A stretch of DNA of 38,950 nt, taken from contig PMHK01000189.1 in NCBI GenBank assembly GCA_003156635.1, positions 9,389 through 48,338 of the forward strand. The letters run 5' to 3'. Position 1 is the stretch's first letter; each line of letters starts with the position of its first letter. The notes under the pieces are model-generated. The model worked only from the letters and a program-made list of their open reading frames with translations. It was not told the DNA's origin and ran no database searches. Of this stretch, positions 1 through 38,950 are shown one piece after another. A program made the position numbers and the translations under genes. This stretch comes from Acidobacteriota bacterium (GTDB taxonomy: Bacteria > Acidobacteriota > Terriglobia > Acidiferrales > UBA7541).

Positions 1-1341
1 GTAGGGTGAATTCTTCAGCAGTTCCAAAGCCTTGTCGCTGGCCATCTGGACCTGCGACGGGCTGTCCTTGAAAGAAAAACGGCTGAGCGCTTCGGTAGTG
101 GTGACGTTAGTCGTGTCGTTGAAGCCCCACTGGTCGGTCGAAGGCTTGGTCACGATGATGTCGGCCAATTCCTGCGCGATCATCGTCGCTAGGCTGGCTT
201 CGTCCGGCAGCACGTCCAGCAATCCGCGGCTAAGCACGATGGTATGACCGATGGAGAACATTTCCAGCGTTCCGGTCAGCAGCACCCGGCAATGTACTTC
301 AGGCTGAACGTCGAGGTTGTTGGTGACCTCAAGATTGTTCACGACCGTCTCGAGAACCTTGTCCACTTCTCCTGGAGGGGCCAGCAAACCAGTGCGCTGC
401 AAACGATCCAAGACGTTGATTTCGGCCGCATGTTGCCACTCGCGCGACGCTTCGATGGGCGAACGATCTTGCGAGGCCGCCACCGGCTGATCGTTGATCG
501 TGGGCGATTCGATCGTCATTTCGGTGAATTCTTCCTGACGTCCTACGTTCTTCAGGTTGTAGCCCCACAGACGGGTCTGGGCCTTGAAGCGAATGTCGCC
601 GCCCAGAAAATCCTTCAGGTCGGATTCCTGGCTGTAAATGTACGAAGGAAGCCACAGGCCGGGCTGAACGTTCAAGCGCCAGCTGTCGAAGTGCAGGTTA
701 AAGCTGTTGATGCCCGCCACCGGCGTGTACACGCCGTTGAACCGGACAATCGTGAAATTTTGGTCTTCCGCCCAGATGCGGCCCTTGAATCGGCCCTTTC
801 CGGATTTCGGCAGCGGAGTGATGTCGAAAACCACGCAGCGCACTTCACCCAAGAATTCCCGGCGCACGTAGTCGAATTGATAGTGCTGGCGATCGAATCC
901 CTGGGTGTCGACGTAAATCATCTGCAAAAAGCCTTCCGGAACATACGAGGACGAGAACAATCCGCTCATGTGCGACACAGGATTGAACGCGTCAAGCTTG
1001 CCTTTGCGCTCGCCTAGCATGTTGTGGTCGACGATGCCCTTGGAAAGATCGGCCTGGCCCAGGAAATAATGGTCCTTCACTGGGATCGCGCCCATCTCCT
1101 TATCCGTTTTCATGTCCTGAATGTAAGTCTCGATCACCGGGTTGTAGCGGCGGATGGTCGCCACCTCGTCGTGTTCGCGCGCGATCACCCGATCGATAGC
1201 CTGGTCCACCGTAACCACCGGGCTCGCGTTTGGGCTGTTTTGCGATGCAGCCGGATCCGCGGTCTGTGCCACAATGGAACTGGCCAGCGTGCCGAATAGG
1301 AAAAACGAGAAGCAGAGATTTTTGAGCGTGCGCATTTCCAT
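1..1341 (-). CDS. Secreted M48-like (Ste24p/zincin-fold) protein with degenerate active site; C-terminus cut by window edge
   Basis: Open frame read on the minus strand from ATG at 1341 (or 1335) to position 1 without stop: MEMRTLKNLCFSFFLFGTLASSIVAQTADPAASQ... signal peptide; C-terminal part IGHTIVLSRGLLDVLPDEASLATMIAQELADIIV resembles the M48 core. Absent from the ORF track because it has no stop in the window. Nine nt after the tonB stop. Confidence 0.8.
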   Translation of the reverse strand, partial: MEMRTLKNLCFSFFLFGTLASSIVAQTADPAASQNSPNASPVVTVDQAIDRVIAREHDEVATIRRYNPVIETYIQDMKTDKEMGAIPVKDHYFLGQADLSKGIVDHNMLGERKGKLDAFNPVSHMSGLFSSSYVPEGFLQMIYVDTQGFDRQHYQFDYVRREFLGEVRCVVFDITPLPKSGKGRFKGRIWAEDQNFTIVRFNGVYTPVAGINSFNLHFDSWRLNVQPGLWLPSYIYSQESDLKDFLGGDIRFKAQTRLWGYNLKNVGRQEEFTEMTIESPTINDQPVAASQDRSPIEASREWQHAAEINVLDRLQRTGLLAPPGEVDKVLETVVNNLEVTNNLDVQPEVHCRVLLTGTLEMFSIGHTIVLSRGLLDVLPDEASLATMIAQELADIIVTKPSTDQWGFNDTTNVTTTEALSRFSFKDSPSQVQMASDKALELLKNSPY

Positions 1342-1350
1342 TCCCCTTTT

Positions 1351-2415
1351 TCAGTACGCCAATGCGAACACGATGTGGATCGTGGCGGTCGTATCCACCG
1401 GTTGGCCGTCCTGCTGTGCGGGTTTAAACCGGATCTGACGAGCAGCATTCTGGGCGGACTCGTCTAGACCGTGGCCTAAGCCCTGTACCACTCGGAGAAC
1501 CTTAACGTCCCCCGATCCTGTAAAGACCACTTGCAACAAGACTTCCCCTTCAATCTTCTTCGCGCGTCCCTCGTCGGAATAAACCGGCTTGGGTTGGAAA
1601 ATAATCTGGATCGGAGTCGACTTCGCTACCGTGTTGGCGGTCTGTCTTACCTTCGGAGCCGCAGCTACCGCATTCTCGTCGCCGAAACCACCTTGCTTCA
1701 CCGTACCGTGCGCACCGCCGCCAGGGCTGCCTACTGCAACGCCATTACCAAAGCCGGTGCTGGCTACCACACCCTTCGCGCCGTTCGCGCCACCCGTTCC
1801 GTTGCCTACTCCCGCCCCGGTGGGCATGTCATACGCGCCTTGAACGTTCACGTTGGCCTGATGCCCGGTCCGATTGTTCGCCGGAAGTCCATTCGGATCG
1901 CCGAAGCCGCCGGTCTGTACCTGTTCACGGGGCTTTTTCAAAGTGGGAATTGCCGAACTGCCCATGGACATCGGCGGATTTGGATCGGGAAACGCCTTCG
2001 CCACTTCCGTCATGTCTGGTGCCTGCACTTTCTTGGGCGTGTTGACCCGAGCAACCGGTGCGGGGTTTACGGGCGAATATACTCTTGGTTTCGGTATTTC
2101 CACTGCCACCGGCGTCGGCACCGGAGGAGGTTTCGGGACTTCCTTTACGATTTCTTTCTTCACCGGGGCGGCCTTCACCGGCTGAACCGGCTGCGGCTTC
2201 CAGGCCACCACGGGAGGCGCTTCGACCGGAGTTGTCCAGTAGTGCTGCACGAACTCCAGCTTTTGCGGCATCAACATCGGAATAATGACCAAAAGCGCGA
2301 CAGCGAAGATCTGTAGCCCAAAGCTGGCGCTGAACAGTTCCCAGCGCGGCTGAGCCTCAGGTAAGAGGGATGCGTTAAAGACAGCTCGATTTGTAGCTGG
2401 TGCCATCGCTTTCAC
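1351..2415 (-). CDS. Energy transducer TonB family protein
   Basis: 354 aa; N-terminal TM, Pro/Lys-rich periplasmic linker (VEIPKPRVYSPVNPAP), Gly-rich region, C-terminal TonB domain (KPVYSDEGRAKKIEGEVLLQVVFTGSGDVKVLRVVQGLGHGLDESAQNAARQIRFKPA). Confidence 0.9.
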   Translation of the reverse strand: MKAMAPATNRAVFNASLLPEAQPRWELFSASFGLQIFAVALLVIIPMLMPQKLEFVQHYWTTPVEAPPVVAWKPQPVQPVKAAPVKKEIVKEVPKPPPVPTPVAVEIPKPRVYSPVNPAPVARVNTPKKVQAPDMTEVAKAFPDPNPPMSMGSSAIPTLKKPREQVQTGGFGDPNGLPANNRTGHQANVNVQGAYDMPTGAGVGNGTGGANGAKGVVASTGFGNGVAVGSPGGGAHGTVKQGGFGDENAVAAAPKVRQTANTVAKSTPIQIIFQPKPVYSDEGRAKKIEGEVLLQVVFTGSGDVKVLRVVQGLGHGLDESAQNAARQIRFKPAQQDGQPVDTTATIHIVFALAY

Positions 2416-2690
2416 CGGAATCCTTGCCGAGAAGTTGAGATGCGTAAAAACAGACGTTCGGCTAACTCAAATTAGTACTAGAACGAGGGGCTGGGAAGAA
2501 TAGAACTGAAGTACCATTCTACCCCCAGTCGTGCTGAAAGCGACAACCCAAGTGCTTGGGGTTTGTAAACTTGTCAGCCCTTCGTGGCCTAAACGGCTCG
2601 GCGCTAAAGACACGGATAAGTTCCCTACTAATTTAACCCGGCTGGGACCGTGGTGTTGCGGAAAAACCGGAGCTGGTGTCGTAAGAAGAG

Positions 2691-2727
2691 GGGGCACGGC
2701 TTACGGACAGGCCGTGCCCCGTTTTTC
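2691..2727. terminator. Strong hairpin GGGGCACGGC...GCCGTGCCCC, probable terminator downstream of the HtrA gene
   Basis: 10-bp perfect GC-rich stem (2691-2700/2711-2720) with GTTTTTC on its plus-strand 3' side and TCTTCTTAC on the minus-strand 3' side; lies just past the htrA stop (2745, minus). Confidence 0.6.
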
Positions 2728-2744
2728 GCGCTTGGCGTTAGGGG

Positions 2745-4253
2745 TTAATGCGCCTCGACCACTACGAAGCTGGTGATGCCGCCGCGGTTAATCAGCAGAA
2801 GGATCGGCTGACCGCTCGCACCGGACATCAACTGCTTGTACTGAGACGCACTGGTAACTGGTTTGTGGTTAATCTCCTGAATCAAGTCGCCGCGATTGAT
2901 ACCTGCCGCCGCGGCTGCGCTGGCCGGATCCACCGACGTAACCACCACTCCGTGAGTGCCGGAGGGCAGATTCAGCTGCTGCGAAATTTCGGGAGTCAGA
3001 TCCTGCACGTCGATTCCTTGAATCTCGCCGCTGCTGCTATCGTCGGAGCTTTCGGTCGTTTCTTTGTCCTTCGGTAGCTCGCCCAGCGTCACGGTGAAGG
3101 GTTGGACTTTGCCATCCCGCCAGATATCCAGCTTGACCTGCGTGCCGGGAGACATCTGGGAGATCGTGTTGCGCAGATCGTTTGAATCGCTCTCGGCTTG
3201 GCCGTTCAGCTTGACGATGACGTCGCCTTTCTTCAGGCCCGCATTCGCCGCCGGCGTATTTGCGGATACGTCTCCAATCAAGACGCCGCCGCTCTGGTTG
3301 AAGTTAAATGACTTGGCCAGTTCCGGAGAAAAATCCTGAATGTGTACGCCGAGATATCCGCGAATCACTTTCCCGTGCGCCAGAATTTGATCCATCACCG
3401 GCTTGGCCATGCTCATCGGAATCGCGAAACCCACGCCTTCATTGCCGCCCGAGCCGCCGTGCGAAAGGATTGCGGTATTGATGCCCACCAGGTTGCCGTG
3501 GATATCGATCATCGCGCCGCCCGAATTTCCGGGATTGATCGCCGCGTCGGTCTGGATGAAATTCTCGTAGTCTTCAATGCCCAGCTGCGAACGGCCGGTG
3601 GCGCTGACGATCCCCATGGTTGCGGTTTCGCCCACGCCGAACGGATCACCGATGGCGAAAATCAAATCGCCCACATTCAATTGTGAAGAATCGCCAAGCG
3701 GGAGCGTCGGCAAATCCTTTCCTTCGATCTTCAGCACCGCTACGTCCGACTTCGGATCAGCGCCGACCAGCTTGGCTACGAACTCGCGCTTGTCGCTGAG
3801 CTGCACCTTGATGTCCGTCGCTCCGTCGATCACGTGATTGTTGGTCAGGATGGTTCCGTCCGGCGTGATGATCACGCCCGAACCCAGCGCCTGCTCGCGC
3901 TCGGCGTGCGGCTTGCCGCCCTGCCCGAATTGATCGCCGAAAAACTGGCGGAACATCGGGTCATTGAACATTGGCGACATCTGGTTGGCTTGTGGTTTTA
4001 CGATCTTCGAGGTTCGAATGTTGACGACCGCGGGCAACGCCGGCTTGATCACTGCCGAAAATCCGTTAGCGAAATTGCCCAGGCTTACCGGCAATGCATT
4101 TTGCGCGATGGTGATGGGTTCGCGCGATGCGCCGAATACCGCGTGGCCGGCCCACTCCCGGAATCCCTGCGAAAGTAGCGCGCCCCCCGCGAATGCCGCA
4201 ACCACCACTACCGTGGCGACCCAGCGGCGAATCTTTAAACTACTGCTTTCCAT
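2745..4253 (-). CDS. Do/DegQ (HtrA) family periplasmic serine protease with two PDZ domains
   Basis: 502 aa; N-terminal TM/signal, catalytic triad contexts TNNHVID (His), SDVAVLKI (Asp), NPGNSGG (Ser), two PDZ segments. Confidence 0.95.
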   Translation of the reverse strand: MESSSLKIRRWVATVVVVAAFAGGALLSQGFREWAGHAVFGASREPITIAQNALPVSLGNFANGFSAVIKPALPAVVNIRTSKIVKPQANQMSPMFNDPMFRQFFGDQFGQGGKPHAEREQALGSGVIITPDGTILTNNHVIDGATDIKVQLSDKREFVAKLVGADPKSDVAVLKIEGKDLPTLPLGDSSQLNVGDLIFAIGDPFGVGETATMGIVSATGRSQLGIEDYENFIQTDAAINPGNSGGAMIDIHGNLVGINTAILSHGGSGGNEGVGFAIPMSMAKPVMDQILAHGKVIRGYLGVHIQDFSPELAKSFNFNQSGGVLIGDVSANTPAANAGLKKGDVIVKLNGQAESDSNDLRNTISQMSPGTQVKLDIWRDGKVQPFTVTLGELPKDKETTESSDDSSSGEIQGIDVQDLTPEISQQLNLPSGTHGVVVTSVDPASAAAAAGINRGDLIQEINHKPVTSASQYKQLMSGASGQPILLLINRGGITSFVVVEAH

Positions 4254-4609
4254 GGCTGTCTCTCCTTCATCTTCTCTAGCTGGATTTTATTTATATCGCT
4301 GCGTGCGCTACGTTGGCGCTACCGCGAATATGGTATTTGACGTATCAGAGACCAATATGTGTTTGGCTAGAAGCCCGCGCTACAAATAATCGTTGGATGA
4401 TCGTCCCGGCCGAGTAACCCGGCCCAAGCCCTATCTTAGATGCAAAAGGCGCTGAGCGGGTTTTTAGATATCCAGCCGCTCGCCAAGGTATTAAAATCCA
4501 GCGGTTTTGAGTAACCTATCTGCGATTCATTCGTCGAATCAATCACTTGCGAGCGCGCTTGACGCGCTGGCCGCACTATCCAACACGGAAAATTGAAAGG
4601 AGTACTAGT

Positions 4610-6151
4610 ATGAATCGCAATCTGCTATCCGCTTGCGTCGTTGCGGTGGTCCTCGCTTTCTTCCTCACGATTTTATTGCAATCCGCGAAGGCGCAGCAGG
4701 CTGCGGTGGCCACGGCTGACGATGGCACTCTCAAATCGCTCACGGCCATTGCCGGCGCGGGACAGATGCAACCACGCGCATTTGAGTTCCTCACCGAGCT
4801 GAGCGACGACATCGGCGCTCGCGTTACCGGTTCACCAGCCGCCGCACAAGCCGTGGACTGGGGCGTGGCCAAGATGAAAGAAATCGGGCTGGAGAATGTG
4901 CATACCGAACCTTGGAAACTTTCGCGCGGCTGGACTCGCATTTCGGCCGATGCCGAACTGATCGCTCCCATTCATCGCCGGCTGATGGTCGATGCGCTGG
5001 GCTGGGTTGGTTCCACCGCGCCCGGAGGAGTCGAAGCCGATGTCGTAGCGGTTAATGCGTATCAGTTGCCCGACGAGCTAAAAAATAATTCCGGAAGTTG
5101 GCGCGGAAAAATTCTGCTCATGATTCAAAAAGGCGACGCGCCCAAAGATCGCATGGAAGCTTTCGCCAAGTTCGGCGATTTCCTGAAAGCGGCGCACTCT
5201 TCGGGCGCCGTCGCGGTGATCGGCGGTCAGGGCGGCCGGAAAGCCACTGGAATGCATTTGACGCACACCGGCGCGCTCGGCTTCGACGCGTACTACGACA
5301 TTCCGGTCGTCAGCATGGCGGCCGAGGATCAGGAACAACTCGAGCGCTATCTCGACCGAGGCAAAACTCCACGGCTGAAAATCAACGTGCAGAATCGCGT
5401 CACCGACGGCCCAGTGGATTCCGCAAACGTCGTCGGAGAAATTCGCGGCACCCAAAATCCGGAGCAAATCGTGGTCGTCGGCGGGCATCTCGATTCCTGG
5501 GATCTGGCCTCCGGCTCAACCGACAACGGTGTCGGTTCCACGGTCACCTTGGGCGCCGCAGCGGCCATCTTGAAGTCGGGATACAAACCGAAGCGCACCA
5601 TTCGCTTCGTTCTTTTCACCGGCGAAGAGGAAGGTCTGCTCGGTTCTCTCGCTTATGTCAAAGCTCATCAAGCCGACATGGGAAATTACCTGGGCGCTTT
5701 GATTCTGGATTCCGGCCAGGGTCCGGTGGTCGGATTTCAAATGGGCGGACACGAGGAATTGATTCCGACATTCAAGAATTTTGCATCAACCCTGCAGGCC
5801 TTTGGCAAGCTGGATGTCGACAACGAGGTTGAGTTCGGGACTGATACTGGGCCATTCACACTGGCGGGATTGCCCGGAATCAATCTGAACCAGGATTCTC
5901 CCGACTATAAATACACGCATCATTCGCCCGTGGACACGCTGGACAAAGTGCAACCGGAAATCCTGGATCGGAATGCGACAATCATGGCCTTGGCCGCATT
6001 CTGGGTCGCGGATCGTCCCGAACGTATGGCGAGCCCGTGGCCGCCGGAAAAGACCGCGAAGATGCTGGTGGATCAGCATCAGGACGGGATTCTTAAGGCC
6101 TTCGGTTTGTGGCCCTTCGGAAATCTGGGAAGCGAGCCGGAGCAAAAATAG
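4610..6151 (+). CDS. M28 family zinc aminopeptidase / M20-M25-M40 type metallohydrolase, secreted
   Basis: ORF 4547..6151; preferred start ATG 4610 (MNRNLLSACVVAVVLAFFLTILLQSAKAQ) preceded by GAAAGGAG. Zn-binding contexts VVGGHLDSWDLASGSTDNGVGS, FTGEEEGLLGS, KYTHHSPVDTLDKV. Confidence 0.92.
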   Translation: MNRNLLSACVVAVVLAFFLTILLQSAKAQQAAVATADDGTLKSLTAIAGAGQMQPRAFEFLTELSDDIGARVTGSPAAAQAVDWGVAKMKEIGLENVHTEPWKLSRGWTRISADAELIAPIHRRLMVDALGWVGSTAPGGVEADVVAVNAYQLPDELKNNSGSWRGKILLMIQKGDAPKDRMEAFAKFGDFLKAAHSSGAVAVIGGQGGRKATGMHLTHTGALGFDAYYDIPVVSMAAEDQEQLERYLDRGKTPRLKINVQNRVTDGPVDSANVVGEIRGTQNPEQIVVVGGHLDSWDLASGSTDNGVGSTVTLGAAAAILKSGYKPKRTIRFVLFTGEEEGLLGSLAYVKAHQADMGNYLGALILDSGQGPVVGFQMGGHEELIPTFKNFASTLQAFGKLDVDNEVEFGTDTGPFTLAGLPGINLNQDSPDYKYTHHSPVDTLDKVQPEILDRNATIMALAAFWVADRPERMASPWPPEKTAKMLVDQHQDGILKAFGLWPFGNLGSEPEQK

Positions 6152-6174
6152 AAAACGGGGAGTCTGGCAGGATC

Positions 6175-6202
6175 GGCTAGCACCGAATCCTCGGTGCTAG
6201 CC
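6175..6202. terminator. Perfect 12-bp inverted repeat in a convergent intergenic gap; candidate bidirectional terminator
   Basis: GGCTAGCACCGA-ATCC-TCGGTGCTAGCC between convergent stops at 6151 (+) and 6220 (-); no T-tract, so the terminator role is tentative. Confidence 0.45.
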
Positions 6203-6219
6203 TCGCACGGCAGCGTCCA

Positions 6220-6933
6220 CTACCAGAGCGTTGATCCGCTGATCAGCCGGGCAATAAAGAAAGCGGCAGCGGCGGCCAGGCCTCCGACCAGCACGGTTTG
6301 AATTCCGCCGCGCAGCGGTTTCACACCGGTGTAGCGCCCTTTGATCCAGCCAAAAATAAAAAGTGCCAGCAATGTCAAAACCACCGAATAAATCAGCGCG
6401 CGCTGTAGGTCATGATGGATCGCGATGTACGGCGCCAGTGGAATCAGGCCGCCGGCGATGTACGCCGCCGCAATCGTGGCCGCGCTGCGCGCCGCTCGCG
6501 AGGGGTCCGGCCTTTCGAGCCCCAGTTCGAAACGCATCATGAAATCGACCCACTTCTTCTGATCGCCGGTAATCGCGCTCACCACTGGCGCCATCTGCGC
6601 TTCCGTCAATCCGTACTCGCGAAAAACTTTGGCCACTTCCTCAATCTCCACGTCAGGGAGTTCGACCGTCTCACGATACTCACGATCAAGTTCGGAAGCG
6701 TAATGCTCCGTATCGGTTTTGGCCGCAAGATATCCGCCGAGACCCATGGCGATCGACCCTGCCGCAATTTCCGCCAATCCAGCCGTCACCACGATCCCCG
6801 TAGACGCGACCGCACCCGTCAGTCCGGCCGCGAGCGCGAACGGAACCGTCAACCCATCCGCCATGCCGATCACGATGTCGCGCACGGCGGCGGTAGCGGT
6901 GAAGTGTTTCTCGACGTGTTCGACCGACGGCAT
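6220..6933 (-). CDS. VIT1/CCC1 family Fe2+/Mn2+ transporter
   Basis: 237 aa; RDIVIGMADGLTVPFALAAGLTGAVASTGIVVTAGLAEIAAGSIAMGLGGYLAAKTDTEHY and Glu-rich cytosolic loop typical of VIT/CCC1; five TM pattern. Confidence 0.92.
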   Translation of the reverse strand: MPSVEHVEKHFTATAAVRDIVIGMADGLTVPFALAAGLTGAVASTGIVVTAGLAEIAAGSIAMGLGGYLAAKTDTEHYASELDREYRETVELPDVEIEEVAKVFREYGLTEAQMAPVVSAITGDQKKWVDFMMRFELGLERPDPSRAARSAATIAAAYIAGGLIPLAPYIAIHHDLQRALIYSVVLTLLALFIFGWIKGRYTGVKPLRGGIQTVLVGGLAAAAAFFIARLISGSTLW

Positions 6934-6986
6934 TCGGTGCTCCTTCGCAATTTCGCCGACCGCGCTGCAGGCGATTTACCGGAACA

Positions 6987-7017
6987 ATGACTGTCAGCGC
7001 CGACAGGCGAGTATAAT
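6987..7017 (+). promoter_or_regulatory. Putative sodA promoter with palindromic operator between the elements
   Basis: TATAAT at 7012-7017; near-perfect palindrome CTGTCAGC/GCCGACAG at 6991-7006 between a weak -35 (about 6987-6993) and the -10. Confidence 0.45.
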
Positions 7018-7098
7018 TATGGGGCAGGAACTGGAAATTCGGAGATAGATAGTGACTTCGACTTCTGGATATCTTACGAGAAAAGGAGCAGCCACCCG

Positions 7099-7710
7099 AT
7101 GAGTTATACCTTACCACCGCTGCCTTACGCTTTCGACGCGCTCGAACCCTACATCGACGCGAAGACCATGGAAATCCATCACGACAAACACCACGCCGCC
7201 TACGTCACCAATCTCAACAAGGCGCTCGAAGCGCAACCGGATCTGGCCAAACTGCCGGTGGAGGAATTGCTGGCAAAAATTAATACCGTGCCGGAAGCGA
7301 TCCGCACCGCTGTCCGCAACAATGGTGGCGGCCACATGAACCACTCCATGTTCTGGAAGATTATGAAGAAGGATGGCGGCAAGGAACCCACCGGCGAGCT
7401 AGCCAGCGCGATCAGCTCCGCCTTCGGCAGTTTTGCGGATTTCAAAACCAAGCTCAACGACGCCGCCACCAAGCGATTTGGTTCCGGCTGGGCCTGGCTA
7501 TTGTTCCGCGACGGCAAACTGGTGATCGAGTCCACGGCGAACCAGGACAATCCGATCATGGATGGCGGCAAGGCGTTCTTCGGACTGGACGTCTGGGAAC
7601 ACGCCTATTACTTGAAGTATCAGAATCGCCGGCCGGAGTATCTGGAAGCGTGGTGGAATACGATTAACTGGCAGCAAGTCGCCGAAAATTTCGCCAACGC
7701 CAAGAAGTAA
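7099..7710 (+). CDS. sodA: Superoxide dismutase, Fe/Mn family
   Basis: 203 aa; [70 protein letters not shown] metal-ligand motif; SD AAAAGGAG upstream. Confidence 0.97.
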
Positions 7711-7740
7711 TTTCGTTTGCAGTTGGAAGCCGCATTTGCC

Positions 7741-7782
7741 AAAGGAGGGCGGGTGACAAACCTGCCCTCCTTTATTTTTTTT
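7741..7782 (+). terminator. Intrinsic terminator after sodA
   Basis: AAAGGAGGGC (7741-7750) pairs with GCCCTCCTTT (7764-7773), followed by ATTTTTTTT. Confidence 0.85.
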
Positions 7783-7803
7783 CACGCCGCCGCGCGTAAA
7801 AAA

Positions 7804-8577
7804 CTAATGCGCCCAAATCTTTTCGGGATCACTCTCGTACGGATAAACGTGGACCATCCAGTTGAAAATCTGCGGCACCCATCGTCCGCCGGCTTGCTGG
7901 CACGCCTCTTCCGTCGCGATCGAACCGCGAAAACCAAATTCCTTTGAAGTTCCCGGCTGGATGTGCGCCTCCGGCGGCGCAAAGCACAGATTCACGTGTT
8001 TGTGCCAGCGCGCGACGCTCAGCGGCACTCGCGCATTCAGCTCGTCTTCGCTGTCGCGGCGCGGAGCTGTGAACATCGCGCCTTCCAGCGCATAGCCATC
8101 GCCCGATTTGGTGTAAAGCAGCGAAGTCGGATGCGCAGGATTGAACGTTGTTTGCGCTTCGCGGCCGTAATCGTAATTCGTGAAGTGATAGTGCTCCTGC
8201 GGCACGTTGGGGAGAAAAATCACGAAACCTTCGGCCAGCGCGACCTTGTAATCCTTATATTTCTCGATGGCCGGCCGCAATTCCGCCACAATCTCTGCCG
8301 CACGTTTTTCGTCGCCAGTATTAGCGGGGCGTAAATCGGTCATGAACATATGCGCGCCCATGTCCATGTCGCGGCCGGACATCGCCATGTTCGCGCCCTT
8401 CGCGGCATCCGAGTCCTGCCCGCCGCCCGGCTTGCCCATGTCCATGCCTGGCATCGCGCCTTGTTTTTGCTGCTGCGCATCTTGCAACCGGGTTGCGCGA
8501 AGCGGCAGCACAAACGAGCAGATCGCCACTGCACTCGCAACCGCGAAAACGAAGAATACGCTGGATTTATTGGTCAT
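7804..8577 (-). CDS. Secreted Met/His-rich hypothetical protein, possible metal-binding function
   Basis: 257 aa with signal peptide; Met-rich segment MPGMDMGKPGGG...MAMSGRDMDMGAHMFM; conserved-looking His clusters EHYHFTNY, RWHKHVNLC, WMVHVYP, IWAH. Confidence 0.75.
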   Translation of the reverse strand: MTNKSSVFFVFAVASAVAICSFVLPLRATRLQDAQQQKQGAMPGMDMGKPGGGQDSDAAKGANMAMSGRDMDMGAHMFMTDLRPANTGDEKRAAEIVAELRPAIEKYKDYKVALAEGFVIFLPNVPQEHYHFTNYDYGREAQTTFNPAHPTSLLYTKSGDGYALEGAMFTAPRRDSEDELNARVPLSVARWHKHVNLCFAPPEAHIQPGTSKEFGFRGSIATEEACQQAGGRWVPQIFNWMVHVYPYESDPEKIWAH

Positions 8578-8802
8578 TATGTCGTGGGGTGAACGAGCGC
8601 CCCCTCCTAAATATGGAACACGCTTTCGAACTCAAAGTTGCTCGCGCGCCTTTCCGGAACAGTGTGCAGCGCTCCCGCATCCCCGAGCAAGTCCCGTGCC
8701 ACATTTCTGATTCCCTGTAGCCGTTTCGAGCATCATATGTGTGCTTTTTCGTTCGTGTACCCTTGACGTAGACCTTGAAATCGGTAAACTGCGATTTCTG
8801 AC

Positions 8803-9087
8803 ATGGCCACGATTGCCAACCCGGTCGAAGAGACGTTGTTGGATTTTCAGTTCCCGCAACGCGAGGCGGCGTTTTTTTACGGCCTGTTTCTGCGCGGCCA
8901 TTCCGCCGAAGAATTGCGCCGGGACATCCAAGTCCCCGCTGCGGTACTCGCGAAATGGGATAAGGAAACCGTGCGCGCCCCGGAACTTCGCCCCGTGCTC
9001 GAAAAAGTCGTGCAGTACAGACAACACGTCCTGGCTATCTTCGAAAATCTGATTTGCCACGACGCCGCCTCGCAAAAACTGCAATAG
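8803..9087 (+). CDS. Small conserved-looking hypothetical protein (94 aa)
   Basis: MATIANPVEETLLDFQFPQREAAFFYGLFLRGHSAEELRRDIQVPAAVLAKWDKE...; short helical protein, TTGACG-16-TAAACT promoter-like elements upstream. Confidence 0.6.
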   Translation: MATIANPVEETLLDFQFPQREAAFFYGLFLRGHSAEELRRDIQVPAAVLAKWDKETVRAPELRPVLEKVVQYRQHVLAIFENLICHDAASQKLQ

Positions 9088-9161
9088 CTCTGTTAGCTTT
9101 CTCGCCTCGCTTGCCCAGTCGTCGTTGACAATCATTCTTCGCGAAGTATCATCAATTTAGT

Positions 9162-9224
9162 GGCGAAGGGGTTCGCCCTCAACCGCTGTCCTTCTTGCGC
9201 CGGGACAGATGATGACTCCTGACA
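9162..9224 (+). ncRNA. Fluoride riboswitch (crcB RNA motif)
   Basis: GGCGAAGGGGTTCGCCCTCAACCGCTGTCCTTCTTGCGCCGGGACAGATGATGACTCCTGAC: P1-like stem GGCGA/TCGCC; P3 CTGTCC/GGACAG; pseudoknot GGGGT with ACTCC (one G-U); AACCGC and ATGAC..CCTG conserved blocks; upstream of crcB. Confidence 0.93.
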
Positions 9225-9338
9225 ATGATGAATTGTCGCGGAGCCATGTCCCCGGCAAATCATCCCAGAAAAATTCAAGAGCGCGTTCCGAAGGAAGGCG
9301 AGCGTCGTGTCTCCTTCGGCAAAAAGGACAGAAACGGA

Positions 9339-9752
9339 ATGACCAAATACTGGATGGTTGCATTGGGTGGAGCAGTGGGTTCCGTGCTTCGATTTTGGGT
9401 AGGCGGCAACGTAGCCGATCGCCTGGGCACGCGCTTTCCCTACGGCACGTTTGCGGTGAACATCACCGGCTCGTTCCTCATCGGCTTGGTTCTCACCTTG
9501 GTTTCCGAACGCGTAAACGTGAATCCGAATTGGCGATACCTGATCGGCGTAGGTTTTATCGGCGGCTATACGACATTTTCCGCTTTCGAATATGAAACGT
9601 TTCAGAGCATGCAGGATGGGAAAATGCTGATCGCCTCGCTCAACGTGATCTTAAGCGTCGCGATCGGACTGATTTGCGTGTGGTTGGGAGTTGCCGCTGC
9701 CCGGGCGCTGGACATAATCTTAAATTTCCCCGGCACTTCTACAGTTTCTTGA
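9339..9752 (+). CDS. crcB: Fluoride ion channel/exporter CrcB (Fluc)
   Basis: ORF 9225..9752; preferred start ATG 9339 (MTKYWMVALGGAVGSVLRFWVGG) after AAAAAGGACAG. Motifs GTFAVNITGSFLIG, GFIGGYTTFSAFEYET. Confidence 0.95.
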   Translation: MTKYWMVALGGAVGSVLRFWVGGNVADRLGTRFPYGTFAVNITGSFLIGLVLTLVSERVNVNPNWRYLIGVGFIGGYTTFSAFEYETFQSMQDGKMLIASLNVILSVAIGLICVWLGVAAARALDIILNFPGTSTVS

Positions 9753-11883
9753 CGCCAAGCGCTTCTACGTAGAACTCTCTCACGTATTCCTTGGCCATGC
9801 GCATCGCGCTGAATTCCGGCGCGACGCTCTTGATCGCCGCCTTCATCACTTTCACGAATTCGTGCGGCACTTCATCATCGGACCTGCGGTAATACATGGG
9901 CACGACTTTTTCTTCGAGCAGCCGGTACAGTGCATCGGCATCCGCTGCGGTGCGATCGCCTTCCACCGGGCTATCGCCGAAAGCCCAGCCATTCGCGCCG
10001 TTATATCCCTCCAGCCACCAGCCATCGAGAATCGAAAGGCTCGGCACGCCGTTCGCGCCCGCTTTCATCCCGGAAGTCCCGCTGGCTTCGAGCGGCGGCA
10101 AGGGATTGTTCAGCCAGACGTCGACGCCGCGCACCATCTGCTGCGCCATGTGCTGGTCATAACCTTCCACGAACGCCACGCGCGCGGCGAACTCCGGATT
10201 CTTCGCCAAATTAAATACTTTCTGGATGAGCTGCGCGCCGCCCACGTCCGATGGATGCGCCTTTCCGGCAAAAATAATCTGCACCGGTTGCAGCGGGTTG
10301 ATCAGCAACCGCTTCAGCCGCTCCAGATCGTGGAGGATCAAATCAGGCCGCTTGTAACTGGTAAATCGGCGCGCAAAACCAATCGTCAGAATTTCCGGAT
10401 CGAGCAGCGCTCCAAACGCGATCACGCTCTCAGCCCGCGCTTCTTTGTTCTGCCACAACACGCGCGCCCGCTCGTTGATTTCGTCGATCAACAATATTTT
10501 CAAACGCAGCCGCGTGTGCCACAGTTTCTCGTCCGGGATTTTTTCCACGCGCTCCCACATCTTGGCCCGGTCTTGATCGCGCACCCAGCCCGGTCCCACA
10601 TATTCGTCGAATAGCGGCTGCAGCCACAGCGGGTCCATCCACGTCAGCAGGTGCACCCCGTTGGTGATGCCGGCGATCGGCACGTCTCTTTCTTTCAGCT
10701 CCGGCCAGACCGGCTGCCACATCGCTCGCGCCACTTCGCCGTGCTTCTTACTCACCGCGTTGCAGAATTTCGACATGCGCAGCGCAAAAACCGTCATGTT
10801 GAATCCCGCATCGGGATTCATGGGGTTGGTGCCTAGCCGCAGCAATCCATCGCGGTCGGTTCCGAATTCCGAGTAATGGCTGCTGAAATATTTTTCGATC
10901 AGCGGGAAGGGGAAGACGTCGGTACCGGCGGAAAGTGGCGTGTGGGTAGTGAAAACCGAAGTACTGCGTATTTTCGCGATCGCGTCTTCGAACGAGGTTC
11001 CCTGTGCGACCAACACACGCGCGCGCTCCAGAAACGCGAGTCCCGGATGGCCCTCGTTGATGTGCACCGCTGCAGGCTCGATCCCCAGCGCCCGCAACAC
11101 GTGCATTCCGCCGATGCCCAGCACGATTTCCTGGCGCAAGCGCTGTTCGGGGTCGGTCGTGTACAGACGATGGGCAATCGCGCGATCCCAGGGTTGATTG
11201 CTATCGAGCTCGGTATCGAGCAAATAAACCGGAACACGGCCGATGTCTGCTCGCCAAACCAGCACGTCTACGGGTGGATTGAAAAACGGCACGCGGACTT
11301 TCAGCGGCTCGTTATTCTTGTCGCGCACCAGCGTGACCGGATCGTCCGACCGGTCCAGAATCGTTTCATTGTCTTCTTGCCAGCCATCGTCGCGAATTCT
11401 TTGCGAAAGATAGCCCCGCGAATAAATCAGGCCGACCGCTACGACCGGTATCGCCAGGTCGCTGCACTCCTTGATGTAGTCTCCGGCCAGGACCCCCAGG
11501 CCGCCTGCATATAAAGGAAGCGAATGATGGAATCCGTACTCGGCGGAGAAGTACGCGAGCGGTGCCGAAGGCTTGCTGTATTCGGTCGTAAACCAGCCGG
11601 TATGCGAGGCAATGTCCGCATCGAATTCGGCCATGACCAGGTCGTAGTTTTCCAGGAATTCCTTATCGCGCGCCGCGTTCTCCAGAGTTTCCTGCGGCAG
11701 TAACGTCAACATTCGCAAAGGGTTATGGTCGCTCTCGCGCCAGGCTTGCAGATCCAGCATGGGGAAAAGCTCGCGCGCCTGCCGGTGCCAGCTCCACCAC
11801 AAATTATAGGAAAGCCGCTCCAGTCCGCGGATCCTTTCGGGCAGATTTGACAAGCGCACCGGTACTTCGGAAAGTTCAGCCAT
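9739..11883 (-). CDS. Alpha-glucan (glycogen/maltodextrin) phosphorylase family, GT35
   Basis: 714 aa; AYFSAEYGFHHSLPLYAGGLGVLAGDYIKECSDL, HINEGHPGLAFLERAR, FARRFTSYKRPDLIL, LPPLEASGTSGMKAGANGVPSLSILDGWW (PLP-site region). Confidence 0.95.
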   Translation of the reverse strand: MAELSEVPVRLSNLPERIRGLERLSYNLWWSWHRQARELFPMLDLQAWRESDHNPLRMLTLLPQETLENAARDKEFLENYDLVMAEFDADIASHTGWFTTEYSKPSAPLAYFSAEYGFHHSLPLYAGGLGVLAGDYIKECSDLAIPVVAVGLIYSRGYLSQRIRDDGWQEDNETILDRSDDPVTLVRDKNNEPLKVRVPFFNPPVDVLVWRADIGRVPVYLLDTELDSNQPWDRAIAHRLYTTDPEQRLRQEIVLGIGGMHVLRALGIEPAAVHINEGHPGLAFLERARVLVAQGTSFEDAIAKIRSTSVFTTHTPLSAGTDVFPFPLIEKYFSSHYSEFGTDRDGLLRLGTNPMNPDAGFNMTVFALRMSKFCNAVSKKHGEVARAMWQPVWPELKERDVPIAGITNGVHLLTWMDPLWLQPLFDEYVGPGWVRDQDRAKMWERVEKIPDEKLWHTRLRLKILLIDEINERARVLWQNKEARAESVIAFGALLDPEILTIGFARRFTSYKRPDLILHDLERLKRLLINPLQPVQIIFAGKAHPSDVGGAQLIQKVFNLAKNPEFAARVAFVEGYDQHMAQQMVRGVDVWLNNPLPPLEASGTSGMKAGANGVPSLSILDGWWLEGYNGANGWAFGDSPVEGDRTAADADALYRLLEEKVVPMYYRRSDDEVPHEFVKVMKAAIKSVAPEFSAMRMAKEYVREFYVEALGVKKL

Positions 11884-12122
11884 CTCTGTCCTGTTCCTCG
11901 CAGTGCAAAAAATTTAGACAGCCAATGAAAAGTCGTACCGACCGATACCCGAGAGCCGCGTCGCCAATTTAAGCGCCGCCGTCCGGGACCACGGTCAGGG
12001 TCACTATTGTCGCTTACCTGGAGTCAAATTAAAGCGTGGATTTCGTCCGGAATTCCTTCGAGAGTAAATAATGAAGGCCGCCAGAAAAAAAGATCAAAAT
12101 CCATTCGGCTCGCGTCGCTCGG

Positions 12123-12151
12123 TTGCGCAACACTCACCGCTATCGTAAGAT
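12123..12151 (+). promoter_or_regulatory. Putative sigma70-type promoter for tRNA-Asn
   Basis: TTGCGC (12123-12128), 17-nt spacer, TAAGAT (12146-12151), 24 nt upstream of the mature tRNA. Confidence 0.5.
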
Positions 12152-12175
12152 GGTCGACGGATTATCCACAACAAT

Positions 12176-12250
12176 TCCCCGGTAGCTCAATGGTGGAGCA
12201 TTCGGCTGTTAACCGAAGGGTTGCTAGTTCGAATCTAGCCCGGGGAGCCA
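12176..12250 (+). tRNA. tRNA-Asn (anticodon GTT), CCA encoded
   Basis: TCCCCGG-TAGCTCAATGGTGGAGCA-TTCGGCTGTTAACCGAA-GGGTT-GCTAGTTCGAATCTAGC-CCGGGGA-G-CCA; all four stems pair; anticodon loop CTGTTAA. Confidence 0.98.
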
Positions 12251-12340
12251 CCTTCTTCTTGCAGCTCATCTCGCCGCTCGCCCAGCGCCCAGACTGCTCT
12301 TCTTCGGCCACTCGTCATATACTTCTCGTTTCGAGGTGCG

Positions 12341-14017
12341 TTGACGTTTTTAAATGAGTGGAGGCGAAAGGTCTTCGTGAAGCGCTGGGCAAAAATCCTC
12401 TTGGCCGTGGTCGCGATCGTCGTCGCGATCGCCGCATTGATCCCGGTCTTCGTCAACGCCAACACGTTTCGCCCTGCGATTGAGAAGCAGCTAACCGCTA
12501 CGCTGGGCCGCACCGTGAAACTGGGCGAGCTGCGTCTGCCCATGTTCTCGGGGAATCTGGTCGCGGAGGACCTTAGCGTTTCGGACGATCCCAGTTTCAG
12601 TGCCACGCCATTTCTGACGGCCAAAGAAATTCGCATCGGTGTCTCGCTGAAGCCACTGATTTTCGCGCATCAGGTCAACCTGCGAAGCTTTCAGATTCAG
12701 TCGCCGCAAATCAATGTGATTCGCGCGGCCAACGGCAACTGGAATTTTTCGAGCATCGGCCGCCAGTTGGCGGCGAGCGCTACGGCGGGGACTCCGGGCG
12801 CCGATGCGACAACGAGCTCGAAGAAATTGAGCATCGAGGCCCTGCCCGACCTTTCCGTCGGCCAGGTTCTGATTCAAGATGGACGCGTTGCCGTCAGCAT
12901 GCTTTCCGCACATGGCGAACCCAGCGTGTACGACCATGTGAACCTTACGGCGCGCGATTTTTCCTTCACCTCTCAAGTTCCGTTCGACCTGAACGCGGAT
13001 TTGCCCGCGGGCGGCACGATCAACGTAACCGGCCGACTTGGCCCACTCAATCGTGATGACGCCGCGACCAGCCCAGGCGACGTGCAAGTTGCGTTGAAGC
13101 ACCTCGATCCGGTGGCTTCGGGTTTTCTCAATCCCGATGCAGGCGTCTCGTTGCTCGCCGATATCGACCTGCACGCTGTCTCCGACGGACAAATCCTCAC
13201 GAGTAACGGAACCGCGCAGTTGCAAAACTTGAAACTTCGCAAAGGCGGAGCTCCGGCGCCCAAACCGCTCGACCTCGCCTACAACGTAACGCATCGCCTG
13301 AAAGAAAACACCGGAGTGATCCAGGACGCCGCCATAAAAATCGGTGATTCCGCAATCCACATCTCCGGAAGCTACGAGCCCGTCGCCAACGGAGCCGATG
13401 ATCCGCTGCTGAATTTGAAACTCGCCGGCCAAAGCCTCCCGATCGATGAGCTGCAGCCGTTGATGACCGCCACGGGTGTTCATCTGCCGAACGGCTCGAA
13501 GCTAAGAGGCGGGACGCTCTCGATGAATCTGGCCGTCACCGGCCAGACCAAAGCGCTGGTCATCAGCGGCCCAATCGCGCTCGACAACACGAAGCTGGTG
13601 GGCTTTGACATCGGATCAAAGATTCACGGCATCGCGGCGCTGAGCGGAATGAAAACTGGAGACACCACCGATTTTGAAAAATTGCACGTGAATGTGCACA
13701 TCACGGATGCGGGCGTCGTCGCCAGGAATATTGACGCGGTGATTACGGCCATCGGCGAACTCACCGGCAGCGGCACGGTTTCCCCGGCGAACCAGCTCGA
13801 TTTCAATCTCATTGTAAAAGTTGCATCGGCCACCGGTGTGGGTAAGGTCGGCGTGGGCCTGCTCTCGAAACTTAACGGTTCCGGCAGTTCGTCCGGCGTT
13901 CCGCTGCACGTCACCGGCACGCCCGACGAGCCTTACATTACCGCCGACGTCGGCGGCATCGTTGAAAAGAAAACCAAATCCATCGCTTCCTTTTTCGGCG
14001 GCGGTAAGAAGAAATAG
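12341..14017 (+). CDS. AsmA family protein
   Basis: 558 aa; N-terminal TM then FVNANTFRPAIEKQLTATLGRTVKLGELRLPMFSGNLVAEDLSVSDDPSFSATPFLTAKEIRIGVSLKPL, typical AsmA. Start may instead be GTG near 12377. Confidence 0.88.
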   Translation: MTFLNEWRRKVFVKRWAKILLAVVAIVVAIAALIPVFVNANTFRPAIEKQLTATLGRTVKLGELRLPMFSGNLVAEDLSVSDDPSFSATPFLTAKEIRIGVSLKPLIFAHQVNLRSFQIQSPQINVIRAANGNWNFSSIGRQLAASATAGTPGADATTSSKKLSIEALPDLSVGQVLIQDGRVAVSMLSAHGEPSVYDHVNLTARDFSFTSQVPFDLNADLPAGGTINVTGRLGPLNRDDAATSPGDVQVALKHLDPVASGFLNPDAGVSLLADIDLHAVSDGQILTSNGTAQLQNLKLRKGGAPAPKPLDLAYNVTHRLKENTGVIQDAAIKIGDSAIHISGSYEPVANGADDPLLNLKLAGQSLPIDELQPLMTATGVHLPNGSKLRGGTLSMNLAVTGQTKALVISGPIALDNTKLVGFDIGSKIHGIAALSGMKTGDTTDFEKLHVNVHITDAGVVARNIDAVITAIGELTGSGTVSPANQLDFNLIVKVASATGVGKVGVGLLSKLNGSGSSSGVPLHVTGTPDEPYITADVGGIVEKKTKSIASFFGGGKKK

Positions 14018-14042
14018 TTTTTATCCCAGGAGGCGCTGACGA

Positions 14043-15692
14043 GTGAAGCGCCGCTCTGAATCCCTACAAATCATCGCGGAACAAACTTTCGACGTCTGCG
14101 TAATCGGCGGAGGCGCCACCGGAGCAGGTTGCGCGCTCGATGCGCAATTGCGCGGCTTGAAAACCGTGCTGCTCGACGGCGGAGACTTCGCCAGTGGAGC
14201 CTCGAGCGCAGCCACCAAAATTATTCACGGTGGCGTGCGTTACCTGGAACAAGCCGTAAAGGGTCTCGACGTCAAGCAATACGAAGTCGTGAATCGCGCC
14301 CTCCACGAGCGCATTCACATGCTGCATAACGGCCCATTTCTCTCGCGGCCTCTGGAATTTTTGATCCCGTGCGCGAACTGGTTCAGCGTCGCGTACATGG
14401 GATTCGGCATGAAACTCTACGAGTGGATTGCCGGCCAGGCCAGCCTCTTCCCCAGTCGATTCCTTTCTAAATCCGAAACTCTGAAACGCATGCCGGGTCT
14501 GGCTTCGGATCACCTGCTCGGAAGCATTGCCTACGCCGACGGCCAATTCGACGATGCGGGTTACGATCTGGCGCTGATCAATACCTTCACCGAAGCTGGT
14601 GGCATTGCTGCGAACTACTGTCGCGTGGTCGGGTTCTCCAAGGATGAAAACGGAAAGCTAGTAAGAGCCGAAATCGAAGATCAAATCTCGAAAAGGCGTT
14701 TTGAAGTTCGCGCCAGCCGTTTCGTGAATGCGACGGGACCCGCCGCCGATACGATTCGCAATCTGGCGACACCGGGAATTCCTTCACGCATGCGCTTAAG
14801 CAAAGGCGCCCACATCGTATTGCCTCTCGAATTGTTTCCTACCAGCGACGCCCTGCTGATTCCCAGGACCGACGACGGCCGCGTGCTGTTCGCCGTACCG
14901 TGGTTCGACCGCTTGCTGATCGGAACCACCGAGCAGGAAGTGACAATTAGCGATGAACTCTACCTTTCGCAGGACGACGTCGCTTACCTGCTGCACCACA
15001 TCAACAAATATTTCGCCACGGCCATACGTTCAGATCAAATCGTCAGCGGTTTCGCCGGCGCCCGCCCGCTCGTGAGTGCCGGCGGCTCGCGCGCCACGAA
15101 GAAACTCGCGCGCGATCACGAAGTCGAGGTCGATGCGGCATCAGGCCTGATCAGCATTATGGGCGGCAAATGGACCACGCATCGAGCTATGGCGCAAGAC
15201 ACGATCAATGCCGTGCAAAAGTCTCTAGCAGTTCCGGTAAAGCCAGGCGCAACGATCGATCATCCGTTAGTGGGATCGAAGAATTACACGCTCGAATATT
15301 GGCAAGCGCTGGTTCGGGATTATCCGGTTTCAGAAGCAACGGCAAAACATCTTTCGCAGAAATTTGGAACGAATGCAGAAAACGTAATGGCCTTAACCAG
15401 AGAGGAGCCGACGCTTGCCGAACCGCTGGTTCCGGGTTTCGCGCCTTTGTACGCCGAGGTGGCCTATTGCGCTCGGTTCGAGATGGTGATGACGATTGAA
15501 GACGTGCTGATGCGGCGCACCGGGTTGGAGTTTTTCAGTTGGGAGGCGGCGATTCGCGCAGCAGCGCCAACCGGCGCGATTCTCGCGAAAGAGTTGGGCT
15601 GGTCCGCGAAAGCCGAAAAGTCGGCCACCGAGCAATACCAAAACAAAATTCGTAGGCTGATGCAACTCGCCGGGCTGGCTGCGAACGCTTAG
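14043..15692 (+). CDS. glpD: Glycerol-3-phosphate dehydrogenase/oxidase (FAD-dependent)
   Basis: 549 aa, GTG start after CAGGAGGCGC; VIGGGATGAGCALDAQLRGLKTVLLDGGDFASGASSAATKIIHGGVRYLEQ; SGFAGARPLVSAGG; MGGKWTTHRAMAQDTI. Confidence 0.94.
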   Translation: MKRRSESLQIIAEQTFDVCVIGGGATGAGCALDAQLRGLKTVLLDGGDFASGASSAATKIIHGGVRYLEQAVKGLDVKQYEVVNRALHERIHMLHNGPFLSRPLEFLIPCANWFSVAYMGFGMKLYEWIAGQASLFPSRFLSKSETLKRMPGLASDHLLGSIAYADGQFDDAGYDLALINTFTEAGGIAANYCRVVGFSKDENGKLVRAEIEDQISKRRFEVRASRFVNATGPAADTIRNLATPGIPSRMRLSKGAHIVLPLELFPTSDALLIPRTDDGRVLFAVPWFDRLLIGTTEQEVTISDELYLSQDDVAYLLHHINKYFATAIRSDQIVSGFAGARPLVSAGGSRATKKLARDHEVEVDAASGLISIMGGKWTTHRAMAQDTINAVQKSLAVPVKPGATIDHPLVGSKNYTLEYWQALVRDYPVSEATAKHLSQKFGTNAENVMALTREEPTLAEPLVPGFAPLYAEVAYCARFEMVMTIEDVLMRRTGLEFFSWEAAIRAAAPTGAILAKELGWSAKAEKSATEQYQNKIRRLMQLAGLAANA

Positions 15693-17047
15693 TCGATGCC
15701 CAACCGATGTTGCAATTGCTCGAGCGTGTAGCCCTTGGTCTCGGGGTACCAGAATAAGACCACCACAAATTGCAAGGCCGTCATGGCCGCGAAGAATACG
15801 AAAGGAAGGACGCGTGAACTCGCGGCCATCACCGGAAATAGAAAGGAGATTGCCGCATTCATGACCCAGTGCATCGAACTACCCAGCGCCTGACCTTTCG
15901 AACGCACGCTGTTCGGAAATACTTCGCTGATGTAGACCCAAATGACGGCGCCTTGCGAAATTGCAAAAAAGCCAATGTACCCGACCAGCAGCCAGACCAA
16001 CCGATCTTGATTTCGTTGGGTATGGAAAATCTCCGCGACTCCGGAAAGACAAAGCACCATCCCCACCGCACCGATCAGCAGCAGCGTCTTGCGTCCCAGC
16101 TTGTCGATGACGGTCATCGCCAGCAACGTGGCGCACAGGTTCATCGCACCGATGGCTACGGCCTGCAAATCACCGGACATCTTGCTGAATCCCGCCGCCG
16201 CGAAAATATCGTTCAGGTAATAGAGAATGGCATTGATTCCGGCCAGTTGATTGAACATGCCAATGGTGATCGCGAGAAAAATCGGATACCTGTATTTCCA
16301 GGAGAAAAGCGGATCGGATCCTTGCGAAGTCTGCAGGTGAATCGAATCCACGATCTCCTTCAGCTCCGCTTCGTAATTGGGTGAGCCCAATTGCTGCAGC
16401 ACCACGCCAGCTTCATCCACCCGCTTCTGCGTGGCCAGCCAACGCGGGCTCTGTGGAATTCCGAATAGCATGATGAAAAAGATCAGTGCCGGACCTGCTG
16501 CGATGCCCAATTGCCAGCGCCACTCCGCCGCGCCCAATCCCAGGCTTCTGATGAAATAATTCGAAAAGTATGCAAGTAGAATGCCCACCACGATATTGAT
16601 CTGGAACATTCCGACCAGGCGCCCCCGCAACTTAGCTGGAGCCAATTCCGCAATGTAAACCGGCGCCAGAACCGACGAGCCGCCGATGCCCAGTCCCCCG
16701 ATGAAGCGAAAGATCAGTAGGGCGTACCAATCCCACGCCAGGGCGCAGCCGAGAGCCGAAACCAGATATAAAATCGCCATGATGCGGAGCGCATTGCGGC
16801 CGCCCAGTCGCTGACCCAGCAAACCTGCGCAAAGCGAGCCAACCACCGTGCCCCACAATGCGATCGAGACCGTAAATCCCAACCCGCGCGGACTCAGGCT
16901 AAAAAGGTCCACCAGTGCATGAGTGGTGCCGGAGATAACGACGGTGTCAAAACCAAACAGGAAGCCCCCGAGTGCGCCGACGATGCTGGCCTTCAGCAAG
17001 TATGAATTTAGTTTCATTCGTTTTCCTGACCGCAGATTTTCATCCAC
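15689..17047 (-). CDS. MFS sugar porter family transporter
   Basis: 452 aa, 12 TM pattern; GGFLFGFDTVVISG, RFIGGLGIGGSSVLAPVYIAELAPAKLRGRLV, GINAILYYLNDIF, GAVIWVYISEVFPNSVRSKGQA, WYPETKG. Start may be 17017 (MKLNSYLLKAS, preceded by AGGAAAA). Confidence 0.94.
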   Translation of the reverse strand: MDENLRSGKRMKLNSYLLKASIVGALGGFLFGFDTVVISGTTHALVDLFSLSPRGLGFTVSIALWGTVVGSLCAGLLGQRLGGRNALRIMAILYLVSALGCALAWDWYALLIFRFIGGLGIGGSSVLAPVYIAELAPAKLRGRLVGMFQINIVVGILLAYFSNYFIRSLGLGAAEWRWQLGIAAGPALIFFIMLFGIPQSPRWLATQKRVDEAGVVLQQLGSPNYEAELKEIVDSIHLQTSQGSDPLFSWKYRYPIFLAITIGMFNQLAGINAILYYLNDIFAAAGFSKMSGDLQAVAIGAMNLCATLLAMTVIDKLGRKTLLLIGAVGMVLCLSGVAEIFHTQRNQDRLVWLLVGYIGFFAISQGAVIWVYISEVFPNSVRSKGQALGSSMHWVMNAAISFLFPVMAASSRVLPFVFFAAMTALQFVVVLFWYPETKGYTLEQLQHRLGID

Positions 17048-17076
17048 CAGCCCATTTCAAAATCAGATCCGTGATC

Positions 17077-18114
17077 TCAGATCGTCTTGCCCGACTCTGC
17101 TGAATCGCCAGACATGGTGAACGGAAGCAGGCACGCGCCAAGCAGTCCCGCCTCGGGGCCTAGCTCAGCTGGCATCACGTATGTTTTCGAAGGTGACCCG
17201 CCGGCTTCCACCGAACGCTCCGGATCGGTCAAGCGGTAGACATAACTGCGATGCCGCAATTCATCGAACAGCGCTGGCGCAAACAAATCCCAGGAATTGA
17301 TCAGCCCGCCGCCCACTACATATAGAGGTAAGTTGAAGGCGTTGACCGCGGCCGCCATGCCAATACCCAGCGCGCGTCCCACTTCGTGGAAAATTTTCCT
17401 GGCGTCACGATCGCCCGCAAACGCCAGTTCTGAAATTTCGCGAGGCGTGAAGTTCGGGTTCTTTTTTTCCAGTGCGGCGAGCCCGGGCGAACTGCCTTCG
17501 GCGATCATTTCCGCTGCTCGGCGTCGCACCGCTGTGGCCGACGCCACCACTTCCAGGCACCCGTGATTTCCGCAGAGGCACAGCACGCCGTCGGCGTAAA
17601 TGGTGTTGTGTCCAATTTCTCCGGCCATCCCGTTCATTCCGTCCCAGATTTTCCCGTTCAGAACAATCCCGCTGCCGACTCCGGTGCCCAGCGTCAACAT
17701 CAGCAGCGAGTTCACCCCAAGTTTTTTTCCTTTTCCCACCACGCACTCGGCGAGGGCCGCGAGGTTGGCGTCGTTTTCCACTACCACCGGAAGCCCTAGC
17801 CCTTCTTGTACCGCCGACCGCAACTCCAATCCGTCAAACCCGGGCAGATTCGGTGGATTTCGCAACCGACCTTCGGGCAATTCCAGCGGACCAGGCGAGC
17901 CAATCGCGATGCCGCGCAATTCAAATTTGGAAGAGTGCAAGTCGACGAGTTTGCGAATGCCGGAGCACATGTCTCCGACTACCGCGTCCCGACCAGCCTG
18001 CACGCGTGCCGGAATTTGGATTGTTTCGAGAAAACCAGAAGAAGGAGAGTACGCGGCGATCCGGAGATTGGTCCCTCCGAAATCCACTCCGATCGAATAA
18101 CGGGCGGCGGTCAT
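17077..18114 (-). CDS. ROK family sugar kinase (glucokinase-like)
   Basis: 345 aa; SIGVDFGGTNLRIA ATP-binding, ENDANLAALAE, GTGVGSGIVLNGKIWDGMNGMAGEIGHNTIYADGVLCLCGNHGCLEVVAS (ROK Zn motif). Confidence 0.94.
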   Translation of the reverse strand: MTAARYSIGVDFGGTNLRIAAYSPSSGFLETIQIPARVQAGRDAVVGDMCSGIRKLVDLHSSKFELRGIAIGSPGPLELPEGRLRNPPNLPGFDGLELRSAVQEGLGLPVVVENDANLAALAECVVGKGKKLGVNSLLMLTLGTGVGSGIVLNGKIWDGMNGMAGEIGHNTIYADGVLCLCGNHGCLEVVASATAVRRRAAEMIAEGSSPGLAALEKKNPNFTPREISELAFAGDRDARKIFHEVGRALGIGMAAAVNAFNLPLYVVGGGLINSWDLFAPALFDELRHRSYVYRLTDPERSVEAGGSPSKTYVMPAELGPEAGLLGACLLPFTMSGDSAESGKTI

Positions 18115-18267
18115 CCCCGACCCCGCCGCATATTCATCAGTCCCAAGTCGAAATATCCCCTTTTTCGAACGGATTCACTCGCCGCATGGTGAGCTCGCGA
18201 CATGAAACACTACATCTGAATCGAGTAGCAGCAACGCGAGCATTCGCTCGCCGGAAGGCCCAGGACT

Positions 18268-19326
18268 TTATAGATTCGCTGTTTTTGCGCACTTGGCGGT
18301 GGACTTTCGGATGACCAATTCCGGTTCGACCAGAATCTCCGGCACATATTCTTCACCGTTCTTGATCTGGTTCAGCAGCGACCGCGCCGCGATTTCGCCC
18401 ATCTTCAGCAACGGTTGGCGCACGGTCGTAAGGCTCGGATTGATGTACGGCGCCATCTTGATGTCGTCGAACCCGACCACCGACACCTGCTGCGGCACGT
18501 GCAATCCAGCCTCCTGGAACGCGCTGATCGCTCCCAAAGCCGAGTTATCGTTGAACGCGAAAAGCGCCGTGAACGGTTTCTTGCTCTTGGCTAAAAATTC
18601 CTTGGTCGCCGGGTAGGCCACTTCCGGCGTGGACAAATCGCCTTCCAGGTGAATAGTCAAATCCGGATGCACCGCGAGGCCCAAGTCGCGCGCCACCGCC
18701 AAAATGGCATGCCAGCGATCTGTGGAATCCGCGCTGTATTCAGGGCCTTTCATGAACACAATTTCGCGGTGGCCCAGGTCGAATAGATGTTGCAGCGCCA
18801 GCGACGCGGCGCGCCGATGATCCAGCAAAATATTGGTAACGCCTTCGACCGGACGGTGGCCGGCAATGGCGATAGTCGGCAAGGACATCGATTCGCCCAG
18901 CATCGTGTCGACCGATATCAGCCCTTCCACGCCCCGTTGCAACAGGATCTGCGAGTAAGTATCCAGCAACTTTTTGTCGTTGTGATGCGCGACGGTAAGG
19001 AAGAAAAAATTCTGCTGTCGCAAATAGCGCTCGACTCCGCTGATGATCATGGCGGCATAAGCATCGCCCAGGTCGCGGGCGATCACGCCGATGGTATAGG
19101 TTCGCTGCACGCGCAAAGAGCGCGCCAGGTAATTGGGCCGGTAGTTCAGCTCGCGGGAGGCAGCCAGGATTCTGGCCTTGGTGTGTTCGGGGACGGACCG
19201 CGCTGCCGCGGAGTTATTCAGCACCGCCGAAACCGTGCTGGGCGTAAGCCCGACATGGTCCGCCACCGACCTCAGGGTCACCACCCGAAGTTTTTGGCCG
19301 TCCTGCTTCTTTCCATGGCTCTGCAT
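18268..19326 (-). CDS. LacI family transcriptional regulator
   Basis: 352 aa; VTLRSVADHVGLTPSTVSAVLNNSAAARSVPEHTKARILAASRELNYRPNYLARSLR HTH plus periplasmic-binding-like ligand domain. Confidence 0.95.
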   Translation of the reverse strand: MQSHGKKQDGQKLRVVTLRSVADHVGLTPSTVSAVLNNSAAARSVPEHTKARILAASRELNYRPNYLARSLRVQRTYTIGVIARDLGDAYAAMIISGVERYLRQQNFFFLTVAHHNDKKLLDTYSQILLQRGVEGLISVDTMLGESMSLPTIAIAGHRPVEGVTNILLDHRRAASLALQHLFDLGHREIVFMKGPEYSADSTDRWHAILAVARDLGLAVHPDLTIHLEGDLSTPEVAYPATKEFLAKSKKPFTALFAFNDNSALGAISAFQEAGLHVPQQVSVVGFDDIKMAPYINPSLTTVRQPLLKMGEIAARSLLNQIKNGEEYVPEILVEPELVIRKSTAKCAKTANL

Positions 19327-19499
19327 TTGGCTATCTCTTGGTATCTGAATTCAAATTTCGAGTCAGCTTTATTCGGATTGCGAATAATCCGAAGTCATTC
19401 GTTGCGCCCCATCGTGGGACACGTCTGCCCCACGGCTTACTTCCGTTACCCAGGGCACGAGTCATAGCACATCTGTCTAATCTAGGCAAAGGTCTTTAG

Positions 19500-19580
19500 A
19501 AAATCGATATTTTTATCTTGACAGGAATCGGCACTTGAAGCTAAATGCTTCCCAGCCGGGGTGGCATCTAAAATATCGAT
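19500..19580 (+). promoter_or_regulatory. Candidate operators/promoter of the TonB-dependent receptor operon
   Basis: AAAATCGATATTTT at 19500-19513 and a similar reverse-complement copy AAAATATCGAT ending at 19580, flanking TTGACA at 19518-19523; next to a divergent LacI regulator gene. Confidence 0.35.
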
Positions 19581-19767
19581 GGATTGTATCTACAAGGCGG
19601 CCTATTGAGGATTGACTTCGCGGACTGAGTTTTCACGTTGGTGTCCGAAATCTTCTGCCCCATCGACCTGCGACCCCTTGCAAAAGTTCCAGTATTAGCT
19701 GTGGCGTTCAATTCGCCTGCGTGGGCGATTGTGCGTATCGTGTTTCTTTCGGGGGAGGAGTTAAGTC

Positions 19768-22700
19768 ATGAACAAGTCGTTTGAACGGTCTTTCGTTGCT
19801 CTCGCTTTGGGGCTTTGCCTGTGTCTGGTCGCGATGCTGACCGGCTCGCCCGTTTCAGCGCAGTCCACCTTCGGTTCTCTTTCGGGAACCGTCACGGACT
19901 CCTCGGGTTCGGCAATTCCCGATGCGCAGGTCGTATTGACCAGCCTCGCCACTGGCGCTAGCCAGACTTTGACGACCGGCGGCGACGGCTTGTACACCTT
20001 CGTGAACTTGAACCCCGGTGATTATCGCCTGGAAGTGCAAAAGGATGGTTTCAAGCACTACCGGCGCGAACCCGTGACCGTTCAGGTTCAGCAGTCGTTC
20101 CGCATCGACCCGGCCCTCGAGGTCGGCGCGGTCACCCAGACCGTTGAAGTGACCGGCGAAACACCGCTCCTCACTCCGACCACCTCGACTCTCGGTCAGG
20201 TTATTGAAGAGCGCGCCACCAATGAAATCCCGCTCAACGGCCGCAACGTATTCAACTTGATCACCCTGTCGCCCGGCGCAATTGCCCAGGGCGGTGCGGG
20301 CGGCACTCCCGTAGGCCAGAACCCCTTCAGCTGGGGCAACTATCAGGTAGCCGGTTCGTTCGGCAATCAGAGCGCTGAATACCTCGACGGTCAGCCGCTC
20401 AACATTGGCTACATCAACCTTCCGATCATCATTCCGACCCAGGACTCCATCGCCGAATTCAAAGTGCAGTACAACAACCTCGGCGCCGAATGGGGCAAGT
20501 TCTCCGGCGGTATCGTGAACTTCAGCACCAAGGGCGGTTCGAACGATTACCACGGGGAAGCATACGAATATCTTCGCAACAAGGTATTAAACGCTTCGCC
20601 GTACAACTTCGGCGCGCTCTCAGGCGGCACCCTGTCGCCCGATCCGACTCCCGGAACAAATCCGCCTTACGTACAGAACCAGTACGGCGCAAACTTTGGC
20701 GGTCACATCATCAAGGACAAAACCTTTTTCTTCGTGAGCTGGGAACAGTTCCGCCTTCGTCAGGGCGGCAACCCTCTGACTTCCAGCATTCCGACTCCTG
20801 CGGAACTGACCGGAGACTTCTCAGCGCTATGCCCGGGCATCACGCCCACCACCGTTTGCCCGGCGGCCGAAGTTGCTGCGGGAACTGGTATCCAGCTGTA
20901 TGACCCGTTCTCGTCGAACCCGGCAACCGGTCTCCGAGCCACAGCGTACCTTGGTAACCAGATTCCCACCGCCGAACTCAGCCACGCCGCAAGCGTGCTT
21001 GCTGCCAAACTCTATCCGGCTCCGAATGCGGCCGGAACGAACAATGGCACCGAAAACAATTTCGTGGTTTCACCCTCGACCGGTGGAAATACGAATCAGT
21101 TCATCACCAGAATCGACCAGAACATTAACAGCACAACTCGTTTGTTCGGTCGCTACGGCTACTACGGACTGACGGATTTGCCGACCGATCCGTACGGCAC
21201 CGGTTTTTGTTTGGATCGTTGCTCTGAGCTCTACCACAGCAAAGTTCTGGCGATCGATTTGAATCACCAGTTCTCGGCGACGACTATCTTCGACCTGAAC
21301 GTAGCCGCCAGCCGCTTCGTGTACGCTCGCGCTCCAATCAATTCCGGCTACGACTTGACCCAGCTGGGCTGGCCGTCCAGCTACAACGACGTACCTGCTG
21401 CGCTCCGGACTCCTCCGACGCCGGCATTCACGTTCCCGGGTGACGTTGGTATTTCGCAAGGCGCCGGCAGCGCGATCGGCGACCACAATTCTCAGTACAA
21501 CTTCTCGCCCTCGATGACTTTGATTCGGGGCAAGCACACCATTCAGTTTGGTGCTCAGGTGGAAGTCGGCTACGACAACTACTTCCAGACCAACATCGGA
21601 ACCGGCGGCTTCGCATTCAATGGGACTTGGACCCAGTTGAATCCGACATCCACGGTGCCTGGCTTCAACAACGGCACTGGTTTTGCTTTTGCCGACTTCG
21701 TCCTCGGATTGGCTGACAACCAAGGCCATTTCGTTAACCAGACGGAAGGTGTTGCCCAGGTTCCGGCCCAAACCGCTGGAAAGCAGGATTACCGGGCCTT
21801 CTATGTTGCCGATACTTGGCGTATCACTCCCAAGTTGACTCTAAACTTGGGCCTCCGCTACGAACTGCAAGGCACTTGGTCTGAGCGCTTCAACGGTCTG
21901 AGCTACTGGGATCCGACGGCGACCAACGCTACCGTTTTTGGTTGCAGTGGCGTTTCTGGTTCCACTTGCCCTGGCGACGTATTTGCGGTCCTGACCGGTC
22001 GCAATCACACCCGCAACAATCTACCGTTGGATAAGAAGGAGTTTTCACCCCGCATCGGCGCCGCGTACAGCTTCGATCAGAAGACGGTCATTCGTGCCGG
22101 CTTCGGGATGTTCTATGTCCCCAATTTCGTCTCGTTCGGTCTGAACCCGGACAACGACGTGCTGTCGTTGGCCACCACCCCATTCACCGCCACCACCAAC
22201 GCGTTTGCTAGCCCGGTAAGCACACTCGATCAGAGTGGCTGTACGCTTCCCGCCGGCGGCGGCTTCGCGGCATTTACCGCGTCCTGCGCTTTCTCTGGCC
22301 CATTTGGTGCCAATGGCATCGTTTTGGCCCCAGGACGTAATGCCCAACCGAGCGTCTCAGCTTTTGTGGCTGCCAATGGCAACCCGACGGTGGCACCGTA
22401 TTTCGATCCCAAATACGCCTACGTTGAACAGTACAACTTGGATGTTCAACGCCAGCTGCCTTGGGGCCTGTTCGCGGACGTCGCTTATGCCGGTTCCCAC
22501 GGCGTGAATCTGGCTCAATACAGCACCAACATCGATCAGATTCCCGATTCGTTCGTGGCTCAGGCGGCCGCGCAGGTAGCAGCAAATCCTGGTTCGACGC
22601 CGAGCATCGCTGTACCGATTCTGAACCCACTGTCAGGCAGCACGAATGCTGGTATCAGCGCGCCGATGATCTTTGCCGGGCAGCTGGACCGCCCCTATCC

Positions 22701-23532
22701 GCAATATCAGGCCCTGAACCTCGCTGGTCAGGGTGGCTACGGCAGCAACTACAATTCGCTGCAGGCTACCGTTACCAAGCGCTTCCAGGGTGGCGGTACG
22801 CTTCTCGCCGCGTACACCAACGCTAAGCTGATCAGCAACACAGATACTCTGACCAGCTGGCTGGAAAGCTCCACCGGTGGCGTCGGTCAGGTTCAGGACT
22901 ACAACAATCTGAAGGGCGAGCGGTCGCTCTCCTCTCAGGACGTTTCGCAGCGCTTGGTCATCAGCTACGTGTACGACTTGCCCTTCGGTCACGGGCAGAA
23001 GTACATGGGCGACGCGTCAGGCGTAGCCGATAAGCTGGTCTCTGGATGGGGCGTCGACGGTATTACGACCTTCCAGAAGGGCTTCCCACTGAAGTTCTCT
23101 TACGCCAACACCACCCCGCTGGAAGGACTCGGGTTGGGTATCTCCAACGTCCGACCCGATGTCATTGCCGGATGCAACAAGTCCACCCCTGCGTCGGGCA
23201 CCATCGCGAAACTCGGCGAGGCGTTCAATACGGCTTGCTTTGCTCCTCCTCCGGACTACGGATATGGAACGGAAGCTCGTGTTGATCCCACGCTCCGTGC
23301 AGATGGTATCAATAACTGGGACCTGGCAATCTTCAAGCGGACCCAGTTCGGACCGGACAATAAACTCGGCTTGGAATTCCGGACCGAGTTCTTCAATACC
23401 TTCAACCGGACTCAGTTTGGGTTCCCCGGCACTTCTTACAACGGCACTCCGACTGGTAACTCGTTTGGCTTGATTACGAGCCAATTGAACAATCCGCGTT
23501 TGATTCAGTTTGGTTTGAAGTTCGCGTTCTAG
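19768..23532 (+). CDS. TonB-dependent receptor with N-terminal carboxypeptidase regulatory-like domain (Oar-like)
   Basis: 1254 aa; signal peptide; GTVTDSSGSAIPDAQVVLTSLATGASQTLTTGGDGLYTFVNLNPGDYRLEV; plug domain (IPLNGRNVFNLITLSPGA); outer-membrane C-terminus ending LIQFGLKFAF. Confidence 0.94.
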   Translation: MNKSFERSFVALALGLCLCLVAMLTGSPVSAQSTFGSLSGTVTDSSGSAIPDAQVVLTSLATGASQTLTTGGDGLYTFVNLNPGDYRLEVQKDGFKHYRREPVTVQVQQSFRIDPALEVGAVTQTVEVTGETPLLTPTTSTLGQVIEERATNEIPLNGRNVFNLITLSPGAIAQGGAGGTPVGQNPFSWGNYQVAGSFGNQSAEYLDGQPLNIGYINLPIIIPTQDSIAEFKVQYNNLGAEWGKFSGGIVNFSTKGGSNDYHGEAYEYLRNKVLNASPYNFGALSGGTLSPDPTPGTNPPYVQNQYGANFGGHIIKDKTFFFVSWEQFRLRQGGNPLTSSIPTPAELTGDFSALCPGITPTTVCPAAEVAAGTGIQLYDPFSSNPATGLRATAYLGNQIPTAELSHAASVLAAKLYPAPNAAGTNNGTENNFVVSPSTGGNTNQFITRIDQNINSTTRLFGRYGYYGLTDLPTDPYGTGFCLDRCSELYHSKVLAIDLNHQFSATTIFDLNVAASRFVYARAPINSGYDLTQLGWPSSYNDVPAALRTPPTPAFTFPGDVGISQGAGSAIGDHNSQYNFSPSMTLIRGKHTIQFGAQVEVGYDNYFQTNIGTGGFAFNGTWTQLNPTSTVPGFNNGTGFAFADFVLGLADNQGHFVNQTEGVAQVPAQTAGKQDYRAFYVADTWRITPKLTLNLGLRYELQGTWSERFNGLSYWDPTATNATVFGCSGVSGSTCPGDVFAVLTGRNHTRNNLPLDKKEFSPRIGAAYSFDQKTVIRAGFGMFYVPNFVSFGLNPDNDVLSLATTPFTATTNAFASPVSTLDQSGCTLPAGGGFAAFTASCAFSGPFGANGIVLAPGRNAQPSVSAFVAANGNPTVAPYFDPKYAYVEQYNLDVQRQLPWGLFADVAYAGSHGVNLAQYSTNIDQIPDSFVAQAAAQVAANPGSTPSIAVPILNPLSGSTNAGISAPMIFAGQLDRPYPQYQALNLAGQGGYGSNYNSLQATVTKRFQGGGTLLAAYTNAKLISNTDTLTSWLESSTGGVGQVQDYNNLKGERSLSSQDVSQRLVISYVYDLPFGHGQKYMGDASGVADKLVSGWGVDGITTFQKGFPLKFSYANTTPLEGLGLGISNVRPDVIAGCNKSTPASGTIAKLGEAFNTACFAPPPDYGYGTEARVDPTLRADGINNWDLAIFKRTQFGPDNKLGLEFRTEFFNTFNRTQFGFPGTSYNGTPTGNSFGLITSQLNNPRLIQFGLKFAF

Positions 23533-23546
23533 TGCAACAGGGGAAC

Positions 23547-23579
23547 GAAGGCGGATGCCGCCCCCCGGCATCCGCCTTC
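23547..23579 (+). terminator. 14-bp hairpin downstream of the TonB-dependent receptor
   Basis: GAAGGCGGATGCCG-CCCCC-CGGCATCCGCCTTC, perfect stem, then ACTTCCTT (weak U-tract). Confidence 0.6.
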
Positions 23580-23679
23580 ACTTCCTTAAAACGATTGTCC
23601 GGCCTTCTCGCCCGTTCGCCTTTACCCGCTGAGCTTCCGTTACCTTTTCTTAATATTGCGATCTAAACTTCAGAATCGG

Positions 23680-25359
23680 ATGAATCGCAACGTCACACGC
23701 CGCGACTTTCTTGAATCTCTAGCCGCGATGGGCCTGGTCTTGCCCATGCCACTATTCCAGGCCGCCACCTCGCCAGCACCGTCGTCCGCGCCGGTCTTTG
23801 ACGTCAAGCACCCACGCGGCCTGGATTTCAAACATGTCAATTCGCCAACGCCCCAGAAGTACCTGATCGAAACCATGGGCGGCGGGGTGGCGCTGCTCGA
23901 TTACAACAACGACGGGCTGCTGGACATATTCCTGGTGAATAGCGGCGACCTGACCAACCCGATGCATCCGCCCGAAAAATTCAATCGCCACGACCCTAAA
24001 AACTGGAATCGTCTATACCGCCAGAACGCGGACGGCAGCTTCACCGACGTCACCAAGGAAGCGGGCCTGGCCGACGCTGGCGATGGCAATTACGGCATCG
24101 GCGTCGCGGTCGGCGACTACGATAACGACGGCTTTCCCGATCTCTACGTCACCAGCTACGGAAAAAACGTCCTGTATCACAACAACGGCGATGGCACCTT
24201 TACCGACGTCACTGCCAAAGCCGGCGTAGCGGCCGGTGGCTGGTCCAGTTCAGCGGGGTTCTTCGACTACGACAACGATGGCCACCTGGATCTGTTCGTT
24301 ACCCGGTACATGCTGTGGGACACCCAAACCAGCAAGATCTGCGGCCAGGAATGGCAGACCTACTGCCCTCCCGGCGAATTCCCGCCGACCACCAATATTC
24401 TTTACCGTAACCGCGGCGACGGCACCTTTGAGGACGTCAGCCAACACTCCGGCATCAGCGCGCTAAAAGGCCGCTCTCTCGGCGTCTCCTTTGCCGATTA
24501 CGACGGCGACGGCTTCACCGACATCTTTGTCGCCAACGATGGCATGCGCCAGTTTCTCTTCCACAACAATGGCAACGGCACCTTTACCGAACTCGCGTTG
24601 GAAGCTGGTGCTGGGCTCACCGACGCCGGCAAGCCCATCTCCGGCATGGGCACGGTTTTCCAGGACTACGATAACGACGGTCGTCCGGATATCCTGGTGA
24701 CCGTGCTGCCCCGCGAGGTCTACGCGCTCTTCCACAACGACGGCAACGGCCTGTTCAGCTATCGCAGCTTGCAGGTTGGCCTGGGGCTGCTTACGGCAGC
24801 CAGCTCCGGCTGGGGTGTGGGTCTGGAGGACTTCGACAACGATGGCTGGAAAGACATCTTCGTCGCCCAGAGCCACGTCCTCGATAACGTCGAAACCATC
24901 GACCACATGCTGCACTACAAAGAGACGCCGCTCCTCGCGCTCAATCACAACGGCCGCTTCGAGCGGGCCGATTCCGGCGTCACCACTCCCATCGCCGGGC
25001 GCGGAGTCGCTTTCGGCGATCTGAACAACGATGGCTGGCAGGATGTCGTGGTCAGCACGCTGGGCGGCGAGCCGATGGTTCTAATGAACCGTGGCGGCGC
25101 GGGGCACTGGCTGAACATCACCTTGCGTGGCACGCGCAGCAACCGAGACGGCCTCGGATCCCGCGTCGTGGTCAACGGTCAAACCCGCATCGCGACCACC
25201 TCCGGCAGCTACGTTTCGGCCAGCGACAAGCGCCTGCACTTCGGCCTCGGCCCGGCGGAAACCGCGAAAGTGGAAGTCTATTGGCCCTCGGGCGCGCATC
25301 AAACTTTGGAAGGCGTCAAAGCCAATCAGTTTCTCGAAGTCAAAGAGCCGGCGAAATAA
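23680..25359 (+). CDS. Tat-exported FG-GAP/VCBS repeat protein with ASPIC/UnbV domain (CRTAC1 family)
   Basis: ORF 23656..25359; preferred start 23680 MNRNVTRRDFLESLAAMGL (twin-arginine); repeated DYDNDG/DLYVT motifs; C-terminal LNITLRGTRSNRDGLGSRVVVNGQTR...VYWPSGAHQTLEGV (ASPIC/UnbV). Confidence 0.92.
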   Translation: MNRNVTRRDFLESLAAMGLVLPMPLFQAATSPAPSSAPVFDVKHPRGLDFKHVNSPTPQKYLIETMGGGVALLDYNNDGLLDIFLVNSGDLTNPMHPPEKFNRHDPKNWNRLYRQNADGSFTDVTKEAGLADAGDGNYGIGVAVGDYDNDGFPDLYVTSYGKNVLYHNNGDGTFTDVTAKAGVAAGGWSSSAGFFDYDNDGHLDLFVTRYMLWDTQTSKICGQEWQTYCPPGEFPPTTNILYRNRGDGTFEDVSQHSGISALKGRSLGVSFADYDGDGFTDIFVANDGMRQFLFHNNGNGTFTELALEAGAGLTDAGKPISGMGTVFQDYDNDGRPDILVTVLPREVYALFHNDGNGLFSYRSLQVGLGLLTAASSGWGVGLEDFDNDGWKDIFVAQSHVLDNVETIDHMLHYKETPLLALNHNGRFERADSGVTTPIAGRGVAFGDLNNDGWQDVVVSTLGGEPMVLMNRGGAGHWLNITLRGTRSNRDGLGSRVVVNGQTRIATTSGSYVSASDKRLHFGLGPAETAKVEVYWPSGAHQTLEGVKANQFLEVKEPAK

Positions 25360-25362
25360 ATA

Positions 25363-26433
25363 ATGGCCGCCACCTTTCTATCCTTCGCGCTCTTGTTTCA
25401 GGCCGCTGCCTCGTCTGCCGCGGACCACCTCCACGCCGGCGTCGAGGCGGACAAAAATGGACAATTCGATTCAGCACTCGCCGAATTCCAGAAAGCCATC
25501 GATCTGGATCCAAAGCTAGCTTTGGCGTTTGTCGATCTCGGCGGAGTCTACATTCAGAAGCGCGAGTACGCCTCCGCCGTTCCGCCGCTCAAACACGCCC
25601 TTGAACTAGACCCCAATGTCGAAGGCGCCGACCGGCTCCTCGGCTACGCGCTGCTCGCCCAGGGATACTCCGTCGAAGCCATTCCCCACCTGGAAAAGGC
25701 GCACGACGACGACGGGCTCGGCATCGCGCTGCTCGATGCTGGCAGATTGTCAGAAGCGGTGATCCTGCTGCAGAAAGCCGTGGCGAGTCATCCCGATGAT
25801 CCCGATCTGCTCTATTACTACGGCCGTGCTTCCGGCCTCCTTTCCAAGCAGATGTTCGATACCCTCGAAGCTCGTTTTCCGGACTCCGCACGCGCCCACC
25901 AAATGATGGCGCAGGATTACGCCGCCCTGCGCGAAGTTCCCAGCGCCGAGCGCGAATTCAACGAAGCGATTCGCTTGCGGCCACAGACCCCTGGCCTCCA
26001 TCTCGACTTTGGATATCTGTACGCCCGCGCGCAACAATGGGACAAGGCGGAGGAGCAGTTTCGGCTCGAAACTGAAATGCAGCCCGGCAATGCCGAGGCC
26101 GCCTATCGCCTGGGCGAAGCCCAGATGCAGCTCGGGAAATTCCATGAGGCACGTCTTTCGTTCGCCCACTCCGACAAGCTGCGCCAGGACATGCCCGAAA
26201 CTCTCTACATGCTCGGCAAGGCCGCGAGCCAGGATGGCGACGATGCCCTCGCGCAGAAAGCATGGTTACATCTTTTGACCATTGAAAAAGACACGCCGCT
26301 CGTGGCCCAAACCCATTTCGGCTTGGCGGGAATCTATCGTAAGCAAGGTAAAACCGCCGACGCGGTTCGGGAGATGGAATTGTTCCGTCAGCTGCAGGCC
26401 AACGCCAACCCCGCGGCGGAGCCGTCGAAATAA
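25363..26433 (+). CDS. TPR-repeat protein, secreted/periplasmic
   Basis: 356 aa; repeated 34-aa units (KNGQFDSALAEFQKAIDLDPKLALAFVDLGGVYIQKREYASAVPPLKHALELDPN...); 3 nt after the previous gene. Confidence 0.9.
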   Translation: MAATFLSFALLFQAAASSAADHLHAGVEADKNGQFDSALAEFQKAIDLDPKLALAFVDLGGVYIQKREYASAVPPLKHALELDPNVEGADRLLGYALLAQGYSVEAIPHLEKAHDDDGLGIALLDAGRLSEAVILLQKAVASHPDDPDLLYYYGRASGLLSKQMFDTLEARFPDSARAHQMMAQDYAALREVPSAEREFNEAIRLRPQTPGLHLDFGYLYARAQQWDKAEEQFRLETEMQPGNAEAAYRLGEAQMQLGKFHEARLSFAHSDKLRQDMPETLYMLGKAASQDGDDALAQKAWLHLLTIEKDTPLVAQTHFGLAGIYRKQGKTADAVREMELFRQLQANANPAAEPSK

Positions 26434-26486
26434 TCTCGAAATTCAGAACTCCGGTTCGGATTCGCCACGCCACGAGGGAGAGCTTA

Positions 26487-29072
26487 ATGACCACAGTGCG
26501 GCTGAAGAACGCGAAATGGATGCGCAATTCCGTAATCGTATTGGCTTTCGCTTTCGTCGCGCTGACCTTGGCGATCGTTCCCTCGGCCATCTCCGCGCCC
26601 GATGGCGTCGACCAGCGCGTCGAAGCCATTCTCAGCAAGATGACCCTCGATCAAAAGATCGATCTCATCGGCGGCCAGGATGATTTCTACATCCGAGCTT
26701 ATCCGGAACTCGGCTGGCCGCGCTTGCGCATGGCCGATGGGCCGATTGGCGTCCGCCACGGTGGACCGGCCACCACCATGGCCGGAGGGATCGCGCTGGC
26801 GGCGACCTGGGATCCGGCGCTCGCGGCTCGCGAAGGAGTAGAAATCGGCAGAGACGCGCGCGCCAAGGGCGTTCATTTCATGCTCGGTCCCGCCGTGAAC
26901 ATTTACCGCGCGCCGATGAATGGACGCAACTTCGAATACCTGGGCGAAGATCCGTACCTCGCCGGGAAAATTGCCGTGGGTTACATCCAGGGCATGCAAA
27001 GCCAGGGTGTCAGCGCCACGGTCAAGCATTTCGCCGCGAACAATTCCGAATTCGATCGCCACAACACCGATGCCATCGTTGACGAACGCACCCTGCGCGA
27101 AATCTATCTCCCCGCCTTTGAAGCGGCGGTGAAAGAAGGCCACGTCGGCTCGGTTATGGATTCCTACAACGTGATCAACGGCAGTCACGCCACGCAAAAC
27201 GCGCATCTGAACATCGACATCCTGAAAAAAGAGTGGGGTTTTCCCGGACTGCTCATGTCCGATTGGACCTCGACCTACGACACGCTCGGCGTGGCGAATG
27301 GCGGCATGGATCTAGAGATGCCCGAGGGCGTCCATCTGAACCGCGCGAAACTTTTGCCGCTGATTAAAGAAGGAAAAGTTTCGGTGGCCACCATCGACGA
27401 CAAAGTTCGCCGCATCATTCGCACTGCGATCGTGCTGGGCTGGCTGGATCGCGAACAAAAAGATCTGGCCATTTCACGCTACAACCGCGAGGGCGATGCC
27501 GTGGCCCTCCAGGCCGCGCGCGAAAGCGCGGTCCTGCTGAAGAACGAAAACAACATGTTGCCGCTGAAGAAAGAATCGGCAATGTCCGTCCTCGTCGTCG
27601 GGCCTAACGCCTATCCCGCGGTTTCGGTCGGCGGAGGCAGCGCCCGATCGGTTCCGTTCGAAGCCGTTAGCTTGATTCAGGGCATAAGCGACTATTTGGC
27701 CGATAGCGGCAAAGTTTTTTATAGCCCCGGCCTGCCCACGATCGAGGAAATGTCGGAGGCCACTCCGTTTTTCACCACTGCGCACGGTGACGCCAAAGGA
27801 CTAAAGGCTGAACATTTCGAGAACGAAGAGCTGCGTGGCAAAGCGTATCTGACCCGCACCGAAGCTCACGTGAACCTGGGTCCGCACGCTGAAGAAAATT
27901 TGCCGGCTCTCGCTCTTTCCTCCCGATGGTCGGCCTACTACACGCCGGCTTCTGCCGGGAAGCACGATCTTTTCGTTTCCTCCACCGGGGAAGACGGTGG
28001 CTACTACCGCCTGTACGTTGACGACAAAATCGTCCTCGACGATTGGACCACGGCCAAGGAACTACTCGGTATTGCGACGCTGGAACTCGACGCCACGCCT
28101 CACAAAATCGTGCTCGAGCATCACGGCCATTCCATATGGCTTGGCGCCCATTTCCATCTCGGCATCAACCGCCAGGGCAATTATGTTTTGGCCGACGCCA
28201 AGACCATGGCGGCAAAGGCCAACGTCGTCATCGTTGCGGCGGGATTCGATCCCGAATCGGAGAGCGAAGGCGCGGATCGCACTTTCCGCTTGCCGCCGGG
28301 CCAGGACGAATTGATTCGAGACATGGTCGCCGCCAACAAAAATACCGTCGTCGTGTTGAATGCCGGCGGCAACGTCGACATGAACCCCTGGATCGACAGC
28401 GTTTCTGCGCTGCTCCACAGCTGGTATCCGGGTCAGGAAGGCGGCAAAGCTACCGCGGAAATTCTCTTTGGCGACGTGAATCCATCGGGACGCCTGCCAG
28501 TAACTTTCGAACGGCGCTGGGAAGACAATCCAGTTCACGATACTTATTACCCGCCAGCCGGAACGACCAAGGTCATCTACAAAGAAGGTCTATTTGTCGG
28601 CTACCGTGGCTACGAGAAAAACAGCACCAAGCCTCTCTTCCCCTTCGGTTATGGGCTTTCTTACACTACGTTCAAGTACGCCAATTTGGCCATCAAGCCC
28701 GCAGACAGCAGCACCAAGAGTGAGGAACTTTCTGCGCCGCTCTACCAGGTCACTTTCGATGTAACGAACACTGGAAGCCGGGAAGGCGCGGACGTTGCTC
28801 AAGTCTACGTGGGCGATCCGCACTCACAAGTTGCCCGACCCGCAAAAGAGCTGAAGGGTTTTTCTCGGGTCAACCTGAAACCAGGCGAAACGAAGACCGT
28901 GATGGTCGTGCTCGATGACCGCGCGTTCTCCTACTACGACGTTGACGGCAAGCAGTGGCGCGCGGATCCGGACGAATACCAAATCCTGGTGGGTCGTTCG
29001 AGCCAGGACATCCAACTGCGCGGCACCGTGAATCTGCCGGCTGGTGCAGCGACGTCGGCTTCCAATAAATAA
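26487..29072 (+). CDS. Glycoside hydrolase family 3 (beta-glucosidase-like) with PA14 insertion and fibronectin-III-like C-terminus
   Basis: 861 aa; signal peptide; GPAVNIYRAPMNGRNFEYLGEDPYLAG, KHFAANNSEFDRH, GFPGLLMSDW (nucleophile context), PA14-like segment around SSRWSAYYTPASAGKHDLFVSSTGEDGGYYRLYVDDKIVLD, C-terminal DVTNTGSREGADVAQVYVGDP. Confidence 0.95.
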   Translation: MTTVRLKNAKWMRNSVIVLAFAFVALTLAIVPSAISAPDGVDQRVEAILSKMTLDQKIDLIGGQDDFYIRAYPELGWPRLRMADGPIGVRHGGPATTMAGGIALAATWDPALAAREGVEIGRDARAKGVHFMLGPAVNIYRAPMNGRNFEYLGEDPYLAGKIAVGYIQGMQSQGVSATVKHFAANNSEFDRHNTDAIVDERTLREIYLPAFEAAVKEGHVGSVMDSYNVINGSHATQNAHLNIDILKKEWGFPGLLMSDWTSTYDTLGVANGGMDLEMPEGVHLNRAKLLPLIKEGKVSVATIDDKVRRIIRTAIVLGWLDREQKDLAISRYNREGDAVALQAARESAVLLKNENNMLPLKKESAMSVLVVGPNAYPAVSVGGGSARSVPFEAVSLIQGISDYLADSGKVFYSPGLPTIEEMSEATPFFTTAHGDAKGLKAEHFENEELRGKAYLTRTEAHVNLGPHAEENLPALALSSRWSAYYTPASAGKHDLFVSSTGEDGGYYRLYVDDKIVLDDWTTAKELLGIATLELDATPHKIVLEHHGHSIWLGAHFHLGINRQGNYVLADAKTMAAKANVVIVAAGFDPESESEGADRTFRLPPGQDELIRDMVAANKNTVVVLNAGGNVDMNPWIDSVSALLHSWYPGQEGGKATAEILFGDVNPSGRLPVTFERRWEDNPVHDTYYPPAGTTKVIYKEGLFVGYRGYEKNSTKPLFPFGYGLSYTTFKYANLAIKPADSSTKSEELSAPLYQVTFDVTNTGSREGADVAQVYVGDPHSQVARPAKELKGFSRVNLKPGETKTVMVVLDDRAFSYYDVDGKQWRADPDEYQILVGRSSQDIQLRGTVNLPAGAATSASNK

Positions 29073-29097
29073 TTCGCAGCAAGTCGAAGCGGAATTT

Positions 29098-31767
29098 CTA
29101 GTGCATCGTTTCTGACGCCGGAAAAGCGTCGGTCAGCGATATCACCTGGATTCCGCTCTTCAGTTGATCCAGGGTCACGGCCGCCGGCGTCTTTAGTTTT
29201 ACGGTCACCGCTTCTCCCGGCAGCAGATCGAAATAGTTGTCCTCCGTCTTGACGTCCAGATCGCCGAAAGAAACGAAGACGCTGCGGGCCAGCGCGGGCG
29301 ATCGCAATGTTACCGCGTAGCCTCCGTTAGATTTGTCCAGCGACGTTTCGATCTTCACCGGTTTCGGCAGATCGAGATTGTGCATGGTATCGAAAAAGAT
29401 CAGGTTTCGAGACACTTGCTGCCCCCCGACTGTTAAATCAAATACCAGAAAACTCTTCGTCGGATCGGCGTTGGCCAGCAGCTCCTTCTGATCCGCCGTG
29501 AAATAAATGGCGCTCGATTGCGCCGGAATCTGCACGTCCTGCGTCTTCTCACTCAATACTTTTCCGGAAAAATCGAGCAGCCGGGTGTGAATCGTTCCGT
29601 TCAGCGGCTGCAGCTTGTCCGAAACCACGTAAACATCTACTTTCCCGTCATGCCGGAACGGCGAAACGATTACATCGTCGTAGAAGCGCTTGCTGTAGTA
29701 CTGCAGCGCCTTCCAGCGGCCGTAATAGTCGATGCTGGCCCACGACGCTACCGGCCAGCAATCGTTGAGCTGCCAGTACAGCGAGCCCATCGTGTTTGGC
29801 ATTTGCCGCCGCAGATGTTCCGCGCCTACCTTGATCGCCTCGGCCTGCAGCACCTGGCTTAGATAAACGAATGATTCGAAATCCTTCGGCTCCGGATACC
29901 AGCGCAGCATGTAACTCAAAATCCGTTCGTTCCCGCCGTGATTTTTCTGGTGATCCTGCATCGTCGCTGAGCGGATATCCATGTCTTCCGGTTTCGCAAA
30001 AGTTCGAATCGTGCGCATCTCCGGGAAAGACTGGAATCCGTATTCGGACATGAATCGTGGGAATTGCTGCGTATACATTTCGATCGGCGCCAGCGCGTGC
30101 CAGACTTGCCAGTAGTGCATATCCCCATCGGTTTGGCTGTCTGGCGGGTTTTCGAAATTCGCGCTGGGCGAACTTCCCCAGTACGGCACCGGAGCCGCGT
30201 ACTGCGCCACCACTCCCGAAAGAATTCCGTGGAACAGCACCACATAATCCGTCCAGACTTTTTCGCGATCCGTGGCTGAAACCGATTCCTTAAAAATCTG
30301 GCGGTCGCCCCAGTGTACCCAGCCGGTCTCGATTTCATTGTTGCCGCACCACAGCACAATGCTCGGATGATCCCGCAGGCGCGTCACTTGCTCGATCGCT
30401 TCCTGCTTCACGCTGTTCTGAAAATCTGCGCCGCCCGGCACCATGTCGCCGCCGAACATGAATTCCTGCCACACCAGAATCCCCAGCTCGTCGCAAATAT
30501 CGTAGAAATCGTCGGACTCGTAATATCCGCCGCCCCACTCGCGCACCATGTTCATATGCGCGTCTCGTGCCGACTCCAGAATCTGCCGGTGAATCTCCGG
30601 AGTCACCCGGTTCGGAAAACTGTCGAACGGAATCACGTCGGCGCCCTTGGCGAACACCGGTATTCCATTCACGATAAACGCAAAGCTTTTCCCCGTCTTC
30701 GTCACTTCCCGCCGCAATTCGATCGAGCGCAGCCCGGTTTTCAGCGCCGCATTCGCCGCAATGTCTTTTCCCGTCCGCACCACCGCTGAAAATTGATAGC
30801 GGTCCTGCGTCCCATAGCCGTTGGGATACCACAGCTTGGGATTGGCAATATGGATCGGAACGCTGATTCGGTTTAGGCCTGGAACCAGCTGCACGCTCTG
30901 CCGCACCGCCGGAAATGCGGTGCCGGCCAGCGGCCCATACGTAACCTCAAGTGACGCTGGTGTACTGCGGCCCGCTTCGATATTGAATTCGGCGTTGACT
31001 GCGGCATCCGTCTTGGTGATTGTCTCTTGCTGCACGTGAAAATTCTCGATGCGCAGCGCGTCCCAGGTCTCCACCCGGATCGGTTGCCAGATGCCTTCGG
31101 TGACGTACCGTGGGCCCCAGTCCCAACCATATTGATATCCCGCTTTCCTGGTGTAGGGCGCCGTCGCCACGTTTTCTTCGTTCCCGGTATTGTTCGTCGT
31201 TACCGAAGGCAGGATGTACGGCAGCGCCTTCACCTTCGGAATCATCGACTCAATCGGCGAATGAAAAACAATTCGCAACGTATTCGGCCCAGTCTTCAAC
31301 AGCGATTTCACCGACACCCGCCAGCGCCGGAACATGTTGTCGCCGTGCAGCGCCACTTGGTCGTTTACGTAAACATCCGCGTAGGTGTCCAACCCTTCAA
31401 AAACCAAATCCACATGGTCGTGCGCCAAAGTTGCCGCGTCCGCCTGAAAAGTCGTTCGATATTCCCAGTCGGTCAGCCCGATCCACTGCAGCCGCGTATC
31501 ATTGTCTTGATAGAACGGATCTGGTATCAGCCCATCTTTGAACAAATCCGTCTGCACCACTCCCGGCACGTGTGCCGGATGCCAATCCTGCAATTCCGCG
31601 CGGTCGGTTTTACTGATGGCCCGGAATTCCCATTTAGCCTCGAGCGCACGCGAAGTCGCCTGCGCCGCAACTCCTGACACAGTTGACCCGAGCGCCAGCG
31701 CCACCAATCCGAACGAGCGAACAAATCGTGCAAAAGACTTCGTGGACGCGCAGGGCAGGATTCGCAA
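29098..31767 (-). CDS. Glycoside hydrolase family 2, beta-mannosidase-like
   Basis: ORF 29098..31869 (923 aa). GH2 domains; VLWCGNNEIETGW (acid/base), MSEYGFQSFPEM (nucleophile context), MGSLYWQLNDCWPVASWASIDYYGRWKAL. Proposed TTG start at 31767 (LRILPCASTKSFARFVRSFGLVALALGSTVSGVAAQA) with GAGGTG upstream. Confidence 0.92.
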   Translation of the reverse strand: MRILPCASTKSFARFVRSFGLVALALGSTVSGVAAQATSRALEAKWEFRAISKTDRAELQDWHPAHVPGVVQTDLFKDGLIPDPFYQDNDTRLQWIGLTDWEYRTTFQADAATLAHDHVDLVFEGLDTYADVYVNDQVALHGDNMFRRWRVSVKSLLKTGPNTLRIVFHSPIESMIPKVKALPYILPSVTTNNTGNEENVATAPYTRKAGYQYGWDWGPRYVTEGIWQPIRVETWDALRIENFHVQQETITKTDAAVNAEFNIEAGRSTPASLEVTYGPLAGTAFPAVRQSVQLVPGLNRISVPIHIANPKLWYPNGYGTQDRYQFSAVVRTGKDIAANAALKTGLRSIELRREVTKTGKSFAFIVNGIPVFAKGADVIPFDSFPNRVTPEIHRQILESARDAHMNMVREWGGGYYESDDFYDICDELGILVWQEFMFGGDMVPGGADFQNSVKQEAIEQVTRLRDHPSIVLWCGNNEIETGWVHWGDRQIFKESVSATDREKVWTDYVVLFHGILSGVVAQYAAPVPYWGSSPSANFENPPDSQTDGDMHYWQVWHALAPIEMYTQQFPRFMSEYGFQSFPEMRTIRTFAKPEDMDIRSATMQDHQKNHGGNERILSYMLRWYPEPKDFESFVYLSQVLQAEAIKVGAEHLRRQMPNTMGSLYWQLNDCWPVASWASIDYYGRWKALQYYSKRFYDDVIVSPFRHDGKVDVYVVSDKLQPLNGTIHTRLLDFSGKVLSEKTQDVQIPAQSSAIYFTADQKELLANADPTKSFLVFDLTVGGQQVSRNLIFFDTMHNLDLPKPVKIETSLDKSNGGYAVTLRSPALARSVFVSFGDLDVKTEDNYFDLLPGEAVTVKLKTPAAVTLDQLKSGIQVISLTDAFPASETMH

Positions 31768-31895
31768 TTTAGGGCACCTCAAGTAGAATGTTCGGCTGGG
31801 CCCTCGGTTCGAGAGCGCATGCAGAATAGTGAATGAATTTTCGGGATGCAAGTGATTCGTTTTGGACACCAGGAATCCGCTGAGGAGCTTCGACT

Positions 31896-32966
31896 TTGCC
31901 AGAATCGTCGTCTACGCGTACCCCACTAAATGTTGCATTGATCGGCTATGGATTCGCCAGCAAGACTTTTCACGCCCCGCTATTGACTAACGTACCCGGC
32001 CTGCGGCTGGCGCAAATCGTTTCCAGCGACCGCGCCAAAGTCCATAGAGACTATCCCGACATCCCGGTTCTCGCCCGCGCCGACGAAGCCTTCGCGCGCC
32101 CCGAAATTGACATCATCGTGATCGCCACGCCCAACGACACGCATTTCGACCTCGCGCAGAAGGCGCTTCGCGCCAACAAACACGTGGTGATCGACAAGCC
32201 TTTCACCAACACGGCCGCGGAAGCGGCCGAGCTGATTAAACTGGCCCGCGAACGCGGAAAGCTGCTCTCCGCTTTTCAAAGCCGTCGCTGGGACGGCGAT
32301 TACCTCACTCTGCGAAAACTCGTTGCCGAACGCACCCTGGGCGACATCGCTCTTTTCGAATCGCACTATGACCGTTATCGCCCGGAGCCGCGCCAGCGTT
32401 GGCGCGAACAGCCCGGTCCCGGCGGCGGTATCTGGTACGACCTCGGCGCGCATCTCGTCGATCAGGTTTTGCAATTGTTCGGCGCGCCGGAAGCAATCTA
32501 CGCCGATCTCGAAATTCAGCGGCACCTCGGCCAGGCCAACGACTACTTTCACGTCATCCTGCGCTATGGCAAGCGGCGTGTCATTCTGCACGGCGGGTTG
32601 CTGGTCGCGGCCGGCACCCCACGCTTCACGGTCCACGGAACGCTTGGCAGCTTTACGAAATTCGGCATGGACACCCAGGAAGACTCATTCAAACGCGGGG
32701 ATACGCCCGGCGGCCCCGGCTGGGGCTACGATCCGAATATGGGCACACTCATCACCAAAGCAGGCGATGGTTTCCAAACCCGCCCGCTGGCCAATTTTGA
32801 AGGGAATTATCTACGCTACTACGAAGGTTTCCGCGACGCCGTGACGAACGGCGCGTTGAATCCGGTCCCAGCCGACGACGCGCTGGAAGTCATCAACGTC
32901 ATCGAAATCGCCATGAAAAGCTCGGCCGCTCGCGCGGAAATGCCGTATCACCCGGTCAAATTGTGA
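31896..32966 (+). CDS. Gfo/Idh/MocA family oxidoreductase
   Basis: 356 aa; NVALIGYGFASKTFHAPLL, IDIIVIATPNDTHFDLAQKALRANKHVVIDKPFTNTAAEA, GGGIWYDLGAHLVDQVLQLFG. Confidence 0.94.
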   Translation: MPESSSTRTPLNVALIGYGFASKTFHAPLLTNVPGLRLAQIVSSDRAKVHRDYPDIPVLARADEAFARPEIDIIVIATPNDTHFDLAQKALRANKHVVIDKPFTNTAAEAAELIKLARERGKLLSAFQSRRWDGDYLTLRKLVAERTLGDIALFESHYDRYRPEPRQRWREQPGPGGGIWYDLGAHLVDQVLQLFGAPEAIYADLEIQRHLGQANDYFHVILRYGKRRVILHGGLLVAAGTPRFTVHGTLGSFTKFGMDTQEDSFKRGDTPGGPGWGYDPNMGTLITKAGDGFQTRPLANFEGNYLRYYEGFRDAVTNGALNPVPADDALEVINVIEIAMKSSAARAEMPYHPVKL

Positions 32967-33027
32967 GACGCCCGAATCTGTTATCATTCGACCGGAACAA
33001 ATTCTTAGCTTCGAAAACAAGCACCCT

Positions 33028-33528
33028 ATGAGCCTCGATCAAGATATCGAAAAAATTGCACTGCAGGAAAAGCGGTTGCAATTTAGGGCTTTCGATTCGG
33101 ACGTAGCCTGGGCGATCGGAACGGCGCTCAAATCTGCCGCCGAAAAACGCGGGGTCGCCATCGCCATTGATATTCAGTTAGCCAGTCATCCGTTATTTTC
33201 TTACGCCATGCCCGGAACTACACCCGACAATCTCGACTGGATTCGCCGCAAAAAGAATGTAGTCATGCGTTATCACCGCAGCTCTTACGCAATTGGGCTT
33301 AAGCACGAGAAAGCTCAAACCTCCTTGCAAGGTCGAGTCGGACTCGAATTGAAGGACTACGCTCCGCACGGCGGCTGTTTCCCGATTCATCTTGCCGGCA
33401 CCGGATGCGTGGGCACCATCACTGTTTCCGGCTTGCCGCAGCGCGACGACCATATGCTCGTGGTCTCCGTGCTTCAGGACTACCTTCAGGTAAAGGACGA
33501 GAATTTGGCCCTCGATCCCGCCGATTAG
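33028..33528 (+). CDS. UPF0303 / heme-degrading-domain (DUF336-like) protein
   Basis: 166 aa; FDSDVAWAIGTALKSAAEKRGVAIAIDIQLASHPLFSYAMPGTTPDNLDWIRRKKNVVMRYHRSSYAIGL, typical UPF0303. Confidence 0.87.
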   Translation: MSLDQDIEKIALQEKRLQFRAFDSDVAWAIGTALKSAAEKRGVAIAIDIQLASHPLFSYAMPGTTPDNLDWIRRKKNVVMRYHRSSYAIGLKHEKAQTSLQGRVGLELKDYAPHGGCFPIHLAGTGCVGTITVSGLPQRDDHMLVVSVLQDYLQVKDENLALDPAD

Positions 33529-33542
33529 GGAGAAATCGAGTA

Positions 33543-34199
33543 GTGACCCGCGCGAGTGACGCAGTATTCCACAGCGAATCCGGAATCGAAGCTGTAATCC
33601 TCGATTACGGAGAGGTCCTGTGCCACCTCCCCACCGCCGAAAATATCGATTTTCTCTCGCGCACCTTCCAAATGGATCCTCAATCCTTTCTTCCGATTTA
33701 TCTTAAGACTCGCGGACCTTACGATCGCGGAGACGTGCATCCCGCCGAGTACTGGCAAAATTTTGCGGTGCAGGCTGGCGTAGCGGTCGACGTACCGACC
33801 ATCGAACGTCTGCGCCAGGTCGATAACGAAATGTGGAGCCGCCCGAACGAACCGATGGTTCGTTGGCTTCAAAAAATTCACGACGCGGGATTCAAGACCG
33901 CGATCCTATCGAATATGCCCACCGACATGGCCGACCACGTCCGCAAAACGTTCGACTGGCTGGCTCATTTCGATCACCACATTTTTTCTGCCGAGGTCCG
34001 CAGCGCCAAACCGGAACCCGCCATCTATCAACATACGATTCAAGCGCTGGGCGTGCCCCCATCCGCCGCGCTCTTCATCGACGACCGGGAAGAAAATCTG
34101 GTGCAGGCTCGCGCCATTAGCATCCGCACCATTCGTTATCATTCTGTGGAACAGCTGCGCGCAGATCTGCGGGCCCTGAATTTTCCGATCTTGCCCTGA
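33543..34199 (+). CDS. HAD family hydrolase (haloacid dehalogenase/epoxide hydrolase N-domain-like)
   Basis: In-frame GTG 33543 preferred over 33405 (which overlaps the UPF0303 gene). AVILDYGEVLCHL, TAILSNMPTDM, AKPEPAIYQHTIQALGVPPSAALFIDDREENLVQARA. Confidence 0.9.
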   Translation: MTRASDAVFHSESGIEAVILDYGEVLCHLPTAENIDFLSRTFQMDPQSFLPIYLKTRGPYDRGDVHPAEYWQNFAVQAGVAVDVPTIERLRQVDNEMWSRPNEPMVRWLQKIHDAGFKTAILSNMPTDMADHVRKTFDWLAHFDHHIFSAEVRSAKPEPAIYQHTIQALGVPPSAALFIDDREENLVQARAISIRTIRYHSVEQLRADLRALNFPILP

Positions 34200-34228
34200 C
34201 CCGCACTTCACGGGCTTCCAATTATCAC

Positions 34229-34257
34229 TTGCTAATAACAAGTAACTTGGAGATACT
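34229..34257 (+). promoter_or_regulatory. Putative promoter of the Asp-box propeller/MoaD-like operon
   Basis: TTGCTA (34229-34234), 17-nt spacer, GATACT (34252-34257); inverted repeat ACTTG-N7-CAAGT (34227-34243) overlaps the -35. Confidence 0.4.
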
Positions 34258-34327
34258 GCGTTCCCGGTCCCAGCGGTTTCGCGATTTTGAATTTAGCCTC
34301 AATTAAAGGCCTGCAGGGGAGAACGAG

Positions 34328-35443
34328 ATGAGCCAAGTTCGAGTTTTGGTCGGAACGCGAAAAGGCGCGTTCATTTTAAATTCTGATGGCAAGCGCGAAC
34401 ACTGGAACGTCAGTGGCCCGCACTTTGCCGGCTGGGAAATGTATCACCTCAAAGGTTCTCCCGCGGATCCCAACCGCCTTTACGCTTCCCCATCCAACGG
34501 CTGGTTTGGCCAATTGATTCAACGCTCGAACGACGGCGGGAAAACCTGGGAGCCGATGGGCAATAAATTCGAATATGACGGCATCCCCGGAACTCATCAG
34601 TGGTACGACGGAACTCCGCATCCCTGGAAATTCGCGCGAGTCTGGCATCTCGAGCCCTCCCTCACCGATCCCGACACAGTTTATGCGGGCGTCGAAGACG
34701 CGGCTTTATTTCGCTCGACCGACGGTGCCAAGACTTGGGAGGAGCTCTCCGGACTTCGTAAACACGGCTCAGGCCCATCCTGGCAGCCCGGTGCTGGTGG
34801 CATGTGCCTGCACACCATCATTCTTGATCCGCGTGACGAGAAACGGATATCGATTGCGATTTCGGCTGCTGGCGCCTTCCGCACGGACGACGCCGGAAAA
34901 ACCTGGCGCCCGATTAACCGGGGCCTTACGTCCGAAGGTCTTCCGAATCCCAACGCCGAAGTCGGCCATTGCGTGCACCACATCGCCGCTCACCCTTCGC
35001 GCCCCGACGTGCTCTTCATGCAAAAACACTGGGACGTGATATGCAGCAACAACGCCGGCGATTCCTGGCAGGAAGTCAGCGGAAACCTGCCCACTGATTT
35101 CGGATTCGCGATCGATGTTCATGCCCACGAACCCGAAACGATCTACGTCGTGCCGATTAAGAGCGACTCCGAACATTATCCGCTCGATGGACAGTTGCGC
35201 GTATTCCGCAGCAAATCGGGCGGCACCGAATGGGAGCCGCTGACCCAAGGCCTTCCGCAAAAAGATTGTTACGTGAATGTGCTGCGCGACGCGATGGCCG
35301 TGGACTCGCTCGATTCCTGCGGCATATATTTCGGGACCACCGGCGGCCAAGTCTACGCATCCGCTGACGCCGGAAATAATTGGGCTCCCGTCGTCCGCGA
35401 TCTGCCCGCCGTGCTTTCCGTCGAGGTTCAGACCCTGCAATGA
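34328..35443 (+). CDS. WD40/YVTN/BNR-like (Asp-box) beta-propeller protein
   Basis: 371 aa; repeated Asp-box motifs [60 protein letters not shown]. Confidence 0.9.
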
Positions 35444-35736
35444 TCCGAGTTCTAATACCGGCGCACTTGCGCACGCTCGCGCACCTGAACGGCGAGGTGC
35501 AACTTGAAATCGCGGGCGAAGCCACGATGCAGTCTCTGTTGAATGCGCTGGAAGCGAAGTATCCCATGCTCCTCGGTACCATTCGCGATCAGGTCACGCA
35601 CGAGCGTCGTCCATTTGTTAGATTCTTCGCTTGCGAGGAAGACTATTCGCACCAGCCCCCGGAAACCCCGCTGCCGGCATCGGTCGTGAACGGCGCGGAG
35701 CCTTTCTTGATCGTCGGCGCCATGGCCGGCGGCTAA
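35440..35736 (+). CDS. MoaD/ThiS family ubiquitin-like protein, C-terminal Gly-Gly
   Basis: Start ATG 35440 overlaps the preceding stop (ATGA), in frame with ORF 35380..35736. 98 aa: [44 protein letters not shown]...[14 protein letters not shown]. Confidence 0.88.
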
Positions 35737-35819
35737 CTACAAAGAATGAGACGAATTCATCCAAGGAACGTCAGTACGATTCAGCGGCGTTCTTAAATTT
35801 TAATCGCCAGGAGCGTGTC

Positions 35820-36230
35820 ATGGAAATTAGTCCTTATCTTGGTTTCAACGGTCAATGCGAAGAGGCCTTCAAATTTTACGAAAAAGTTCTCGGTGGCAAG
35901 ATCGAGGGCATCATGACCTATGGCTCCTCTCCCATCGCCGCCCAGATGCCCCCGGAAATGCGCGACAAAATCATCCATGTCCGGATGCTCGTCGGCAATC
36001 AGGTGCTGATGGGCGGAGACGCGCCTCCCCAGAACTTCAAGCCAGCGGAAGGTTTCAACGTTTCCATCACGGTCAAGGATGCGGCGGAGGCTGAACGCAT
36101 CTTCACCGAACTTTCCAAAGGCGGCAAGATCACCATGCCGCTGCAGGGGACCTTCTGGTCGGTTCGCTTCGGCATGGCGGTCGATCGTTTTGGCACGCCC
36201 TGGATTATCAACTGCGCTCAAGCGGCCTGA
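35820..36230 (+). CDS. VOC family protein (PhnB/glyoxalase-like)
   Basis: Start ATG 35820 after CAGGAGCG; MEISPYLGFNGQCEEAFKFYEKVLGGKIEGIMTYG...FGMAVDRFGTPWIINC. Confidence 0.9.
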   Translation: MEISPYLGFNGQCEEAFKFYEKVLGGKIEGIMTYGSSPIAAQMPPEMRDKIIHVRMLVGNQVLMGGDAPPQNFKPAEGFNVSITVKDAAEAERIFTELSKGGKITMPLQGTFWSVRFGMAVDRFGTPWIINCAQAA

Positions 36231-36236
36231 CGCTCG

Positions 36237-36602
36237 TTACTTGCTGGATAAAACGAACTTGTTTCCGTCGACGTCTTTGAAAATAGCTGAGGTTCCCCAG
36301 CTCTCTTTCTTCGGCTCTTTTTCAAACTCCACGCCCTTAGACTTCATCGTCTTGGCCGTGGCGAAAACGTCGTCGCACCAGAACGACAGTGGCTGAAAAT
36401 CGCCGACGCGATTTTCATGGCCCTCCGGCGTAAAAAGCACCAATCCAGTTTCGGCTCCGGGGATCAGCAGCTCAATCCATCGCTGCTTCTCGTTGAAAAA
36501 CTGATCGGTAGCCACCTTGAACCCAAGCTTTTCGGTAAAGAATTTCAGCGAAGCGTCCTGATCGCGCACGGGAATGCTCACGAATTTGAGTCCACGAATC
36601 AT
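36237..36602 (-). CDS. VOC family protein (glyoxalase/bleomycin resistance-like)
   Basis: Start ATG 36602 in ORF 36237..36662; MIRGLKFVSIPVRDQDASLKFFTEKLGFKV...FKDVDGNKFVLSSK. Confidence 0.9.
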   Translation of the reverse strand: MIRGLKFVSIPVRDQDASLKFFTEKLGFKVATDQFFNEKQRWIELLIPGAETGLVLFTPEGHENRVGDFQPLSFWCDDVFATAKTMKSKGVEFEKEPKKESWGTSAIFKDVDGNKFVLSSK

Positions 36603-36699
36603 TTTTTCGGCCCTCCATTTGCCGCGGACCGCAGGATAGCGCGCCGCATTTCGCAGTTGCAATCAGCCAAGGGTTCCTATATTAACCACCGGTATAGTC

Positions 36700-37011
36700 A
36701 TGCCGACTCTGGATTCTTATCTCACTGATACCCTCATGCGCGACTTGGTCGGCCACGATCGCCGGCCGGTCAGTTTCTTGGTCTATTTGTGGCTTTCTGC
36801 CGAGCAGCAGCGCAGGGAAGAGGCAGTTCAAATCAGTTATCAGGAACTCGCGGAGTGCATCGGAGTCTCCAAGAGTTCGGCGCAATCTGCAGTTGGCTGG
36901 TTGGTTCGCCGCCGCTTGCTTGCAGCGACCAAACAAAACGCCACCGCGACGCCCCGTTACGAAGTCCTCCGCCCCTGGACAGACCGCTCTCGTCGTCGCG
37001 CCAAGCCCTAA
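36700..37011 (+). CDS. Small winged-helix/HTH domain protein
   Basis: 103 aa; ISYQELAECIGVSKSSAQSAVGWLVRRRLLAATKQ resembles a wHTH DNA-binding domain. Confidence 0.75.
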   Translation: MPTLDSYLTDTLMRDLVGHDRRPVSFLVYLWLSAEQQRREEAVQISYQELAECIGVSKSSAQSAVGWLVRRRLLAATKQNATATPRYEVLRPWTDRSRRRAKP

Positions 37012-37044
37012 CGTAATGCACGCAGAACTTCGACAGACGCTGAT

Positions 37045-37599
37045 TCACGAAGCAAAAAATTTCGCGAACGGATTCCAATACCTCGTCTTCCATCCTTCGT
37101 TGAGGCTAGCGCAGTCGCCCTCCGGAAAACCGGTGTGATCCAGAATCACCACCGATCCACTGTCCTTTGATTTCAGTTCAAACCTGACGATCGAATAAAC
37201 ACCCGGATCCCAGTGACCGGGCCGCCAGGCTTGAACAATTCTCACGTTGGAAACCAGTTCCACATTTCGGCCTTCGATCAATCCCCCGAAGGTCTTGAAT
37301 GCTCCCCCTGCTTTCGGATCAATTTCGGCCGGCAAGCCCGTGGCCATGCCAAATTGTTTCGAATCCAAAAGCGCTTCATAGACTTTCGCCGGACTAACAT
37401 TGAAGTCAATTTCTTGATGCAGTGAAGTCCGCGCCTTGTCTGCGGCGCTCGTTTGAACCTCTTTCATATTCCGCCGTGGCGAAACCGCTCCCAGCGCAGC
37501 GCCTGCCATCATGCGACCGACCGCGATCCCTGCCGCCGCAACTACCCACCGCCGCGTCGGCCCGTTGCGCACCGCTTCCGCATTCCTCGTATTGATCAT
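37045..37599 (-). CDS. SRPBCC (AHSA1-like) domain protein with N-terminal hydrophobic segment
   Basis: Start ATG 37599 after GGGAGAA; LHQEIDFNVSPAKVYEALLDSKQFGMATGLPAEIDPKAGGAFKTFGGLIEGRNVELVSNVRIVQAWRPGHWDPGVYSIVRFEL. Confidence 0.88.
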   Translation of the reverse strand: MINTRNAEAVRNGPTRRWVVAAAGIAVGRMMAGAALGAVSPRRNMKEVQTSAADKARTSLHQEIDFNVSPAKVYEALLDSKQFGMATGLPAEIDPKAGGAFKTFGGLIEGRNVELVSNVRIVQAWRPGHWDPGVYSIVRFELKSKDSGSVVILDHTGFPEGDCASLNEGWKTRYWNPFAKFFAS

Positions 37600-37783
37600 T
37601 TTTGTTCTCCCGAAGTTTCCCGTTGAACCTCGGGGCATAACATCACGCGACCAGGATATGTTCAAGGCAATTGTGGGTAAAAGCGGTATGTCCTAGACGA
37701 GTCGAATCGGTGCAAGGCGAGGCTTGGACGCGGTCGTCGCGAAACCCAGCTTCGCGACGCGAAAAACACTACAAAGTGGAAGT

Positions 37784-37891
37784 CTACATCGACCGAATCT
37801 TCATATAGCGAATGAAATCCGGAAGCATAGTTACGCCCGCGGCGACCACAATCAGCGCCACGGCACCCAATACGTAATATTCGAAACGCAT
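37784..37891 (-). CDS. Small single-TM protein, 35 aa (resembles DUF6893-type small proteins)
   Basis: MRFEYYVLGAVALIVVAAGVTMLPDFIRYMKIRSM*, ATG 37891 preceded by GAGGAGAAAAC; in frame inside ORF 37784..38077. Confidence 0.65.
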   Translation of the reverse strand: MRFEYYVLGAVALIVVAAGVTMLPDFIRYMKIRSM

Positions 37892-38028
37892 GTTTTCTCC
37901 TCGAACCCTCTTCATCGCAATTCCCCTTATCGTTTCGCAGCTTACCGTAGCAGGGATCCGAGAAGTGATCACATACCGGAACCCATGTATTTTGCATGCG
38001 CACTCGCGGCATGTCAGTTGAATAAAGC

Positions 38029-38058
38029 GCGACAGCCGGTTACCCATTTCGGTACAAT
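38029..38058 (+). promoter_or_regulatory. Putative promoter of the hydrogenase small-subunit gene
   Basis: GCGACA (38029-38034), 18-nt spacer, TACAAT (38053-38058), about 64 nt before the ATG. Confidence 0.35.
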
Positions 38059-38121
38059 CCCGCGAAGTGGCAAGCATCGCCGCCCGATGCTCCGCTTCAC
38101 CGCCGAGGTGCCCGCCGCCGC

Positions 38122-38950
38122 ATGAGCGCCATCACCGAAATTGACGTGCTGTGGATCACTGCCGGACTCGGCTGTGACGGCGACACCATCGCCATGACTG
38201 CGGCGACTCAACCAAGCATCGAAGAACTAATCCTTGGCGCGCTGCCATTCGTTCCCAAAATCAAACTCCACAATCCGTTCCTCTCCATGGAAAACGGCGA
38301 AGAATTCATGGCGATTTTTCATCAAGCCGCCGAAGGAAGGCTTACACCTTTCATCCTGGTGATCGAGGGTTCAATCCCGGACGAAACCAATAAAAAAGAA
38401 GGGTACTGGGCTTCGTTCGGGACCGACCAGCTTACGGGACAACCTATTCTCACCTGCGATTGGATCGATCGTCTCGCGCCCAAAGCCTGGGCGGTGATCG
38501 CCGCCGGCACCTGCGCGACCTACGGCGGCCTGCATGCCATGGAGGGCAATCCCACCGGCGCGATGGGGTTGCCGGATTATCTCGGATGGAAATGGAGATC
38601 GAAAGCGGATGTTCCGATTGTTTGTGTGCCGGGATGTCCGGTGCAGCCAGACAACATGACCGAAACTATTCTGTATCTATTAAATATGGTGGCGGGCCGG
38701 GCGCCGATGATTCCGCTCGACGATGCCCTGCGGCCCACTTGGCTGTTCGGCCAAACGGTTCACGAGGGATGCGATCGCGGCGGCTACTACGAACAGGCGG
38801 AATTTGCTTCCGAGTACGGCTCCATTCAGTGCATCGTGAAACTCGGGTGCTGGGGACCGGTGGTGCAGTGCAACGTGGGGAAACGCGGGTGGATGGCCGG
38901 GATCGGTGGTTGTCCCAACGTCGGCGGAATCTGCATCGGCTGCACCATGC
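38122..38950 (+). CDS. hhyS: [NiFe]-hydrogenase small subunit, group 1h (high-affinity, HhyS-like); 3' end cut by window edge
   Basis: Read directly: MSAITEIDVLWITAGLGCDGDTIAMTAATQPSIEELILGALPFVPKIKLHNPFLSMENGEEFMAIFHQAAEGRLTPFILVIEGSIPDETNKKEGYW...AVIAAGTCATYGGLHAMEGNPTGAMGL...IVCVPGCPVQPDNMTETI...KLGCWGPVVQCNVGKRGWMAGIGGCPNVGGICIGCTM. No stop before the window end; absent from the ORF track. Confidence 0.93.
   Translation, partial: MSAITEIDVLWITAGLGCDGDTIAMTAATQPSIEELILGALPFVPKIKLHNPFLSMENGEEFMAIFHQAAEGRLTPFILVIEGSIPDETNKKEGYWASFGTDQLTGQPILTCDWIDRLAPKAWAVIAAGTCATYGGLHAMEGNPTGAMGLPDYLGWKWRSKADVPIVCVPGCPVQPDNMTETILYLLNMVAGRAPMIPLDDALRPTWLFGQTVHEGCDRGGYYEQAEFASEYGSIQCIVKLGCWGPVVQCNVGKRGWMAGIGGCPNVGGICIGCTM

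Follow-up and report, generated by a model that had tools for sequence, protein, structure and literature searches.

The leader of crcB in an Acidobacteriota bacterium raises the question of how a fluoride aptamer may act on its gene when no intrinsic terminator follows it, a mode of action less well worked out for fluoride riboswitches than the terminator type. The leader lies in a 38,950-nt stretch of contig PMHK01000189.1 that was analysed as a whole (the window). According to the original prediction, the 5' strand of aptamer helix P3 is a perfect 8-bp complement of the Shine-Dalgarno (SD) region of crcB, the two pair in the absence of fluoride, and the P3 3' strand and the SD compete directly for this one partner.

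The aptamer, its promoter and the crcB gene

The elements of the leader and the gene are as follows.

9125-9152, + strand: sigma-70-like promoter TTGACA-16-TATCAT, 11 of 12 consensus matches
9153-9228, + strand: fluoride riboswitch aptamer RF01734 (cmscan, 37.8 bits; gathering score, 34)
9162-9165/9174-9177, + strand: aptamer P1
9168-9172/9215-9219, + strand: aptamer pseudoknot, one pair being G-U
9186-9191/9203-9208, + strand: aptamer P3, with GGACAG (9203-9208) as its 3' strand
9339-9752, + strand: crcB, fluoride exporter of the Fluc family, 137 aa (PF02537, E 4.6e-31), start codon ATG 9339-9341

The covariance search thus recovers the predicted aptamer, and the fluoride-resistance gene downstream of it is crcB, as had been claimed. 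In the window, cmscan reports this single fluoride aptamer and one tRNA gene, and RF01734 has no other match in the 4.18-Mb assembly. P1, P3 and the pseudoknot between the P1 loop and the 3' segment are all present. Among 27 aligned relatives, 94.6% of the cells of these three helices are paired, and double changes occupy 11 cells, versus 3.8 in shuffles. The consensus core GAUGG (P1/L1) is not fully matched, since the window has GAAGG (9165-9169), which departs from it by one nucleotide; the same A is found in many relatives (alignment A1), and GAUGG is not required by the RF01734 score threshold, which the window passes. A subgroup of relatives in alignment A1 has GGCCAAGGAGTTCGGCC in place of GAUGG or GAAGG.

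From the promoter-like site, transcription is predicted to start at about 9158-9160, directly at P1. For comparison, 42 crcB leaders of the aptamer-plus-hairpin architecture described below, from 18 genera, were collected, many of them from incomplete assemblies and with SD and start positions inferred from tblastn and sequence. Promoter-like matches of at least 9/12 are found in the 60 bases upstream at 32 of these loci, with the -10 ending 3-14 nt 5' of the element. Judged from its sequence, the window leader is a genuine fluoride riboswitch, with a predicted response to ligand.

The nearest named relative of the window CrcB in the genome collection is from an Acidobacteria MAG (62% identical), followed by proteins from MAGs and Geobacterales (45-52%). 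An in-frame upstream ATG at 9246 (GGAGCCATG) was rejected as the start codon, because its SD is too close and the orthologues begin at the position of 9339. The crcB reading frame stays open through the leader that separates the gene from the aptamer (ORF 9225-9752); given where the orthologues begin, this open stretch (9225-9338) is probably due to chance.

In some relatives the aptamer is repeated. Matches number 6-13 per genome, often clustered and sometimes in divergent pairs, in G014, G007, G024, G009, G927, G933, G938, G848, G854 and G883, and the clusters are apparent fluoride-regulon islands. By eye, translations of genes beside the aptamers in L032 and L054 resemble enolase, inorganic pyrophosphatase, a metallophosphatase, a NUDIX hydrolase, MutS-like ATPases and a DnaB-like protein. 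At L209, L210, L199, L188 and L161, the aptamer and a U-tract-free hairpin precede a membrane protein of about 400 aa that starts M(E/Q)NVW and looks, from its sequence, like a cation/proton antiporter.

Complementarity of P3 to the SD region

9186-9193, + strand: P3 5' strand CTGTCCTT, predicted anti-SD once out of P3, exact reverse complement of 9324-9331
9324-9331, + strand: crcB SD region AAGGACAG, with an AAGGA core, 10 nt before the ATG

The claimed 8-bp complementarity is confirmed to the base, all four coordinates of the original prediction (9186-9193, 9203-9208, 9324-9331 and 9339) being exact. On the + strand of the window, AAGGACAG occurs once and CTGTCCTT three times. When the leader is dinucleotide-shuffled, the P3 5' strand finds a perfect 8-bp match within the 24 nt that precede the start codon in 0.8-1.4% of cases; shuffles of the SD region give such a match in 1.9-2.6%, and 1.5% of mismatched P3/SD pairs from the 42 related loci also reach 8 bp. 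By sequence alone, therefore, the match is unlikely but not extraordinary.

These frequencies speak for a coincidence, in which purine-rich SDs meet a pyrimidine-rich P3 5' strand (CTGTCC being nearly fixed) and this genome has drawn a good match. The number of loci that reach 8 bp (two of 42, with 0.6 expected) and the lack of the pairing in the nearest relatives (see below) point the same way. However, coincidence does not account for the extension of the window helix to 12 pairs and its dominance of the fold, or for the above-null pairing at other loci, and it is regarded as improbable. Were it correct, the lesson would be that purine-rich SDs easily give convincing pairings with pyrimidine-rich aptamer strands.

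Predicted folds of the leader

9199-9256, + strand: anti-aptamer hairpin (9199-9225 with 9233-9256), which takes up the P3 3' strand and the pseudoknot strand in the MFE fold and has no U-tract after it
9289-9318, + strand: local hairpin CCGAAGGA...TCCTTCGG just 5' of the SD, main-stem probability about 0.99 in the free fold

In the unconstrained fold of 9153-9345, 9186-9193 pairs with 9324-9331 with a probability of 0.88-1.0, and the proposal that this pairing represents the ligand-free state is supported to the extent that a predicted fold can support it. In the lowest-energy fold the helix is extended by pairing of 9195-9198 with 9319-9322 (12 of 13 positions paired). It encloses the hairpins 9199-9256 and 9289-9318, the latter of which shortens its loop. 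Leaving the SD unpaired costs 10.2 kcal/mol in the fold of 9153-9345, and the gain from SD pairing drops to 3.2 kcal/mol once the fold takes in the coding sequence as far as 9400.

When the aptamer is imposed, the SD bases are unpaired with probabilities of 0.45-0.94; the unpaired probability of the SD is 0.28 in the free fold and 0.70 with the aptamer part held away. Co-folding with and without the aptamer constraint thus agrees with the expected release of the SD, which is mostly freed. Re-sequestration of the SD by TGTCC (9247-9251) in the aptamer state was rejected, as its probability does not exceed 0.23 and the pairing is seen only when the pseudoknot is left unconstrained.

Folding of growing transcripts from 9153 gives P1 and P3 up to 9228. 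By 9260, P3 is replaced by the anti-aptamer hairpin, and by 9345 the hairpin is kept and the P3 5' strand is on the SD. The energies used take no account of pseudoknots, ligand, ribosomes or RNA-binding proteins, and in this model the fold with the aptamer imposed is about 18 kcal/mol less stable than the free one. With a gap of this size, the switch would have to be made kinetically, while the RNA is being transcribed, as has been described for other fluoride riboswitches (PMC11077080).

The anti-aptamer hairpin

Within the hairpin, TGTCCCCGGC (9247-9256) is the partner of the P3 3' strand (GGACAG), and GGAG (9240-9243) that of the pseudoknot strand ACTCC. It is this capture of both strands that leaves the P3 5' strand free for the SD. 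A two-strand exchange between the P3 3' strand and the SD was rejected, because in free folds long enough to contain 9247-9256 the P3 3' strand is paired there. Of the proposed competition for one strand, the pairing of the P3 5' strand with the SD stands, reached through a relay by way of the hairpin, and the direct two-way exchange does not.

The hairpin-core pattern is found in 19 of 399 genomes of the class and, in an even draw from the phylum, in 3 of 396, all three of them already in the class draw. A covariance model of aptamer plus hairpin (R1) has matches in 118 of the 301 genomes of a related family and in 21 of the 89 genomes of the window's own family. In the 27 aligned loci the inner helix is 98.8% paired; part of it is fixed by the search pattern, the GAGTCATG and CCGGC parts being not fixed. 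(In alignment A1 an insertion was trimmed in G034 and G050; full leaders were used for all folds.) Covariation within the hairpin itself is not above shuffles in these 27 loci, as is expected of a helix on whose 5' strand the aptamer places constraints as well.

The loop of the hairpin may take part in a further pairing.

9225-9229, + strand: hairpin-loop segment ATGAT, possible pseudoknot with 9259-9263 (permutation test, 27 loci)
9259-9263, + strand: ATCAT, possible pseudoknot partner of the hairpin loop (permutation test, 27 loci)

In the 27 loci, with relatedness uncorrected, a loop's own partner beats those of other loci (permutation p = 0.0025 for length and 0.0003 for energy), which suggests a loop-to-downstream pseudoknot at the level of sequence.

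An intrinsic terminator was considered and rejected for the hairpin 9199-9256. No T-run after 9256 was found in the sequence or by a terminator scan, a run of five T is absent in 41 of the 42 related crcB loci, and the scan reports no terminator-like site at the hairpin in the window. Therefore, ordinary intrinsic termination is unlikely. The switch might nevertheless act at the hairpin, before crcB is reached, by Rho-dependent or other U-tract-free termination or by RNA decay, with the SD complementarity having no regulatory role. The hairpin is indeed common to the loci, 30 of the 42 show weak SD pairing or none, and the same aptamer-plus-hairpin element precedes other genes with SDs that lack a match to P3. 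The same absence of T-runs and of a terminator-like site in the window weighs against action at the hairpin, as does the finding that loci pair with their own SDs more often than with swapped tails (see below), which it leaves unexplained. It is judged unlikely, less so than coincidence.

Predicted P3-SD pairing in related loci

The four nearest scorable crcB orthologues are G017 and G011 of the same genus and G034 and G110 of the same family. All four keep the aptamer and the hairpin, and in all four the probability of pairing between the P3 5' strand and the SD is 0.00-0.03, without compensation; in G110 a weaker 8-bp P3/SD match remains, two of its pairs being G-U. The orthologues were not found to conserve CTGTCCTT/AAGGACAG. 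Such a loss was what the original prediction had named as its refutation, and by that criterion a conserved mechanism at the orthologous locus is refuted.

Beyond the orthologous locus, the P3 5' strand pairs with its own SD with a probability of at least 0.45 at 12 of the 42 loci (8 of 18 genera). When SD tails are swapped among loci, the number is 5.8 ± 2.0, and none of 45 swaps reaches 12. With the window left out, 11 loci stand against 5.7 in the null (0/45). The genus-averaged fraction is 0.263 versus 0.106 (1/45), or 0.244 versus 0.110 without the window (1/45), and the difference in SD exposure between the ON and OFF states is 0.096 versus 0.043 (0/45; 2/45 without the window). These comparisons are based on 45 permutations only, among relatives that are not independent, with relatedness handled by genus averaging alone.

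Other measures over the 42 loci are less clear. In the ligand-free fold, the SDs are on average no less exposed than in the swapped-tail null, and duplex tests of matched versus mismatched strands are not significant (p = 0.064-0.30). For own versus other P3 strands, the duplex test gives p = 0.02 (energy) in the first 8 crcB loci and 0.07 in all 42; such tests are weak on their own. Shuffling of the P3 loop gives -10.7 ± 0.29 kcal/mol, against -11.6 observed (0/200), a result that could also mirror constraints on P3 itself. In seven crcB loci of the family with a U-tract terminator after the aptamer, used as controls, the pairing probability is 0.00-0.07.

The positive loci differ in register and sequence, for example TCCTCTC/GAGAGGA in G050 and CCTCCTT/AAGGAGG in G836, and therefore represent independent solutions or chance, not one inherited pairing. 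In the predicted folds, P3-SD pairing is thus not unique to the window and recurs with different sequences above the swapped-tail null.

Proposed mechanism

From the sequence, the family membership, the recurrence of aptamer and hairpin in relatives and the predicted folds, we infer a ligand response, an order of events and a lowering of translation by SD pairing as follows. Transcription would begin from the promoter at 9125-9152, and P1 and P3 would form first on the emerging RNA. With fluoride, the pseudoknotted aptamer would persist, with P3 closed and the SD open. Without fluoride, the strand 9233-9256 would invade and pair with 9199-9225 (the P3 3' strand and the pseudoknot strand), dissolving the aptamer. 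The freed P3 5' strand CTGTCCTT would then pair with the SD at 9324-9331, about 130 nt downstream, and block translation of crcB.

A fluoride ON-switch of this kind, in which the hairpin sets the ligand-free state and the freed P3 5' strand acts as anti-SD, is given a probability of about one half. Its best supported part is the hairpin-set ligand-free state, for which known biology of the family and recurrence of the sequence argue. The translational platform appears, from the folds, plausible, recurrent and facultative, the SD step being a facultative add-on in a minority of relatives and not the defining step. Use of the P3 5' strand as anti-SD, if correct, would account for the control that a compact aptamer has over a start codon at a distance of more than 100 nt.

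More tentatively, the three-strand relay, in which the hairpin takes the P3 3' strand and the P3 5' strand becomes the anti-SD, may be a recurrent translational platform of fluoride riboswitches in this bacterial class, with the P3 loop tuned at each locus to the local SD. One aptamer hairpin would then be both sensor and repressor strand.

Comparison with known systems

That the aptamer and platform of fluoride riboswitches form mutually exclusive folds is established (PMC11077080, PMC13273304). In a transcriptional assay, 17% of the variants tested (323 of 1901) proved functional (PMC13273304). No literature on fluoride riboswitch platforms in Acidobacteriota was found in the search made; given this and the related systems below, the relay through the P3 5' strand and the SD is new as far as can be checked, and unproven.

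The transcriptional riboswitches of Bacillus cereus and Thermotoga petrophila have the same RF01734 aptamer (crcB motif) as the window, and in them, too, a hairpin further downstream takes up the 3' part of the aptamer when no ligand is bound (PMC11077080, PMC13273304). Their hairpin is an intrinsic terminator with a U-tract, whereas that of the window lacks the U-tract, and in the window the SD lies about 70 nt past the hairpin and is predicted to be covered by the freed P3 5' strand.

Translational fluoride riboswitches are represented by those of Pseudomonas syringae and Burkholderia pseudomallei, which have been used as translational controls (PMC13273304). Like the window, they have a fluoride aptamer before the gene and no intrinsic termination. 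In the window, the predicted anti-SD is the P3 5' strand itself, which would act over a range of about 130 nt.

In the add adenine riboswitch of Vibrio vulnificus, the SD is sequestered by an aptamer strand. The SD is hidden in the ligand-free states of this riboswitch and set free by ligand (PMC8342710). It is a translational ON-switch, as is proposed for the window, but with another ligand and fold, at short range, and with no separate anti-aptamer hairpin as intermediary.
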